Part shown: in pieces, positions 1 through 64,000 of the stretch
Position numbering within the stretch: position 1 is the first letter of the stretch
Layout: each line of letters starts with the position of its first letter
Origin: Brevibacterium rongguiense
GTDB taxonomy: Bacteria > Actinomycetota > Actinomycetes > Actinomycetales > Brevibacteriaceae
Assembly: GCF_009857845.1 (NCBI RefSeq)
Contig: NZ_WWEQ01000003.1
Coordinates: 1 to 64,000 of the forward strand
Direction of reading: 5' to 3'
Length of the DNA stretch: 64,000 nucleotides
Made by a program: the position numbers and the translations under genes
Notes under the pieces: generated by a model
Told to the model about the DNA's origin: nothing
Databases searched by the model: none
The model's input: the letters and a program-made list of their open reading frames with translations, nothing else

Positions 1-516
1 GAGGTGAGGACGCCGCCCAGCGTCGGGTGCCGGGGCACTGGGAGGGTGACCTGATCATCGGGAAGAACGGCACCTCGTGCGCGGCGACGCTGGTGGAGCG
101 GATGAGCGGGTTCACCGGGCTGCTGGCCCTGCCCTCGAAACACGCCGAGCCAACCGCTGACGCGGTCATCGAGTTTTTCAACGACCTGCCCGAGATGATG
201 AAGGCATCGTTGGCGTGGGACCAGGGCAGCGAGATGGCCCAGCACGCGAAGGTCTCCCTGGCCACGGCGATGCCGGTCTACTTCGCCGATCCCCACTCGC
301 CCTGGCAGAGGCCCAGCAACGAGAACACGAACCGGCTCTACCGGGAGTATCTGCCCAAGGGCACGGTGATCCCCGATCACCAGCCCTACCTCACCACCAT
401 CGCCGAGGAGATCAACAATCGACCCCGCCGCCGACTGGGCTATCTCACGCCCACCGAGGCATTCGCTCGACTGCTCGCCGGCGAGCGCCATGTTGCTTCG
501 ACGCCTTGACATCGCC
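1..516 (+). mobile_element. IS30-family insertion sequence, right-hand part
   Basis: Only the right part of the element lies in the window; the left end is upstream. It carries the catalytic part of an IS30-type transposase. The right boundary is inferred: the transposase C-terminus and stop (507-509) run into a stretch ending near 516 that I take as the terminal inverted repeat, as in IS30 elements whose transposase reads into the end. The left repeat needed to prove it is not visible. The element has interrupted a minus-strand gene at 517-742. Confidence 0.75.
3..509 (+). CDS. IS30 family transposase, C-terminal part
   Basis: DDE recombinase that cuts and joins the ends of its own element. 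The frame is open from base 3, so the N-terminal helix-turn-helix part lies upstream of the window. The IS30 catalytic block is complete: the first Asp in GHWEGDLIIG, the second in WDQGSEMA, and the Glu in SNENTNRLYREYLPKG, followed by the usual NNRPRRRLGY-TPTEAF ending. No stop or frameshift is seen in the visible part, so it may still be active. A start at the GTG at 27 would only be an internal codon. Confidence 0.9.
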   Translation, partial: GEDAAQRRVPGHWEGDLIIGKNGTSCAATLVERMSGFTGLLALPSKHAEPTADAVIEFFNDLPEMMKASLAWDQGSEMAQHAKVSLATAMPVYFADPHSPWQRPSNENTNRLYREYLPKGTVIPDHQPYLTTIAEEINNRPRRRLGYLTPTEAFARLLAGERHVASTP

Positions 517-742
517 CGTCCTCGTTTGGTTCGGCGGGAAGTCGCCGTTTGAAAAACAACATTGGGTATTCCGATCCACTGTAGCCTTTTGTATGAATTA
601 CCGACTCAGTAGTCATCTCCCAGCCGTTCATGCCCATCAGGTTGATTTGCTGCATGAATTCTTCGAACTGCTCGGTGTCGTTCCTCCAGCCGCTGATGAT
701 GGTCGGAACTGCCGCATATTCCCATTGTTCTATGGAGGCCAT
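517..742 (-). pseudogene. DUF4177-like small protein, 3' end cut by the IS element
   Basis: The first 75 codons encode a small protein with a WEY motif near the N-terminus, an INLMGMNGWEM segment and a C-terminal MLFFKRR strand. This is the pattern of the short DUF4177 family (unknown function, usually about 60-70 residues). The ORF has no stop of its own: it reads through the IS boundary to 440, so insertion removed the native end, perhaps only a few residues. The region is AT-richer than its surroundings, which suggests acquired DNA. A TAGAAT hexamer lies 6 nt before the ATG. Family call from pattern only. Confidence 0.55.
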
Positions 743-748
743 AGGGGA

Positions 749-754
749 ATTCTA
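749..754 (-). promoter_or_regulatory. -10 hexamer TAGAAT, leaderless promoter of the DUF4177-like gene
   Basis: On the minus strand TAGAAT ends 6 nt before the ATG at 742, so transcription would start at or next to the start codon. No Shine-Dalgarno sequence fits in the gap. Confidence 0.5.
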
Positions 755-776
755 AGAGCAACAATTCAGCTCGTGT

Positions 777-1625
777 CTACCGCTTCCAGAGTCCGTAGGA
801 GTCCGCGAGTGCCGCGATCTTCTTCGCGCGGGCCAGGCGTGGCAGGTACGAACCGTCGACGATCTCCGCGTCGTCCTGGTGTTCGAGCATGTCGCGGGCC
901 CACGTCTGGTCGTCCTCGCTGGGCGAGAGCGAGTCATTCACGATCGCCGCCTGCGACGGATTGAGCACGAGCTTGCCGGTCATGCCCATCTTCAGGGTCC
1001 ACGCGCAGTCCTCGTGCACGGTGTGGCGGCCGGCTCCGGCGGCCGACGGCCCATCGATCGCGCCGGGCAGGCCGCCCACCCTCGTGGCGATGACGAGGCG
1101 GGACCGGGCGTAGGCGAGCGCGATGGGGTCGTCGCCGACACCGGTGTCCTTGCGGAAGTCGTTCGTGCCCAGCGCCAGCCGGAAGGTCCCCGGCGCCGAG
1201 GCGATCTTCGTCGCGGCCTCGATGCCCAGGGCCGTTTCGATGAGGGCGAGCACCGGGACGCCCGCGCCCAGGCGCATCGCGGTGAGCGTGACCTGCTCCG
1301 GCTGCTCCGTGTTGGGCAGCATGATGCCGCGCAGCCCCGGCAGGCCGTGCATCGCCTCGAGGTCGTCCTCCCACTCCTCGGTGGTGCTGCCGTTGATGCG
1401 CACCCAGCCGACCATTCCGTCCGACAGCGCCGCGCCGACATTGTCGCGGGCCTCGGACTTCTGTGCCTCGGGGACGGCGGCCTCCATATCGAAGATGACC
1501 GAGTCCGCCTCGCTCTTCTGCGCGTCGGCGAACAGCTCCGGCTTGGCGGCGCTGGTGAGCAGCCAGCTGCGCGAGAGCTTGGCGGGGAGGCTGGCGGCGC
1601 GTTCGTTGCGAATGGAATTCGGCAT
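777..1625 (-). CDS. HpcH/HpaI aldolase / citrate lyase beta-like (CitE-like) protein
   Basis: 282 residues of the CitE-like TIM-barrel family, which cleaves or forms C-C bonds in CoA thioesters or 2-keto acids with Mg2+. Visible marks are the N-terminal RSWLLTSAAKPELF (phosphate/CoA-binding type), DMEAAVPEAQK with acidic metal ligands, a VRINGS strand, the ALIETALGIE metal-binding Glu, and a C-terminal GMTGKLVLNPSQ segment that is typical of CitE-like and malyl-CoA lyase-like proteins. It stands alone with no citrate lyase alpha or gamma subunit, so it is not a citrate lyase complex. Substrate unknown. ATG start with a -10 hexamer 6 nt upstream. Confidence 0.85.
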   Translation of the reverse strand: MPNSIRNERAASLPAKLSRSWLLTSAAKPELFADAQKSEADSVIFDMEAAVPEAQKSEARDNVGAALSDGMVGWVRINGSTTEEWEDDLEAMHGLPGLRGIMLPNTEQPEQVTLTAMRLGAGVPVLALIETALGIEAATKIASAPGTFRLALGTNDFRKDTGVGDDPIALAYARSRLVIATRVGGLPGAIDGPSAAGAGRHTVHEDCAWTLKMGMTGKLVLNPSQAAIVNDSLSPSEDDQTWARDMLEHQDDAEIVDGSYLPRLARAKKIAALADSYGLWKR

Positions 1626-1631
1626 GGGCCG

Positions 1632-1637
1632 ATTCTA
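1632..1637 (-). promoter_or_regulatory. -10 hexamer TAGAAT of the CitE-like gene (leaderless)
   Basis: TAGAAT on the minus strand is followed by 6 nt and then the ATG at 1625. Confidence 0.55.
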
Positions 1638-1928
1638 GGGAATCGGGCCGCGGCAGGGGAGGCTGTCGCGATGTGCGTCTCATTACCCGGACCTGCCCGG
1701 GTGCCGACCCGCGGCAGGCGGGTCCGCCGGACCGCCGGCAGGCGGGGCCTGCGCTGGCCCGCGCACCAGGCGAGGCGTGAAGGGATGCGCACAGAGGAAA
1801 TCACCGCGTGGAAGCTCGTGGAAGCATCAGAGCCCGGGGTGAGTCGTGCCCGAGGCCGATGAACCGCCCGACGCACCGGCCGACGCTTCGCATCCTGAGA
1901 CGGGCTACCGCATCATGAGACTGGGCCG

Positions 1929-1934
1929 TAGGCT
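1929..1934 (+). promoter_or_regulatory. -10 hexamer TAGGCT of leuB (leaderless)
   Basis: TAGGCT is followed by CGCCGC and the leuB ATG at 1941. There is no Shine-Dalgarno sequence before the ATG. Confidence 0.55.
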
Positions 1935-1940
1935 CGCCGC

Positions 1941-2981
1941 ATGAGCGCATACAAGATCGCAGTCATGCCCGGCGACGGCATCGGAGTCGAGGTCATCCCC
2001 GAGGGGCTCAAGGTCCTCAACCGAGCCATCGAGGCCAGCGGTGCCGCCGCGGAGCTCGAGACCAAGCACTTCGAGGCCTCGGCCAAGCGCTGGCACGAAA
2101 CGGGCGAGACCCTCACCGATGCCGAGCTCGAGGAGCTGCGGGGCTTCGACGCGATCTACTTCGGCGCGTGCGGGGACCCCACGACGCCGTCGGGCGTGCT
2201 CGAGCGCGGGATCATCCTCAAGATGCGCTTCGGCCTCGACCACGCCGTCAACATGCGGCCCTCGAAGTCCTACCCCGGCACCGTCTCGCCGCTGAAGGAC
2301 CCCGGTGACATCGACTTCGTCGTCATCCGCGAGGGCACCGAGGGGCCCTACACCGGCCAGGGGGGCAGCCTGCGCACCAACACCCCCCAGGAGGTGGCCA
2401 ACGAGGTCTCCGTCAACACGTGGTTCGGGGTGGAGCGCACGGTCCGCTTCGCGTTCGAGCAGGCCCGGGCGCGCCGGCAGAAGCTCACCTACGTCCACAA
2501 GACGAACGTCATGGCCCACGCCGGCCACCTGTGGCGCCGCGTGGTCGAGCACGTGGCCCAGGACTACCCGGAGGTCGCGGTCAACTACGAGCACGCGGAC
2601 GCCTCGACGATCTACCTCGTCACCGATCCGGCGCGCTACGACGTCATCGTAACGGACAACCTGTTCGGCGACATCCTCACGGACCTCGCGGCCGCCGTCA
2701 CGGGTGGGATCGGCCTGGCCGCGTCGGGCAACCTCAACGTCAACGGCACGGGCCCCAGCCTCTTCGAGCCCATTCACGGTTCCGCCCCGGACATCGCGGG
2801 GCAGGGCATCGCGGACCCCACCGCGGCCATCCTGTCCGGTGCCCTCATGGCCGAGCAGCTGGGCCTCGACGTCGCCGCGAAGTCGATCACCGCCGCAGTC
2901 GAGGCCGATCTGGCCGAGCGGGGCAGCGCCAAGCGCTCGACGTCCGAGGTGGGCGACGCGATCGCCGCGCGCATCGGCTGA
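1941..2981 (+). CDS. leuB: 3-isopropylmalate dehydrogenase
   Basis: Oxidative decarboxylation of 3-isopropylmalate with NAD+ in leucine synthesis, cytosolic. 346 residues, normal for the actinobacterial enzyme. Marks: N-terminal [16 protein letters not shown], the [13 protein letters not shown] substrate loop, YVHKTNVM with the catalytic Lys, [20 protein letters not shown] with the metal Asp residues, and a [15 protein letters not shown] nucleotide-binding end. Followed at about 230 bp by ilvE, the last step of the same pathway, but ilvE has its own promoter. In corynebacteria leuB belongs to the LtbR regulon; an NdgR/LtbR homologue is encoded at 47 kb here. Confidence 0.97.
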
Positions 2982-3054
2982 CGCTCCCGAAGGGCCGGCC
3001 AGCCGGTTCCTGTGAGGCTCCGGGGCCGGCCGGCCCGCCGACACCCCCAGAACA

Positions 3055-3099
3055 GGCCACGCGTCCGTTGAGGATGCTGGGGGCGCGGCCACGCGTCCG
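3055..3099. repeat. 13-bp direct repeat between leuB and ilvE
   Basis: GGCCACGCGTCCG occurs at 3055-3067 and again at 3087-3099, 32 bp apart, upstream of the ilvE -10. It could be a pair of regulator sites or chance in GC-rich DNA. Confidence 0.4.
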
Positions 3100-3160
3100 G
3101 CCCCGCCGGGACGGGCGCTGCCGCGCGCGCCCCGCCTGCCCCGCAGCCCGCGGCCGGCAC

Positions 3161-3166
3161 TAGACT
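3161..3166 (+). promoter_or_regulatory. -10 hexamer TAGACT of ilvE
   Basis: TAGACT lies 46 nt before the ilvE ATG, giving a leader of about 40 nt that carries a purine-rich ribosome site (AAGAAGAG). Confidence 0.45.
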
Positions 3167-3212
3167 GCTGCGTGGCGCTGCTCACACGATTCGCAAGAAG
3201 AGATGGTTTTCC

Positions 3213-4304
3213 ATGCCCGCATTCGAAGTCCTCAAGAACCCCCAGCCCCTCGCCGCACCGCTGCGCGAGAAGATCCTCGAGACGCCGGCGTTCGGCACCC
3301 AGTTCACGGACCACATGGCCCACATCAGCTACACGGACGAACAGGGCTGGCACGGCCGCGAGGTCAGGCCCTACGGGCAGCTCGTGCTCGACCCCGCTGC
3401 CGCGGTGCTCCACTACGCACAGGAGGTCTTCGAGGGGCTCAAGGCCTACCGCCACGCCGACGGCACCGTGTGGACCTTCCGGCCGGAGAAGAACGCCGAG
3501 CGCCTGCGCAAGTCCGCCCACCGCCTGGCACTGCCGGCGCTGGGGAAGGACGACTTCGTGGACTCCCTGCGCGAGCTCGTCGCGCTCGACGCCGACTGGG
3601 TGCCCACACCCCAGAGCGACACGGACGAGGTCAGCCTCTACCTGCGCCCCTTCATGTTCTCCGCGGAGCGGTTCCTGGGGCTGCGGCCCACGCAGCAGGC
3701 GGACTACTACGTCATCGCGTCGCCCGCCGGGGCGTACTTCGCCGGCGGCGTGAAGCCGGTGAAGCTGTGGCTGTCGCAGAACCTCAAGCGCGCGGGCAAG
3801 GGCGGCACCGGCTTCGCGAAGTGCGGCGGCAACTACGCCGCGTCGACCGAGGCGATGGTCGAGGCCGCGCAGAAGGGGTGCCAGCAGGTGCTCTTCACCG
3901 ATGCGGAGCACAACACCTACCTCGAAGAGCTCGGCGGGATGAACATCATGCTCGTCACCAGCGAAGGCGCGCTCCTCACGCCCCCGGTGTCGAACACGAT
4001 CCTCGACGGCGTCACCCGCCGCTCCATCCTGGACATGGCCCCCTCGTTGGGCCTCACGCCCGAGGAGCGGCCCATCACGATCGACGAGTGGCGCGAGGGC
4101 GCGGCCAACGGCACCATCACGGAGGCCTTCGCCTGCGGCACCGCCGCGGCCATCACCCCGATCGGCGGCGTGCTCGCCGAGGACTTCGAGATCGCGCAGG
4201 GCGATGAGCCCGGCGAGGTCACGATGAAGCTGCGCCGCGCGCTGCTCGACATCCAGTACGGCCGCGCCGAGGCGCCCGACGGCTGGATGGTCCAGCTCGC
4301 CTGA
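3213..4304 (+). CDS. ilvE: branched-chain amino acid aminotransferase
   Basis: PLP enzyme that interconverts valine, leucine and isoleucine with their 2-keto acids, using glutamate. 363 residues, the length of fold-type IV BCAT of the actinobacterial type. Marks: YAQEVFEGLKAYR, FRPEKNAERL, the Schiff-base Lys at about residue 203 in GTGFAKCGGNYA, ELGGMNIM and the EAFACGTAAAITPIG end. The ATG at 3213 follows AAGAAGAG at workable spacing. Downstream of leuB; a long hairpin beyond its stop marks the end of the unit. Confidence 0.97.
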   Translation: MPAFEVLKNPQPLAAPLREKILETPAFGTQFTDHMAHISYTDEQGWHGREVRPYGQLVLDPAAAVLHYAQEVFEGLKAYRHADGTVWTFRPEKNAERLRKSAHRLALPALGKDDFVDSLRELVALDADWVPTPQSDTDEVSLYLRPFMFSAERFLGLRPTQQADYYVIASPAGAYFAGGVKPVKLWLSQNLKRAGKGGTGFAKCGGNYAASTEAMVEAAQKGCQQVLFTDAEHNTYLEELGGMNIMLVTSEGALLTPPVSNTILDGVTRRSILDMAPSLGLTPEERPITIDEWREGAANGTITEAFACGTAAAITPIGGVLAEDFEIAQGDEPGEVTMKLRRALLDIQYGRAEAPDGWMVQLA

Positions 4305-4625
4305 GCCGCTCGGCTGAGCGGCGCTCACCGCGCCTGCCCACCCGCTGCGGCATGCCCGCGCACCCGCTGGCAAGCCCGCACACCCGCTCAGCCCGCACAG
4401 GCCCACAGTCCTGCACCCGAGGCGCCGGCTCGCGATTCAGCCGGCCCGCGCCTCGGGTGCTGGGGTGCGGTGAGCTGGGGTGCGGTGAGGGGAGCGGGCC
4501 GGCGCCCGATCCCACGATCCTGTCGGCGCCTGCCCCCACCCGCTCGCGCCTGCTCCGCTGCGCCCCCCTCCCGACGATTCCGCGTCTGTTCCCGCCCTGT
4601 CCGCGCCTGACCCGAAGGCGGCCCC
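4305..4625. other. intergenic region after ilvE
   Basis: 321 bp with no credible gene. It holds short CCCGC-CACCCGCT repeats (about 4335-4390), a long hairpin (4413-4460), a tandem CTGGGGTGCGGTGAG doublet just after it (about 4460-4490), and the GC-rich leader of the MFS gene. Confidence 0.6.
4413..4460 (+). terminator. hairpin terminator downstream of ilvE
   Basis: GCACCCGAGGCGC (4413-4425) pairs perfectly with GCGCCTCGGGTGC (4448-4460). Inside it CGGCT and AGCCG form a second 5-bp stem around an 8-nt loop. There is no T-tract, as in many high-GC actinobacterial terminators. Confidence 0.6.
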
Positions 4626-6050
4626 ATGCGACCTGCCCCGCCCAGCGCCGCGCCCGGTGCGCTGCCCACCGCCCGCGATGTCGTCTCCGCGCTGCCCTGG
4701 AAGTGGCACACGCAGGGCGCGATCTTCGTGATCGGCGGCCTGGGCTTCATGTTCGACGCCTGGGACGTCGCCCTCAACGGGTTCCTCATCCCCCTCCTGA
4801 GCAGGGAATGGGGCCTGAGCGTGGGCCAGGCGGCCTGGATCGCCACCGCCAACCTCATCGGCATGGCCGTGGGAGCGTTCGTCTGGGGCGGCATCGCGGA
4901 CCGGATCGGCCGCAAGCGCGCCTTCACCCTCACCCTCCTCGTGTTCTCCGTGTTCACGGTGGCCGGCGCGCTCGCCCCGAACATCTGGCTGTTCTGCGCC
5001 TTCCGCTTCCTCGCGGGCTTCGGCCTGGGCGGCTGCATCCCGGTGGACTACGCGCTGGTGGGCGAGTTCACCCCTGCGCGGCACCGGGGCCGCGTGCTCA
5101 CCGCTATGGACGGCTGGTGGCCCGTGGGCGCCACCCTGTGCGCGCTGACCTCCGCCTGGCTGCTCAGCATCGGCAGCTGGCACCTCCTCATGCTCGTCAT
5201 GGTGCTGCCCGCCCTGCTGACCGTGGCCGTGCGCGCCCTCATCCCCGAATCGCCCATGTACCTCCTCTCCGCCGGCCGCACCGCCGAGGCCGACGCCGTG
5301 ATCTCCCGTCTGGTGGCCCGCACGGGCGCCCAGGCGCGGGAGTGGACCCACGAGGGCGTCGAGCCGATGCCCCACGCCGCCGGACTGCGCGAGCGGCTGC
5401 GCGCCGGCACGGGGCAGGTCGTCGAACTCTGGCGCCACAGCCCGATCATCACCTCGACCTCGTGGCTGCTCTTCGTCGCGGTCCTCCTGGTGTACTACGC
5501 GGCACTGACATGGCTGCCGAAGATCCTGCGCGCCGCGGGCCTGGCCGACCAGGCCGCCTTCCTGGTGACCGGTGCGATGACGGCGATCGGCATCCTGGGC
5601 GTCGTCGCCGCGGCCCTGCTCGTCGAGGCCGTGGGGCGCAAGTGGGTACTCGGCGGCTCCGCTGTGGCCGCCTCCGTGTGCCTCGTCTGGTTCTCACTCG
5701 AGCTCGGGGCAGGCTCGGCCGGTCACGTCCCGGCCCCCGGCACCGCATCGCTGAGCATGGGTGCCAAGGCGGCCATCCTGGCATTCGGCTTCTTCATCCA
5801 GGTCGCCATCCCCGCGCTCTACACCTACGTCTCCGAGCTCTACCCCACGCGGCTGCGCGGATCCGGATTCGGCTGGGCGTCCGCCGCCTCGCGCGTGGCC
5901 ACGGGCCTTGCCCCGCTGGTGTTCGGCTCCCTGCTGTGGCCGCTGCTCGGCCTGCCCATGACGTTCGCGCTGCTGGGCGGCCTGGTCGTCGTGGCGGTGG
6001 CCGCGATGGCGCTGTGCACCCGCGAAACCCGCGGCGAGGAGCTCGCCTGA
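4626..6050 (+). CDS. MFS transporter, sugar/aromatic-acid porter type
   Basis: 474 residues, about 12 membrane segments, inner membrane. Marks: FMFDAWDVALNGF in helix 1, the MFS motif-A loop GGIADRIGRKRAF between helices 2 and 3, FLAGFGLGGCIPVDYALVGEF in helix 4 (the Pro-Val-Asp-Tyr form of the aromatic-acid/niacin porter branch), PARHRGR after it, the PESPMYLL motif, and an ELYPTRLRGSGFGW motif in the second half. A likely H+ symporter for a small organic acid or vitamin; the substrate is not shown by context, since neighbours are unrelated. ATG preceded by GAAGGCGG. Confidence 0.85.
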   Translation: MRPAPPSAAPGALPTARDVVSALPWKWHTQGAIFVIGGLGFMFDAWDVALNGFLIPLLSREWGLSVGQAAWIATANLIGMAVGAFVWGGIADRIGRKRAFTLTLLVFSVFTVAGALAPNIWLFCAFRFLAGFGLGGCIPVDYALVGEFTPARHRGRVLTAMDGWWPVGATLCALTSAWLLSIGSWHLLMLVMVLPALLTVAVRALIPESPMYLLSAGRTAEADAVISRLVARTGAQAREWTHEGVEPMPHAAGLRERLRAGTGQVVELWRHSPIITSTSWLLFVAVLLVYYAALTWLPKILRAAGLADQAAFLVTGAMTAIGILGVVAAALLVEAVGRKWVLGGSAVAASVCLVWFSLELGAGSAGHVPAPGTASLSMGAKAAILAFGFFIQVAIPALYTYVSELYPTRLRGSGFGWASAASRVATGLAPLVFGSLLWPLLGLPMTFALLGGLVVVAVAAMALCTRETRGEELA

Positions 6051-6091
6051 GCGGCCCGGACCTGTGCCGGGCCCGTGTCAGGCCCGTCGCC

Positions 6092-6097
6092 TAGGGT
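6092..6097 (+). promoter_or_regulatory. -10 hexamer TAGGGT of the S9A peptidase gene (leaderless)
   Basis: TAGGGT, then GAGGGC, then the ATG at 6104: a 6-nt gap. Confidence 0.55.
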
Positions 6098-6103
6098 GAG
6101 GGC

Positions 6104-8266
6104 ATGAGCGAAGCCAGCGCCGATGAGGCACGTGCCAGCACCGATCCCTACCTGTGGCTCGAGGAGATCGAGGGCGAGCGGGCGCTCGCCTGGGTCGCCG
6201 AGCAGAACGCGCGCACGCGCGAGGCGTTCTTCGATGCGGACTTCGAGGCCAGCGCGGAGGAGATGCGCGCCGCGCTCGACTCGGACGACAAGATCCCGTT
6301 CGCCACGAAGCGCGGGGACCACTACTACAACTTCTGGCGCGATGCCGAGCACCCCAAGGGCCTGTGGCGGCGCACCACCTGGGACTCCTATCGCAGCGCC
6401 GCCCCGGAGTGGGACGTGCTGCTGGATGTGGATGCGCTGGCAGCCGCGGACGGCACCGAATGGGTCTTCCACGGCGCACAGCTGCGCCGGCCCGACTACG
6501 ACCGCGCGCTCATCAGCCTGAGCCCGGACGGCGGGGACGCCGTCACCGTGCGCGAATTCGACCTGGGGGCGCGCGAGTTCGTCCCCGCCCCTCGGGGGTT
6601 CGACGTTCCTGCCGCGAAGACCAGTGCCTCCTGGGTCGATGCCGACGCGATCCTCGTGGCCACGGACTTCGGCCCCGGCACCATGACGACATCGTCGTAC
6701 CCCGCCAGCGTGCGCCTGCTGCGGCGCGGCCAGGCGCTCGACGCCGCGGCGGAGATCATGTCCGTGCCCGCCGACCACCTCACCGCTTTCGGCGCCGTCG
6801 ACCACACCCCGGGATTCGAGCGCGCCGTGCTCGGCGACGTCATCGACTTCCACAACCAGCGCCTGCGCTTCGCCCCGCTGCCCGAGGACGACCGCGCCGC
6901 AGCACTCGCGGCGGCGGATTGGACGACGATCGACATCCCCACCGATATCAGCGTCGACATCGACCGGGAGCTCATCCTCTTCCGCCCGCGGACGGACTGG
7001 GAGGGTACGGGGTTCACGGTTCCGGCCGGGGCACTCGCGGTCGCCCGCCTCGCCGAGTTCGCGGCGGGCACCGCGGCCCCGCGCATCGTCTTCGCACCGG
7101 ACGCCGCGACCTCGCTCCAGGGCTGGACCATCACCCGGAACTTCCTGGTCCTCTCCCTGCTGCGCGACGTCCAGTGCGTCAACCGGGTCCTCGACCTGCG
7201 CGCCGATTTCACCGCCCGCGAGCTGCCCGCCCCCACGCAGAATCAGACGGTGAGCCTGGGCGCGGTCGATCCCGACGATGAGGAGACCGCCGATGACTAC
7301 TGGCTCATCGAGACCGGCTTCCTCGAACCCACCGCGCTCAAGCGCGGCAGTCTGGCCTCCGAAGACGCGCCGGAGACCGTCAAGAGCCTTCCGGCGCTCT
7401 TCGACGCCGATGGCCTGGAAGTCGGCCAGCACTTCGCGACGAGCGCGGACGGCACGCGGGTGCCCTACTTCCAGATCTCCGAGGCGGGCTTGCCCCTCGA
7501 CGGCGGAAACCCCGTTCGCCTGGACGGCTACGGCGGCTTCGAGATCAGCCGCCTGCCCGGCTATGCGCCGGTCACCGGCATCGGATGGCTGAGCCGCCGA
7601 ACGTCAGGCGCCCCGGATGGGCGCGGACCGTCCGGTCCCGCGCCCGGCCGGCGGGGCGTCTTCGTCGTCGCCAATATCCGCGGCGGCGGCGAATACGGTC
7701 CGCAGTGGCATGCGGCGGCGCTGCGGGAGAACCGCCAGCGCGCATACGAGGACTTCGCCGCCGTCGCGGGCGACCTCGTCCAGCGCGGGGTGACGACCCC
7801 GCAGGCGCTCTCCTGCTCCGGCGGGTCGAACGGCGGCCTGCTCGTGGGCAATATGCTCACCCAGTTCCCCGAGCTCTTCGGCGCGATCTCGTGCGGCGTC
7901 CCGCTGCTCGACATGGACCGCTACGTCCACCTGAGCGCAGGCACCTCGTGGATCGCCGAGTACGGGGACCCGCGCGAGCCTGCGCAGTGGGACTTCATCC
8001 GCACGTTCTCGCCGTACCACCTGTTCGACGACCGCCGGCGCGCGGACTATCCGCCGGTGCTGTTCTGGACTGCGACGTCTGATGACAGGGTGGGCCCCGT
8101 GCAGGCCCGCAAGATGGCGGCGAAGATGCAGGATGCGGGCATCCCCGATGTCTGGTTCTACGAGGACACCGAGGGTGGGCACTCCGCGGCCGCCGACAAC
8201 CGGCAGGCGGCGCGCACCCACGCGCTGTCCGCCCGGTTCCTGTGGAAGGAGCTGACGGGGGAGTAG
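6104..8266 (+). CDS. S9A family prolyl oligopeptidase
   Basis: Cytosolic serine peptidase that cuts small peptides after proline. 720 residues, the family norm. N-terminal DPYLWLEEIEGERALAWV opens the propeller domain; the C-terminal alpha/beta-hydrolase domain has FVVANIRGGGEYGPQWH, the nucleophile Ser575 in SGGSNGG, Asp660 in SDDRVGP and His693 in GGHSA. Odd feature: about 18 extra Gly/Pro/Arg-rich residues (around 493-517) sit between GWL and RRGVFVVAN, where relatives have only a few residues. No signal peptide. Stands alone with its own leaderless promoter. Confidence 0.93.
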   Translation: MSEASADEARASTDPYLWLEEIEGERALAWVAEQNARTREAFFDADFEASAEEMRAALDSDDKIPFATKRGDHYYNFWRDAEHPKGLWRRTTWDSYRSAAPEWDVLLDVDALAAADGTEWVFHGAQLRRPDYDRALISLSPDGGDAVTVREFDLGAREFVPAPRGFDVPAAKTSASWVDADAILVATDFGPGTMTTSSYPASVRLLRRGQALDAAAEIMSVPADHLTAFGAVDHTPGFERAVLGDVIDFHNQRLRFAPLPEDDRAAALAAADWTTIDIPTDISVDIDRELILFRPRTDWEGTGFTVPAGALAVARLAEFAAGTAAPRIVFAPDAATSLQGWTITRNFLVLSLLRDVQCVNRVLDLRADFTARELPAPTQNQTVSLGAVDPDDEETADDYWLIETGFLEPTALKRGSLASEDAPETVKSLPALFDADGLEVGQHFATSADGTRVPYFQISEAGLPLDGGNPVRLDGYGGFEISRLPGYAPVTGIGWLSRRTSGAPDGRGPSGPAPGRRGVFVVANIRGGGEYGPQWHAAALRENRQRAYEDFAAVAGDLVQRGVTTPQALSCSGGSNGGLLVGNMLTQFPELFGAISCGVPLLDMDRYVHLSAGTSWIAEYGDPREPAQWDFIRTFSPYHLFDDRRRADYPPVLFWTATSDDRVGPVQARKMAAKMQDAGIPDVWFYEDTEGGHSAAADNRQAARTHALSARFLWKELTGE

Positions 8267-8316
8267 GCCGCGCGGCCCACATCGAACCGCACCGCGACAC
8301 GGGGTGCGCGGCGCAA

Positions 8317-8322
8317 TAGGGT
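8317..8322 (+). promoter_or_regulatory. -10 hexamer TAGGGT of the lipoate ligase gene (leaderless)
   Basis: TAGGGT, then GGCCTT, then the ATG at 8329. Confidence 0.55.
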
Positions 8323-8328
8323 GGCCTT

Positions 8329-9435
8329 ATGACACACGCCGAGGAATCCGCACAGGCCAGGACCTTCCACGCCGAGCGCAAGGTGCCCGGCGGCAAGCTC
8401 GTCGTCGTCGACGGCGCCGTGGAGGACGGCGCGATCAGTGCGCTGACGATCTCCGGGGACTTCTTCTTAGAACCCGAGGAGGCCTACGGGGCGCTCGCCC
8501 CCGCCCTCGTCGGGGTCCCCGTGCGCGCCTCGAAGGCGGAGCTCGCGGAGCGGCTGGAGAGCGCTCTCGTCCTGGCCGCCCAGGAGGCCGGCATGGCCGA
8601 GGCGCAGCTGCACGGCTTCTCCCCGGCCGACATCGCCTACGCCGTGGCGCGCGGGGTCGCCGGCGCCACGGAGTTCTACGACCACGAGTGGACGTTCATC
8701 CACGACGTCGTGCGCCCCACGCAGATGAATGTGGCACTCGATCAGGTCCTCCTCGAAGAGGTCGAGGCGGGGCGCCGGGGTCCGACCGTCCGGTTCTGGG
8801 AGTGGGACGACCGGGCGACCGTGATCGGCGCGTTCCAGTCCTACGCCAATGAGATCCGACCCGAGGGCGTGGAGAAGTACGACGTCCAGGTGGTCCGGCG
8901 CATCACGGGCGGCGGTGCGATGTTCATGGAGGGCGGCAACTGCGTGACATTCGCCCTCTACGGCCCGGCCTCCCTCGTCGCCGGACTCGACTACGAGGAG
9001 TCCTACGAGCACCTCGACCGGTGGGTGCTCTCCGCCCTCCGGTCGTTGGGCGTCAATGCGTTCTACAAGCCCATCAACGACATCACCTCCGACCAGGGCA
9101 AGATCGGCGGGGCCGCGCAGAAGCGCACGCACGGTGCGGTGCTCCACCACGACACCATGAGCTACGACATCGACGCGGACAGGATGGTCGAGGTGCTGCG
9201 GATCGGACAGGCGAAGATCTCCGACAAGGGCATCCGCTCGGCCAACAAGCGAGTGGACCCCCTGCGGCGCCAGACCGGTGTGCCGCGCGAGGCGATCATC
9301 GAGCGGATGCGCGAGCACTTCGGAGCCCTCACGGGCGCTGCCGACGGGGCCGTCAGCGCAGAGGAGGAGGCGCGGGCCGAGCGGCTCGTGGCGGAGAAGT
9401 TCGGCACCGAGGCGTGGACGCATCGCGTGCCGTGA
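8329..9435 (+). CDS. lipoate-protein ligase, permuted domain order
   Basis: Attaches lipoate to the E2 and H proteins of 2-oxoacid dehydrogenases and glycine cleavage. 368 residues in two parts. Residues about 20-100 resemble the accessory domain that lies C-terminal in E. coli LplA (KLVVVDGAVEDGAISALTISGDFFLEP is its start, given here in outline). Residues about 110-345 are the BPL/LplA/LipB catalytic domain with RRITGGGAMFM and the catalytic Lys258 in DQGKIGGAAQKR. The accessory domain at the N-terminus makes this the permuted form found in actinobacteria. No lipA or lipB is nearby. Confidence 0.85.
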   Translation: MTHAEESAQARTFHAERKVPGGKLVVVDGAVEDGAISALTISGDFFLEPEEAYGALAPALVGVPVRASKAELAERLESALVLAAQEAGMAEAQLHGFSPADIAYAVARGVAGATEFYDHEWTFIHDVVRPTQMNVALDQVLLEEVEAGRRGPTVRFWEWDDRATVIGAFQSYANEIRPEGVEKYDVQVVRRITGGGAMFMEGGNCVTFALYGPASLVAGLDYEESYEHLDRWVLSALRSLGVNAFYKPINDITSDQGKIGGAAQKRTHGAVLHHDTMSYDIDADRMVEVLRIGQAKISDKGIRSANKRVDPLRRQTGVPREAIIERMREHFGALTGAADGAVSAEEEARAERLVAEKFGTEAWTHRVP

Positions 9436-9544
9436 AACGGCGCCGCAGGCGGGAGCACGCTGCCTGACCAGGCACGGGCCTGCGCGTGCGCAGCCCGCCC
9501 GCCCGCGCCTCGGCGGCCGCGGGCCGGGTGAAGCACCCGGACAC

Positions 9545-9550
9545 TAGACT
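9545..9550 (+). promoter_or_regulatory. -10 hexamer TAGACT of thyX
   Basis: TAGACT lies about 60 nt before the GTG start; the leader carries GAAGGAG next to the start. Confidence 0.45.
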
Positions 9551-9610
9551 GACCCATGGTGCCGCCTGCGGCGCCGGACCCAGCCGCAGAACCAGCAGAA
9601 GGAGCCCCGC

Positions 9611-10396
9611 GTGCGCGACGTGACGCCCGAGGTCGAACTCATCGCCCGCCCGCAGATCGACTGGGAGTCGATCAACGCCTACCTCGACCAGGTGGGCGGC
9701 CAGGCGTGGGGTGAGCGCGTCGAGGGCCAGGACAGCCCCGACGGTGAGGACCTGCTCGAGTTCGCCGGGCGCATGTGCTACCGGTCGTGGGAGCCCGGTC
9801 TCAACCCGAATGTCTCGCGGGTGCGCACCGACTCCGCGCAGTACCTGGGAAACGTGATCGGCTCCCAGCACGGCTCCGTGCTCGAGCACGCGAACTTCAC
9901 GTTCGTGCTCCACAACGTCTCCCGCGTCTTCACCCACGAGCTCATCCGCCACCGCGCCGGCAGCGCCTACTCGCAGGAATCCCTGCGCTACGTGCGCCTC
10001 GAGGACATCCCGTTCTGGTTCCCCGACTGGGCGCGCGAAGATCCCGAGCTCATGGAGCGCAGCCTGGCCCTGCTCGACCAGATGGAGCAGCACCAGGCGT
10101 GGATGGCTCAGCACTTCGGGCTCGACGAGGAGGGCACGAACTTCTCCCACAAGAAGCACATGACGTCGTTCATGCGCCGCTTCGCGCCCGAGGGCCTGGC
10201 CACGGGCATCGTCTACACCGCCAACCTGCGCACGCTGCGCCACGTCATCGAGATGCGCACCGCCCCGGGAGCCGAGGAGGAGATCCGCCTCGTCTTCAAC
10301 CGCGTGGGCGAGATCATGCGCGCCGAGGCTCCCGCGATCTTCGCCGACTACGAGGTGGCCGACGGCACCTGGACCCCGGGCACGCGCAAGGCCTGA
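9611..10396 (+). CDS. thyX: FAD-dependent thymidylate synthase
   Basis: Makes dTMP from dUMP with methylene-THF, FAD and NADPH. 261 residues. The GTG at 9611 is preceded by GAAGGAG. Marks: GSVLEHANFTFVLHNVSR, the ThyX signature as RHRAGSAYSQESLRY, and EMRTAPGAEEEIR near the C-terminus. By my count the signature holds five residues between the two key serines where the common form has four. No thyA is in the window, so this may be the sole enzyme. Confidence 0.95.
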   Translation: MRDVTPEVELIARPQIDWESINAYLDQVGGQAWGERVEGQDSPDGEDLLEFAGRMCYRSWEPGLNPNVSRVRTDSAQYLGNVIGSQHGSVLEHANFTFVLHNVSRVFTHELIRHRAGSAYSQESLRYVRLEDIPFWFPDWAREDPELMERSLALLDQMEQHQAWMAQHFGLDEEGTNFSHKKHMTSFMRRFAPEGLATGIVYTANLRTLRHVIEMRTAPGAEEEIRLVFNRVGEIMRAEAPAIFADYEVADGTWTPGTRKA

Positions 10397-10576
10397 GCCG
10401 CCGCGTCGACGGGCGCGGTGAACAGCGCAAACGCCTGCGCTCGCCGTGATCTGCGCGCCCCGCGCAGGCCGTTCCGAACCGCGCCCGTCTTGCGGTGCGG
10501 AGCAGCGCAAAAAGCCTCCTCACATCATGCATAGTGGCGCATATCACATCAAAGCTGCGATACACGGAGGTCGCTC

Positions 10577-12145
10577 ATGCGTCGGAGAATTGGCACGTTC
10601 GGACTGGCGGCAGGAACCGTGGCGGCGGTCCTCGCCACGACGGCATGCGGCGGCGGTTCGGGCGGCGGCGGCTCGAGCGACACCCTTGTGGCCGAGTCCT
10701 CCTTCGACCTCCAGACGATCGACCCGGCCCGGCAGTTCGAGTTCACCGGTTCCACGCTCGACAACGCGATCTATCAGACCGCGCTGAAGTTCGAGGACGG
10801 TGACCTCTCCAAGCCCGGGACCGGGTTGTGCAGCTTCAAGATGTCGTCCGATCAGAAGACGATGACGCTGACGATGGCCGATGAGAACGCCAAGTTCTCC
10901 GACGGCACCCCGGTCTCGGCCGACGACATCGTCTTCTCCTACAAGCGCCTGCAGGGCATCGGCGGAAATCCTGCGTTCTTCTTGGACGGAGTCGACGTCA
11001 AGAAGGTCGACGACAAGACGATCACCCTGACGTCAAAGGATCCCAATCCGGCGCTACCGTACATCTTGCCCAACGCCTCCCTGGGCATCGTGAACTCGAA
11101 GGTGGTGAAGGAAAACGGCGGAACCACCGATTCGAAGGACAAAGCACAGCAGTTCCTCGACTCGAACTCCCAGGGCTCCGGCGCCTACAAGGTGGAGTCC
11201 TACAACGCAGACAGCGAAGTCGTCCTCACCGCGAACGAGCACTTCGGCGGGCAGGCGCCCAAATTCAAGCGCGTCGTCCTGCGCAACGTCGGCGGGGAAA
11301 CGCAGCTTTCGGATGTGCAGTCAGGCCAGGCCCAGGTCGCATTCGATCTCAATTCGGACCAGGTGAAGAACCTCGACACCGGGCAGGTCAACGTCGCGAC
11401 CCAGCCGTCGACCCGTTCCCCGTACGTCTTCAACACGGCGAGCAAGGACATCAGCGCCGTCACCTCGAACGCCGATTTCCAGAATGCTGTGCGCTACGCG
11501 ATCGACTACGAAAAGGTGCAGCAGCTCGCGGGCGAGGGGGCGCAGCCGCTGGCAAGCCTGGTGCCCAACGAGTTCATCGGCCACGTCCCGAAGGACCAGG
11601 CGTTCAAGCGCGATCTCGAGAAGGCGAAGGACTATCTGAAGAAGTCCGGCTACAAGGGCGAGGCCATCACGTTCAACTACGCGAGCGACCAGACCGTGAA
11701 CGGGGTGAATCTGTCCCAGTTGGCAGAGACCCTGCAATCACAGCTGAAGGAAGCCGGGATCGAACTCAAACTGGCCCCGGCGCCGTCGTCGACGCAGCTC
11801 GATGCGTTCCGCTCCGGCAAGCAGGCTATGGGCATCGGCTCCTGGGGTGCCGACTTCCCGGACCCGACGAACTACCTGGTCTTCACCCCCGGTGGGACTG
11901 TCGCCAAGCGCGTGAAGTGGGAGGCCGGAGCCGCGCCGGAGGTGGAGAAGCTCCAGAAGGAGGCACTCGCCGCCAAGGAGCCGAGCGATCGCAACACCTC
12001 GTACAGCAAGCTCTACGCCGCGCTGAACAAGCAGGGCCCGTTCATCCCGGTGGTCCAGCCGGTATCGAATGTGGCAATCAACAAGTCGGTCACGAAGTAC
12101 GTCTCCAACGCTGACGTCTCGTTCGACTTCGCCAAGGCCGAATGA
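10577..12145 (+). CDS. peptide/nickel-type ABC transporter substrate-binding lipoprotein
   Basis: SBP_bac_5 family binding protein, 522 residues, tethered outside the membrane. The signal peptide ends in a lipobox with Cys24 (LATTAC), then a GGGSGGGGS linker. Family marks: the KFEDGDLSKPG and DGTPVSADDIVFSYKR segments, ALPYILPNASLGIV and a C-terminal QPVSNVAINKS. First gene of a five-gene importer unit with ATGA overlaps. CACGGAGG precedes the ATG; a CATAGT hexamer at 10530-10535 is a possible -10. Lower GC and more Lys codons than the neighbouring genes. Ligand unknown; peptides are the usual guess. Confidence 0.93.
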   Translation: MRRRIGTFGLAAGTVAAVLATTACGGGSGGGGSSDTLVAESSFDLQTIDPARQFEFTGSTLDNAIYQTALKFEDGDLSKPGTGLCSFKMSSDQKTMTLTMADENAKFSDGTPVSADDIVFSYKRLQGIGGNPAFFLDGVDVKKVDDKTITLTSKDPNPALPYILPNASLGIVNSKVVKENGGTTDSKDKAQQFLDSNSQGSGAYKVESYNADSEVVLTANEHFGGQAPKFKRVVLRNVGGETQLSDVQSGQAQVAFDLNSDQVKNLDTGQVNVATQPSTRSPYVFNTASKDISAVTSNADFQNAVRYAIDYEKVQQLAGEGAQPLASLVPNEFIGHVPKDQAFKRDLEKAKDYLKKSGYKGEAITFNYASDQTVNGVNLSQLAETLQSQLKEAGIELKLAPAPSSTQLDAFRSGKQAMGIGSWGADFPDPTNYLVFTPGGTVAKRVKWEAGAAPEVEKLQKEALAAKEPSDRNTSYSKLYAALNKQGPFIPVVQPVSNVAINKSVTKYVSNADVSFDFAKAE

Positions 12146-13209
12146 GCGCGCAGGCACCGGCGGGCCAGAGGCTGCGGCGCGCGCCGCTGCCGCCTCTGGC
12201 CCGCTACATCCTCATCCGCCTGGGGATCAGCGCGCTGCTGATCTTCGGCGTCACCGTGGTGACGTTCCTGCTCACCAACCTCGTGCCCGCCGATCCTGCC
12301 CAGGCGATTCTGGGCGACCGGGCGGCTGGCAATCCGGAGATCGTCGAGCGGACCCGCCAGGAGCTCGGCCTCGACAAGCCCCTGATCGTCCAGTACTTCA
12401 CGTACCTCGGCAACCTGCTCCAGGGCGACCTCGGGGTCTCCAACCAGACCCGGCAGCCGGTAGCCCAGTCGATCGCCAACGTATTTCCGGCATCCATCGA
12501 GCTGGGCCTCGGCGCCATCCTCATCTCCGTGGTGCTCGGCCTCATCCTCGGGCTGGTGAGCGCGCTCAAGCGCAACACCGCCGTCGACCATGCGATCCGG
12601 GCGATCAGCCTGATCGGGATATCCGCCCCGACCTTCTGGATAGCAACGGTTGCCTACTTCGTGTTCTTCTTCAAGCTCCGCGCGGTCCCCGGCGCCGGCC
12701 GGTTGGATCCCTGGCTCCAACCGCCGCCCAAGGTCACGGGCCTCTACACGGTGGATGCGCTCGCAGCCGGCCAGTGGCCGGTCTTCGTCAACGCGCTCTC
12801 GCACCTGGTGCTGCCCTCGATTGTGCTCTCCCTCTTCACGATCGGGCTGCTCACCCGGTTCAGCCGCTCGAGCGTGCTCGACGTGGTGGGATTGGACTAC
12901 GTCACCGCCGCGCGGGCCAAGGGATTGCCGCCGCGGACGGTGATCTTCGGCTACATCTTCCGCGGTGCCCTGGTGCCGATCATCACCGTGGTCGGCCTCG
13001 CGTTCGGTTCGCTGCTCTCGGGAGCGGTGCTGACGGAAACGGTGTTCGCCTGGAACGGCCTGGGCCAGTACGCCTATCGCGGTGCCACCAAGCTCGACCT
13101 CCCGGTGATCATGGGCGTCGGATTGGTGATCGGAATCGTCTACATCGGCATCAACTTCCTCGTCGATCTCATCTACGGCTTCATCGACCCCCGGGTGAGG
13201 GTCCGATGA
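12142..13209 (+). CDS. ABC transporter permease, DppB/OppB type
   Basis: 355 residues with six predicted membrane helices. First helix after RYILIRLGISALLIF; DPAQAILG and QELGLDKPLIVQYFTYL are the DppB N-terminal periplasmic part. The EAA loop is DYVTAARAKGLP, where the ATPase docks, and AVLTETVFAWNGLGQYAY is the family end motif. ATG overlaps the stop of the binding protein (ATGA), so translation is coupled. Confidence 0.94.
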   Translation: MSAQAPAGQRLRRAPLPPLARYILIRLGISALLIFGVTVVTFLLTNLVPADPAQAILGDRAAGNPEIVERTRQELGLDKPLIVQYFTYLGNLLQGDLGVSNQTRQPVAQSIANVFPASIELGLGAILISVVLGLILGLVSALKRNTAVDHAIRAISLIGISAPTFWIATVAYFVFFFKLRAVPGAGRLDPWLQPPPKVTGLYTVDALAAGQWPVFVNALSHLVLPSIVLSLFTIGLLTRFSRSSVLDVVGLDYVTAARAKGLPPRTVIFGYIFRGALVPIITVVGLAFGSLLSGAVLTETVFAWNGLGQYAYRGATKLDLPVIMGVGLVIGIVYIGINFLVDLIYGFIDPRVRVR

Positions 13210-14195
13210 GCGCCCCGCGCGAGACGCGCACCACGGGCCCGAATCCACTGCACGGCTCACAGCCTGCCGACGGCACCGCCGACGGTGCGGCACTGCCGGG
13301 GAATGCCCCGGGAGCCGGTGCGGATGCCGTTGCCCGCGGCATCCCGCGATGGCGGCTGCGCGTGCCGACCGCGCTGCGCACGCCGCTTGGCATCGTGGGG
13401 GGTGCCATCATCGCCGTCTGGGTGCTCATCGCCCTCTTCGCTCCGATCCTCTGCCCCGCGGATCCGCTCGCGCAGGCCTTTCCTCGGCTGCAGCCGCCGG
13501 GTCCCGGAAATCTCCTCGGCACAGACGAGCTGGGCCGCGATGTGCTCTCGCGCGTGCTCAGCGCGGCGCGCACGACCCTGCCCGTGGCCGTGCTGGTCGT
13601 GCTGGCGTCCATGCTCGCGGGATCGATCCTGGGAGCGGTCGCCGGCTACTTCGGAAAGTTCGTCGACGAGGTCATCATGCGCCTCGCCGATCTCGTCTTC
13701 GCGTTCCCCACGATCATCCTCGCCATGGTGATCGCGGCTGCCCTGGGCCCCGGCCTGAAGAACGCGGTCGTCGCGATCCTCCTGGTCTCGTGGCCCTCGT
13801 ATGCGCGGGTCGCACGCTCGCTGGTGATGAGCGCGCGCAGCAGCGAATACGTCGTGGCAGGCAGGCTACTGGGATTCAGCGCCCCGCGCTCGCTCGCTGT
13901 CGACATCGCACCGAACGTCGCCTCTCCGCTCCTCGTGCTCGGCACGCTGAGCGTCGGCGAGGCGATTCTCACGATGGCGGGCCTGTCGTTCCTCTCCCTC
14001 GGGGCGGTCCCCCCGACTCCGGACTGGGGTGCGATGGTGTCGGAGGGGGTGGCGAACTTCTCCGCATGGTGGATCGCACTGTTCCCGGGCCTTGCCATCC
14101 TCACTGTGGTCATGGCGTTCAATTTCATCGGCGACAGCCTGCGCGATGCGCTCGACCCGCGCACCGCCAGGACGGTAGGGGAGCAGACGTCATGA
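13206..14195 (+). CDS. ABC transporter permease, DppC/OppC type
   Basis: 329 residues. The ATG at 13206 overlaps the upstream stop (ATGA) and gives a polar N-terminal tail of about 55 residues before the first helix. Marks: LGTDELGRDVLSRVLSAAR, YVVAGRLLGFSA as EAA loop, LSFLSLGAVPPTPDWGAMV and the end GDSLRDALDPR. Partner of the DppB-type permease in the same operon. Confidence 0.94.
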   Translation: MSAPRETRTTGPNPLHGSQPADGTADGAALPGNAPGAGADAVARGIPRWRLRVPTALRTPLGIVGGAIIAVWVLIALFAPILCPADPLAQAFPRLQPPGPGNLLGTDELGRDVLSRVLSAARTTLPVAVLVVLASMLAGSILGAVAGYFGKFVDEVIMRLADLVFAFPTIILAMVIAAALGPGLKNAVVAILLVSWPSYARVARSLVMSARSSEYVVAGRLLGFSAPRSLAVDIAPNVASPLLVLGTLSVGEAILTMAGLSFLSLGAVPPTPDWGAMVSEGVANFSAWWIALFPGLAILTVVMAFNFIGDSLRDALDPRTARTVGEQTS

Positions 14196-14982
14196 CGCTG
14201 TTGGAGATCGAGGGGCTGTCGATGACGGCCGGGACAGGGTCGGCGGCGCGCCGACTGCTCGACGAGGTGTCCTTTGCCATCAGCCCGGGGACGATCACCG
14301 GGGTAGCAGGCGCCTCGGGGTCCGGTAAGACCATGACCGGGCTGTCGGTCATGGGCCTGGTGCCCGACGGCACGCACATCACCGGCAGCATCCGATTCGA
14401 CGACCGCGAACTGGTCGGCCTGGGCAACCGCGAGTACAACGGTCTGCGCGGGGCCAAGCTCGCGATGATCTTCCAGGATCCCGCGGCTTCGCTGCACCCC
14501 ATGCTCAGCATCGGCCGGCAGATGACCGATCACCTTCGCTTCCACACGGGCATCTCACGGTCGCAGGCCCGCTCCCGTGCCGCCGAGGCGCTCGAACGCA
14601 CACGCGTGCCCGACCCGGTGGGTGCGCTGAAGAAGTACCCTCATCAATTCTCCGGTGGCCAGCTGCAGCGGATCGCCGTGGCCTCGGCGATCGTGTGCGA
14701 ACCGCGCATCCTCATTGCCGACGAGCCCACGACGGCGCTCGACGTCACCGTGCAGGCCGGTGTCCTCCGACTCCTCCGCGAACTGTGCGACGACCTCGAC
14801 CTGGGCGTGCTGCTCGTCACCCACGATTTCGGCGTCCTCTCGTCGATCGCGGACGACATCGTCGTCATGCAGAACGGCGTGGTCGTGGAGCGGGGACCGC
14901 GCGAGGCTACGATCACGGCTCCGCAGCACGCCTACACTCGTTCGCTGATCGAATCCCTGCCCGGATCGGAGGTGCTGCGCTG

Positions 14983-14983
<1 letters not shown>
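14192..14983 (+). CDS. ABC transporter ATP-binding protein, DppD/OppD type
   Basis: 263 residues. Walker A GASGSGKT, Q-loop FQDPAASLHP, signature SGGQLQR, Walker B ILIADEPT, H-loop VTHD. It is shorter than the usual 320-330 residues because the oligopeptide-specific C-terminal extension is missing after the AYTRSLIESLP motif. The ATG overlaps the upstream stop. Confidence 0.93.
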
Positions 14984-15774
<791 letters not shown>

Positions 15775-15794
15775 CGTCGCGGTTGCCCACCGCG

Positions 15795-15800
15795 TAGGCT
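15795..15800 (+). promoter_or_regulatory. -10 hexamer TAGGCT before the maltokinase-cap protein gene
   Basis: TAGGCT lies 27 nt before the GTG at 15828; GAAGGAGG follows as ribosome site. Confidence 0.45.
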
Positions 15801-15827
15801 GAGGTCAGACCCGCTGAAGGAGGCGCC

Positions 15828-16520
15828 GTGGCCATCATCTACGAAGCAGATCTCTCACCCACCAAGCTCGAGGCGATCAGCCGCTGGCTGCCGCAGCAGG
15901 CGTGGGCGGGGCTGTCCGACCAGCCGCAGCTCGAACTCGTGTCGAGCTATCGGTTCGACGACCCCGCCGGCGAGGTCGGCGCCGAGGTGCACCTCGTGCG
16001 CGCCGCCGACTGCCCCGAGCGCCTCATCCAGGTGCCGCTGACGTACCGTCCGGCACCCGTGCCGGACTTGGAGGCGGCGCTCGTCAGCCAGATGGACCAC
16101 TCGATCCTGGGCCGGCGGTGGATCTACGACGGCACGGCCGACCCCGTCTTCGCCGCCGAACTGCTGCGCAGCATCGTCGAGTCCGACACCTCGGCTGATG
16201 AATGGGTGCAGAAGGACTCGGGGGAGGAGCGCCGCGACGACGTCGCCGAGGCGCGCGGCACCGGTGCGCCGGGTGTGCACCTGGGCACCGGCCCGGCGGG
16301 CGCGGCCGGTGGCTCGGGGCCGCGCGCCCTGCCCGCGGTGCAGGAGACCGACGGGGCCGCGCTCATCGCGTTCGACGGCCACCGCATTGCCCTCTTCCGG
16401 TTCCCCGAGGCGGCGGGCGGCGATGCGCTGAGCGCCGAGTCGCACGCGCTGCGGGTGCGCCTGCCCGAGGGCCAGGGTGCCCCCGCTGGCGAGCTCCTCG
16501 CCGCGCGCCTCCTCGACTGA
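15828..16520 (+). CDS. maltokinase N-terminal cap domain-like protein
   Basis: 230 residues, cytosolic, GTG start after GAAGGAGG. The first 125 residues (YEADLSPTKLEAISRWLP, SYRFDDPAGEVGAEVHLV, QVPLTYR, MDHSILGRRWIYDGTADPVF) match what I know of the cap domain at the N-terminus of actinobacterial maltokinase (Pep2/Mak), also found as stand-alone proteins. After a Gly-rich linker a short beta-rich end follows (about 180-230). No kinase domain is present and no treS or glgE is nearby, so the role is unknown. Convergent with the next gene across a strong hairpin. Confidence 0.6.
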   Translation: MAIIYEADLSPTKLEAISRWLPQQAWAGLSDQPQLELVSSYRFDDPAGEVGAEVHLVRAADCPERLIQVPLTYRPAPVPDLEAALVSQMDHSILGRRWIYDGTADPVFAAELLRSIVESDTSADEWVQKDSGEERRDDVAEARGTGAPGVHLGTGPAGAAGGSGPRALPAVQETDGAALIAFDGHRIALFRFPEAAGGDALSAESHALRVRLPEGQGAPAGELLAARLLD

Positions 16521-16685
16521 GGCCGGCCCCGGGGGCGGGGCACCGGAGCGCATTTGCATCGAGCACAAGCCGCGGCGTGCGCTGCGCAGCCGCGATCGGC
16601 GGCGCCGCGGGCCCGTGGACTGGACCGGCGGCGCTGCGGGCCGTGGACCGACGTTCCCGAAGCCCAGCATCCCGGTAACCCCCAC

Positions 16686-16733
16686 ACGCGACGAGCGCCG
16701 GCCGAGGTGAGTCTCGGCCGGCGCTCGTCGCGT
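16686..16733. terminator. 21-bp perfect hairpin between convergent genes
   Basis: Arms at 16686-16706 and 16713-16733 are perfect complements with a 6-nt loop (GTGAGT). It is palindromic, so it can serve both the gene ending at 16520 and the minus-strand gene ending at 16799. No T-tract. Confidence 0.8.
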
Positions 16734-16798
16734 CGGGGGTGCCGCACTGCGACGACCCGGTGGTTCCGGGCGCCGCGGTTCAGGGCGTCCGGTTGAGC

Positions 16799-17716
16799 TC
16801 AGTGGCGCGGGGCGTAGCCCTCGCCGCCGTCCTCGCCGAACTCCGGGCCGTCGAGGGCATCGCGCTGGCGCACCCCGTCCGGGTTGTCGCCCTTCACGCC
16901 CTCCTTCGCATCGTGGAGGCGCTCGCGCAGCGGCTCGCGGTCACCGCGGCGGCCCATCGCCTCACCGCGCTCGGCGACGTGGCGCTCATCGCCGAACCCG
17001 CCGCGGGCATCGGCACCGCGCACGTCGTCCGGATTGTCGCCCTTGATGCCCTCCTTGGCGTCGTGGGCGCGCTCGCGGACCGGGCCGCGGCCGTCGTCGT
17101 GGCCGGCACGGTCGCGGTCATCGCGGAGGCCCTCGTTGCGCACGCCCTCGCCGCGGTCATCGCGCACAGCGTCGGGGTTGTTGCCCTTGATGCCCTCCTT
17201 GGCATCGTGGGCGCGCTCGCGCACGGACTCACCGCGGTGGGCATCGCGGTCGTCGCGGCGCACGTCGCGCTCGTCGTGGCGCTCCCCGCGACGGCTCTCG
17301 GCTGCCCCGGCAGCTCCAGCGGCGGCACCGCGGTCGTCGCGTCGGCGGCCCTTGTCATCGACATCGGGATCGAGCGCATCGGCCTTCACCTCGCGCTCCT
17401 TCACGGCGCGGCGCTCGGCCTCGATCCGCTCGTTCTCCTCCGCCAGCTCGCGCTCGCGACGATCGGCCTCGATGCGGGTGCGCTCCGTCTCGAGGCGCTG
17501 GTTCTCCAGCTCGAGTTCGTGCTTGCGCACGTCGAGCTCCTGCTCCTTGTTCTGCTCCCGCATCTCCGCTGCCTTCTTGCGGTTGGCCTCATCGATGCGG
17601 CGCTGCTCCTCGCGCTTGCGGGCGGCCGCCTTGCGGGCGGCGATGCTGATGATGGCGATGAGTGCGATGACGACAACGATGCCGACCACGATCCAGATGA
17701 TCGTCTGCATATCCAT
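16799..17716 (-). CDS. membrane-anchored hydrophilic coiled-coil protein with three hydrophilin-like repeats
   Basis: 305 residues, no family recognised. The ATG at 17716 is chosen because AGAGGAG sits 6 nt before it; an upstream in-frame ATG at 17758 lacks one. Residues about 5-27 are one membrane helix, probably N-out with a cytosolic tail. Residues 28-111 are a highly charged Lys/Arg/Glu helix, likely coiled coil. Residues 165-184, 213-232 and 263-282 are three copies of a repeat with core RERAHDAKEGIKGDNPDDVR, spaced 48-50 residues in a disordered Asp/Arg/Gly-rich tail. The repeats recall LEA/CsbD-type stress proteins, so a stress or envelope role is a guess. Confidence 0.75.
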   Translation of the reverse strand: MDMQTIIWIVVGIVVVIALIAIISIAARKAAARKREEQRRIDEANRKKAAEMREQNKEQELDVRKHELELENQRLETERTRIEADRRERELAEENERIEAERRAVKEREVKADALDPDVDDKGRRRDDRGAAAGAAGAAESRRGERHDERDVRRDDRDAHRGESVRERAHDAKEGIKGNNPDAVRDDRGEGVRNEGLRDDRDRAGHDDGRGPVRERAHDAKEGIKGDNPDDVRGADARGGFGDERHVAERGEAMGRRGDREPLRERLHDAKEGVKGDNPDGVRQRDALDGPEFGEDGGEGYAPRH

Positions 17717-17914
17717 TGCGGTACTCCTCTGTCTTCCTTGACGGTGAACGCGGGGCATGTATCCCTGTCAGAATATCCGATGCCCAGCCGGCGCGGCCGG
17801 CGGGGATGCGGGGTATTCGCAGGTGGCGCCGCCGCACCGGCACACCCAGCGGAAGAGGCAGCCTCGGACACGAGCCCAGCCCCAGGCGCCGCCGCGGGCT
17901 GCGGCTCCGGCCTG

Positions 17915-17932
17915 CGCCTACGCCTACGCCTA
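17915..17932. repeat. three CGCCTA units over the alcohol dehydrogenase stop
   Basis: CGCCTA occurs three times in tandem. On the minus strand it gives three TAG stops in the dehydrogenase frame, the first ending the gene at 17930. Confidence 0.7.
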
Positions 17933-18964
17933 CGGTCGGATGAGCGTCATACCCGGCCGCGTGCGCTCGCCCAGCTCCACCAGCGCCTCGGGCACCTCGT
18001 CGAGCCCGATGGTCCGCGTGACGAGGTCGGCGGGCCGCAGCGCTCCCGAGGCGACGAGGTCCACGAGCTCCGGATAGTCCGCGGCGGGCATGCCGTGGCT
18101 GCCGAAGACGGCGATCTCCTGGCCGATGACCCGGGGCATCGCGGTGACCGGCGGGTGGGCGAAGAGCCCGATCTGCACGTGGCGGCCCAGGGGAGCGGCG
18201 GCCAGGAGGGCCGCGTTCATCGTCTCCTCCCGGCCCAGCGCCTCCACGGTCACCGCGGGCCGGCGGCCCGCGGCCGCGACGATCGCGTCCGCGACCTCCT
18301 GCGGTGCGAGGCCGGCGGCGTTGACGGTGTCATCGGCGCCGAAGCGCCGGGCGAGGTCGAGCGCACCGTCGGCCACGTCGACCGCCACCGTGCGCGCCCC
18401 CAGTGCCCGGGCGATCATGATGGTCGAGAGCCCCACGCCGCCGCAGCCCACGACGGCGGCGGTCTCGCCTCGCTGGAGCCGGGCTCTGTGGTGCAGCCCG
18501 CGGAACGCGGTGGCGAACCGGCAGCCCAGCCCGACCACGGCCTCGGCGGGCAGGTCCTCCGGCACCGCGACGAGGTTGTGGTCCGCGGCGTGGATGACCA
18601 CCTGCTCGGCCCAGGAGCCGAAGTGGGTGAAACCGGGCTGCGTCTGATTCGGGCACACCTGCGCATTGCCGGAGCGGCACTGCTCACACCGCCCGCACCC
18701 GCACACGAACGGAGTGGTGACGCGCTGGCCGCGGCGCCACTCGCGCACGCCAGCGCCCACCTGCGCGATTCGGCCGACGAGCTCGTGGCCGGGCACATGG
18801 GGCAGGGCGACGGAATCGTCGTGGCCGGCCCAGGCGTGCCAATCGCTGCGGCACAGCCCCGTTGCCTCGACGTCGATGACGACGCCCCCGCTGGGGGCGG
18901 TCGGGGAGGGCAGGTCCGCCACGCGGGGGCGCTGGCCGAAGGACTCGAAGAAGACTGCGCGCAT
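17930..18964 (-). CDS. zinc-dependent alcohol dehydrogenase (MDR family)
   Basis: 344 residues from the ATG at 18964; a GTG three codons upstream overlaps the gap after the -10 and is less likely. Catalytic zinc ligands: Cys in GLCRSDWHAW and HE in PHVPGHE. Structural zinc Cys cluster: CGCGRCEQCRSGNAQVC. NAD(P) site: VVGCGGVGLSTI. Oxidises or reduces an alcohol/aldehyde in the cytosol; substrate not evident. Monocistronic, with LysG-type regulator gene upstream on the same strand but separated by about 60 bp and its own promoter. Confidence 0.92.
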   Translation of the reverse strand: MRAVFFESFGQRPRVADLPSPTAPSGGVVIDVEATGLCRSDWHAWAGHDDSVALPHVPGHELVGRIAQVGAGVREWRRGQRVTTPFVCGCGRCEQCRSGNAQVCPNQTQPGFTHFGSWAEQVVIHAADHNLVAVPEDLPAEAVVGLGCRFATAFRGLHHRARLQRGETAAVVGCGGVGLSTIMIARALGARTVAVDVADGALDLARRFGADDTVNAAGLAPQEVADAIVAAAGRRPAVTVEALGREETMNAALLAAAPLGRHVQIGLFAHPPVTAMPRVIGQEIAVFGSHGMPAADYPELVDLVASGALRPADLVTRTIGLDEVPEALVELGERTRPGMTLIRP

Positions 18965-18971
18965 GCCCGGC

Positions 18972-18977
18972 ACTCTA
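18972..18977 (-). promoter_or_regulatory. -10 hexamer TAGAGT of the alcohol dehydrogenase gene (leaderless)
   Basis: TAGAGT on the minus strand, 7 nt before the ATG at 18964. Confidence 0.5.
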
Positions 18978-19027
18978 ATGACCGGCCGGCGCGCGGGCGC
19001 GCTCGTCTCATGCGCTCGCGCGCCCGC

Positions 19028-19942
19028 TCACCAGTCCCGCTGCAGTTCGCTGTCCGCCGCAGCGGCGTGCACGGCCCCTGCGAGCGCATCGAGCGTGGGG
19101 GAGTGCATCGTCCACTGGTGCCAGTAGAGGTCGACGTCGTAGGGCTCGGTGCCGGGGATGGGCCGCAGGACGGAGCTGCCCGGGACCAGGCGCCGGAAGG
19201 GCGCCGTGGCAAGCGTCCAGCCCAGCTGCCGCGCAGCCCCGAGGACGAGCTGCCGGGCCTCGGGGATGAAGTGCGCGGGCGGGTCCGCCGGCTCGCCGAG
19301 CTCGCGGGCCAGGAAGTCGAGCGGGATCGTGTCGCGCGGGTCGTAGCGCAGGACGGGCGCCCGCCCCACCGCGCGGGCCGTCAGCCCCCTGGGGAAGTGG
19401 GCGGCGGAGAACCGCGGGTGGGCAAGCGGCCAGTAGCGCCAGGTGCCCAGGTGCTGGGCCGTGGTGCCCGGCGCACCGGCCGGAGCGCTGCTGACGGCGG
19501 CCATGGCGATGCCGCGCTGGAGGTAGTCAGCGGCCTGTTGCTCGTCCTCGCGCACGATGTCGAGCAGCAGCCGGCGCGAGCGCGCCACCTCCTCGAGCGC
19601 GGGGAGGATCCACGTGGCCATCGCATCGGCGTTGACGACGATGGCGACGCGGGTGAAGCCGCGCACGTGGGTGCGCGCATCGAGGGCGGCCTCCGCATCG
19701 TGGGCGGCGATCGCGTACTGCAGTGCCAGGCGGTGGACGATCTCACCCACCTCCGTCAGCGCCACCGGCTTGGTGCGCTGGAGCAGCACGGCGCCCACGT
19801 GCGCCTCGAGCGCCTTGAGCCGCTGCGAGACGGCCGAACCGGTGACGCCCAGCTCCGCCGCGGCGGCCTCGATCGTGCCCTCCTCGACCACCGTCGCGAA
19901 GGTGTGCAGCTGGGCGGCGGAGAGCCCGCTGAGGTCCGGCAT
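19028..19942 (-). CDS. lysG: LysR-family regulator, LysG/ArgP type
   Basis: 304 residues from the ATG at 19942, which has GAGGAG just upstream; the longer frame to 20032 has no ribosome site. N-terminal winged helix: SAAQLHTFATVVEEGTIEAA, then a recognition helix GVTGSAVSQRLKALE, the ArgP/LysG form. The effector domain follows from about residue 90. In corynebacteria LysG senses lysine, arginine or histidine and activates lysE. The LysE-family gene diverges from it 252 bp away, which supports the call. Confidence 0.88.
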   Translation of the reverse strand: MPDLSGLSAAQLHTFATVVEEGTIEAAAAELGVTGSAVSQRLKALEAHVGAVLLQRTKPVALTEVGEIVHRLALQYAIAAHDAEAALDARTHVRGFTRVAIVVNADAMATWILPALEEVARSRRLLLDIVREDEQQAADYLQRGIAMAAVSSAPAGAPGTTAQHLGTWRYWPLAHPRFSAAHFPRGLTARAVGRAPVLRYDPRDTIPLDFLARELGEPADPPAHFIPEARQLVLGAARQLGWTLATAPFRRLVPGSSVLRPIPGTEPYDVDLYWHQWTMHSPTLDALAGAVHAAAADSELQRDW

Positions 19943-20035
19943 GTGATGCTCCTCACGGTCTGCGATGCGCAGCGGTCCGGGCGAGTGCAAGCGCCCTGGC
20001 CAGCGGTGTGGCCGGTGCGGTCCCGGGCACAAATC

Positions 20036-20050
20036 CTAAGCGGAGCTTAG
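20036..20050. promoter_or_regulatory. palindromic operator candidate in the lysG-lysE gap
   Basis: CTAAGCGGAGCTTAG: two perfect 6-bp arms around 3 bp, in a locally AT-rich patch of a GC-rich gap. LysR-type proteins bind such interrupted dyads between divergent genes, so this is a likely LysG site. Confidence 0.5.
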
Positions 20051-20194
20051 TTTAGCGAAGAATCATGCGATCGGCTTCGGATGAGGGCGCGCCTAGTGTC
20101 GAAGGGTGGCCCGGTCGGGCCGCTTCCACAGCATCGATCGCCTGCGGGCGGGTCCGCCCGCATCCGCAGCCTCGCCAGTGAAAAGGGGTGTCAT

Positions 20195-21109
20195 ATGGAG
20201 TCCATGAGCATTGTGCTGACCGGGTTCGCCTCCGGTCTCGCGCTGTTCGCCGCAGTCGGCGCGCAGACGATGTTCCTCATCAAGCACGCAGCGGCAGGGC
20301 GCCGCATGGCGCCCCTCATCGTCGTCTCGATCGTCTCCGACATGCTGCTCGTCACGCTGGGCGTGGCCGGCATGGGCTCGCTGACCCAGGCGGTTCCGCA
20401 GCTCATGTCGATCCTCACGATCGTCGGCGCCGTGTTCCTCTCCGGCTACGGGGCAAGCGCGCTGTGGCGCGCGCTCCGCCCCCGCCGCGCCCCTGAAGAG
20501 GGCGCCCGGGAGAGCCTCGATCTCTCCGCCGCCGAGGCGGAGGCCGGGCTCGCCGCGGACCCGGCCGCAGCCCCGGCTCAGGGGGCGGCAGGCGCGCGCC
20601 CGGTCGCCGCCGAGTCCACGGCGGGCCCGGCGACCACCGGTCGGGCCAGCACCCTGGTCCGCGAGCGGAGTGCCGCAGCAACCGGGGGAGCGGGCACCGC
20701 CGCACCGGCCACCGGGCCGGACGCCGGCGGAGAGGGCCTCTGCGCGGCACACGGCGAGGGCGGCCACGGCCACGGTGCGGTGGGCCGGCTGCTGCGCGGC
20801 TCCGGCACCCACCCGATGGTCTCCGCGATCCTCGCGCTGCTCGCGTTCACCTGGCTCAATCCGCAGTCCTACTTCGAGGTCACGGTCATCCTCGGCTCGA
20901 TGGCCGCGAACTACGGCGACCCGGGCCGCTGGATCTTCGCCGTGGGCCTCTACTGCGCCTCGATCACGTGGTTCGTCGCACTCGGCTTCGGGGCCAAGGC
21001 GCTCGGCCGGCTCGTCGTGCGCTACCCGAGGATCTGGCAGCTCCTCGACATCGCAACGGGCTCCGTCATGATCGTGCTCGGCCTCGTCCTCGCAGCGCGT
21101 CTGCTCTGA
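20195..21109 (+). CDS. lysE: LysE-family amino acid exporter with long internal insert
   Basis: 304 residues; family members are usually 200-235. The ATG at 20195 is preceded by AAGGGG. Helices at about 4-24, 38-60 and 67-90; ALFAAVGAQTMFLIKHAA is the LysE hallmark. Residues about 98-200 are an Ala/Gly/Pro/Glu-rich low-complexity insert with an HGEGGHGHG cluster, placed between helices 3 and 4. Helices 4-6 follow (about 208-302) with FTWLNPQSYFEV. Likely exports lysine or arginine under the divergent LysG-type regulator. The whole insert is in frame. Confidence 0.88.
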   Translation: MESMSIVLTGFASGLALFAAVGAQTMFLIKHAAAGRRMAPLIVVSIVSDMLLVTLGVAGMGSLTQAVPQLMSILTIVGAVFLSGYGASALWRALRPRRAPEEGARESLDLSAAEAEAGLAADPAAAPAQGAAGARPVAAESTAGPATTGRASTLVRERSAAATGGAGTAAPATGPDAGGEGLCAAHGEGGHGHGAVGRLLRGSGTHPMVSAILALLAFTWLNPQSYFEVTVILGSMAANYGDPGRWIFAVGLYCASITWFVALGFGAKALGRLVVRYPRIWQLLDIATGSVMIVLGLVLAARLL

Positions 21110-21456
21110 GCCGGCGGGCCGGAGCCCGCGGCGCTACTAGGCCGAGGCGGTGGGCGGGAACCAGCGCGCAGCTCCCGCGCACCGCCCGGCAGGGGCTGCT
21201 CGGTGCCTGGTGCCCACTGCCCGGTGACCGCCGCCTCGGGTGCTGACGCCTCGGGCGTCTGCTGGTCGCCGCCGCGGGCGTCCGATGCCACCCCAAACCG
21301 GCTGCCCACGGGCCGTCGGGACCGCGTTGCGCTGTGTGACACCGGCGGCCACGGCGCGCGGCCCGGTCGCTAGGGTAGGGGAATACCTGAGCGCGGGAAC
21401 GCGTTGGCCACCTATCGTGGCGATGCCCGAACCGGACATGCCGGACAACGGACAGG
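21110..21456. other. gap after lysE with the promoter of the flavin monooxygenase operon
   Basis: No credible gene. It carries a TAGGGT -10 at 21371-21376 followed by a purine-rich start region. Longer ORFs on both strands here have no ribosome site and no protein-like composition. Confidence 0.5.
21371..21376 (+). promoter_or_regulatory. -10 hexamer TAGGGT of the flavin monooxygenase operon
   Basis: TAGGGT in the same context (CTAGGGT) as other promoters of this window. It would start a leader of about 370 nt before the first operon gene. Confidence 0.4.
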
Positions 21457-21462
21457 ATGAGC

Positions 21463-21558
21463 ATGATGCCGTTCAAGAACTCGCAGAACTGGGCACTGGC
21501 TGCTCGCTTCGAGGCTCTTGACTGTCTCATGCTCGCAGGCGCCACCACGCGAATGTGA
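21463..21558 (+). CDS. possible small leader ORF, 31 codons
   Basis: ATG at 21463 preceded by GGACAGGA at 5-6 nt, running to a TGA at 21556-21558. The product starts MMPFKNSQNWALAARFEAL and contains one Cys near its middle. It lies in the long leader between the TAGGGT promoter and the binding-protein gene and is followed by a hairpin (21641-21668), the layout of an attenuator or translated leader. Not a recognised family; it lacks the Cys run of known actinobacterial cysteine leader peptides. It may be chance. Confidence 0.35.
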   Translation: MMPFKNSQNWALAARFEALDCLMLAGATTRM

Positions 21559-21640
21559 GCCCTGGGCACTCGCCCCCGCTCTTCGCGGAGCCGGACGCCG
21601 TCCATCTGACTCCCGTGCACCGCGGCCCTCGTCGGCCGCC

Positions 21641-21668
21641 GCACCCGCGCCCTGTTCGGGGCGGGTGC
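21641..21668 (+). promoter_or_regulatory. leader hairpin before the substrate-binding protein gene
   Basis: GCACCCGCGCCC pairs with GGGGCGGGTGC around TGTTC, with one bulged G: about 11 bp. It sits 85 nt before the next start codon. No T-tract, so it could be an attenuator or only a GC-rich fold. Confidence 0.4.
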
Positions 21669-21753
21669 CCCGCGCGCCCCCGCACACTGCCGGGGAGGCC
21701 CGCGCGGTCCAGGTGAATCGGGAGCACTCGCCTGAGTCCAGGAGTGCACCGTC

Positions 21754-23574
21754 ATGTCCGAGCCCCCCGCACCCCCACATCCCCACCGCAGGCGCACCGT
21801 GCGCCCGCAGCCGGGTGAGCACACCCCGCCCAACCGCTCCGATCGGCCCGGAGAGCCCCGCAGCCGACTCCCCGCTGGGCGCAGTCCCCGCCGCCGTCCG
21901 CCCCGCAGCGCGCGCAGCGTGCTCACCGCCACGGTCATCGCGGGCATCGCCGGCGCCATGGCGCTGGCCGGGTGCGGTGCCCCCGCCCAGGCCGGAGCGG
22001 GTGCCAACCGCCTACGTCTGGCCTTCGACTCCGACCCGCAGTGCATCGACGGCCAGCAGATGGGCAACAACACGGCCCTCACCGTGGCCCGCCAGCTGAC
22101 GGACTCGCTGACCGATCAGGATCCCGAATCGGGGGCGATCGTCCCGTGGCTCGCCGCCTCCTGGCGCGTGAGCGCGGATTCCAAGACGTTCGACTTCACC
22201 CTGCGCGACGGCGTCCGGTTCTCCGACGGAACGCGCTTCACCGCGGAATCGGTCAAGGAGAACCTCGAGGGGATCGCCGGGCTCAGCGCCAAGGCCCAGC
22301 TGGGCTCCACGTACCTGGCGGGCCTGTCGAAGGTCACCGCACACGGCGAGCACCGCGTGACCGTCGCCTTCTCCGCGCCCAATGCGCAGTTCCTCCAGGC
22401 CACCTCCACGATGACCTTGGGCATGTACTCCCACGCCACCCTCCAGCGCAGCCCGGAGCAGCGCTGCGCGGGCAGGATCGAGGGCACCGGCCCCTTCACA
22501 GTGGGCCGCTACACACCCGGCGACGGCGTGAGCCTCGAGCGCCGCGCCGGCTACGACTGGCCCTCGAGCCGGGCCCTGCACGTGGGCCCCGCCCACGTAG
22601 ACGGCGTCGACATCGGCATCGTGCCGGAGTCCAGCGTGCGCACCGGCAGCCTGTCGGCCGGCGACATCGACGTCGACACCGCGGTGCAGCAGCAGGACGA
22701 AGAGGCCCTCGAGGCCTCGGACTTCACCATCGCAGCCCGTGCCAACCCGGGGCTCGTCTACTCGCTCATGCCGAACGAGAAGAACGCGATCCTCGCCGAC
22801 GCCGACGTCCGGCGCGCGATCGGCGCGGCCGTCGACCGGCCCGAACTCGCGGCCGTGCTGTCCCACCACCAGGCCCCCGCCACCTCGCTGCTGGCGAAGT
22901 CCACGCCCGGCTACCGCGACCACTCCGCACAGCTGGCACACGACCCTGCCCGCGCGGCGGCCCTGCTCGAGCGCGCCGGCTGGCGGGCCGATCCGGCCAC
23001 GGGCATGCGCAGCAGGAACGGCACGCCGCTGCGGCTGAGCGTGCGCTACTGGCAGACGGCGCCGTTCATCGAGCTCGTCGCGCAGCAGCTGCGCGAGGTC
23101 GGCATCGACCTGCAGCTGAAGAAGTCGACGCTGGCGGAGACCACCGCCGCGCGCGCCGCCGGCGACTACGACCTCGAGTTCTCCAACCTCACCCGTGCCG
23201 ATCCGGACATCGTGCGCACCCTCTTCGATGCCCGCGGCCGCAACATCAACCAGCGCGCCCCCGGCCGCGTCGAGGAGCTGCTCAACGCCTCGGCGGCCCA
23301 GCCGGACCAGCGCAGGCGCGGTGCGCAGGTGGACGGCGCCGTCACCGAGCTGCTCACCGCAGGCCACGCGATCCCCCTCGTCGAGCTCTCGGGCGTGATG
23401 TCCGTGCGCCCCGGCGTCCGAGACCTCGACTTCGACGCCTCCTCGCGGCTCCAGCTCTACGACACGAGCCTTGCTGCCGCCGGCGCCCAGGCGCCCACCA
23501 GCATGCGGGCGCCCGCCGCCCCTCAGGCTGCCGACTCCCGGGCCGCCGCCGCTCATGAGGGGAGCCGCCCATGA
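21754..23574 (+). CDS. SBP_bac_5 family substrate-binding lipoprotein
   Basis: 606 residues. A basic, Pro-rich stretch of about 54 residues precedes the signal helix, which ends in a lipobox at Cys74 (LAGC); no better downstream start is visible. Family marks: RQLTDSLTDQDPESG, LRDGVRFSDGTRFTAESVKENL, NANPGLVYSLMPNEKN-like core and NQRAPGRVEELL near the end. First gene of eight that overlap or abut up to 32470. The enzymes downstream suggest the ligand is an organosulfur or similar compound rather than a peptide; that is inference. Confidence 0.88.
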   Translation: MSEPPAPPHPHRRRTVRPQPGEHTPPNRSDRPGEPRSRLPAGRSPRRRPPRSARSVLTATVIAGIAGAMALAGCGAPAQAGAGANRLRLAFDSDPQCIDGQQMGNNTALTVARQLTDSLTDQDPESGAIVPWLAASWRVSADSKTFDFTLRDGVRFSDGTRFTAESVKENLEGIAGLSAKAQLGSTYLAGLSKVTAHGEHRVTVAFSAPNAQFLQATSTMTLGMYSHATLQRSPEQRCAGRIEGTGPFTVGRYTPGDGVSLERRAGYDWPSSRALHVGPAHVDGVDIGIVPESSVRTGSLSAGDIDVDTAVQQQDEEALEASDFTIAARANPGLVYSLMPNEKNAILADADVRRAIGAAVDRPELAAVLSHHQAPATSLLAKSTPGYRDHSAQLAHDPARAAALLERAGWRADPATGMRSRNGTPLRLSVRYWQTAPFIELVAQQLREVGIDLQLKKSTLAETTAARAAGDYDLEFSNLTRADPDIVRTLFDARGRNINQRAPGRVEELLNASAAQPDQRRRGAQVDGAVTELLTAGHAIPLVELSGVMSVRPGVRDLDFDASSRLQLYDTSLAAAGAQAPTSMRAPAAPQAADSRAAAAHEGSRP

Positions 23575-24623
23575 GCGCGCGCGGCACCGGTGCGCGCGGC
23601 GCGGCGCTCTTCGCGCTGCGGCGCGGCCTCCACGGTCTCGTCGTCCTCTGGGCGGCGTACACGCTGAGCTTCCTCATCCTGTCCGCCCTGCCCGGCGACC
23701 CGGTGACGATCATGCTGGGCGCCGCGGGGCAGGCGGCCGGAACCCCCGAGCAGGTCGCGGCCCTGCGCGCCGAGCACGGCCTCGACCGGCCGCTGGCCCT
23801 CCAGTACCTCGTGCAGCTGGGCGGGATCGTGCGCGGTGACCTGGGCACCTCGTACACCTCCGGCCAACCCGTCGCGAGCCTCATCGCCGCCGCCGTGCCG
23901 ACCACGGTGGAGCTGGCGGTCTGGACGCTGCTGTTCGCGCTGCTGGGCGGCGGCGCCCTGGCGCTGACCGCCTCGGCTTCCCGCAGCCCGCGGCTGCGCG
24001 GCCTGCTCGCGGCCCTGCCGGGTCTGGGCGCGTCCCTGCCCACGTTCTTCACGGGCCTTGTGCTCCTGCAGGTAGTCGCCTTCCGCCTGCGGCTCATCCC
24101 GGCACTCGGCGCCCACGGCTTCGCCGGCGTCGTCCTACCGGCGCTGACCCTGGCCCTGCCGATCGGCGCGATCGTGGCGCAGGTGCTCTTCCGCGCCCTC
24201 GAATCGGCATGGGATCAGCAGTTCATCACCACCTACCGCGCAGCGGGGCTCAGCAGGCCCCGCCTGCTGCTCGCACACGCCCTGCCGGTGGCCGCGCTGC
24301 CGCTGCTCTCGATCGCCGGAGTGCTCGCGGGCCAGCTGCTGGGCGGGGCCGTCGTCGTCGAGACGGTCTTCACCCGCAACGGCCTGGGCCGCCTCGCACA
24401 GACGGCCGTGGCCAATCAGGACATCCCCACCGTCCAGGGCATCGTCGTCCTCTGCGCGGCCGTCTTCGTCCTCGTCAACCTCGCGGCCGACCTGCTCTAC
24501 CCGCTCGTCGACGCCCGTACCCGCCCCGCCGCCGACCCGCGGGCCAGGCGCACCCCGCTTCGCCGCAGCCGGGGGCGCACCGCGCCCCAGCAGCCCGCCG
24601 TCCTCCAGGAGGCCCGCCCATGA
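23571..24623 (+). CDS. ABC transporter permease, DppB type
   Basis: 350 residues, six helices. AYTLSFLILSALPGDPVTIMLG, EHGLDRPLALQYLVQL, the EAA loop FITTYRAAGLSR and VVVETVFTRNGLGRLA are the DppB landmarks. ATGA overlap with the binding protein gene. Confidence 0.92.
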   Translation: MSARGTGARGAALFALRRGLHGLVVLWAAYTLSFLILSALPGDPVTIMLGAAGQAAGTPEQVAALRAEHGLDRPLALQYLVQLGGIVRGDLGTSYTSGQPVASLIAAAVPTTVELAVWTLLFALLGGGALALTASASRSPRLRGLLAALPGLGASLPTFFTGLVLLQVVAFRLRLIPALGAHGFAGVVLPALTLALPIGAIVAQVLFRALESAWDQQFITTYRAAGLSRPRLLLAHALPVAALPLLSIAGVLAGQLLGGAVVVETVFTRNGLGRLAQTAVANQDIPTVQGIVVLCAAVFVLVNLAADLLYPLVDARTRPAADPRARRTPLRRSRGRTAPQQPAVLQEARP

Positions 24624-25606
24624 GCACCACGGCTCCCAGCACCGCGGGTTCCAGCCAGGCGGTTCCCAGCCCAGCGGCCACCGCTTCTCCGGCCCCCGCC
24701 TCGGCGGCGGCCGACGGCATCCCCGCTGCCGCAGTGGCGGCCGACGCCCACGGCAGCCACACCGCACCGGCCCGGTTGCCCCCGGCACGGTGGCTGTCCC
24801 GCCTGCCCCGCCCCAGTGCGGGCACCCTCCTCGCCGCCACCGTGCTCGTCCTGGCGCTCAGCTGGGCGCTCGCCCCCAGCGCCTTCGCCCCCGGCAATCC
24901 GCTGCTGGGCCAGCCGCGCGAGCGCCTGCAGGCCCCCGGCCTCGCCCACTGGTTCGGCACCGACCACCTAGGCCGGGACGTCTACACGCGCACCGTCCAC
25001 GGCGCTGCGGTCTCGCTGGGCACCACGGCGCTTGCGGTCCTCGCCGCATTCGACATCGGATCGGCGGCCGGCGCCACCGCGGCAACCGCCGGCGGCGTGG
25101 CCGAATCGCTCATCATGCGCACCGTCGACGTCGCACAGTCCATCCCCGGGCTACTGCTGTCCATGGCGGTCGTGACGGCGCTGGGCTTCGGGCCCGTGGC
25201 CATCGCGCTGGCCGTGGCCGCGTCGTCTGCGCCTGCCTTCGCGCGGATCGCCCACGGGGAGGTGCTGCGCTGGCGCTCCTCCCTCTTCGTCGAGGCCGCC
25301 CGCCTCAACGGCGTGGGTGCAGTCCGCACGGTGGTGCGCCACGTGCTGCCGCACGCCGCCGGCCCCGTGCTCGCCCTGGCGGCGGTCGAATTCGGCACCG
25401 CGATCCTCGCCGTGTCCGCGCTGAGCTTCCTGGGCTACTGGGCCCCGCCACCGCAGCCCGAATGGGGTCTGCTCGTCTCCGAGGGACGCGACTACCTCGC
25501 CAGCGCCTGGTGGCTCACGGCCCTGCCCGGGCTGGCCATCGCCGCCGTCGCCCTGTCCGTCAACCACCTCGCCCGCCGCATCGGAGCCCAGAGGAGGCCC
25601 GCATGA
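24620..25606 (+). CDS. ABC transporter permease, DppC type
   Basis: 328 residues from the ATG at 24620, which overlaps the upstream stop. A polar Ala/Pro/Ser tail of about 70 residues comes before the first helix. Then FGTDHLGRDVYTRTVHG, an EAA loop FVEAARLNGVGAV and LSFLGYWAPPPQPEWGLLV. Second permease of this importer. Confidence 0.92.
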   Translation: MSTTAPSTAGSSQAVPSPAATASPAPASAAADGIPAAAVAADAHGSHTAPARLPPARWLSRLPRPSAGTLLAATVLVLALSWALAPSAFAPGNPLLGQPRERLQAPGLAHWFGTDHLGRDVYTRTVHGAAVSLGTTALAVLAAFDIGSAAGATAATAGGVAESLIMRTVDVAQSIPGLLLSMAVVTALGFGPVAIALAVAASSAPAFARIAHGEVLRWRSSLFVEAARLNGVGAVRTVVRHVLPHAAGPVLALAAVEFGTAILAVSALSFLGYWAPPPQPEWGLLVSEGRDYLASAWWLTALPGLAIAAVALSVNHLARRIGAQRRPA

Positions 25607-27375
25607 GCCGCACCGCACCCGCGCCCGTCCTGGAGCTGTCCGACCTCACGGTGGCCTACCCAGCGGCCCCCGCTCCCGCAGTCGACGGTGCTGCGCTCAC
25701 CGCCCGGCCGGGCCGCACCGTGGCGCTCGTGGGGGAGTCCGGCTCCGGCAAGTCCAGCCTGGCGGCCGCCGCCGCGGGACTCTCGGTCCCCGGCGCCCGT
25801 GTGCGGGCCGCCGTCCACACCGTGGGCGGCGTCGACATGCGCGGCGCCGGGCAGCGGGCTTGGCGCGCGGTGCACGGCTCGGTGCTGGGGTTCGTGCCCC
25901 AGGACGCGGGCACCGGGCTCAACCCGGTGCGCTCCGTGGCCGGCCAGCTCGCCCACACGCTGCGCACCCGCGGCGCCCGGCGCCGCGAGGCCGCGGAGCG
26001 GGCCGCCGAGGCGCTGGCCGGCGTCGGCCTCGAACCGCGCCTGCACGGGCGGCGCCGGCCGCACGAGCTCTCCGGCGGCCAGCGCCAGCGCATCCTCCTC
26101 GCACTCGCCCTGGCCGGCGAGCCGCGGCTCGTCATCGCCGACGAGCCCACCTCCGCCCTCGACGTCACGGTCCAGCGCCAGGTCCTCGACCTGCTGGCCG
26201 AGCGGACCGCGCGCGCCGGGGCGGCCCTCGTCCTCATCACCCACGACCTGGGGGTCGCGGCCGATCGCGCCGATGACGTCCTCGTCATGTCCGGCGGCCG
26301 CATCGTCGAGGCCGGGACCGCCGCGCAGGTGCTGGAATCCCCACGCGAGCCCTACACGCGCCGGCTGCTCGCGGCGGCGCCCGGCCTCGATGCGCCCCGG
26401 CTCATCGCCGCCCCGCGCGGCGGGCCGGCGCAGCCCCAGGAACCGCCGGTGCTGCGCGCCGCAGGCCTCGTGCGCGACTTCGCCCACGGCGGTGGGAGCG
26501 TGCGCGCCGTCGACGGGGTGTCCCTCGAGCTGCCGCGCGGGCGCACACTGGGCATCGTCGGCGAATCCGGCTCCGGCAAGTCCACGACGGCCCGCCTGCT
26601 GGTGGGCCTCGAACCCGCGGACGCGGGAGAGATCGAGCTGCTCGGCGCCCCCGTCACCGGGCGCCGGGCCGAGGCGGTGCGCCTGGCCCGCCGGGTGCGC
26701 TTCGTCCACCAGGATCCCAGCGCCTCGCTCGATCCGCGCCGCAGCGCCGGCGACTCGATCGCCGAGCCGCTCGCGGGCTTCGGAATCGGCACGCGCGCCG
26801 AGCGCCCGGCGCGCGTGCGCGCACTCCTCGAGCGCGTCGCACTGCCCGCCGACGCAGCCCGGCGGAGGCCGGGGGAGCTCTCCGGCGGCCAGCGGCAGCG
26901 GGTGGCGATCGCCCGTGCCCTCGCCGTCGACCCGGAGGTGGTCGTCCTCGACGAGCCCGTCTCCGCCCTCGACGTCTCCGTCCAGGCGCAGATCCTCGAG
27001 CTCCTCGCCGGACTGCAGCGCGAACTCGGGCTCTCCTACGTCTTCATCAGCCACGACCTGGCGGTGGTGCGCCAGATCGCCCACGACGTCCTCGTCATGG
27101 CCCAGGGGCGGGTCGTCGACGCCGGCCCCACCGAGGAGGTCTTCGCCGCGCCCACCGCGCCCACGACCCGCGCGCTGCTCGCCGCCGTGCCCGGCCGCGC
27201 CCAACGACCCCCGTCCGCTGGACCCGCCACGGCCGCCGGGGCGGCCCCGCCGGGCGCTCCCGCGTCGGGGCCGCCCGCCGCCGGCCGCTCGCACCTCGTC
27301 CCGTCGCACCCCGACCGCAGTCCCGACCCTTCGCAACCGCCCAGCCGCACCGCAGCACAGATCGGAGCACGATGA
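25603..27375 (+). CDS. fused dual ABC ATPase (DppD-DppF type)
   Basis: 590 residues with two complete nucleotide-binding domains. First half: Walker A GESGSGKS (about residue 46), signature SGGQRQR, Walker B LVIADEPT. Second half: Walker A GESGSGKS (about residue 320), Q-loop HQDPSASLDPRRS, signature SGGQRQR, Walker B VVVLDEPV, H-loop ISHD. One chain therefore serves both permeases, unlike the split pair at 14.2-15.8 kb. A disordered Pro/Ala-rich tail of about 60 residues ends the protein. ATGA overlap upstream and downstream. Confidence 0.94.
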   Translation: MSRTAPAPVLELSDLTVAYPAAPAPAVDGAALTARPGRTVALVGESGSGKSSLAAAAAGLSVPGARVRAAVHTVGGVDMRGAGQRAWRAVHGSVLGFVPQDAGTGLNPVRSVAGQLAHTLRTRGARRREAAERAAEALAGVGLEPRLHGRRRPHELSGGQRQRILLALALAGEPRLVIADEPTSALDVTVQRQVLDLLAERTARAGAALVLITHDLGVAADRADDVLVMSGGRIVEAGTAAQVLESPREPYTRRLLAAAPGLDAPRLIAAPRGGPAQPQEPPVLRAAGLVRDFAHGGGSVRAVDGVSLELPRGRTLGIVGESGSGKSTTARLLVGLEPADAGEIELLGAPVTGRRAEAVRLARRVRFVHQDPSASLDPRRSAGDSIAEPLAGFGIGTRAERPARVRALLERVALPADAARRRPGELSGGQRQRVAIARALAVDPEVVVLDEPVSALDVSVQAQILELLAGLQRELGLSYVFISHDLAVVRQIAHDVLVMAQGRVVDAGPTEEVFAAPTAPTTRALLAAVPGRAQRPPSAGPATAAGAAPPGAPASGPPAAGRSHLVPSHPDRSPDPSQPPSRTAAQIGAR

Positions 27376-28751
27376 CACAGCGCCAGGTCCACCTCGCCGC
27401 CCACTTCCCGGGCGTGAACAACACGACCGCCTGGTCCGACCCGCAGGCCGGGTCGAACATCGCGATCGACAGCTTCACCCACCTCGCCCGCACCGCCGAG
27501 CGCGGCCTCTTCGACTTCTTCTTCCTGGCCGAGGGCCTGCGCCTGCGCGAGCACAAGGGGGAGATCTTCGACCTCGACGTCGTCGGCCGGCCGGAGACCG
27601 TGACCGTCCTCGCCACCCTCGCCCAGGCCACCGAGCGCATCGGCCTGGCAGGCACGCTCAGCGCCACCTTCAACGAGCCCTACGACTTGGCGCGCAAGCT
27701 CGCCACGCTCGACCACGCGTCAGCCGGCCGGGCCGCGTGGAACGTGGTGACGACCTCCGATGCGTTCACCGGCGAGAACTTCCGCCGCGGGGGGTTCCTC
27801 GCCCACGCGGACCGCTACCTGCGCGCGGAGTCCTTCATCTCCGCTGCGCGCACCCTGTGGGAGGCGGGCACAGACTCCGCCGGGGGCGACTTCGCCTACC
27901 GCTCCGACTTCTTCGACATCGCCGGGCACTGGCCCCTGCCGCGCTCGCGGCAGGTCCACCCGGTCGTCTTCCAGGCGGGGGACTCGCCCGCAGGCCGGGA
28001 CTTCGCGGCCGGCAGCGCCGACGTCATCTTCACCCGCCACTCCTCGCTGGCCGACGGCCAGGCCTTCGTCGCTGACATCGACGAGCGCCTGCGCGGCTAC
28101 GGCCGGGATCCGGAGTCGCTCAAGGTCTTCCCGGGCGTCACCTTCGCGCTCGGCGACACGGACGCCGAGGCGCGGGAGGCCTCCGCGCACATCCGCCGCC
28201 AGCAGGTGTCCGGGCCCGGTGCCATCGCGTTCCTCGAGCAGACGTGGGGCCGCGACCTCACGGCCTATGATCCCGACGGCCCGCTGCCCGACATCGAGCC
28301 CGACTTCGACAACGAGGGCCTCGCCCGCGGCCGCGTGCGCCATATCAAGGACCCGCGTCCCACAGTGGAGAAGTGGCGCGCCCTCGCCGAGGCCAAACGC
28401 CTGTCGATCCGCGAGCTCGCCATCGAGGTCTCCGCCCGCCACTCGTTCGTGGGCTCCCCCGTGACGATCGCCGAGGAGATGAACCGCTTCGTCCAGGCCC
28501 GCGCGGCAGACGGCTTCATCCTCATCCCGCACCTGACCCCGGGCGGCCTCGACGCGTTCGTCGACCGGGTCGTCCCGGAGCTCCAGGAGCGCGGCGTCTA
28601 CCGCGACGACTACCCGGGGGATACGCTGCGCGCCAACCTGGGCCTGCCCGCGGCCCGGCCCGAGGCGGACTGGGAGGCGCAGCGGCGCACGGCCCGTGCC
28701 TCGGCGGCCCACGAGGATGGGCTGCCGCGCAAGGAGGGCGCCCGTGGCTGA
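27372..28751 (+). CDS. LLM-class flavin monooxygenase, NtaA/SnaA/DszA type
   Basis: 459 residues, the size of FMNH2-dependent monooxygenases of the nitrilotriacetate/DszA/SnaA branch of the luciferase-like family. Marks: N-terminal LAAHFPGVNNTTAW, FDFFFLAEGLRLREH, the LDHASAGRAAWNVVTT active-site block, ADRYLRAESFI, HPVVFQAGDSPAGRDFAAGSADVIF and a C-terminal GFILIPHLTPGGLDAFVDRVVPELQERG. The family needs reduced FMN from a partner reductase, which is encoded next. Members oxidise sulfur or nitrogen organic compounds; the exact substrate is not shown here. Confidence 0.93.
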   Translation: MTQRQVHLAAHFPGVNNTTAWSDPQAGSNIAIDSFTHLARTAERGLFDFFFLAEGLRLREHKGEIFDLDVVGRPETVTVLATLAQATERIGLAGTLSATFNEPYDLARKLATLDHASAGRAAWNVVTTSDAFTGENFRRGGFLAHADRYLRAESFISAARTLWEAGTDSAGGDFAYRSDFFDIAGHWPLPRSRQVHPVVFQAGDSPAGRDFAAGSADVIFTRHSSLADGQAFVADIDERLRGYGRDPESLKVFPGVTFALGDTDAEAREASAHIRRQQVSGPGAIAFLEQTWGRDLTAYDPDGPLPDIEPDFDNEGLARGRVRHIKDPRPTVEKWRALAEAKRLSIRELAIEVSARHSFVGSPVTIAEEMNRFVQARAADGFILIPHLTPGGLDAFVDRVVPELQERGVYRDDYPGDTLRANLGLPAARPEADWEAQRRTARASAAHEDGLPRKEGARG

Positions 28752-29334
28752 GGTCCTCATCATCTCCGGCAGCCCCGCCGCGCCGTCGAGCACGGACGCA
28801 CTGCTCGAGCACGCGGGCGCGCACCTGGCGGCCACCGGCCACAGCGGCTCGCTGCTGCGGGCGCGCGAGCTGCCCGGCGAGGCGCTGCTCGCCGGCGACA
28901 CCGCCCACCCGCAGCTCGCCGCCGCCCTGGACCGGGTGGCAGGCGCGGACGCCGTCGTGCTGGGCTCGCCCGTCTACAAGGCCACGTACACCGGGCTGCT
29001 CAAGGCGTTCGTCGACCTGCTGCCCATGGACGCGTTCGCGGGCAAGCCGGTGCTGCCGTTCCTCACCGGCGGCAGCCCCGCGCACGTGCTCGCGCTCGAC
29101 TACGGGCTCAAGCCGCTGGCCGTCACGCTGGGCGCCACCCACGTGGCGGACGGCCGCTTCGTGCTCTCCGCCGCCATCGACAAGCACGTGGACCCGGACG
29201 CCGGCGGCCCCACGCTCACCGATCCGAAGGTCGCCGACGACATCCACGCCGCGCTCGCGGCCTTCGAAGCCGAACTCGACCTGCGCGCCCCCGCCGCCCG
29301 GCTGGCGCGCCGCCACCAGGAGGCAGCCTCATGA
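28744..29334 (+). CDS. NADPH-dependent FMN reductase (SsuE/MsuE type)
   Basis: 196 residues from the GTG at 28744, which gives the normal start VAEVLIISGSPAAPSS; longer frames upstream overlap the monooxygenase. Flavodoxin-like fold: phosphate loop SGSPAAPSSTDALL, VVLGSPVYKATYTGLLKAFVDLLP and the FLTGGSPAH loop. Supplies FMNH2 to the neighbouring monooxygenases. It overlaps the upstream gene by 8 nt. Confidence 0.92.
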   Translation: MAEVLIISGSPAAPSSTDALLEHAGAHLAATGHSGSLLRARELPGEALLAGDTAHPQLAAALDRVAGADAVVLGSPVYKATYTGLLKAFVDLLPMDAFAGKPVLPFLTGGSPAHVLALDYGLKPLAVTLGATHVADGRFVLSAAIDKHVDPDAGGPTLTDPKVADDIHAALAAFEAELDLRAPAARLARRHQEAAS

Positions 29335-30323
29335 CCGCACCCGCACAGCCGATGACCGCCGCGCCCAGCCCCGCTCGCCCGGTGCACGCGCCCGCCGCCG
29401 TGCGCATCCCCCTGGCCGCCGCGGCCGAGCCCGCCGCGCAACTGGCGCAGCTGCGCGAGGCAGCCCGGCGCCTCGAGGCTGCGGGGGTCACGTGGCTCGT
29501 CCTGGGCGATGACGGGCAGTCCGGCTTCGACGCCGTGACCGTCGCCGGGTGGCTCGCCCCGGCCACCGAGTCCATCGTGCTCGTCCCCGAGGCGCCCGTG
29601 ACCCACGCGGAGCCGTTCCACCTGGCAACCGCCACCGCGACGCTCGACCACGATTCGCGCGGCCGCGCGGGCTGGGCGCCGATCGCCCAGACGAGCGAGG
29701 CCGCGGCCCGGCTAGTGGGTCGGCGGCCCGCCGCGACCGCCGGCGCGGCGTGGGCCGAGGTGCCCGTGGTCGCCGAGGCGGTCACGGCGCTGTGGCACTC
29801 GTGGGAGCCCGATGCGATCGTCCGCGACGCGGCGACCGGCCGGTTCGTCGACCGCGAGCGGCTGCACTACGTGCGCTTCACCGGCACCGATTCCGTGGGC
29901 GAGGAGTTCACGATCACCGGCCCGTCGATCGTCCCGCGCCCCCCGCAGGGCACGCTCCCCACGCTCATCCGCGTGACCGGCCCGGAGACGGCCGAGGCCG
30001 CGGCACAGGCGGCGGACATCGTCGTGCTCGCCGAGGCGCCCGGCGCAGCCGGATGGGATGCCGCGCCCGCGGAGGACCGCACCGTCCTGCGGGCACTGCA
30101 CGCCCAGGAGCTGGACACCGCCGGGGCCGAGCTGTCCGAGGTACTCGTCGACGTCGCCGATGCGGCGGGCGCGCTGCGCCTGGCCGAGTGGCTGGGCAGT
30201 GCCGAGCGCGGCGGGAATGCCCCGGCCCAGGCAAGCGGGCGTGCCCCGGCCGAGGCAGGCGGGTCCGAGACGGAGCTCCAGAACGGCGAGCCCCGCAACG
30301 GAGAGCAGGGGACCCCGCGTTGA
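29331..30323 (+). CDS. short, divergent LLM-class monooxygenase paralogue
   Basis: 330 residues, clearly shorter than its operon partner. It keeps the luciferase-like outline (ARRLEAAGVTWLVLGDDG, HLATATATLDHDSRGRAGWAP, EAVTALWHSWEPDAIVRDA, HYVRFTGTDS, AADIVVLAEAPG) but lacks the long C-terminal barrel part and ends in a Gly/Glu-rich tail. It may be a second monooxygenase with another substrate or a non-catalytic partner subunit, as in bacterial luciferase beta. ATGA overlap with the FMN reductase. Confidence 0.8.
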   Translation: MTAPAQPMTAAPSPARPVHAPAAVRIPLAAAAEPAAQLAQLREAARRLEAAGVTWLVLGDDGQSGFDAVTVAGWLAPATESIVLVPEAPVTHAEPFHLATATATLDHDSRGRAGWAPIAQTSEAAARLVGRRPAATAGAAWAEVPVVAEAVTALWHSWEPDAIVRDAATGRFVDRERLHYVRFTGTDSVGEEFTITGPSIVPRPPQGTLPTLIRVTGPETAEAAAQAADIVVLAEAPGAAGWDAAPAEDRTVLRALHAQELDTAGAELSEVLVDVADAAGALRLAEWLGSAERGGNAPAQASGRAPAEAGGSETELQNGEPRNGEQGTPR

Positions 30324-32470
30324 GCGCTGCGCTCGCGCAGGCCCCTGCGCGCCTCGTGTTCGTGGGAGGCGGGCCCAAGACGACGGGCCTGCTGCTCGCC
30401 CTGGCCGCCCTGGGCCGGGCGGATCGCGGTGCGCTGCCCACCCGCCTGCGCATCGATGTCGTCGAGCCCTGCGAGCCGGGGGCGGGCAGGATCTGGCGCC
30501 GCGACCAGGACCCCAACCTGTGGATGAACTCGCTGGCCGAGGACGTGACGATCTTCGCCGACGACACGCTCGAGCCCGCGCCCGTCCCGGGCCCCAGCCT
30601 GCACGAGTGGGCCGGGGGCACGCTGTCCGCCGGGGAGTTCGCCCCGCGCCGCAGGCAGGGCGACTACCTCACCGCGGCGTTCGACGCTGCGGTGGCCGCG
30701 CTTCCGGACGGGCTGAGCGTGCGCGTCCACCGCGGCACGGCCGCGCAGGTCCGCAGGGCACCGGGCGGGCGGCAGGAGGTCACGGTCGAATCTGCCCACC
30801 CCGGTCAGGAGGGAGGCCAGGGCAGGCCGCTGCGCCTGAGCGCGGATGCCCTCGTGCTCGCCCAGGGCTTCGTGGAGGTCGAGCCCGACGCCGCCACGAC
30901 GGCACTCCAGCGCGCGGCGCGCGCCCGCGGCCTGACCTACGTGGCACCGGGTTACACCGCTGACGTGGACCTTCGCGTGCTGCCCGCGGGCGCCGATGTG
31001 CTGGTGCGCGGGATGGGCCTTGCCTTCATCGACGCGCTCATGATGCTCACCGCCGGGCGCGGTGGCACGTTCTCCCGGGGTGCGGACGGCCGCCTGTCCT
31101 ACGCCCCGAGCGGCCGCGAGCCCATCCTGTGGGCCGGTTCCCGGCGGGGCGTGCCCTACCGGCCCAAGCTCGGCTACCGGCCGGAGGGGATGCGCCTGGC
31201 ACCGCCGCGCTACATCGGCGCCCAGCTGCTCGAGGCGCTGCGCGGGGAGGACGGCTTCGTCAGCGTCGAGGGCTCCGCGCTGCCGCTGCTCGAGGCGGAG
31301 ATGGCCGCCGCGCACTACATCGAACTCGCCGGCCGCCACCCCGAGCGGGTGAGCGCGAGCGCCGACGACTTCACGGCGCTCATCGATCGGCAGGTTGCGG
31401 CGCTGGTCGCCGGCGATGCCGCCGCGCGGCGCGCCGCGCAGGAGGCACTGGACGCCCTGGTCGAGCGGGCGGTTGCCCAGCCGGCCGACCGATTCGACCT
31501 GGGCGCCCTCGATCGCCCGCTGGACGGTGTGCGCACCGATTCCGCCGCCGCCCTGGGGGAGGCCATCGCGGACCATATCGAGGCCGAGCTCGCGCGCGCG
31601 GCGGACCCGCACTTCTCACAGGACTCCGCGGTCTTCCACGCGCTCGTCTCCGGGTACTTCGCGCTGCGCGAGCACGTCAGCTCGGGGATCTTCACCCCCG
31701 AGGACCGCATCCGCAGCTTCGACGGTCGGCTGCACGGGCTCTTCTCCTTCCTGGCCTCGGGGCCGCCGCCCGAGCGGCTCGAGGCGCTGCTCGCGCTGGT
31801 GCGGGCGGGCATCGTCCGCTTCGTCGGGCCGGACATGAGCGTCGAGGTGGGCGACGGCGCATTCGTCGCCCGCTCCAGCGGCCACGGCGAGGCGCTGCGC
31901 GCGCCCGCCCTCCTCGAGGCCCGGCTGGCGCCCGTGAGCGCGGCGCGCGCGGCCGACCCGCTGCTGCGCGGCCTCCTCGCGGAGGGCTCCCTGCTCCTCG
32001 AGGCAGGCGCCGGGCACGCGGCGAAGTTCGTCACCGCCCCGAGCGGGCGCGCTATCGGGGGCGATGGCCGGCCGGTGCCCGACCTCTTCCTCGTGGGCCC
32101 GTCCGTGGCGGGGTCCGTGGGCGAGGCGTTCGCGCGGCCGGGCACGAACTCGCGCGTCTTCCGCGACAACGCCCGGCTGGCGAGGGAGATCGCCGGGCAG
32201 CTGGCTCAGCCCGGTGCGCGCACGGGCGACGCAGGGGGCGCCGGTACCGGTGACGCCGGGGCTGAAGCGGCCGGCGACGATGCGGCCGGTGGTGACGCCG
32301 AACAGGCCGGCACCGAACCACACGGCACCGAACCGCGCGATACCGAACACGCCTGCGCCGAACCGCGCGGCGCCGAAACGGGCCGGGCCGCGAGCGCGGC
32401 TGCACGCCCGGCCGGGCGCGCCCGGCGGCGGGTGCGGGCGCTCAGCCGGTCGGCGCCTCGGCCGCGGTGA
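30320..32470 (+). CDS. FAD/NAD(P)-binding protein (FAD_NAD_binding_9-like)
   Basis: 716 residues. The start is a TTG at 30320 overlapping the upstream stop (TTGA); it directly precedes the conserved LVFVGGGPKTTGLLLALAAL dinucleotide fold. Further marks: RIWRRDQDPNLWMNS, ALVLAQGF, VRGMGLAFIDALMMLT, and a C-terminal LFLVGPSVAGSVGEAFARPGTNSRVFRDNARLA. This family is poorly characterised; members occur with flavin monooxygenases and siderophore genes. The last 70 residues are low complexity with a degenerate GTEPHGTEPRDTE repeat and are not conserved-looking. The 3' end overlaps the convergent glutaminase gene by 29 nt. Confidence 0.85.
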   Translation: MSAALAQAPARLVFVGGGPKTTGLLLALAALGRADRGALPTRLRIDVVEPCEPGAGRIWRRDQDPNLWMNSLAEDVTIFADDTLEPAPVPGPSLHEWAGGTLSAGEFAPRRRQGDYLTAAFDAAVAALPDGLSVRVHRGTAAQVRRAPGGRQEVTVESAHPGQEGGQGRPLRLSADALVLAQGFVEVEPDAATTALQRAARARGLTYVAPGYTADVDLRVLPAGADVLVRGMGLAFIDALMMLTAGRGGTFSRGADGRLSYAPSGREPILWAGSRRGVPYRPKLGYRPEGMRLAPPRYIGAQLLEALRGEDGFVSVEGSALPLLEAEMAAAHYIELAGRHPERVSASADDFTALIDRQVAALVAGDAAARRAAQEALDALVERAVAQPADRFDLGALDRPLDGVRTDSAAALGEAIADHIEAELARAADPHFSQDSAVFHALVSGYFALREHVSSGIFTPEDRIRSFDGRLHGLFSFLASGPPPERLEALLALVRAGIVRFVGPDMSVEVGDGAFVARSSGHGEALRAPALLEARLAPVSAARAADPLLRGLLAEGSLLLEAGAGHAAKFVTAPSGRAIGGDGRPVPDLFLVGPSVAGSVGEAFARPGTNSRVFRDNARLAREIAGQLAQPGARTGDAGGAGTGDAGAEAAGDDAAGGDAEQAGTEPHGTEPRDTEHACAEPRGAETGRAASAAARPAGRARRRVRALSRSAPRPR

Positions 32471-33727
32471 GCGCGCCCCGCGGGCGGGAATCGAGTCGGC
32501 GCAGGCCGGTGACCTGATCCTCGCCGGCTGTCAGGCGCTGGTGGGGGTCGACGATGACGATCCCGTGGCCTTCGGCCGTGAGGCTGCGCATGCCCGTGAG
32601 CAGCATCTTCGCCCCCGCCTGGGCGATCGAGGGCACGAGCGTGAGGTCGATGATGACGTCGTCGCTGCCCGGCGGGATCTGGGCGAACCGGCGCAGGGCC
32701 ATCTCGGCCGTGGGGAAGTCGAGGACGCCCTGGAGGGCGACGAGCTTCGAGCCGTCGGCGTGCGGCAGTGCTGGCCGATCGCATTGATCGTGGGCGCGGG
32801 GATGGCCATCATGTGCATGCCCATGTCCTTGCTCATCTGCTCGAAGGCCTGGACACCGCGCACCGAGTTGCCGAACGCGTCGAGGCGCGGGGAGAACGTG
32901 CCGATGCCCACCTGTCCGGGCAACGCGCCCAGGATCCCTCCGGACACCCCGGACTTGGCGGGAATGCCCACGTGGGAGAGCCAGTCGCCGGCCGCGTCGT
33001 ACATGCCGCAGCTCGTCATGACGGCCATGACCTGCTGGGCGATCTCCGGGCTGACGACGCGCTCCTGGGTGAGCGGGTTCACCCCGCCGCGTGCCAGCGT
33101 CATGCCCATGACGGACAGGTCGTGGACCGTCACCCGCACCGCGCACTGGCGGGTGTAGCCCAGCACCACGTCGTCCGGGTCGTCCTCGATCTTGCCCGCG
33201 GCGCGCATGAGGGCGGCCAGCGCCAGGTTGCGCCAGGCGTCCTCGAGCTCGGAGGCGCAGGCGCCCTCGTCCACCGTGAGCTCGCGCCCGGCGAACTGGG
33301 AGAGGCCCTCGACGATGAGGGCGGAGCGCTGGGCCGCGGAGGCATCGGGCCCGCCGATGAGCGCGTGCGTGGTGAGCGCCCCGATGTTGATCATGGGGTT
33401 CTCCGGCCGGCCCGTGTGCTCGTCGAGGGAGATCTCGTTGAACGCATCGCCGGAGGGCTCCACGTCCACGGCGGCGTTGACGGCCTCGAAGCCGCGGTCG
33501 CGCAGCGCCAGCGCGTAGGCGAAGGGCTTCGAGATCGACTGGATGGTGAATTCGCGCAGCGCATCGCCGGCGGAGTACTGCGTGCCGTCGGGGGTGCACA
33601 GGGCGATCGCGAAGGGCTCCGGGTCGGCCTCTGCAAGCTCGCGGATGTAGTCCGCCCGCTCACCCGAGCGGTTGTCGAGGCAGCACTCGTAGATGTCGTC
33701 GAGGTAGGTGGTGACGGGGGTCTGCAT
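32442..33727 (-). pseudogene. glsA: glutaminase with C-terminal STAS domain, frameshifted
   Basis: Hydrolyses glutamine to glutamate. The ATG at 33727 has AGGAGG upstream. The glutaminase domain (to about 32775) is intact: TIQSISKPFAYALALRD with the Ser-x-x-Lys pair, GRPENPMINIGA, GYTRQCAVRVTVHDLSVMG and KSGVSGGILGALPG. After NAIGQ the frame is lost: the STAS domain (KLVALQGVLDF, FAQIPPGSDDVIIDLTLVPS, GIVIVDPHQRL) continues in another frame to a TGA at 32442. One missing base at about 32765-32775 explains it. Without the shift the protein would be about 428 residues, as in related glutaminase-STAS proteins. True mutation or sequence error cannot be told apart here. Confidence 0.85.
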
Positions 33728-33820
33728 GGTTGCTGCCTCCTGGGATCGGGTGCCTGTTTCGGTCGTGGATGCGGGTGGGTCTCAGAGGCGCGCTCTGGTC
33801 TTGGCAGTGCGCTGCTGGGC

Positions 33821-34732
33821 TCAGGCGCGCGCCGGCTGGGGCGCGGCCGCCTGCACCCCGGCGGCGGCCAGGGCCGCGAGCAGGCGCCGGCGGATCTCCT
33901 GCGCCCGCACGCTCAGCGCCTCCTGGCGGCGCTTGTATTCCGCCTTGCCCGCGGCGGTCTCGATGCGCACGGGCTCGAGCCCCCAGTCGTGCAGATCGTA
34001 GGGGGAGGCCTCCATGTCGAGGCGGCGGATGTCGACGGCCAGGTCGAATGCGTCGAGCACCGTCTCCGAGGCGACGATCGGCTCGAGCTTCATCGCCCAC
34101 TTGTACAGGTCCATGCCGGCGTGGAGGCAGCCGGGCTGCTCGTTGGCGACCATCCCGGTGCGCGTGGGCTGCAGCGTGTTGAGCGGGCGGGCGGGCTCGG
34201 TGAAGAAGCGGAACGCATCGAAGTGGGAGCACTGCACGCGGTGGCCCTCGACCACCGCGTCCGTCTGCGCACGGCTCAGCCGCAGCGGCACCTGCCCGTG
34301 CCGGCGGTCGTCGTCGGACTGACGGTAGACCATGGCCCACTCGTGGAGCCCGAAGCAGCCGAACGTCGCCTCCCGGTGCAGGGTGGCGGTGAGCAGGCCC
34401 GCGATGAAGCGGGCGCCGTCGCCGCGCTGGGCGCGCCACTGCTCAAGGTCTACGGCCGCGGTCTGCTGCTCCTCGTCGAGTGCGTACCAGCGCCGGGCGA
34501 ATTCCGCGCGGTCCGGCCCGTCGCCGAGGCGCACGCGGACACCCGCTCCCGGGTGCCAACGTGCCAGCTTGCCGGGGGAGAAGGGGTAGTAGGTGAACAG
34601 GAAGTCCTCGACGGGGTGCGCCTCGCCGCGCTGACGGCGCGCGCGGTGTGCTGCGGTGCGCTGGTCGGCGCGCTGCGCGTGCCGGTCGCGGGCGGCGTGC
34701 CACGCGGCGGCGGGCAGCGGTGCAATGTCCAT
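33821..34732 (-). CDS. conserved actinobacterial protein, often named 3-methyladenine DNA glycosylase
   Basis: 303 residues. I recognise the pattern RARRQRGEAHPVEDFLFTYY, PGKLARWHPGAGV, TATLHREATFGCFGLHEWAMVYRQ, ETVLDAFDLAVDIRRLDMEASPYDL and GKAEYKRRQ as a conserved actinobacterial family that annotation pipelines call 3-methyladenine DNA glycosylase. It does not show the helix-hairpin-helix Gly/Pro-Asp motif of known glycosylases, so the name is not proven. CACACT lies 6 nt before the ATG. Upstream of glutaminase on the same strand, 93 bp apart. Confidence 0.7.
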   Translation of the reverse strand: MDIAPLPAAAWHAARDRHAQRADQRTAAHRARRQRGEAHPVEDFLFTYYPFSPGKLARWHPGAGVRVRLGDGPDRAEFARRWYALDEEQQTAAVDLEQWRAQRGDGARFIAGLLTATLHREATFGCFGLHEWAMVYRQSDDDRRHGQVPLRLSRAQTDAVVEGHRVQCSHFDAFRFFTEPARPLNTLQPTRTGMVANEQPGCLHAGMDLYKWAMKLEPIVASETVLDAFDLAVDIRRLDMEASPYDLHDWGLEPVRIETAAGKAEYKRRQEALSVRAQEIRRRLLAALAAAGVQAAAPQPARA

Positions 34733-34738
34733 GGCACC

Positions 34739-34744
34739 AGTGTG
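34739..34744 (-). promoter_or_regulatory. -10-like hexamer CACACT (leaderless) before the gene at 34732
   Basis: CACACT on the minus strand, then 6 nt, then the ATG. First base differs from the TA consensus, so weaker than the others. Confidence 0.35.
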
Positions 34745-34811
34745 CCTGAAGCCATTCGTTCCGATTGTCCGATGGCATCATGGAATTAGGAAAGAATTCA
34801 CATGAGTTGCC

Positions 34812-34817
34812 TAGGGT
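34812..34817 (+). promoter_or_regulatory. -10 hexamer TAGGGT of the first surface-protein gene
   Basis: TAGGGT is about 50 nt before the ATG at 34869. The expected start falls in the palindrome at 34820-34833. Confidence 0.45.
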
Positions 34818-34819
34818 GG

Positions 34820-34833
34820 GGTGCGATCGCACC
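34820..34833. promoter_or_regulatory. 14-bp perfect palindrome at the expected transcription start
   Basis: GGTGCGATCGCACC is self-complementary and lies 3 bp after the -10 hexamer, where a bound repressor would block the start of the surface-protein mRNA. Confidence 0.4.
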
Positions 34834-35181
34834 GGCATCAGGGCCTGTGCGCCGACATCGGAGTCACCATGTCCCTTCGCACCTCGTTCCGAGCCGCGGG
34901 CGCGGCGCTTGCCGCGCTGAGCCTGGCGGCCGTTTCCTCCGCGACGCTCGCGCCCGCCGCCGTCGCCGCCCCCGGTGACCCCGGCAGGACACGGGTGCGG
35001 AGACCTCCGTGGCCAAGGTCAAGGGCAAGGGAGTGGGCTCGGGCCGGTGGGGCATCGCCGGTGCCGTCGAGACGGTGGGCTCGGGTGGCAGCACGTACAA
35101 CTACGGGGTGCAGTTCGCGCCGGACGGGTCGCTGTGGGTGACGGACTCCGGGAAGGTCTACTGGTCAGGTGGCGGCTCGCA

Positions 35182-35188
35182 GGGGGGG
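35182..35188 (+). repeat. G7 homopolymer at a frameshift
   Basis: Seven G. Eight would join the upstream propeller frame (SGGGSQGG) to the downstream TPRVFRYAKTGS frame. Confidence 0.85.
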
Positions 35189-36246
35189 TACGCCGCGCGT
35201 CTTCCGGTACGCGAAGACCGGCAGCGACTTCGCGCAGGGGCAGTACACCGTCAACGGCTCCTGGGACCCGGGATGGAACGGGGGCCTGAGCGGCGGCAGC
35301 GCCAACGCCGGCATCGGAGCCAACTGGCAGGCGGTGGGGCAGCGCACAGTCATCAGCGAGCCGTACGCCGCGCCCAAGCCCAATCTGACGAACGGGCCGC
35401 GCCCCATTACGTTCGACAAGAGCGGCCGCGCGTGGATCGTGAATTCGGAGAACGGCGACCCCAATTCGGCCGACGAGTCGGCACCGCACCGCAAGGTCCA
35501 GGTGCTGCGCGCCGACGGCACGCCGGAGGCGACCTTGGGGTGGGGTGGGAAGTGGCCCGATCGCGACCATCCCGGCGTCACGTTCTACGGCACCGGCGCG
35601 GCGACGACCCCGGATGGCAAGATCCTCACGACCTCGGAGACGTCAAACCGCCTCAACGTCTTCGACCCCACCACGATGCAGGCCACGGGGCAGATCCCGC
35701 TCGACCTGCCCGCGGGCAGTGACAACTCCGATGACAAGGGCTACCGGTCGCCCTATGCGGTCGCGGTCGATCCCGTCGACGGCTCGATCTACACCGGGCT
35801 CGTCGATTTCCGCGACGCCCCTGGCATGAAGACCCAGGTGCCCTACGTCGAGAAGCGGGACGCGTCCGGCAAGCTCCTCGCCAAGCTCAAGAGTCCCTCG
35901 GGTGCCGCGCCCTTCCTGCGCACCGGTCAGGTCGTGTTCAATGTCGTGGTGAATCCGCACAACCGACACGTCTTCGCGTGGTCGCAGTTCAACAGCGGCG
36001 TCGTCGAGTGGGACGAGGACGGAAGCTTCGTGCGCTCCTGGAACGCGTCGAACAACACGGTGGGGGGCGTCGCCAAGGCGGCCGGGGTAGCCACGGAGGC
36101 GTTCCCGGGCATGGGCACCGTGCGCGGGCTCACGTTCGACGAAGGCGGACGAATGTACCTCACGATCAACGAGGGCGGCAGCTCGATGGGCAGGGACTCG
36201 AGCCCCGGGTCATGATTCTCGGGCAGACTCCTGCCCCGGTGAAGCA

Positions 36247-36253
36247 GGGGGGG
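36247..36253 (+). repeat. second G7 homopolymer at a frameshift
   Basis: Seven G. Eight would join the MILGQTPAPVKQ frame to the VDRTQAQLSWQAPP frame of the fibronectin-like part. Confidence 0.8.
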
Positions 36254-37762
36254 TGCGTGCCGAAGTGTGGATCGCACCCAGGCCCAGCTGTCGTGGCAGG
36301 CTCCACCGGCTCAGGCGCAGACCGAGGCCGGCAACGGCGGACTGCCGATCAAGGACTACGTCGTCGAACAGCACATGGAGGGGGACGTGGACGCCAGCGG
36401 TGCAGACCGCTGGACGGTCGTGCCGAAGAAAGAAGCCTCGACGAAGACACGCTGGACCGTCGAAGGGCTTGACCCTGCCAAGCACTACGATTTCCGGGTC
36501 TCCGCCTGGAATGAAGCGGGCAACGGCGATTGGCTGCGGCTCGAAAACCAGCGCACGATTCGCATGGCCGACGACTCCGCGGAGTTCGGGCTGGGCGCTC
36601 CGAGTGTCAAGGTCGACGTGCTCGACAACGACGTCCTGCTGAGCGACCCGTCGGCCGTGCCGCCGCTCGAGGAGGAGCCGGTCGATGCGGAAACGGCCAA
36701 GACGCTCAAGATCCTCGATCCCCGCGACGACGCTCCGAAGAAGTACACGGACAGCCTGACGGTCGATGGCGAGGGCACGTACACAGTGGAGCACGGCGCG
36801 ATTGTCTTCACTCCTGCGCGCGCCTTCGACACCGAGGGACCGCTGACGCCCATCACATATGCGTTGGGGCTCGAAGGCTGCCGCAGCCACGCGAAGCTCC
36901 GCCTCACCGCTCAGCCCAACAGCATCGCACTGGAGAAGTCCGGGAAACTCGCCGTCGGCGCTGCCGGTGCGGTCGGGGATCGGATCGACTGGTCGTTCAC
37001 CATGAAGAACACAGGCTTCTCGACGTTGCTGGGGGTATCGCTGGGTGATCAGCTGACGGGAATGTCGGATTTTGCCTACGAGTGGCCCGATCCGGCGAAA
37101 CCGGGTGAGCTGGCGCCAGGCGAGGAGGCGACGGCCACCGCGCACTCTGCCGTCACGGCCGAGCAGCGATCCGCCGGATTCGTCGTGAATTCCGCGGTCG
37201 TCACCGGAGTGGCAGGAGACCGCGAGGTGAAGGCGGAGGCGACAGCGCGGGTCGAGCTGCCGGACCCTCCGGAGCCGACGGCGTCCCCGACCACCGAGCC
37301 GACGGCGCCGACGACGCCGCCAACGCCGACGATTGATCCCACGCCGCCGACCACCGAACCGACGAAGCCAAGCACGCCGCCAACGGTCGACCCGACCGCG
37401 GATCCGACTTCCGAGCCGACGGTTGATCCCACGCCGGGCCCGACAACGGCACCGACGGGAACCCCGACGACGGGCCCCGCCCCCACCTCCGGTCCGACGA
37501 GCGGAGTTCCGTCTCCCTCGGCATCATCCGCCCCGAGCACGTCACGCCCGACTACTCAGCCGCCGGCCCCGGCCAGCAGTTCGCCGGGCGATCCCGGCAA
37601 CCCGCCGGCGCCCGGGCCGAACGGACCGCCCGATGACCGCAGTCCGCTGCCGCGCACCGGTGTCCAGGGCATCGCCTCGGCACTCGTTGCCGCGGGATGC
37701 CTGATCGTGGGTGGCGTGCTTACCGCGGTGCGCGCCCGCCGGCGCCGCTGAGCGTGGCAGGT

Positions 37763-37799
37763 GTCCTGTCCCCACCGCCTTTCGCGGTGGGGGCAGGAC
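37763..37799 (+). terminator. terminator of surface-protein gene 1
   Basis: GTCCTGTCCCCACCGC pairs with GCGGTGGGGGCAGGAC (16 bp with one G-U) around CTTTC, 12 bp after the stop. Short downstream T content (CCTTGTC). Confidence 0.8.
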
Positions 37800-37877
37800 G
37801 CCTTGTCGCTCGGGGCGATGCGGTTTGGCGAGGCCCTTAACGAACGCTTAGAGTAGGTTGCGCATCCTCTCACAAAC

Positions 37878-40254
37878 ATGAAAGCGACCCCCTTCATGCG
37901 CATCCCCCAGAAGAAGCTCGCGGCCGCCGGTGCTGGCGCAGCGGCCTCCGCCCTCGTCCTCGGCTTCGCCGCTGTCCCACTGCTCGTTCCCCGGCACAGG
38001 CCGATGACGCAAGCGAATTGCCCGTTCCGGAAATCGTGAAGCAGACGACGATCGGGAAAACCGACTCCAAGGGCATCGGGTCCGGCAAGTGGGGTTACGT
38101 GGGCGACGTCAAGACGCAGAACCCCGATGGCAAGACGACCTACCCGTACGGCGTGAACATCAACCCGAGTGACGGATCGCTGTGGGTGTCGGATTCCGGC
38201 AAAACGGTGACCAGCAGGTTTAGCTGCGCGTTGGCTGGCTTCCCGGGTACGAGCCGCTGTCAGACGGGTGTACCGCAGATGGTGACCTACGCGAAGGCCG
38301 ATGGCACCGAACAGCGCGCCAGCCAGTACACCGTGGACGGTGATTTCGCCGTCACGGCGAAGACAGCGATCTCCGATGACTGGAAGACCAAGAACACCGG
38401 TTTGGGCGCCCTCTTCGCCGCCCGCACCGAGGCTAGGACGAAGAAGCGCGTCGACACGGAGACCGACAAGTCCGAGTACCACGGCGATTCGTTCCATGGG
38501 CCGCGCGGCATCGCGTTCGACGGAGAGGGCAACGGCTGGGTGACGGACTCCGATGACCTCGCGAGCCCGCAGAACCCGGTCGCCGTCAAGATCTTCGACA
38601 AGGACCTCGATTTCAAGAAGGCGCTCGGCGGCAACAACTACGGCCAGTTCGATGCGCTCGACAATGCGAACTCCGCCCAGCCCATGTCGATCGCGACGCG
38701 TCCCAATGAAAACATGCTCGTCGCCAGCCAGAGCGGCAAGGGCAAGAACCGGCTCATCGAGTACAAGCCGGACGGCACGTTCGTCGGCACGATTCCCCTC
38801 GACCTCCCCGAGGGCTCGCCGGGACTGGTCAGCGACAAGGACACCGGTGCGCGGACCCCCGAGGCGTTTCCGTGAACCCGAAGACCGGACATATCTTCGT
38901 CGCGCCCATGGACGGCTCGACGCAGTCGTGGGTGGGGCAGGGCGGCAACTCCATTGCGCCCTTCATCGTCGAGTACGACGAAAAGGGCGCGTTTGTGCAG
39001 AACATCGGCCAGGGTGATTACGGCACGCGCCAGGCCATGTTCGGCTCCCGCATCGATCCGAAGACGCAGGAGGTCTGGGCATGGTCCGCCGACGGCGGCT
39101 TCAACGAGTACAAGGCGGATGGCACGCTCGTCAAGAAGTTCACCGATAAGGACTTCTACGGTCTGGAGCACATCCGCGGCCTGGTCTTCGACTCCAACGG
39201 CCGTGTGCTTGCCACGACGAAGGAGGGCAGCAATTCGAAGACGGCGCTCAATCGCGTCATGATGCTCGGTCAGACTCCGAATCCGACGACGGAGGTCTCT
39301 GGCACCCTCGTGCCGTCCGAAACCCCAGCGGAGACCGCCCCGGCGAGTGCTGTCGCCAAGGCGGCCCGCGCGGACGCCGACGACCCGACGTGCGGCGTCA
39401 CCTCTCCGGCACCCGCAGCGCCCACCTACGAGACCGCGGACCTTGATTGGGCGAACGCCTCGGTGAGCGGCGCGCTGCCCTATCACCAGACCGAAGTGCG
39501 CGACTTCTCGATCGAGGCCCGCATGCTCGACGCCGATGATCAGCCCACCAGCGACTGGAAGCTCGTCGACCACAGTTCCGCGACGTCGGAGCTTGGGCGC
39601 GACGGGGTCAAGCTGCCGGAGCCGCTGAAGGCGGGCAGCGAGGACAAGGTGCAGTTCCGCGTCGCGGCGTGGAACGAGGCCGGCAACGGGGACACCGGAG
39701 GGATCACCCTCCAGGCGCCCCCTGCCCCTACTGCCCCAGCACCCACACCGTGCGAGACGCCCAGCGACGCGCCCTCTCCTTCGGATTCGGCCTCGCCGTC
39801 TCCCTCCGACTCGGTCTCCCCGTCCCCGTCGGAGTCGGTCTCCCCGTCTCCCTCAGATTCGACGACTCCGTCTCCATCGGCTTCGGTGACTCCCTCCCCG
39901 TCGGACTCGGTCACACCGTCCCCCTCGGACTCGCAGACCCCGGAGCAGACGGACACGACCACCCCCTCGGAGACGAGTAGCGCTTCGGCCACCCCGAGCG
40001 CTTCGAGCACCCCGACGAAGCAGCCCAGCCGGAAGCCGAGCCCCGCGCCGTCGACCTCGTCGGCTCCGGCGCCGGGCCCCAACCCCGGAGAGAACCCCGG
40101 GGACGGCCCCACGCAGCCGGGCAGCCCCGACCAGCCGAACAGCCCCCTGCCGCGCACCGGTGCGGAGATCGCAGGCGCGCTGGCGGCGGCCGCGCTGCTC
40201 ATCGGCGGCGGCGTCCTGGCCGTGACCGCCGGCCGCAGGCGCAGCCGGAAGTGA
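37878..40254 (+). pseudogene. LPXTG surface protein 2, paralogue, with two inferred frameshifts
   Basis: Start ATG at 37878 (or 37896; no ribosome site seen). The signal peptide KKLAAAGAGAAASALVLGF runs to a C4 at 37989-37992 where the frame is lost; one more base restores an AQADDASELPVPE cleavage region. The propeller part (IGSGKWGYVGDV, YPYGVNINPSDGSLWVSDSG, HGPRGIAFDGEGNGWVTDS, SVNPKTGHIFVAP) is cut again near 38866, where GCG-GTT has lost a G. Then a fibronectin-like part (FRVAAWNEAGNGD), a Ser/Pro/Asp repeat stalk (39769-39936), LPRTG at 40147-40161, helix and basic tail. Same plan as protein 1 without the CshA-type and DUF11-like parts. About 790 residues if repaired. Confidence 0.85.
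39769..39936 (+). repeat. seven 24-bp tandem repeats encoding SPSPSDSV-type units
   Basis: Units start every 24 bp from 39769 and encode eight residues of the form (S/T/A)PSPS(D/E/A)S(V/A/T/Q). They form the stalk that spans the cell wall before the LPRTG signal. Length may vary between strains by slippage or recombination. Confidence 0.9.
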
Positions 40255-40336
40255 CGGCGCTACCGCCCAGCCGCCCGAGCAAGAGCGGCGGCCGGGTGGG
40301 CCTGAGCCGCAGCCGCGCGCACTGAGGCGGGAGCGC

Positions 40337-40377
40337 AGGCGGGCTCCCGCGGGCATATCGCCCGTGGGAGCCCGCCT
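40337..40377 (+). terminator. terminator of surface-protein gene 2
   Basis: AGGCGGGCTCCCGCGGGC pairs with GCCCGTGGGAGCCCGCCT, 18 bp with one G-U, loop ATATC. It also insulates the next promoter at 40405. Confidence 0.8.
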
Positions 40378-40404
40378 CCCTCGTCCCCGGCCGGGGTCAC
40401 GACC

Positions 40405-40410
40405 TAGACT
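40405..40410 (+). promoter_or_regulatory. -10 hexamer TAGACT of the FAH-family gene (leaderless)
   Basis: TAGACT, then GACGAC, then the ATG at 40417. Confidence 0.55.
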
Positions 40411-40416
40411 GACGAC

Positions 40417-41223
40417 ATGCGCATAGCGAGATTCGTGCACAAGGATGCACCTGCCTACGGAGTGGTCGAGGGCGAGCTCAAGGACGGCGAGGGCGCGCGG
40501 TTCGACACCTCGGGCCTCGAGATCGCCGTGTTGGACGGCGACCCGTTCTTCAGCCCGGCCCAGTCGACCGGGGAGCGCCTGGCCTTCGACGACGTACGGC
40601 TGCTCGCGCCCATCATCCCGCGCTCCAAGGTGATCGGCGTGGGCCGCAACTTCGCCGACCACGCCAAGGAGCTCGGCAACGAGGTGCCGGTCTCGCCGCT
40701 CACCTTCTTCAAGCCCAACACCGCGGTGATCGGCCCCGGCGATCCCATCCGGCTGCCCGCCATCAGCGAGCACGTGTCCTACGAGGGCGAGCTCGCGGTC
40801 ATCATCTCCCGCGTCGCCAAGCAGGTGCGCGCGGACAAGGCGTACGACTTCGTGCTGGGCTACACGGCGGCCAACGACGTCACGCTGCGCGACATCCAGG
40901 GCACGGACAAGCAGTGGTCGCGGGCCAAGGGCTTCGACACCTCGTGCCCGTTGGGCCCGTGGATCGAAACGGAGCTCGACCCGGACGATGTCCGCATCCG
41001 CTCCTGGGTGGGCGATGAGCTCAAGCAGGACGGAACGACCGCGGACTTCATCTTCGACATCCCCCAGCTCATCGAGCACATCTCGGAGACCATCACCCTG
41101 CTGCCCGGCGATGTCATCCTCACCGGCACCCCGGCGGGCGTGGGCAGGATCGAATCCGGTGACCGCGTGACGGTCGCGATCGACGGCCTGGGCGTCCTCG
41201 TCAACCCCGTCATGGACGCCTGA
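40417..41223 (+). CDS. fumarylacetoacetate hydrolase family protein
   Basis: 268 residues. FAH superfamily enzymes hydrolyse or decarboxylate oxo-acids with a divalent metal. Marks: [35 protein letters not shown], metal ligands in [11 protein letters not shown] and the Asp of [27 protein letters not shown] and [13 protein letters not shown]. This gene commonly lies upstream of gltX in actinobacteria. Its substrate is not set by the sequence; acylpyruvate or oxaloacetate types are possible. A C-rich 124-bp gap separates it from gltX. Confidence 0.92.
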
Positions 41224-41347
41224 GCCACCGCCACCCGCCACACAGACACCGCGGCCGCTTCCCAGCCACCTCCACCGCCGGCCGCCGTACACAGCGCCCC
41301 AGCCACCGCCCACAGCAACCAGCCCACCGCACAGAGTAAGGAAACGC
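41224..41347 (+). promoter_or_regulatory. C-rich, G-poor leader before gltX (possible rut site)
   Basis: The plus strand is mainly C and A with few G or T (for example CCACCGCCCACAGCAACC), unlike other gaps here, which are balanced in G and C. Such C-over-G stretches are where Rho loads. No hairpin or -10 hexamer is obvious. Confidence 0.35.
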
Positions 41348-42832
41348 GTGAACGTCAGAGTCCGCTTCTGCCCGTCGCCCACCGGCACCCCCCACGTCGG
41401 GATGGTCCGCACGGCGCTGTTCAACTGGGCGTATGCCCGCCACACCGGCGGCACGTTCGTCTTCCGCATCGAGGACACGGACGCGGCGCGCGACTCGGAG
41501 GAGAGCTACGGCCAGATCATCGAGGCCATGCAGTGGCTGGGCCTCGACTGGGACGAGGGCATCGACGTGGGCGGGCCGCACGGGCCCTACCGCCAGTCCG
41601 AGCGCGGGGAGACCTACCAGGACGTCATCGCGCGGCTCAAGGCCGGCGGCCACGTCTACGAGTCCTTCTCGACGAACGAGGAGGTCGAGGCCCGCCACCG
41701 CGCCGCCGGCCGCGACCCCAAGCTCGGCTACGACGGCTACGACCGCGACCTGACCGATGAGCAGCGCGCCGCGTTCCGCGCCGAGGGCCGCGAGCCCGTG
41801 CTGCGCGTGCGGATGCCGGACGAGGACATCACGTTCACGGACCTCGTGCGCGGCGACATCACGTTCCGCGCGGGCACCGTGCCGGACTTCGTGGTGGTGC
41901 GCGCCAACGGCCAGCCGCTCTACACGCTGGTCAATCCGGTCGACGATGCGCTCATGGGGATCACCCACGTGCTGCGCGGTGAGGACCTGCTCTCCTCCAC
42001 CCCGCGCCAGATCGTGCTCTACGAGGCGCTCAAGGCCATCGGCATCGCGGAGCAGACCCCCGCGTTCGGCCACCTTCCCTACGTCATGGGGGAGGGCAAC
42101 AAGAAGCTCTCCAAGCGCGACCCGGAGTCCAACCTCTTCCACCACCGCGACCGCGGGTTCATCCCCGAGGGGTTCATCAACTACCTGGCGCTGCTGGGCT
42201 GGTCGATCGGCCCCGACCGCGACGTCTTCAGCGTGCAGGAGTTCGTCGAGGCGTTCGACATCGCCGACGTCAACCCCAACCCCGCCCGCTTCGACCTCAA
42301 GAAGGCCACGGCCATCAACGCGGACCACATCCGCGAGCTGCCCGTCGACGACTTCGCCCAGCGGCTCATCCCGTACCTCGCCGCAGCCGGCATCGTCCCC
42401 GCCGAGCCCGAGGCGCGGGACAGGGAGATCCTCGCGGCCGCCGCCCCGCTCGTCCAGACCCGCATGAACCTGCTGAGCGAGGCACCGGACATGCTGGGCT
42501 TCCTCTTCACCCCCGATGCCGAGCTCGAGCTCACCGAGGACGGCCTCAAGACGCTCAAGGACACCGCCCCGCAGGTCCTGGCCGCGTCGCTGGAGGCCCT
42601 CGAGGCGCTGGCCGACTGGACGACGGACTCCCTCCACGACGCACTGCAGGCCGCCCTCGTCGACGGGCTGGGCATCAAGCCCCGCCTGGCGTTCGGCCCG
42701 CTGCGCGTGGCCGTGTCCGGCCGCCGCGTCTCGCCGCCCCTGTTCGAGTCCATGGAGATCCTGGGCCGCGAGTCGACGCTGGCCCGCATCCGCGCGCTCG
42801 CGGCGCACCTGGCCGCGCAGCCCGAGGGCTGA
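41348..42832 (+). CDS. gltX: glutamyl-tRNA synthetase
   Basis: Class I synthetase that charges tRNA-Glu. 494 residues, GTG start with AAGGAAA upstream. HIGH-type motif is [15 protein letters not shown]-type motif is KKLSKRD; between them [19 protein letters not shown] and the connective domain. The tRNA-Glu it charges is encoded 1.5 kb downstream. Whether it also charges tRNA-Gln for the amidotransferase route cannot be judged, but no glnS is in the window. Confidence 0.97.
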
Positions 42833-42859
42833 GCCGCCCGCACCGCTGAGGAGGAATCC

Positions 42860-44155
42860 GTGCCCACGGCTGCCTATCGCCTGCCCGCGCTCGCCGTCGA
42901 GGAGCACGCCATCACGGTGCCGCTCGACCACTTCGGCGACGAGCCCGGCGAACTCGAGGTCTTCGCCCGCATCGTCGGCACCCCGGGGGAGGCGAAGCCC
43001 TACCTGCTCTACCTGCAGGGCGGCCCCGGCTCCGAGGCGTTCCGCCCCACCGCCGCGCACCCCGCCTGGCTGCCGCGCGCGCTGCGCGACTACCGGGTCA
43101 TCATGCTCGACCAGCGCGGCACGGGCCGCTCGAGCCCCGTGGGCCGCGTCGACGGCCGGTTCCACGGCACCGGGGGAGCGCAGGACACGGCCGGGGTCGC
43201 CGCGCGCCTGCGCCACTACCGGGCCGACGCCATCGTCGAAGACGCCGAGGCGCTGCGCCGTGCGCTCGGCATCGAGCGCTGGGCGGTCCTCGGGCAGTCG
43301 TTCGGCGGCTTCACCGCCCTGCGCTACCTGGCCGCCCACCCGGCAGCGCTCGACCTCGCCCTCTTCACCGGCGGCCTGCCCCGCGTCGTCGACGAGCGGC
43401 TGGCCGCCGACGGCCTGGCCGGGCCCGGCGGGGCGGACCCGGACGTCGCGCATGTCTACCGCGTGACCTGGGAGACGATGCGGCGCAAGTCGCAAGGGTT
43501 CTGCGCCCGCTTCCCCGCCGACGCGCAGCGCCTGGAGCGCCTCGCCGAGCGCGCCGCGGAGAGCGGCATCGCGCTTCCCGGCGGCATCGTCGCCGGCCCC
43601 GAGCACATCCGCAGCCTGGGCCACGTGCTCGGCACCGCGCACGGCGCGCAGACCCTGCACTACCTCCTCGACTTCGACCCCGACACCGCGGCCTTCCGCC
43701 ACGACGCGGCTGCCGCCCTGCCGTTCTCCGCCCGCAACCCCGTCTACGCCGTGCTCCAGGAGTCGTGCTGGGCCAACGGCGTCGCAACGGACTGGGGCGC
43801 CGTGCGCGCCCGCCCGGCCGGCCTCGATTCGACCTGGCTGGCCGGCGAGCACATCCACCCCGGCCTCCTGGCCAGCGGCGACCTGGCACCGTGGGCCGAG
43901 GTCGCCCAGGCGCTTGCGGAGCGGCCGTGGCCGCTCATGTGGGATCCGGGGGCGCTGCGGACGGCGGACGTGCCCGCCATCGCCGCGGTGTACTTCGACG
44001 ATGCATACGTGCCGCGGGAGTTCTCACTGGCCACGGCCGCGCTGCTGCCGCACGCGCGCACGTGGGTGACGAGCGAGTACGAGCACGACGGGCTGCGCGC
44101 CTCGGGCGCGGCGGTGCTCGACCGGCTCCTGGCGATGGCCGCCGGCGACGCCTGA
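42860..44155 (+). CDS. alpha/beta hydrolase, proline iminopeptidase family (S33)
   Basis: 431 residues, GTG start after GAGGAG. Oxyanion segment LQGGPGSEAFRP, DQRGTGRSSPVG, nucleophile in GQSFGGF, an Asp in VYFDDAYVPREFS and a His in EYEHDGLRASG complete the triad. Likely removes N-terminal proline or similar residues from peptides in the cytosol. Follows gltX at 27 bp and may be cotranscribed. Confidence 0.92.
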   Translation: MPTAAYRLPALAVEEHAITVPLDHFGDEPGELEVFARIVGTPGEAKPYLLYLQGGPGSEAFRPTAAHPAWLPRALRDYRVIMLDQRGTGRSSPVGRVDGRFHGTGGAQDTAGVAARLRHYRADAIVEDAEALRRALGIERWAVLGQSFGGFTALRYLAAHPAALDLALFTGGLPRVVDERLAADGLAGPGGADPDVAHVYRVTWETMRRKSQGFCARFPADAQRLERLAERAAESGIALPGGIVAGPEHIRSLGHVLGTAHGAQTLHYLLDFDPDTAAFRHDAAAALPFSARNPVYAVLQESCWANGVATDWGAVRARPAGLDSTWLAGEHIHPGLLASGDLAPWAEVAQALAERPWPLMWDPGALRTADVPAIAAVYFDDAYVPREFSLATAALLPHARTWVTSEYEHDGLRASGAAVLDRLLAMAAGDA

Positions 44156-44279
44156 GCCGGGCCGGCTGCGGGGGTGATGAGCATCACCGCGGGGGCCCCG
44201 CGCTCGCTTTGCGCCCGCGCGCGGCGGTGTGTAATGTTATCTCTCGTTGCCGAGGCAGCCCGCAAGGCCAGCTTCGCAG

Positions 44280-44351
44280 TGGGATATGGTGTAATTGGCA
44301 GCACGAGTGATTCTGGTTCACTTAGTCTAGGTTCGAGTCCTGGTATCCCAG
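44280..44351 (+). tRNA. tRNA-Gln (CTG)
   Basis: Acceptor arms TGGGATA and TATCCCA pair fully. Anticodon stem AGTGA/TCACT holds loop TTCTGGT with anticodon CTG. T-loop GTTCGAGTC is present. No CCA encoded. 72 nt with discriminator G. Confidence 0.95.
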
Positions 44352-44387
44352 CGCTTATGACTCGCACCTGCGTGCCATAACGCCCCT

Positions 44388-44460
44388 GCTCCCGTCGTCT
44401 AGGGGCCTAGGACGCCGCCCTCTCAAGGCGGAAACGGCAGTTCGAATCTGCTCGGGAGTA
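44388..44460 (+). tRNA. tRNA-Glu (CTC)
   Basis: Acceptor arms GCTCCCG and CGGGAGT pair with a G-U at the end. Anticodon stem CCGCC/GGCGG holds loop CTCTCAA with anticodon CTC. T-loop AGTTCGAATCT. No CCA encoded. It lies 36 bp after tRNA-Gln, probably one transcript. Confidence 0.95.
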
Positions 44461-44465
44461 CAAGC

Positions 44466-44509
44466 AAGGGCCCGCGCCCTCGTGGTCAGCCACGGGAGCG
44501 CGGGCCCTT
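44466..44509 (+). terminator. terminator of the tRNA-Gln/tRNA-Glu transcript
   Basis: AAGGGCCCGCGCCCTCGTGG folds on CCACGGGAGCGCGGGCCCTT with one mismatch and one G-U, loop TCAG, followed by TTTCGC. Confidence 0.85.
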
Positions 44510-44573
44510 TCGCATTCCCGCAGCGGCCGCGCACGGCGCCGGAGGCCGCGCACGGTGCCCGCCCGGGGCAGGG

Positions 44574-44579
44574 CACAAT
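44574..44579 (+). promoter_or_regulatory. -10-like hexamer CACAAT of glpK (leaderless)
   Basis: CACAAT, then GGGCGG, then the ATG at 44586. Confidence 0.45.
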
Positions 44580-44585
44580 GGGCGG

Positions 44586-46160
44586 ATGAGCGAGCACACC
44601 ACGGGGGCCGCCGCGCAGCGCTGCGTCATGGCCATCGACCAGGGCACCACCTCCACCCGCGCCATCGTCTTCGACCGGGCCGGGGCCATCGTGTCCTCCG
44701 CCCGCCTCGAGCACGAGCAGATCTTCCCCCGCCCCGGCTGGGTCGAGCACGACCCCGCCGAGATCTGGCAGAACCTGCGCAGCGTCGTCGCCGAGGCGCT
44801 CATCGGCGCCGACATCAACCGCCACGCCCTGGCCGCCGTGGGCATCACGAACCAGCGCGAGACGACCGTCGTGTGGGACCGTGCCACCGGGCAGCCGGTG
44901 CACAACGCGATCGTGTGGCAGGACACGCGCACCCAGGCGATCTGCGACCGGCTGGCCCAGGCCGCCGCGGGGCCGGACGGGGAACCGGACTACGATCGCT
45001 ACCGCGAGCGCACCGGGCTGCCCCTGGCCACGTACTTCGCAGGGCCCAAGGCCGCCTGGATCCTCGAGCACGTGGAGGGCGCGCGCGAGCGGGCGGAGGC
45101 GGGGGAGCTGCTCTTCGGGACCACCGACTCGTGGTGCCTGTGGAACATGACCGGCGGCCCCGACGGCGGCGTGCACGTCACCGACGTCACGAACGCCTCG
45201 CGCACGATGCTCATGAATCTCGACACGCTCGACTGGAATGCCGACATCGCCGCCGACATGGGCATCCCGCTGAGCATGCTGCCCGAGATCCGCTCGTCGT
45301 CCGAGGTCTACGGCCACGGCCGCAAGAACGGCCTGCTCATCGACACCCCCATCGCCGGCATCCTGGGCGATCAGCAGGCGGCGACGTTCGGCCAGGCGTG
45401 CTTCGAGCGGGGCCAGGCGAAGAACACGTACGGGACGGGCAACTTCATGCTCATGAACACGGGCACGCAGCCCGTGCGCAGCGACCGCGGCCTGCTCACC
45501 ACCGTGTGCTACCGGCTGGGCGAGGCGCCGCCCGTCTATGCGCTCGAGGGCTCCGTGGCCGTCACCGGCTCGCTCGTCCAGTGGGTGCGCGACAGCCTGG
45601 GCTTCATCGCGGACGCGCAGGACATCGAGGAGCTGGCGGCGCAGGTGCCGGACAACGGCGGGTGCTTCGTCGTCCCGGCGTTCTCCGGCCTGTTCGCCCC
45701 GTACTGGCGGCCCGAGGCGCGCGGGGCGATCGTCGGCCTCACCCGGTTCGTCGACCGGCGCCACATCGCGCGCGCCGTGCTCGAGGCCACCGCCTTCCAG
45801 TCCCAGGAGGTGCTCGAGGCGATGGACGCGGAGGCCCCCGCTGCGCTCACCGAGCTCAAGGTCGACGGGGGCATGGTGGCCAACGACCTGCTCATGCAGT
45901 TCCAGGCCGACATCCTGGGCGTGCCCGTCAGCAGCCCGCGCGTCATCGAGACGACGGCGCTGGGCGCGGCCTACGCTGCCGGCATCGCCGTGGGCTTCTG
46001 GGCCGGGGAGGACGAGGTCGCCGCGAACTGGGCGGAGGGCCGCCGCTGGGAGCCGCGGATGGATCCGGACGTGCGCGCGCGCAGCCTGCGGCTGTGGAAG
46101 AAGGCCGTCGAGCGGACCTTCGACTGGGTCGACGAGGACGTCCGGACCGCGCAGGCCTGA
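44586..46160 (+). CDS. glpK: glycerol kinase
   Basis: Phosphorylates glycerol with ATP. 524 residues. FGGY-family marks: [43 protein letters not shown] in outline, the [11 protein letters not shown]-like segment [29 protein letters not shown] and [20 protein letters not shown]. No glpF or glpD is adjacent; the gene is alone between two terminators. Feeds glycerol-3-phosphate to phospholipid synthesis together with gpsA/plsC at 51-53 kb. Confidence 0.97.
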
Positions 46161-46186
46161 GCGCGCCTGCCGGCTGGGATGCAGAC

Positions 46187-46225
46187 GGGCCGGGCCCGAG
46201 GCGAGACTCGCCTCGGGCCCGGCCC
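46187..46225. terminator. 18-bp hairpin between glpK and the DUF4282 gene
   Basis: GGGCCGGGCCCGAGGCGA pairs perfectly with TCGCCTCGGGCCCGGCCC around GAC. It can terminate both converging genes. Confidence 0.8.
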
Positions 46226-46273
46226 GCTTCCCTGTGCGCTGCCGGCCGGGCTGCGCAGGAGTGCCGCCGGAGC

Positions 46274-46981
46274 TCAGCGCTGCGTGTTGTCCGCCGTGGC
46301 CTGCGTGTTCTCCGCCGTGCGGATGTTGGCCACGAAGAACTCGATGACGACGCGCAGGCAGATGATGGAGAAGAACGTGATGATGGCGCCCACGATGATC
46401 GTGAAGATCACGAGGAAGACGCCGAAGCCCGTGCCGGGGCCGGCCGAGGAGCCGGAGTAGCTCGAAGCCAGCGCGGACGCCCCCGCCATCGTCACGCCCA
46501 TGATGAGCGAGCAGATGACCGAGCCCACGTAGTTGAGGACCGCCAGGATGATCCCGATGACGTAGATGACCGAGGCGAACTTCACGGTCACGAAGTTGCG
46601 GAACTTCAGGTCGAACAGCGACTTCATGAATGACGCGCCGCCGGGCTGCCCGCCGTTCGCGGGCGCCGGGGCGGCGAAGCCGCCGGTGGCTGCCTGCTGG
46701 TCGTAGCCGTAGCCCTGGGCGGCCTGGGAGCCGTACTGCTGCGGGGCCTGCGCGTCGTAGCCGGGCTGGGCGCCGTATGCCTGCACCGGCTGCGAGCCGT
46801 AGGCCTGGGCCTGCGAACCGTAGGCCTGCGTCTGCTGGGGGTCATAGGCCTGCGTCTGCTGCGGGTCGTAGCCCTGCGCCGGCTGCTGGGAGCCGTAGGC
46901 CTGCGCGGGCTGCGAGCCGAACTGCTGGCCGCCGGTGTTCGCGTCGTAGCCGTAGCCGGGCTGCTGGGGGTTCTGGGTCAT
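46274..46981 (-). CDS. DUF4282 membrane protein with prion-like N-terminal tail
   Basis: 235 residues; ATG at 46981 with AAGGAG 4 nt before it. Residues 1-118 are Gln/Gly/Tyr/Ala-rich with repeated AYGSQ and YDPQQTQ units (at least five YGSQ or FGSQ and two YDPQQTQ), charge-poor and without helix breakers other than Gly/Pro. Residues 119-220 are the DUF4282 domain: FMKSLFDLKFRNFVTVKFAS, one or two helices around 138-172, another around 186-212, and RVVIEFFVANIRTAEN. Function unknown; the family often carries Gln/Pro/Gly-rich tails. Same strand as and downstream of ndgR. Confidence 0.85.
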   Translation of the reverse strand: MTQNPQQPGYGYDANTGGQQFGSQPAQAYGSQQPAQGYDPQQTQAYDPQQTQAYGSQAQAYGSQPVQAYGAQPGYDAQAPQQYGSQAAQGYGYDQQAATGGFAAPAPANGGQPGGASFMKSLFDLKFRNFVTVKFASVIYVIGIILAVLNYVGSVICSLIMGVTMAGASALASSYSGSSAGPGTGFGVFLVIFTIIVGAIITFFSIICLRVVIEFFVANIRTAENTQATADNTQR

Positions 46982-47049
46982 GTCGCTCCTTGGGTGAGTG
47001 GGTGGTGGGGTGCGGGCTGGCGGGGGAGCGCCGCGGGCGCTGTGCCGGC

Positions 47050-47772
47050 CTATCCGCGGTTGAGCGCGTCGGTGAGGGCCTTGGCGGCCTCGAGGACGGA
47101 CTGGGCGTGGAGGCGCCCGGGCTGGCGGGTGAGCCGGTCGACGGGCCCGGAGATGGACACGGCCGCGACCACCCGGTTGCTCGGGCCGCGCACGGGGGCG
47201 GAGACGGAGGCGACGCCGCGCTCGCGCTCGGCGATCGACTGGGCCCAGCCGCGGCGGCGCACGCCGGAGAGCATGGTGGCGGAGAAGCGGGCCCCGCGCA
47301 GGCCGGTGTGGAGCCGGTCGGGCTCCTCCCAGGCCAGCAGCACCTGGGCGGCGGAGCCGGCCCGCATGCTCAGGGTCGCGCCGATCGGCACGGAGTCGCG
47401 CAGGCCCACCGGGCGCTCGGCGGCCGCGACGCACAGGCGCAGGTCGCCCTGGCGGCGGAAGAGCTGGGCGGACTCGCCGGTGCGATCGCGCAGCTGGCTG
47501 AGCACGGGGCCGGCCGCGGCGAGCAGGCGGTCCTCGCCGGCCGCCGAGGACAGCTCGGACAGCCGCGGTCCCAGCATGAAGCGGCCCTGCAGGTCGCGGC
47601 CGACGAAGCGGTGGAACTCGAGGGCGACCGCCAGGCGGTGGGCCGTCGGGCGGGCCAGACCGGTAAGGCTGACGAGCTCCGCCAGCGATGCGGGGCCGGC
47701 CTCGAGGGCGGACAGGACGAGTGCGGCCTTGTCGATGACGCCGACTCCGCTGCCGTTATCTGGAGAGCTCAT
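47050..47772 (-). CDS. ndgR: IclR-family regulator of leucine genes, NdgR/LtbR type
   Basis: 240 residues from the ATG at 47772; the in-frame ATG at 47781 overlaps the -10 hexamer. Helix-turn-helix: LAELVSLTGLARPTAHRLAVAL. The sequence follows Streptomyces NdgR closely from memory (GVGVIDKAALVLSALE, GRFMLGPRLSELSSAAGED, AAERPVGLRDSVPIGATL, GVRRRGWAQSIAERE, SAPVRGPSNRVVAAVSISGP). NdgR/LtbR controls leuCD and leuB and other amino acid genes. It diverges from leuC across 147 bp, the conserved arrangement. Confidence 0.95.
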   Translation of the reverse strand: MSSPDNGSGVGVIDKAALVLSALEAGPASLAELVSLTGLARPTAHRLAVALEFHRFVGRDLQGRFMLGPRLSELSSAAGEDRLLAAAGPVLSQLRDRTGESAQLFRRQGDLRLCVAAAERPVGLRDSVPIGATLSMRAGSAAQVLLAWEEPDRLHTGLRGARFSATMLSGVRRRGWAQSIAERERGVASVSAPVRGPSNRVVAAVSISGPVDRLTRQPGRLHAQSVLEAAKALTDALNRG

Positions 47773-47779
47773 GGGGCCC

Positions 47780-47785
47780 ATTGTG
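47780..47785 (-). promoter_or_regulatory. -10 hexamer CACAAT of ndgR (leaderless)
   Basis: CACAAT on the minus strand, 7 nt before the ATG at 47772. It is part of the near-palindrome GATTGCACAATG. Confidence 0.45.
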
Positions 47786-47793
47786 CAATCTCA

Positions 47794-47806
47794 GCATCTA
47801 AGATGC
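47794..47806. promoter_or_regulatory. operator candidate in the ndgR-leuC gap
   Basis: GCATCTAAGATGC: perfect 6-bp arms around one base, 8 bp upstream of the ndgR -10 hexamer. A good candidate for NdgR binding that would affect its own gene and leuC. Confidence 0.5.
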
Positions 47807-47919
47807 AAGTCCGAATGGCAGAACGCGGCGGTAAAGTCGCTCGCACAGCCGCCCGGCGCCACCCGCGCTCCGCGGCTGCAGCGGACTGATACAGCAGTGC
47901 AGGCAAGGAGGATCGAGCC

Positions 47920-49323
47920 ATGGGCAGGACTCTGGCGGAGAAGGTGTGGAACGATCACATCGTAGCGCTCGGGGAGGACGGCGAGCCGGATCTCATCTAC
48001 ATCGACCTCCATCTTGTGCACGAGGTCACGAGCCCGCAGGCCTTCGAGGGGCTCCGCCTGGCCGGCCGCCCCGTCCGCCGCCCGGACCTCACGATCGCCA
48101 CCGAGGACCACAACACGCCCACCGTCGACATCGACAAGCCGATCGCGGACCTCACCTCGCGCACCCAGATCGAGACCCTGCGCCGCAACGCGCAGGAGTT
48201 CGGCATCCGGCTGCACTCCCTGGGCGATGCGGACCAGGGCATCGTCCACGTGGTGGGCCCGCAGCTGGGGCTCACGCAGCCGGGCATGACGGTGGTCTGC
48301 GGCGACTCGCACACCTCCACCCACGGCGCTTTCGGCTCGATCGCCATGGGCATCGGCACCTCGGAGGTCGAGCACGTCCTCGCCACCCAGACGCTCAGCC
48401 TCAAGCCGTTCAAGACGATGGCGATCACGGTCGACGGCGAACTGCCCGCAGGGTCCTCGGCCAAGGACATCATCCTGGCGGTCATCGCCAAGATCGGCAC
48501 CGGCGGCGGGCAGGGCTACGTGCTCGAATACCGCGGCGAGGCGATCCGCAGCCTCTCCATGGAGGCGCGGATGACGATCTGCAACATGTCGATCGAGGCG
48601 GGCGCGCGCGCCGGCATGGTCGCCCCGGACCAGACGACGTTCGACTACGTCAAGGGCCGCCCGCACGCACCGCAGGGTGAGGACTGGGACGCGGCCGTCG
48701 AGTACTGGAAGACGCTGCGCTCGGACGACGACGCGGAATTCGACGCCGAGGTGGTCCTCGAGGCCGCGGACCTGGAGCCCTTCGTCACGTGGGGCACGAA
48801 CCCAGGCCAGGGCCTGCCGCTGAGCGCGAGCGTCCCGGACCCCGCCCAGATCGTCGACGAGAACGAGCGCGCCTCCGCCGAGTCCGCGCTCGCCTACATG
48901 GGGCTGACGCCCGGCATGCCGCTGCGCGACATCGCCGTGGACACCGTGTTCCTGGGCTCGTGCACGAACGGCCGGCTCGAGGACCTGCGCTCGGCCGCGG
49001 AGGTCATCCGCGGGCGGACGAAGGACCCGAACGTGCGGATGATGGTCGTCCCCGGCTCGGCGAAGGTCCGGCTCGCCGCGGAGGCCGAGGGGCTGGACAA
49101 GGAATTCGTGGACTTCGGCGCCGAATGGCGCTTCGCCGGCTGCTCGATGTGCCTGGGCATGAACCCGGACCAGCTCTCCGACGGCGAGCGCTGCGCCTCG
49201 ACCTCGAACCGCAACTTCGAGGGCCGCCAGGGCAAGGGCGGGCGAACCCACCTCGTCAGCCCCCTCGTGGCCGCAGCCACCGCGGTGCGCGGCACCCTGT
49301 CCTCGCCCGCCGACCTCGACTGA
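47920..49323 (+). CDS. leuC: 3-isopropylmalate dehydratase large subunit
   Basis: Isomerises 2- to 3-isopropylmalate with LeuD; 4Fe-4S enzyme of the aconitase family. 467 residues, ATG after AAGGAGG. Iron-sulfur Cys: [14 protein letters not shown] and GCSMCLGMN. Other marks: [21 protein letters not shown] and the [20 protein letters not shown] end. Followed at 27 bp by leuD. Confidence 0.97.
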
Positions 49324-49350
49324 GCCCGCACCACAGGCAAGGAGCACCCC

Positions 49351-49950
49351 ATGGACAAGATCTCCACGCACACCGGCACCGGCGTCCCGCTGCGCCGCTC
49401 GAACGTCGACACGGACCAGATCATCCCGGCCGTCTACCTCAAGCGCGTCACCCGCACCGGGTTCGAGGACGCGCTGTTCGCCCGCTGGCGCAAGGACCCC
49501 GAGTTCGTCCTCAACCAGGAGCCCTTCCGGGAGGGCTCGGTGCTCGTGGCCGGCTCCGACTTCGGCACCGGCTCGTCGCGCGAGCACGCGGTGTGGGCGC
49601 TCAAGGACTACGGGTTCGCCGCGGTCCTGTCCTCCCGCTTCGCGGACATCTTCCGCGGCAACTCGGGCAAGAACGGCCTCATCGCCGCCCAGGTGGAACA
49701 GTCCGACATCGAGCTCATCTGGAAGATCCTCGACAACCACCCCGGCGCCCAGATCACCGTCGACCTCGAGTCGCGCACGGTCACGTGCGACACGCTCACC
49801 GTGCCGTTCCAGATCGACGACTTCACCCGCTGGCGCCTGCTCGAGGGCCTCGACGACATCAGCCTCACGCTGCGCGACGAGGCCGCCATCTCCCGCTTCG
49901 AGGCCACGCGTCCCGCGTTCAAGCCGAAGACCCTCCCGGCGCGCGTCTGA
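49351..49950 (+). CDS. leuD: 3-isopropylmalate dehydratase small subunit
   Basis: 199 residues, swivelling domain of the heterodimer with LeuC. Marks: [43 protein letters not shown] and [20 protein letters not shown] after AAGGAG. Same unit as leuC. Confidence 0.97.
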
Positions 49951-49953
49951 GCC

Positions 49954-49992
49954 CCGCCCCGGGGGCGGTGCCGGCGCCCGCCTGAGGGCGCC
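49954..49992 (+). terminator. possible leuCD terminator
   Basis: Two small GC hairpins follow the leuD stop: CCGCC/GGCGG at about 49954-49968 and GGCGCCC/GGGCGCC at 49973-49992 with a 6-nt loop. No T-tract; weak evidence. Confidence 0.35.
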
Positions 49993-50008
49993 TCGGGCGC
50001 GGGTCGGC

Positions 50009-50014
50009 TAGCAT
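50009..50014 (+). promoter_or_regulatory. -10 hexamer TAGCAT of murA
   Basis: TAGCAT lies 33 nt before the ATG at 50048; GAGGAG follows as ribosome site. Confidence 0.4.
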
Positions 50015-50047
50015 CGCTATGGCACGAAACGCGACCTGAGGAGAGAA

Positions 50048-51367
50048 ATGCTCGATGTCCACGGCGGGGCTCCGCTGACCGGCACGGTGCGCGTCCGCGG
50101 CGCGAAGAACCTCGTGCCGAAGGCGATGGTGGCCTCGCTGCTGGGCGACACGCCCTCCGTCCTGCGCAGCGTGCCGCGCATCAGCGACGTCGACGTCGTC
50201 ACCGGCCTGCTCGGCCTGCACGGCGTGGCCGTCGAGTCGCGGCCCGACGGCGACCGGCCCGACGGCGAGCTGCTCATGGACCCCGCCAACGTCGAGCAGG
50301 GCTCCATCGTCGACATCGACGCCCACGCGGGCTCCTCGCGCGTGCCCATCCTCTTCTGCGGGCCCCTGCTGCACCGCCTGGGCCGCGCGTTCATCCCGGA
50401 CCTGGGCGGCTGCAAGATCGGCGACCGGCCCATCAACTTCCACCTCGACGTGCTGCGCAGCTTCGGCGCGGAGGTGGAGAAGACCGCCGGCGGCATCAAG
50501 CTCGAGGCGCCGCGGCGCCTGCGCGGCACGAAGGTCAAGCTGCCCTACCCCTCCGTCGGTACCACCGAGCAGGTGCTGCTGACCGCGGTGCGCGCTGAGG
50601 GCACGACCGAGCTGAAGAACGCGGCGGTCGAGCCGGAGATCATGGACCTCGTGGCCATCCTCCAGAAGATGGGCGCGATCATCGCCGTGGACACGGACCG
50701 CGTCATCCGCATCGAGGGCGTCGACTCGTTGGACGGCTACGTCCACCGCGCGCTGCCCGATCGCATCGAGGCGGCCTCCTGGGCCTCGGCGGCGCTGGCC
50801 ACCGGCGGGGACATCTTCGTGGAGAACGCCGCGCAGCCGGACATGATCGCGTTCCTCAACATCTTCCGCAAGATCGGCGGCGCCTTCTCCGTCGAGGAGG
50901 AGGGCATCCGCTTCCGCCACCCCGGCGGCCGGCTGTCCTCCGTCGTCCTCGAGACCGACGTCCACCCCGGCTTCATGACCGACTGGCAGCAGCCCCTCGT
51001 CGTGGCGCTCACCCAGGCCCAGGGTCTGTCGATCATCCACGAGACGGTCTACGAGAACCGCTTCGGCTTCACCGGCGCGCTGCGCCGCATGGGCGCGACC
51101 ATCCAGTCCTACCGCGAGTGCCTGGGCGGCACCCCCTGCCGGTTCGGGCGCCGCAACTTCCTCCACTCCGCGGTCATCTCCGGGCCCACGCCGCTGCACG
51201 GCGCGGACATCGAGGTGCCGGACCTGCGCGGCGGGTTCTCCCACCTCATCGCGGCGCTCAGCGCCGAGGGCACCTCCCACGTGAGCGGCATCGAGCTCAT
51301 CAACCGCGGCTACGAGGACTTCATGGACAAGCTCGCGGGCCTGGGCGCCCAGGTGGCCCAGGCATGA
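50048..51367 (+). CDS. murA: UDP-N-acetylglucosamine 1-carboxyvinyltransferase
   Basis: First committed step of peptidoglycan synthesis, adding enolpyruvate from PEP to UDP-GlcNAc. 439 residues. Marks: VRGAKNLVPKAMVASLL, RVPILFCGPLLHRLGRA, the catalytic Cys122 in GGCKIGDRPINFH, HPGFMTDWQQPLV and DLRGGFSHLIAALSAEG. The Cys is kept, unlike the Asp in mycobacterial MurA, so fosfomycin should be able to react with it. Starts a coupled unit murA-plsC-gpsA with ATGA overlaps. Confidence 0.95.
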   Translation: MLDVHGGAPLTGTVRVRGAKNLVPKAMVASLLGDTPSVLRSVPRISDVDVVTGLLGLHGVAVESRPDGDRPDGELLMDPANVEQGSIVDIDAHAGSSRVPILFCGPLLHRLGRAFIPDLGGCKIGDRPINFHLDVLRSFGAEVEKTAGGIKLEAPRRLRGTKVKLPYPSVGTTEQVLLTAVRAEGTTELKNAAVEPEIMDLVAILQKMGAIIAVDTDRVIRIEGVDSLDGYVHRALPDRIEAASWASAALATGGDIFVENAAQPDMIAFLNIFRKIGGAFSVEEEGIRFRHPGGRLSSVVLETDVHPGFMTDWQQPLVVALTQAQGLSIIHETVYENRFGFTGALRRMGATIQSYRECLGGTPCRFGRRNFLHSAVISGPTPLHGADIEVPDLRGGFSHLIAALSAEGTSHVSGIELINRGYEDFMDKLAGLGAQVAQA

Positions 51368-52167
51368 GCGGCGACCCCCAGGCCGCCCACCGCATCGACT
51401 TCTCCGCGGCCTCCCTGCGCTCGATGAGCCGCGCCGGCTCCGCCGTCGCAGCCCCCGTGCGCGTGCTGTTCCGGGCCTGCGGCCGGATCGTCGAGGAGGG
51501 CACCGAGCACCTGCCGGCGCACGGGCCCGTCATCATCGCCGCCTACCACGCGAACTACCTCGACCCCATCCTCGTGGGCCTCGCGCTCAAGGGCCGCGGC
51601 CACATGCCCCACTACCTGGCGAAGTCCCAGCTCTTCACCGGGGCGCTGGGCGCCGTGCTGCGCAGAATCGGCCAGATCCCCGTGCTGCGCGGCTCCGCCC
51701 GGGCCGGAGATTCGCTCGTCTACGCGCGGCAGGCGCTCGAGGCGGGCGCCACCGTCGTCATCTACCCGCAGGGCACGCTGACGAAGGATCCCGAGCTGTG
51801 GCCGCAGCCAGCCCGCTCCGGCGCCGCCCGGCTCGCACTGCAGACCGGCGTGCCCGTCGTCCCCGTGGCCCACTGGGGGCTGGAGACGAGCTACCCGCGC
51901 GGGGCGAAGGTGCCCAAGCCCGCCCCCCGTCAGCCGCTGACCGTGCGCTACGGCGCCCCCATCGACCCGCGCGGCTTCGGCACCGGCCCCGCGGCGATGA
52001 CGGCCCTGTCCCACCGCATCACGGCCGCCATCGCCGCCGAGCTCGCCCAGCTGCGCGGCCTGCCGCTGCCCGAGCGGTACCGCGCGGACCTGGGCGAGCC
52101 GGCACAGCACGAGCCCGCCGCGGATGCCGCGCGGGATGCGAACCCCACGGACGAGGAGGCCCGATGA
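51364..52167 (+). CDS. plsC: 1-acyl-sn-glycerol-3-phosphate acyltransferase
   Basis: 267 residues, membrane-associated, makes phosphatidic acid. Acyltransferase motifs: HANYLD (H-x4-D), a YPQGTLTKDP block for glycerophosphate binding, and GVPVVPVAHWG. ATGA overlap with murA and gpsA places it in one unit that joins wall and lipid precursors. A polar tail of about 25 residues ends the protein. Confidence 0.92.
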   Translation: MSGDPQAAHRIDFSAASLRSMSRAGSAVAAPVRVLFRACGRIVEEGTEHLPAHGPVIIAAYHANYLDPILVGLALKGRGHMPHYLAKSQLFTGALGAVLRRIGQIPVLRGSARAGDSLVYARQALEAGATVVIYPQGTLTKDPELWPQPARSGAARLALQTGVPVVPVAHWGLETSYPRGAKVPKPAPRQPLTVRYGAPIDPRGFGTGPAAMTALSHRITAAIAAELAQLRGLPLPERYRADLGEPAQHEPAADAARDANPTDEEAR

Positions 52168-53168
52168 CGACGGCAGTGATGGGCGCGGGCTCGTGGGGCA
52201 CCACGTTCGCCCAGGTGGTGGCCGACGCGGGCCACCCGGTCACCCTGTGGGCCAGGCGTCCCGAGGTCGCCCGGGAGATCGCCGAGGAGCACACGAACGC
52301 GCGCTACCTGCCCGGACTCGTCCTCAACAAGGCGATCACCGCGACCGCGGACCCGGCCGCGGCGCTGGCGGGGGCGGACACCGTCGTGCTCGCCGTGCCC
52401 GCGCAGAGCCTGCGGGACAACCTCGAGGCGTGGGCGGGCCTCATCCCCGCCGACGCCGTGCTCGTGAGCCTCATGAAGGGCGTCGAGCGCTCCACCGGCA
52501 TGCGCATGAGCGAGGTCATCGCCGATGCCGCCGGGGCCAGCCCCGAGCGCATCGCCGTGGTGTCCGGGCCCAACCTCGCCCGCGAGATCGCCGACCGCCA
52601 GCCCACCGCCACCGTCGTGGCCTCCGCCAGCCTCGCCACCGCCGAGGCGGTGGCCGACCTCACCGCCAACGCCTACTTCCGGCCCTACACGAACGCCGAC
52701 GTCGTGGGCGTCGAGCTGGGCGGGGCCGTGAAGAACATCATCGCGCTGTCGGTGGGGATCGCCGACGGGCAGGGCCTGGGCGACAACTCGAAGGCCTCGA
52801 TCATCACCCGCGGGCTCGCGGAGACCAGCCGGCTGGCGATGGCGATGGGCGCCGACGCCCAGACGCTCTCCGGCCTCGCCGGGCTGGGCGACCTCGTGGC
52901 GACCTGCGCGTCGCCCCTGTCGCGCAACCGCTCGTTCGGCCGCCTGCTGGGCGAGGGGCTCAGCGTCGAGGAGGCCACCGAGCGCACCCGGCAGGTGGCC
53001 GAGGGCGTGAAGTCCAGCCCCGCCGTGCTGGCGCTGGGGGAGGCCCACGGCGTGGAGCTGCCCATCACGCAGGCGGTCAGCGCGGTCATCGACGGCACGC
53101 TCGACGTGGGCGAGCTCGCCGGGGTCCTCCTCTCGCGCAAGCGCAAGCACGAGGGCCTCGAGCGCTGA
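52164..53168 (+). CDS. gpsA: glycerol-3-phosphate dehydrogenase [NAD(P)+]
   Basis: Reduces dihydroxyacetone phosphate to glycerol-3-phosphate for phospholipids. 334 residues. N-terminal VMGAGSWGTTFAQVVADAGH nucleotide fold, SLMKGVE, VVSGPNLAREIA, the catalytic Lys in GGAVKNIIALSVG, and SGLAGLGDLVATC. The ATG at 52164 overlaps the plsC stop. Confidence 0.96.
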   Translation: MTTAVMGAGSWGTTFAQVVADAGHPVTLWARRPEVAREIAEEHTNARYLPGLVLNKAITATADPAAALAGADTVVLAVPAQSLRDNLEAWAGLIPADAVLVSLMKGVERSTGMRMSEVIADAAGASPERIAVVSGPNLAREIADRQPTATVVASASLATAEAVADLTANAYFRPYTNADVVGVELGGAVKNIIALSVGIADGQGLGDNSKASIITRGLAETSRLAMAMGADAQTLSGLAGLGDLVATCASPLSRNRSFGRLLGEGLSVEEATERTRQVAEGVKSSPAVLALGEAHGVELPITQAVSAVIDGTLDVGELAGVLLSRKRKHEGLER

Positions 53169-53216
53169 GGCCGCCCGAGCCCCCTGCCGCCTGCCCCGGC
53201 AGCCGCTAGGGTGGGC

Positions 53217-53222
53217 AGCACG
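53217..53222 (+). promoter_or_regulatory. -10 hexamer TAGGGT of the PEBP-like gene
   Basis: TAGGGT lies 23 nt before the ATG at 53246; TCAGGAGG follows as ribosome site. Confidence 0.45.
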
Positions 53223-53245
53223 GATCCACCACGTCAGGAGGCATC

Positions 53246-53785
53246 ATGACCGAACAGCCGAATTCCCCGTTCTGGAACCTGCAGGACGTCCCCCGCTTCG
53301 ACCTGGTGAGCACGGACATCGCGCAGGGCCAGGAGCTGGGCCTCGCGCAGTGCTCCGGCGCGATGGGCGTGGAGGGCGGCCAGGACCGCTCGCCGCAGCT
53401 GTCGTGGTCGGGCTTCCCGCCGGAGACGAAGGCCTTCGTCGTCACGGCCTTCGACCCCGACGCCCCCACCGGCTCCGGCTTCTGGCACTGGACGCTCGCG
53501 GATCTGCCCGCCGACGTCACCGAGCTGCCCGCGGATGCCGGCAACCCGGACGCGAACGCGCTGCCCGACGGCGCCTACATGGTGCGCAACGACACCGGCG
53601 AGCCGCGCTTCGTGGGCGCCGCGCCGCCGGAGGGCCACGGCCCCCACCGGTACTTCTTCATCGTCCACGCGCTCAGCGAGCCGCTGGGCCTCGACGAGTC
53701 CGCGAGCCCGGCCTACGTGGGCTTCAACGTGTTCTTCAAGGGCATCGGGCGAGCCTGGATCGAAACCACGTCCGAGGCCAAGTAG
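53246..53785 (+). CDS. YbhB/YbcL-like Raf kinase inhibitor family (PEBP) protein
   Basis: 179 residues of the phosphatidylethanolamine-binding fold. Marks: GQDRSPQLSWSGFPPETKAFVVTAFDPDAPTGSGFWHW (quoted in parts: PQLSWSGFP, DPDAPTGSGFWHW), ADLPADVTELP, and GHGPHRYFFIVHALSEPLG. The role in bacteria is not established. Ends 10 bp before the ddl start. Confidence 0.93.
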   Translation: MTEQPNSPFWNLQDVPRFDLVSTDIAQGQELGLAQCSGAMGVEGGQDRSPQLSWSGFPPETKAFVVTAFDPDAPTGSGFWHWTLADLPADVTELPADAGNPDANALPDGAYMVRNDTGEPRFVGAAPPEGHGPHRYFFIVHALSEPLGLDESASPAYVGFNVFFKGIGRAWIETTSEAK

Positions 53786-53788
53786 TCT
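53783..53788 (+). promoter_or_regulatory. -10 hexamer TAGTCT of ddl (leaderless)
   Basis: TAGTCT spans the upstream stop codon and is 7 nt before the ATG at 53796. Confidence 0.45.
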
Positions 53789-53795
53789 TCCCAGC

Positions 53796-54974
53796 ATGAC
53801 CAGCTCCGCTCCGCAGCCCGCCCCCGCCCGCTCCGCAGCCCCGCAGCCCGCAGCCCCAGGCGGACCCGCGCCGCGGGAGGACGAGCTCCCGCTCGTGGCC
53901 GTGCTCTTCGGCGGCCGGTCCTCCGAGCACGCCGTGAGCTGCGTGGGGGCCAAGGCCGTGATCGGCGCGATCCACCGCGAGCGCTTCCGGGTGCTGCCCA
54001 TCGGCATCACCCAGGAGGGCACGTGGCGCCGCGTCGAGGACTGGGCGGACTTCGCGTTCGATCCGCAGCGCATGCCGGAGGTCGTCGACGACGGCACGGA
54101 GATCCTCGTCGCGCCCTCCGGGGCGCACTCCCCGCTGCGCGAGCGCCTGGCCGACGGCACCGTGCGAGAGCTCGGCCGGGTCGACGCGTTCTTCCCCGTC
54201 CTCCACGGCAAGCACGGTGAGGACGGGACGGTCCAGGGCCTCTTCGAGCTCATGGACACCCCGTTCGTGGGCGGGGGCGTGCTCCCCTCGGCCGTGAGCA
54301 TGGACAAGCACTTCATGAAGGTGGTCCTCGCCGGGGCGGGCATCCCCGCCTGCCCATGGGAGACGCTCACCGCCGCGCAGTGGGCGACCGACCCCGAAGT
54401 CGCAGCGCAGCGGGTCAGCGAGCAGGGCTTCCCGGCCTTCGTCAAGCCCGCCCGCGCCGGCTCGAGCGTGGGCATCAGCCGCATCGAGTCCGGCGAGCAG
54501 CTGCCCGCCGCCATGGCCGAGGCACTCGCCCACGACGACAAGGTCATCGTGGAGCCCGGCATCGACGGCCGGGAGATCGAGTGCTCGGTGCTGGGCGGGC
54601 GCGTGGACGCGCAGCTGCGCACCTCGCTGCCGGCGGAGATCATCGTCAAGGGCGACCACGCGTTCTACGACTTCGAGGCCAAGTACCTCGATGCCGACGG
54701 CGCCGAGGTCGTGTGCCCGGCCGACATCGACCCGGAGACCACCGCGCGGGTCCAGGACGTCGCGCGGCGGACGTTCCGCGCGTTCGACTGCACGGGCCTG
54801 GCCCGCGTCGACACGTTCGTCACCCCCGCGGGCGAGGTGCTCGTCAACGAGCTCAACACGCTGCCCGGCTTCACCCCGACCTCCGGCTACCCGCTCATGT
54901 TCGCGGCCTCCGGGGTGGGCTTCGAGCAGCTGGTCGCCGAGCTGCTCGACATCGCGCTGCGCGACGCCCGCTGA
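53796..54974 (+). CDS. ddl: D-alanine-D-alanine ligase
   Basis: Joins two D-Ala for the peptidoglycan stem peptide, using ATP. 392 residues from the ATG at 53796; a Pro/Ala-rich tail of about 30 residues precedes VAVLFGGRSSEHAVSC. Other marks: FFPVLHGKHGEDGTVQGLFE, the ATP-grasp segment FVKPARAGSSVGISR, EPGIDGREIECSVLG and GLARVDTFV-NELNTLPGFT with the metal ligands. The longer frame upstream overlaps the PEBP gene and is not coding. Confidence 0.95.
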   Translation: MTSSAPQPAPARSAAPQPAAPGGPAPREDELPLVAVLFGGRSSEHAVSCVGAKAVIGAIHRERFRVLPIGITQEGTWRRVEDWADFAFDPQRMPEVVDDGTEILVAPSGAHSPLRERLADGTVRELGRVDAFFPVLHGKHGEDGTVQGLFELMDTPFVGGGVLPSAVSMDKHFMKVVLAGAGIPACPWETLTAAQWATDPEVAAQRVSEQGFPAFVKPARAGSSVGISRIESGEQLPAAMAEALAHDDKVIVEPGIDGREIECSVLGGRVDAQLRTSLPAEIIVKGDHAFYDFEAKYLDADGAEVVCPADIDPETTARVQDVARRTFRAFDCTGLARVDTFVTPAGEVLVNELNTLPGFTPTSGYPLMFAASGVGFEQLVAELLDIALRDAR

Positions 54975-55018
54975 GCCGCCCGCGCGCCTCACCCCGCTGT
55001 CCCACCCGGGCATCGCAC

Positions 55019-55507
55019 CTAGCCGCGGACGGGAGTCCCGTCCTCGCCGATGTCCTCGGCGGACTGGCACTTGTCCTGCTGGTGCAGCGCCGCAACGGCG
55101 GGGGAGACGGCGTTGAGCACATTGGCCCCGGAGGCCTTGCGCGGGTCGACGAGGACCTCGACGGCGGGGTCACGGCCGAAGCTCACGAACTTCCACGACT
55201 CCTCGCTCTGCTCCAGCGAGATCCAGTCGACCCCGCTGACGCTCACGCACGGCTTCGTCGTGGGTGCCGGGGGCTCCATCCCGCAGCGCAGCACAGCGCC
55301 GGCCGGGTCGCCCCACGCGGTGGTGGCCTGCGCGGAGGTCTTGCGCTGGGCGAGGTCGTCGATGCGGTCGGGCAGGCGCAGCATGACGGTGGCGCAGTCC
55401 GGCGCCGCGGCGCTGGGGGCGGGCTCCACGATGAGGGTTCCCGCGCAGCCGCTCAGCGCCACGGCGCACAGGCCGCTCACGGCGGTGAGGAGCGTGGGAA
55501 GGCGCAT
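55019..55507 (-). CDS. DUF3515 lipoprotein
   Basis: 162 residues from the ATG at 55507. The signal peptide LLTAVSGLCAVALSGC ends in a lipobox, Cys at about residue 20. The DUF3515 core follows: PDCATVMLRLPDRI, TTAWGDPAGAVLRCGMEPPAPT, VDWISLEQSEESWKFVSFGRDPAVEV. Function unknown; the gene commonly lies between ddl and thiL in actinobacteria, as here. The frame extends upstream but without a ribosome site. Confidence 0.88.
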   Translation of the reverse strand: MRLPTLLTAVSGLCAVALSGCAGTLIVEPAPSAAAPDCATVMLRLPDRIDDLAQRKTSAQATTAWGDPAGAVLRCGMEPPAPTTKPCVSVSGVDWISLEQSEESWKFVSFGRDPAVEVLVDPRKASGANVLNAVSPAVAALHQQDKCQSAEDIGEDGTPVRG

Positions 55508-55513
55508 GCGACC

Positions 55514-55519
55514 AGCGTA
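55514..55519 (-). promoter_or_regulatory. -10 hexamer TACGCT of the DUF3515 gene (leaderless)
   Basis: TACGCT on the minus strand, 6 nt before the ATG at 55507. Confidence 0.5.
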
Positions 55520-55534
55520 GACCCCGAGCCCGGG

Positions 55535-55540
55535 CATACT
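55535..55540 (+). promoter_or_regulatory. -10-like hexamer CATACT of thiL
   Basis: CATACT lies 49 nt before the thiL ATG; GGAGGGCGGG follows as ribosome site. Back to back with the DUF3515 promoter. Confidence 0.35.
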
Positions 55541-55589
55541 GGACGAAGGGCCGCGGGCCCAGCGGCACAGCAGCGGAGGGCGGGAAAGT

Positions 55590-56666
55590 ATGGAGCACAC
55601 CGAGGCGGCGCAGGCGCAGGACCGGGCGCGCACGCTCGGCGCGCTGGGTGAGGACGAGGTGCTGCGGCGCATCCTCGCCCGGGTCGCCGCGCCCGCCGGC
55701 ACGGCGGTCGGCCCCGGCGACGACGCAGCCGTGAGCACGCCCGCGGGCCCGCTCGTCAGCACCGCGGACATGCTCGTCGAGGGCGAGGACTTCCTCGCGG
55801 AGTGGCTCGACCCGCGGGCCCTCGGCCGCAAGGCGGCCGCCCAGAACCTCGCGGACATCGCGGCCATGGGCGCCGATCCCCACGGGCTCCTCGTCTCCCT
55901 GGCCGCCCCCGCGGACACGCCCATCGAGACGATCGAGGCGATCTACGACGGGCTGGCCGCCGAGTGCGCGCGCGCCGGCACGGGCATCCTGGGCGGCGAC
56001 CTGTCCGGCTCGGCCGTCCTCACCCTGGCCATCACCGCGCTCGGCACGCTGCCCGCCCCGGCCGGCACCGGTGCACCCGCCGGCTCCGCCCGGCCCTGGC
56101 TGCGCAGCGCGGCGCGCCCCGGAGACGCCGTCGTCCTGGCGGGCACGGTGGGCCGCGCCGAAGCCGGCCTCGACCTGCTGTTCGCGGGCTTCCGGGCAGC
56201 GAGCGCCCCCGCGGGCTGCGCCGAGCTCATCGAGGCCCAGCTCGCCCCCCGCCCGGACTACGCATCGGCCCGCGCGCTGCGCGGCTGGGCCCGGGCGGCC
56301 ATCGACGTCTCCGACGGGCTGGCCGGGGACCTGGGCCGCATGGCCCGCGCCTCGGGCGTGCGCATCGACCTCGACCCCGCCGCCCTCGACCGCCTGGCGC
56401 GCCCCCTGCTGCCCGCGGCCCGGGCCCTGAACCCGGCCGGGGACGCCGCAGCCCACCGCGAGCGCGCCCGGGGCTGGGCGCTCGCCGGCGGCGAGGACCA
56501 CGGCATCATCGCCGCCGGCGCGGCCCCCACGCCCGGCCCGCCGCAGCGGGGCACTCCGGTAGGGTGGGAGCCGATCGCGGCCTGCAGTGCGGGCGATTCC
56601 GGCGTGTACCTGGCCGGGCGCCCCGTGGGCCTGAAGTCCTTCAGCCATTTCAGGGAGAACGGGTGA
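55590..56666 (+). CDS. thiL: thiamine-monophosphate kinase
   Basis: Makes thiamine pyrophosphate from thiamine monophosphate and ATP. 358 residues. AIR-synthase fold marks: GEDEVLRRIL, GPGDDAAVSTPAGPLVSTADMLVEGEDF in outline (GDDAAV, TADMLVEG), LGRKAAAQNLADIAAMGA, GGDLSGS and AIDVSDGLAGDLGRMA, and ALAGGEDHGIIA. Couples by a GTGA overlap to the DAK2 gene. Confidence 0.94.
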   Translation: MEHTEAAQAQDRARTLGALGEDEVLRRILARVAAPAGTAVGPGDDAAVSTPAGPLVSTADMLVEGEDFLAEWLDPRALGRKAAAQNLADIAAMGADPHGLLVSLAAPADTPIETIEAIYDGLAAECARAGTGILGGDLSGSAVLTLAITALGTLPAPAGTGAPAGSARPWLRSAARPGDAVVLAGTVGRAEAGLDLLFAGFRAASAPAGCAELIEAQLAPRPDYASARALRGWARAAIDVSDGLAGDLGRMARASGVRIDLDPAALDRLARPLLPAARALNPAGDAAAHRERARGWALAGGEDHGIIAAGAAPTPGPPQRGTPVGWEPIAACSAGDSGVYLAGRPVGLKSFSHFRENG

Positions 56667-58249
56667 GCACGGATCCGGTGCGCCTCAACGGGCGCCTGGC
56701 GGCCCGCTGGGCCCGGCGCACGGTCGAGCGGATGCGCCGCGAGCGCAGCGGCATCGACTCGCTCAACGTGTTCCCCGTCCCGGACGGCGACACCGGCTCG
56801 AACATGTACCACACGGTGCGCAGCGCGTACCGCGCCGTCGAGGGCCTGTCCGGCTCGGTCACGCTCCCGGAGGTCGTGGGCGCCATGGCCACGGGCGCTC
56901 TGCGCGGGGCCCGCGGCAACTCCGGCCTCATCCTCTCCGTCGCGCTGCGCGGCGTCGCCGATGCGCTCGAGGACATCACCGTCCTCGACGCCCCCGCGTT
57001 CGCCGGCGCCCTCGAGCTCGCCGCCGCGCGCGCCAACGACGCGATCGCCGACCCCGTCCACGGGACCATGCTCACGGTCCTCCACGCCATGGCCGAGGAG
57101 GCGCGCGAGCAGGCCGACGACGGCGCGGACCTCCTCGCACAGATCGCCGCCGTGCGCGCCCGCTCGCGCACCGCGGTCGCGGAGACCACCGGCCAGCTCG
57201 ACGTGCTCTCCGACGCCTCCGTCGTCGACGCGGGCTCCACCGGCATTGTCGAGCTCTTCGACCTCCTCTACCTCACGGTCACCGGCCACGACCTCGAGGC
57301 CGTGAGCGCCGCCGCGCACGTGCGCGCGGACGGGCCCGCCGCCGTGCCCCAGGTCAGCGCGGAGGCCGGGATCGAGCTCGTGTACCTCCTGGGCGGCCCC
57401 CGCGACCGCTCCCGGCCGGTCAAGCGGGCGCTTGCGAAGGCCGGCGGCACCTCGGTCGTCGTCTCCTGGCCCAAGGTCCACGTCCACGTCCCGGACGAGG
57501 CCGCGGCCGAGCGCGCTCTCGCGGCGATGGCGCCCCTGCCGATCCTCCAGCTGCGCGCCGAGGACCTCACGGTCGCGGGCGGGGTGCACCGGGAGGCCGA
57601 GGTGCTCGTCCTCACCCGCGCCCCCGGGCTCCTGCTGCCCGCGGCCCTGGCCGAGGCGACGGCCGTGGCCGCCGGCGATGCCCAGGCCCGCACGGTGCTC
57701 ACCGGGCTGCGCGACGACGCGGCGGCCGCCGGCACCGAGCAGGTCGTGCTCGCCTCCTCGCAGGCCGATGCGCGGCTGGCCCACGCGGTCTTCGACGGCG
57801 CGGAGCCGCGCGGCCCCGCCGCCAGGATCGTCGCCGTCGACGGGCCCGTCGCGGCACTGGCCGCGCTCGCGGTCTACGACCCCCAGCTGCCGGCCGAGGC
57901 CGCCGCCGAGGAGATGGCGGCGGCCGCCGCGAACGTCCGCGGCGGCGAGCTCGTCCGCGCCCGCCGCTCGATGGCCGGGCCCGTCATGCACGACTCGGAC
58001 GCGTGGCTGCTGCGGGTGGCCGGGCGCACCCGCGCGCTCGAGGACGACCTCGGCAGCGCGCTCGCCGCCCTCGCGGACCTCCTCATGGCCCCCGGCGGGG
58101 AGCTCATCACCGTCATCGGCGGCGCCCAGGCCCCCGCCGGCGCCCTCGAGGCCGCCCGGGGGCGCATCCGCGCGGCCCACCCGGACGCGTCGGTCGACCT
58201 CGTCGCCGGCGACGACCCCGCCTACGGCGCGAGCATCGGCGTCGAGTGA
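56663..58249 (+). CDS. DAK2 domain fatty acid kinase FakA-like protein
   Basis: 528 residues, GTG start at 56663 overlapping the thiL stop. N-terminal DAK2 phosphotransferase domain: NVFPVPDGDTGSNMYHTV with the Asp-x-Asp metal site, ATGALRGARGNSGLILS, HGTMLTV, VVDAGSTGIVELF. The middle and C-terminal parts resemble FakA (VHVHVPDEAAAERAL). FakA phosphorylates acyl chains bound to a FakB/DegV protein; no fakB is in the window. Sits between thiL and recG as in many actinobacteria. Confidence 0.9.
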   Translation: MSTDPVRLNGRLAARWARRTVERMRRERSGIDSLNVFPVPDGDTGSNMYHTVRSAYRAVEGLSGSVTLPEVVGAMATGALRGARGNSGLILSVALRGVADALEDITVLDAPAFAGALELAAARANDAIADPVHGTMLTVLHAMAEEAREQADDGADLLAQIAAVRARSRTAVAETTGQLDVLSDASVVDAGSTGIVELFDLLYLTVTGHDLEAVSAAAHVRADGPAAVPQVSAEAGIELVYLLGGPRDRSRPVKRALAKAGGTSVVVSWPKVHVHVPDEAAAERALAAMAPLPILQLRAEDLTVAGGVHREAEVLVLTRAPGLLLPAALAEATAVAAGDAQARTVLTGLRDDAAAAGTEQVVLASSQADARLAHAVFDGAEPRGPAARIVAVDGPVAALAALAVYDPQLPAEAAAEEMAAAAANVRGGELVRARRSMAGPVMHDSDAWLLRVAGRTRALEDDLGSALAALADLLMAPGGELITVIGGAQAPAGALEAARGRIRAAHPDASVDLVAGDDPAYGASIGVE

Positions 58250-58262
58250 GCGGCGGGGCACC

Positions 58263-60443
58263 ATGAGCGAGACCGGGCCCGCGCCTCGGCCGCCCCAGCT
58301 GGCGGACCTCATCACCGCCAAGCGCGACGTCAGGGCGCTGGAGAAGCTCGGGCTGTACTCGCTCGAGGACGCGCTGCGCTACTTCCCGCGCCGCTACATC
58401 TACCCCGGCCAGCCCACCCCCATCCGCGACCTCGAGCCGGAGTCCACGGCCGTTGTGCTGGCCTGGGTGGTGGGCGTGAGCTCGCGGCACATGCGCAACC
58501 GCCGCGGCAAGCTCACGACCGTCACGCTCAGCGACGGGATGGGCACGATCACCGCGACGTTCTTCAACCAGCCGTGGTTGGAGGCCAAGCTCCTGCCGGA
58601 GCAGTGGGTGGCGCTCACGGGCAAGGCCAGCCTGTACCGCGGCCAGCTCCAGCTGAGCAACCCCGTGCTGCTCAACCAGGCCGCGGGCGAGGCGCCGGAC
58701 CTCGACGAGATCTCCCACCCCATCCCCATCTACCGGGCCTCCGCCCAGATCTCCACCCAGCGCATCCAGCGCCTCATCCGCGTGCTGCTCGACTCCGCGC
58801 CCCCGGAGGCCCTCGCCGATCCGCTGCCGGCCGATGTGCGCCTGGCCCACGGCCTGCCGGACTACCGCCAGGCGCTCGAGTACGTCCACCGGCCCATGGG
58901 CGAGCGGGAGCCCGAGCAGGCCCTCGAGCGGTTCAAGTTCGAGGAGGCGTTCGCCCTCCAGGCGGAGCTGCGCACCCGCCGCGTGCGCACGGAGCTCGAG
59001 CCGGCGGTGGCCCTGCCCGGCGAGGCCGGCGGCCAGCTGCGCGCGTTCGACGAGTCGCTGCCGTTCGAGCTCACCGCCTCGCAGCGGCGGGCGGGCACGG
59101 AGATCTCGAAGGACCTCGCCTCCACCTCGCCCATGAACCGCCTGCTGCACGGCGATGTGGGCTCGGGCAAGACGCTCGTGGCCCTGCGCGCCATGCTCCA
59201 GGCCGTCGACTCCGGCAAGCAGGCAGCGCTCCTGGCCCCCACCGAGGTGCTCGCCGGCCAGCACTTCCGGTCGCTGTCGGCCATGCTGGGCCCGCTCGCG
59301 GAGGACGGCTCCCTGTTCGCCAACCCCAGCGGGGTGCGGCTGGCGCTGCTCACCGGCTCCACGCCGGCCAAGGAGCGCCGGAAGATCGCCCTCGACCTCG
59401 TCGCGGGCGAGATCGACATCGTCGTGGGCACCCACGCCCTGCTGAGCGACTCGACGATCTTCCACGACCTGGGCCTCGTCGTCGTCGACGAGCAGCACCG
59501 CTTCGGGGTGCGCCAGCGCGAGCAGCTGCGGGCCAAGGGCAGCGGGGCCGTGCCCCACACCCTCGTCATGACCGCCACCCCCATCCCGCGCACCGTGGCG
59601 ATGACCGTGTTCGGCGACCTCGACGTCTCCGTGCTGCGCGAGCTGCCCGGCGGCCCGCGCGCCATCGCCAGCCACGTCGTCTCGCTTGCCGACCACCCCC
59701 ACTGGGCCGCGCGGATGTGGGAGGTCGTCGGCGAGCGGGTCGCCGCCGGCCAGCAGGCCTTCGTCGTCGCCTCGCGCATCGAGACGCAGGAGGCGCTCAC
59801 CGACCCGGAGACGGGCGAGCCCGTGCCGGAGGCGGTGGGCGTGGCCGACCTCGCCGAGCGCATCGCCGCCCTGCCCGCGCTGCGCGGGGCCCGCATCGAG
59901 GTCCTCCACGGCCGGCTCGAGCAGGGGGAGAAGGACGTCATCATGTCCCGCTTCGCCCACGGCGAGTTCGACGTGCTCGTCGCGACGACCGTCATCGAGG
60001 TGGGCGTCGACGTGCCCAATGCCCGCACGATGGTCATCATGGACGCCGACCGCTTCGGCATCGCCCAGCTCCACCAGCTGCGCGGGCGCGTGGGGCGCGC
60101 CGGCGACGACGCCGTGTGCTTCTTCGCCACGAACCGGCCCGAGGCCCACGAGTCCGCCGAGCGGCTGGCCACGGTGGCGGGCACGCTCGACGGCTTCGCG
60201 CTGGCCGACTACGACGTCGAGCAGCGCCGCGAGGGCGATGTGCTCGGCCGCTCGCAGTGGGGCGCGCGGACCTCGCTGCGCTACCTCTCCGTCATCCGCG
60301 ACGAGCCGATTGTGCTCGCCGCCCGCACCGCCGCGCACCGCCTCGTCGACGAGGATCCGGAGCTGGACCGCCACCGCGCGCTGCGGGCCTACATCGACCG
60401 GCTGCTCGTGCGCGACGACTCCGACTGGATGGAGACGTCGTGA
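58263..60443 (+). CDS. recG: ATP-dependent DNA helicase RecG
   Basis: Branch-migration helicase that remodels stalled forks and Holliday junctions. 726 residues. N-terminal wedge/OB region (VTLSDGMGTITATFFNQPWL), then helicase domains: Walker A HGDVGSGKT, DEQH box VVVDEQHRFG, motif III MTATPIPRT, motif V ATTVIEVGVDVPNA, motif VI QLRGRVGRAGD. ATG at 58263, 13 bp after the DAK2 stop. Confidence 0.96.
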   Translation: MSETGPAPRPPQLADLITAKRDVRALEKLGLYSLEDALRYFPRRYIYPGQPTPIRDLEPESTAVVLAWVVGVSSRHMRNRRGKLTTVTLSDGMGTITATFFNQPWLEAKLLPEQWVALTGKASLYRGQLQLSNPVLLNQAAGEAPDLDEISHPIPIYRASAQISTQRIQRLIRVLLDSAPPEALADPLPADVRLAHGLPDYRQALEYVHRPMGEREPEQALERFKFEEAFALQAELRTRRVRTELEPAVALPGEAGGQLRAFDESLPFELTASQRRAGTEISKDLASTSPMNRLLHGDVGSGKTLVALRAMLQAVDSGKQAALLAPTEVLAGQHFRSLSAMLGPLAEDGSLFANPSGVRLALLTGSTPAKERRKIALDLVAGEIDIVVGTHALLSDSTIFHDLGLVVVDEQHRFGVRQREQLRAKGSGAVPHTLVMTATPIPRTVAMTVFGDLDVSVLRELPGGPRAIASHVVSLADHPHWAARMWEVVGERVAAGQQAFVVASRIETQEALTDPETGEPVPEAVGVADLAERIAALPALRGARIEVLHGRLEQGEKDVIMSRFAHGEFDVLVATTVIEVGVDVPNARTMVIMDADRFGIAQLHQLRGRVGRAGDDAVCFFATNRPEAHESAERLATVAGTLDGFALADYDVEQRREGDVLGRSQWGARTSLRYLSVIRDEPIVLAARTAAHRLVDEDPELDRHRALRAYIDRLLVRDDSDWMETS

Positions 60444-60471
60444 GCGCCCGCGCCCGGAGAAGGCGGGCCTA

Positions 60472-61038
60472 GTGCGCATCGTCGCAGGCCGCCACGCCTC
60501 CCGCCCGCTGCGCACGCCGCCGGGCGACGGCACGCGGCCCACCTCGGACCGGGTGCGCGAATCGCTCTTCGGCTCGCTCGAATCGCTCGGCATGCTCGCC
60601 GGCGCGCAGGTCCTCGACGTCTTCGCCGGCTCCGGCGCGCTGGGCCTCGAGGCGCTCAGCCGCGGGGCCGCGCGCGCCGTCTTCGTCGAGCGCGCCGCGG
60701 GCCCCGCCCGCGTCATCGCGGCCAACGTGGCGGCGCTGGGGGAGGGGACTGCCGCCGAGGTGCGCGTCCAGGCCGCGCTGCCCGCCCTGGCCGCGCTCGC
60801 CCAGGAGGGGCGCGCCTTCGACCTCGTGCTCGCCGATCCGCCGTATCCGCTGCCCGAGGCCCAGGTGTCCGCGGTGCTGGCGGCCGCCGCCGTGCTGCTG
60901 GCCGACGACGCCTCGCTCCTCGTCCTCGAGCGCTCGGCGCGCTCGCCGGAGCCCGATGCCGCGGGCGCCGGGCTCGCGCTCTACGACACGAAGTCCTACG
61001 GGGAGACTGCCGTCTACCTGTTCGAGCGTGCGCGCTAG
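60472..61038 (+). CDS. rsmD: 16S rRNA (guanine966-N2)-methyltransferase
   Basis: 188 residues, SAM-dependent. The GTG at 60472 gives the family start VRIVAGRHASRPLRTPPG; GAGAAGG is upstream. Marks: RPTSDRVRESLFGSL, VLDVFAGSGALGLEALSRGA (SAM loop) and the catalytic LADPPYPL. 28 bp after recG, before coaD. Confidence 0.95.
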   Translation: MRIVAGRHASRPLRTPPGDGTRPTSDRVRESLFGSLESLGMLAGAQVLDVFAGSGALGLEALSRGAARAVFVERAAGPARVIAANVAALGEGTAAEVRVQAALPALAALAQEGRAFDLVLADPPYPLPEAQVSAVLAAAAVLLADDASLLVLERSARSPEPDAAGAGLALYDTKSYGETAVYLFERAR

Positions 61039-61056
61039 GCGGGCGGCGCGCCCGGC

Positions 61057-61062
61057 TACGAT
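61057..61062 (+). promoter_or_regulatory. -10 hexamer TACGAT of coaD (leaderless)
   Basis: TACGAT, then GGGCGC, then the ATG at 61069. Confidence 0.5.
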
Positions 61063-61068
61063 GGGCGC

Positions 61069-61554
61069 ATGAAGGTCGTCTGCCCCGGTTCGTACGATCC
61101 CGTCACGGTGGGCCACATCGACATCGTCGCCCGCGCCGCCGCGCTGTTCGATGAGGTCGTCGTCGCCGTCGTCCACAATCCCGCCAAGACCGGCCACTTC
61201 CCCGTCGACGAGCGCATCGCACTCATCCGGGCGGGGCTCGCGGAGGACGAGTGCACCGCGGGGGCCGACAACATCGCGATCGACGACGTGGCCGGCGGCC
61301 TGCTCGTCGACTACTGCCGCGACATCGGCGCGAGCGCCGTGCTCAAGGGGCTGCGCTCGGGCACCGACTTCGCCTACGAGCTGCCCATGGCGCTCATGAA
61401 CCGCCACCTGACAGACCTCGAGACCCTCTTCGTGCCGGGCGATCCGCGCTTCGAGCACGTGTCCTCCTCGCTCATCCGCGAGGTCCACGCGCTGGGCGGC
61501 GACATCTCCGGGCTCGTCCCCGCGGCCGTGCTGGAGGCGATGGACGCCCGATGA
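61069..61554 (+). CDS. coaD: phosphopantetheine adenylyltransferase
   Basis: Penultimate step of coenzyme A synthesis. 161 residues. VCPGSYDPVTVGHIDIV with the T-x-G-H nucleotidyltransferase motif, GLRSGTDFAYELPMALMNR, and HVSSSLIREVHALGGD (ISST-like). Translationally coupled (ATGA) to an MFS gene. Confidence 0.96.
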   Translation: MKVVCPGSYDPVTVGHIDIVARAAALFDEVVVAVVHNPAKTGHFPVDERIALIRAGLAEDECTAGADNIAIDDVAGGLLVDYCRDIGASAVLKGLRSGTDFAYELPMALMNRHLTDLETLFVPGDPRFEHVSSSLIREVHALGGDISGLVPAAVLEAMDAR

Positions 61555-62774
61555 GGCCGGCGTGGTTCGCAGCCCTCGTCGCGCACACGATCGCGCTGCA
61601 CGGGGTCTACAACGCGTCGAAGGTCCTCATGAGCTACCGCACGCTCGACATGGGCGGCGGCAGCGTCGCGGTGGGGCTGCTCACCGCCGTGTACTCGCTG
61701 GCCCCGCTGCTGCTGGCCATCCCCGTGGGCCGGCGGGTGGACCGCGGCTATGCGATCCCCATCATGTGGGCCGGCACCCTGCTGTCGGTGGGCGGCATCG
61801 TCGCCGCGGCGCTCGCGGGCGCCCTGCCCGTGCTCATGGGCGCCGCGATGGCCGTGGGCCTGGGCCAGCTGCTCATGACGGTGGCCGGGCAGGCGCTCAT
61901 CCCGCTGAGCTTCGAGCCCGCGGACGTCACGGCCCGCTTCGGCACGCTCACCCTGGGCGTGTCGATCGGACAGACGGTGGGCATGCCGATCGCGGGCTTC
62001 GCCGCGGGCACGGGCGGCCACCCGGACGCGGTGCGCGGCATGTGGGTGATGGCGGGCCTCGCCGCGCTCGCCATCCCCGCGATGCTCGGCGTCATGGCCC
62101 GCCCGGCCGGCCCGCGCATCGCCCGCGCCGAGGCGCGCGCCGCCGCCCGCTCCCCGCTGGCCCTGCTGCGCATCCGGGGCATGAAGCCCGCGATCCTCGC
62201 CTCGATGGCGACGCTGGCGGCCATCGACCTCATGAGCGCCTACCTGCCCGTGCTCGGGCAGGCCCACGGGGTGGGTGTGCAGGCGGTGACGCTGCTGCTC
62301 ACGGTGCGCACGCTGGCCACGATCGTGGCGCGCACCGCGATGGGCGCGCTCATGGCCCGGGTGCGGCTGACGACGCTGCTGTGGCTGTCCTCGGCGGCGG
62401 CCGGCATCTGCCTGCTGCTCTTCCCGGTGTGGGTGACGGTGCCCGTGCTCGCGGTGCTCATGGTCATCAGCGGCTTCGCGTTCGGGCTCACCCAGCCGCT
62501 CACGATGGGCTGGGTGTCCCACCTGGCCGATGCCGCCAACCGCGGGGCGGTCATGTCGATCCGGCTGGCCGGCAACCGGCTGAGCCAGGTCGTGCTGCCC
62601 TCGCTGGCATCGGCGATGAGCGCGGTGTTCGCCACCGGCTCGATCTTCGCGATGTCCGGTGGCCTGCTGCTCGCCTCGAGCGCGGCGACGTGGGCCAGCG
62701 CGCGCGGCGCGGTCGGCGATGGCCCCGCGGGCGAGGGAGGCCCCGCGGGCGAGAGCGGCGAGCCGCGCGCGTGA
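61551..62774 (+). CDS. MFS transporter
   Basis: 407 residues, about 12 helices. YSLAPLLLAIPVGRRVDRGY is a weak motif A between helices 2 and 3; SIGQTVGMPIAGFAAG is in the helix 5 region; FGLTQPLTMGWVSHLADAANRGAVMSIRLAGNR marks the second half in outline. A Gly/Ala/Glu tail of about 30 residues ends the protein. It lies between coaD and the DUF177 gene, where these are often adjacent in actinobacteria; the overlap with coaD suggests cotranscription. Substrate unknown. Confidence 0.85.
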   Translation: MRPAWFAALVAHTIALHGVYNASKVLMSYRTLDMGGGSVAVGLLTAVYSLAPLLLAIPVGRRVDRGYAIPIMWAGTLLSVGGIVAAALAGALPVLMGAAMAVGLGQLLMTVAGQALIPLSFEPADVTARFGTLTLGVSIGQTVGMPIAGFAAGTGGHPDAVRGMWVMAGLAALAIPAMLGVMARPAGPRIARAEARAAARSPLALLRIRGMKPAILASMATLAAIDLMSAYLPVLGQAHGVGVQAVTLLLTVRTLATIVARTAMGALMARVRLTTLLWLSSAAAGICLLLFPVWVTVPVLAVLMVISGFAFGLTQPLTMGWVSHLADAANRGAVMSIRLAGNRLSQVVLPSLASAMSAVFATGSIFAMSGGLLLASSAATWASARGAVGDGPAGEGGPAGESGEPRA

Positions 62775-62835
62775 GCGCGCCCACCGTCACACCTCGGGCC
62801 CGGGTGCGCGGTTGGCGCCCGGGCCCGGGAGCGGC

Positions 62836-62841
62836 TAAGGT
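62836..62841 (+). promoter_or_regulatory. -10 hexamer TAAGGT of the yceD-rpmF-rnc unit
   Basis: TAAGGT lies about 60 nt before the DUF177 start and outside the MFS gene, so yceD-rpmF-rnc can be expressed on its own. Confidence 0.4.
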
Positions 62842-62904
62842 GGTTGTTTGCGTGTCAATTCGGGGCAGTGACCGGCTGGCCGATGTCGAGAAGAGGTGAG
62901 ACGG

Positions 62905-63423
62905 GTGAAGGGAAGCAATCCCCTGATCCTCGACCTCCGCGCCATGAACCTGCTGGACAAGCCGGGTGAGTGGACGAAGCTCGACGAGTCGGTGCCCGCC
63001 CCGGAGGACCTGCGGATCGAAATGATCGGGGTGCCTGCTGGCTCGCCCCTGCATCTGAGCCTCCAGCTCGAAAGCGTCGTCGAGGGCATCTACGTCTCCG
63101 GCAGCGTGCGGGCAACCGCGGAGGGCGAAGACGCACGTACCCTGGAGCACCTCGAACTGCCGCTCGACGTGGCGATCAACGAGCTCTACGTGTACGAACG
63201 GGAGCCGGAGGACGAGGACTCGTATGCCGTCGAGCACGGCACACTGGACCTCGATCCCGCCATACGGGACGCGGTGGTCATGGCTCTGCCGTTCCGGCCG
63301 CTCGCGCAGCCGGATCACGGGGAGTTCAACTACACCGTGGGCGAGGACCTCGAACCTGAGGAGGATTCCGATCCGCGCTGGTCCGCACTGAGAAGTCTGT
63401 TGGAAGAAGAGAAGGAGAGCTAG
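62905..63423 (+). CDS. yceD: DUF177 / YceD family protein
   Basis: 172 residues from the GTG at 62905. AGAGGTGAG, a near-perfect ribosome site, sits just upstream; the GTG at 62896 lies inside that site and is unlikely. The N-terminus [17 protein letters not shown], the [11 protein letters not shown] strand, and [13 protein letters not shown] are family features; the acidic Glu/Asp-rich end is typical. YceD/DUF177 is linked to 23S rRNA maturation in plants and bacteria and always pairs with rpmF, as here. Confidence 0.93.
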
Positions 63424-63425
63424 TC

Positions 63426-63629
63426 GTGGCTGTTCCCAAGCGCAAGCTGTCGCGCAGCAACACCCGCCACCGCCGTTCGCAGTGGAAGGCCCAGGTTCCG
63501 ACCCTGGTCAAGACCGTCGAGAACGGCCGCGTCGTGTACTCGCGCCCGCACCAGGCCAAGGTCGTCGAGGATTCCGCGGGCACCCCGCTGTTCCTCGAGT
63601 ACAAGGGCCGCAAGGTCGCCGACGCCTGA
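63426..63629 (+). CDS. rpmF: 50S ribosomal protein L32
   Basis: 67 residues, GTG start 3 bp after the DUF177 stop with GAAGGAGAG in the end of that gene. [21 protein letters not shown] is the L32 N-terminus (in outline). The zinc Cys pairs of some L32 proteins are absent, giving the C-minus form. Next gene is rnc. Confidence 0.97.
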
Positions 63630-63641
63630 GCAAGCCTCACG

Positions 63642-64000
63642 TGTCAGCGCAGAGCCTGCGTGAACTCACCGAGCGTCTCGGGGTCGACATCGACCCCGAG
63701 ACGCTTCGTCTTGCGCTCACACACCGCTCCTACGCGTTCGAGCAGGGCGGCATCCCCACCAACGAGCGCCTCGAGTTCCTGGGGGACTCCGTGCTCCAGC
63801 TGGTGAGCACCGAGTCGCTGTTCTACGACAACCCGCAGCTGCCCGAGGGTCGCCTGGCCAAGATGCGCGCCGCCGTGGTCAACACGAAGGCGCTCGCGCA
63901 GATCGCCCGGCGCACCGGGATCGGGCAGTTCCTGCTGCTGGGCAAGGGCGAGGAGTCCACCGGGGGCCGGGACAAGGACTCGATCCTCGCGGACACCGTC
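63642..64000 (+). CDS. rnc: ribonuclease III, N-terminal part
   Basis: Double-strand RNA endonuclease for rRNA and mRNA processing. Only 119 codons are in the window. The GTG at 63642 gives [21 protein letters not shown], then [13 protein letters not shown] and the signature [15 protein letters not shown], with a following [18 protein letters not shown] runs off the end of the window. Codons 11-21 contain a perfect 15-bp inverted repeat (63672-63705). Confidence 0.96.
63672..63705 (+). promoter_or_regulatory. perfect 15-bp hairpin inside the start of rnc
   Basis: AGCGTCTCGGGGTCG (63672-63686) and CGACCCCGAGACGCT (63691-63705) are exact complements around ACAT; one more G-U pair extends it. 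It encodes codons 11-21 of rnc. In the mRNA it would form a near-ideal double-stranded rod. E. coli rnc is autoregulated by RNase III cleavage of a hairpin in its 5' leader; a similar role here is inference. Confidence 0.6.

What the first reader, a model, noticed from the sequence alone, without database searches (positions are those of the whole stretch)
34869..37751. Surface-protein gene broken by four single-base losses, two of them in G7 tracts
The LPRTG protein is complete in content from signal peptide to sorting signal but is spread over five reading-frame segments. Each junction is repaired by adding one base: near 34983, in G7 (35182-35188), in C4 (36203-36206) and in G7 (36247-36253). 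Homopolymer G tracts in surface-protein genes are classic phase-variation sites, so G7/G8 switching could turn the protein on and off. The alternatives are homopolymer under-calling in the sequencing, or decay. The fact that all four errors have the same sign, including at short runs, leans toward sequence error for at least some.
Basis: partly seen in the sequence, partly recalled or inferred. Interest (0 to 1): 0.75.

Follow-up and report, generated by a model that had tools for sequence, protein, structure and literature searches.

The report
Frame-broken surface protein gene, not switch
A cell-surface protein gene in a high-GC actinobacterium is split by four one-base frame changes, but so are its neighbours, so this is most likely a patch of poor sequence or recent gene loss and not an on/off switch; it is ordinary.

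Summary
The gene at 34869-37751 is broken at the four places named, and both G7 tracts are real. The claim that all four junctions are one-base losses is wrong. The frame goes 0, -1, 0, -1, 0: the two G7 junctions shift the opposite way to the other two. An intact 1056-aa homolog in Gulosibacter macacae aligns across 34875-37268 in one frame, except for a displaced stretch (34985-35176) that aligns in the -1 frame; 36209-36247 matches the homolog in that frame too.

The break is not confined to this gene. Its tandem paralog (37878-40254) has two frame changes, and a glutaminase on the other strand has one: seven in 6.1 kb, against three others confirmed in about 680 kb of this genome.

Phase variation is not supported. 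Four independent breaks cannot be switched by G7 slippage alone, the tracts are absent from intact homologs, and neighbouring genes without such tracts are broken too. Conserved residues are kept and no nonsense codon occurs within the segments, so any loss is recent. I favour a local patch of indel-prone sequence (0.5) over recent pseudogenisation (0.38). Raw reads would decide.

The parts
34869..34982 (+). Segment 1 (frame 0): start and signal-peptide-like N-terminus
   Evidence: ORF 34821-35141; the Gulosibacter alignment begins at 34875
34985..35182 (+). Segment 2 (frame displaced -1): first NHL-like repeats
   Evidence: 56% identity to Gulosibacter residues 38-103 in this frame; downstream frame open only from 34979
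35182..35188 (+). G7 tract at junction 2 (shift of opposite sign to junctions 1 and 3)
   Evidence: frame change detected by the codon model
35189..36203 (+). Segment 3 (frame 0): main NHL-type beta-propeller part
   Evidence: ORF 35169-36215; 41-43% identity to Gulosibacter; low-confidence model resembles NHL propellers
36203..36206 (+). C4 run at or near junction 3 (-1)
   Evidence: upstream frame stops at 36213; the MILGQTPAPV segment matches the homolog's VILGQTPVPV in the displaced frame
36207..36247 (+). Segment 4 (frame displaced -1), about 13 codons
36247..36253 (+). G7 tract at junction 4 (opposite sign)
   Evidence: downstream frame open only from 36243
36254..37751 (+). Segment 5 (frame 0): Fn3, CshA-like, DUF7507, Pro/Thr-rich stalk, LPRTG (37647-37661), hydrophobic stretch, basic tail
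   Evidence: Pfam DUF7507 4e-20, fn3 1.7e-6; sequence
37878..40254 (+). Tandem paralog (NHL-like part, Ser/Pro stalk, LPRTG at 40147-40161), also frame-broken near 37989-37992 (C4) and 38856-38860 (C5), both -1
   Evidence: ORF pieces, similarity to segment 3, Gulosibacter match in two frames, sequence
32442..33727 (-). Glutaminase with C-terminal extension, frame-broken (-1) near 32767; catalytic domain in one frame
   Evidence: NF002134 positions 1-323 in one frame, 327-404 in another; contiguous in one frame in congener G003
33821..34732 (-). Unbroken gene between the broken ones
   Evidence: single 303-aa ORF with strong coding signal

Best explanation
One sortase-anchored surface protein gene (signal peptide, NHL-type beta-propeller, Fn3, DUF7507 domain, stalk, LPRTG) reads in five frame segments because of four +/-1 indels. 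They belong to a 6.1-kb patch (about 32.77-38.86 kb) with seven such indels in three genes on both strands. Shown: the seven frame changes, their signs, the intact homologs and the clustering. Inferred: the patch is most likely a local defect of the assembled sequence (miscounted short G/C runs), so that some or all of the frame changes are not in the cell's DNA and the surface protein is probably made normally.
For: Seven changes in 6.1 kb across unrelated genes on both strands. A second, smaller patch in the same genome likewise hits two unrelated neighbours, an FG-GAP/LPXTG gene and a UvrA-like gene. Of ten confirmed breaks eight are -1; the two +1 are both at G7. Six of the seven junctions in the patch lie at a run of 4 or more G/C, against about 0.2 per interval by chance (intervals were set by hand). 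No nonsense codon inside any segment over 1734 codons. Segment 3 keeps 67-85% of columns conserved in intact homologs, as intact homologs do themselves (57-80%).
Against: The assembly is otherwise clean: 9 flagged frame changes in 584 kb coding, below the rate in the congener control, with only one clear break (the aldehyde dehydrogenase) in 155 kb of conserved sequence. There is no independent reason for a bad patch in mid-contig. The sequencing platform is unknown. Six of the seven changes fall in two dispensable paralogs, as gene loss would also give. Frame-change clusters also occur in a congener.
Confidence: 0.5

Rival explanations
1. Recent pseudogenisation: the tandem pair of surface genes, an accessory trait found in only 1 of 57 sampled genomes of the genus, has lost selection and collects +/-1 slippage indels at short G/C runs; the glutaminase break is a tolerated truncation.
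For: Six of the seven breaks are in two paralogs; the family was found in no other of 57 genomes of the genus; the clean assembly background argues that indels are real; the glutaminase catalytic domain is unbroken.
Against: All indels are +/-1 with no longer indel and no nonsense codon (only 2.8% of substitutions would give one, so weak); conserved columns are retained; an enzyme gene on the other strand is hit within 2.2 kb, and the same happens at a second place.
Confidence: 0.38
2. Phase variation: slippage in the G7 tracts switches the surface protein on and off.
For: G/C runs of 7 or more are rare in this genome (8 in 679 kb) and two lie exactly at junctions. Surface-protein genes of the actinobacterium Cutibacterium (Propionibacterium) acnes do carry variable G/C tracts (PMC4746626).
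Against: Two further breaks lie outside the tracts, so changing tract length cannot restore the gene; the paralog has no G7 yet is broken; the tracts are absent from the coding sequence of four intact homologs.
Confidence: 0.07
3. Programmed frameshifting or another recoding gives one protein from the five segments.
For: None beyond the frames themselves.
Against: Four shifts of alternating sign in one gene; four homologs use one plain frame; junctions not conserved.
Confidence: 0.02

Closest known systems
   Same: N-terminal NHL-like part followed by an LPXTG-type end; Fn3 and DUF7507 also shown for Gulosibacter; about 40% identity to the best match over the NHL part
   Different: One uninterrupted frame; no G/C run of 7 or more in the coding sequence
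G/C-tract variable surface genes of Cutibacterium (Propionibacterium) acnes (dermatan-sulphate adhesins; PMC4746626)
   Same: Actinobacterial surface-protein gene with G tracts longer than six
   Different: There a tract by itself shifts the frame or expression and varies by clade; here four breaks, two outside tracts, and broken neighbours
Singleton frameshift genes (GeneTack classes; PMC3711429)
   Same: Isolated frame changes confirmed by a protein match, which that study expects to be sequencing errors or recent indels
   Different: Several in one gene and in neighbours

Membership tests
Slipped-strand phase-variable (contingency) gene | Length of one repeat tract alone sets the reading frame | tested here: not met
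   Four frame changes, two outside G7
Slipped-strand phase-variable (contingency) gene | Tract kept in homologous genes | tested here: not met
   No G/C run of 7 or more in the coding sequence of four intact homologs, which are only about 40% identical
Slipped-strand phase-variable (contingency) gene | Tract length varies between cells or strains | not testable with these tools
   No reads and no second genome of the species
Sortase-anchored (LPXTG) surface protein | Signal peptide and LPXTG, hydrophobic stretch, basic tail | tested here: met
   Read from sequence; Pfam Gram_pos_anchor only 13.1 bits against a cut-off of 20
Sortase-anchored (LPXTG) surface protein | Sortase in the genome | tested here: met
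   Two sortases above cut-off
NHL-type beta-propeller protein | NHL repeats or propeller fold | tested here: inconclusive
   NHL hit below cut-off; model pLDDT 52 yet top fold matches are NHL propellers
Pseudogene | Intact homologs exist and this copy is disrupted | tested here: met
Pseudogene | Relaxed constraint | tested here: inconclusive
   Conserved columns retained as in intact homologs; excludes old decay only
Sequence or assembly error | Frame changes absent from accurate reads | not testable with these tools
   No reads held

The most novel reading that the evidence does not exclude
The G7 tracts are truly variable in the population and, with further slippage at the shorter C runs, make a multi-site hypervariable surface-protein pair.
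Probability: 0.05. Interest if true: 0.55.

Novelty: already known. Interest (0 to 1): 0.17.

Why it matters
It removes a false phase-variation candidate and flags a 6-kb stretch of a draft genome whose gene calls (two surface proteins, one glutaminase) should not be trusted until checked. If the breaks are real, it is a recent loss of a tandem pair of surface proteins.

Tried and rejected
Whole-genome error rate: the hypothesis of a uniformly indel-ridden assembly was rejected. Orthologs in the genus: none found. A class-wide search with segment 3 alone found only the gene itself. Finding the organism and sequencing platform in papers failed. Two genus searches for the glutaminase failed in the machine; a congener copy was found in fetched stretches. 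The frame change flagged at L027 6724 was dismissed as two ordinary genes, a DtxR-type regulator and a DUF6157 protein. The structure model was poor.

Full report
What is there. The window is bases 1-64000 of contig C113 of a 3.12-Mb, 179-contig high-GC actinobacterial genome. Between 34869 and 37751 five consecutive open stretches make up one surface protein: a signal-peptide-like N-terminus, an NHL-like part, an Fn3 domain, a CshA-like stretch, DUF7507, a Pro/Thr-rich stalk and an LPRTG sorting signal. A single-ORF homolog of 1056 aa in Gulosibacter macacae (L010) shows that they belong together. Three further homologs, in genomes G285, G269 and G090, are also uninterrupted. One more (G180) has a single frame change of its own.

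The sign of the breaks. By start coordinate modulo 3 the segments lie in frames 0, 2, 0, 2, 0. The changes near 34980 and 36203 are therefore -1, and the two in the G7 tracts are +1 (modulo 3). An independent search with the Gulosibacter protein agrees: one alignment covers 34875-37268 in one frame, reading through three TGA, and a second covers 34985-35176 in another frame at 56% identity.

How unusual the tracts are. In 679 kb of this genome there are eight G/C runs of 7 or 8; the window has two, both at these junctions. The other six are not at frame changes that the codon model detected.

The neighbours. The next gene downstream (37878-40254) is a diverged paralog with its own LPRTG. It too is in three frame segments, with changes near 37990 and 38858, both -1. 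The second change happens to create a GTGA overlap that would look like two coupled genes. Upstream on the other strand the glutaminase gene changes frame near 32767 (-1): one curated profile matches at positions 1-323 in one frame and 327-404 in another, and a congener has both parts in one frame. The gene between (33821-34732) is unbroken. That makes seven frame changes in 6.1 kb.

The background. A codon-model scan flags 9 frame changes in 584 kb of coding sequence of this genome and 31 in 1.30 Mb from congeners, so the assembly as a whole is not indel-ridden. Confirmed cases elsewhere in the sample are an FG-GAP/LPXTG surface gene and a neighbouring UvrA-like gene on C97, and an aldehyde dehydrogenase on C95, each -1. 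Part of the sample was chosen because it held LPXTG genes, which may bias it. A laxer scan still places the densest cluster of this genome in the window, but a congener has clusters of similar density.

Mechanism. Phase variation by G7 slippage would need the tract alone to set the frame; two breaks lie outside the tracts and neighbours without tracts are broken too. Old decay is unlikely: columns conserved in intact homologs are kept at 67-85% in the long middle segment, against 57-80% in the intact homologs themselves, and no nonsense codon occurs in 1734 codons (only 2.8% of substitutions would create one, so this is weak). This leaves a patch of wrong sequence or a recent loss. The patch crosses unrelated genes on both strands and a second smaller patch does the same, which favours wrong sequence. 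The clean background and the concentration in two paralogs favour loss. I put these at 0.5 and 0.38.

The protein itself. When whole it is probably a wall-anchored protein: the genome has two sortases. The best fold matches of a poor model are NHL beta-propellers. A binding or adhesion role is inference from the domains. The family was found in no other genome of the 57 sampled in the genus and in 4 of 395 other genomes of the order.

Comparison with the known. Variable G/C tracts in actinobacterial surface genes are documented in Cutibacterium acnes, where sequencing error was named as a major concern and lengths were checked by Sanger sequencing (PMC4746626). A survey of frame transitions in prokaryotic genomes expects unclustered, protein-supported frame changes to be mostly sequencing errors, with recent indels as the alternative (PMC3711429). 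This case fits that ordinary class.

Noticed in passing
window 32442-33727 (-): Glutaminase with a C-terminal extension is frame-broken near 32767; its catalytic domain is unbroken.
   Followed up: yes
L022 14807-17154 (-), contig C97: FG-GAP repeat LPXTG surface gene with a frame change near 16563, next to a short CTCAT repeat.
   Followed up: partly
L022 10971-13999 (-), contig C97: UvrA-like gene with a frame change near 12759, adjacent to the broken FG-GAP surface gene.
   Followed up: partly
L117 about 16800-18450 (-), contig C95: Aldehyde dehydrogenase gene split by a frame change near 17203, at a G5 run.
   Followed up: partly
L160 4901-4908: A run of eight G lies about 240 bases upstream of the open frame of the intact homolog in G090; a possible promoter tract.
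   Followed up: no
L157/L159 (G180 C2 about 427740): Homolog in another genus with a single frame change near a C4 run.
   Followed up: partly
L083 and L085 (congener G003): Clusters of four to five flagged frame changes within 6 kb in a single-contig genome.
   Followed up: no
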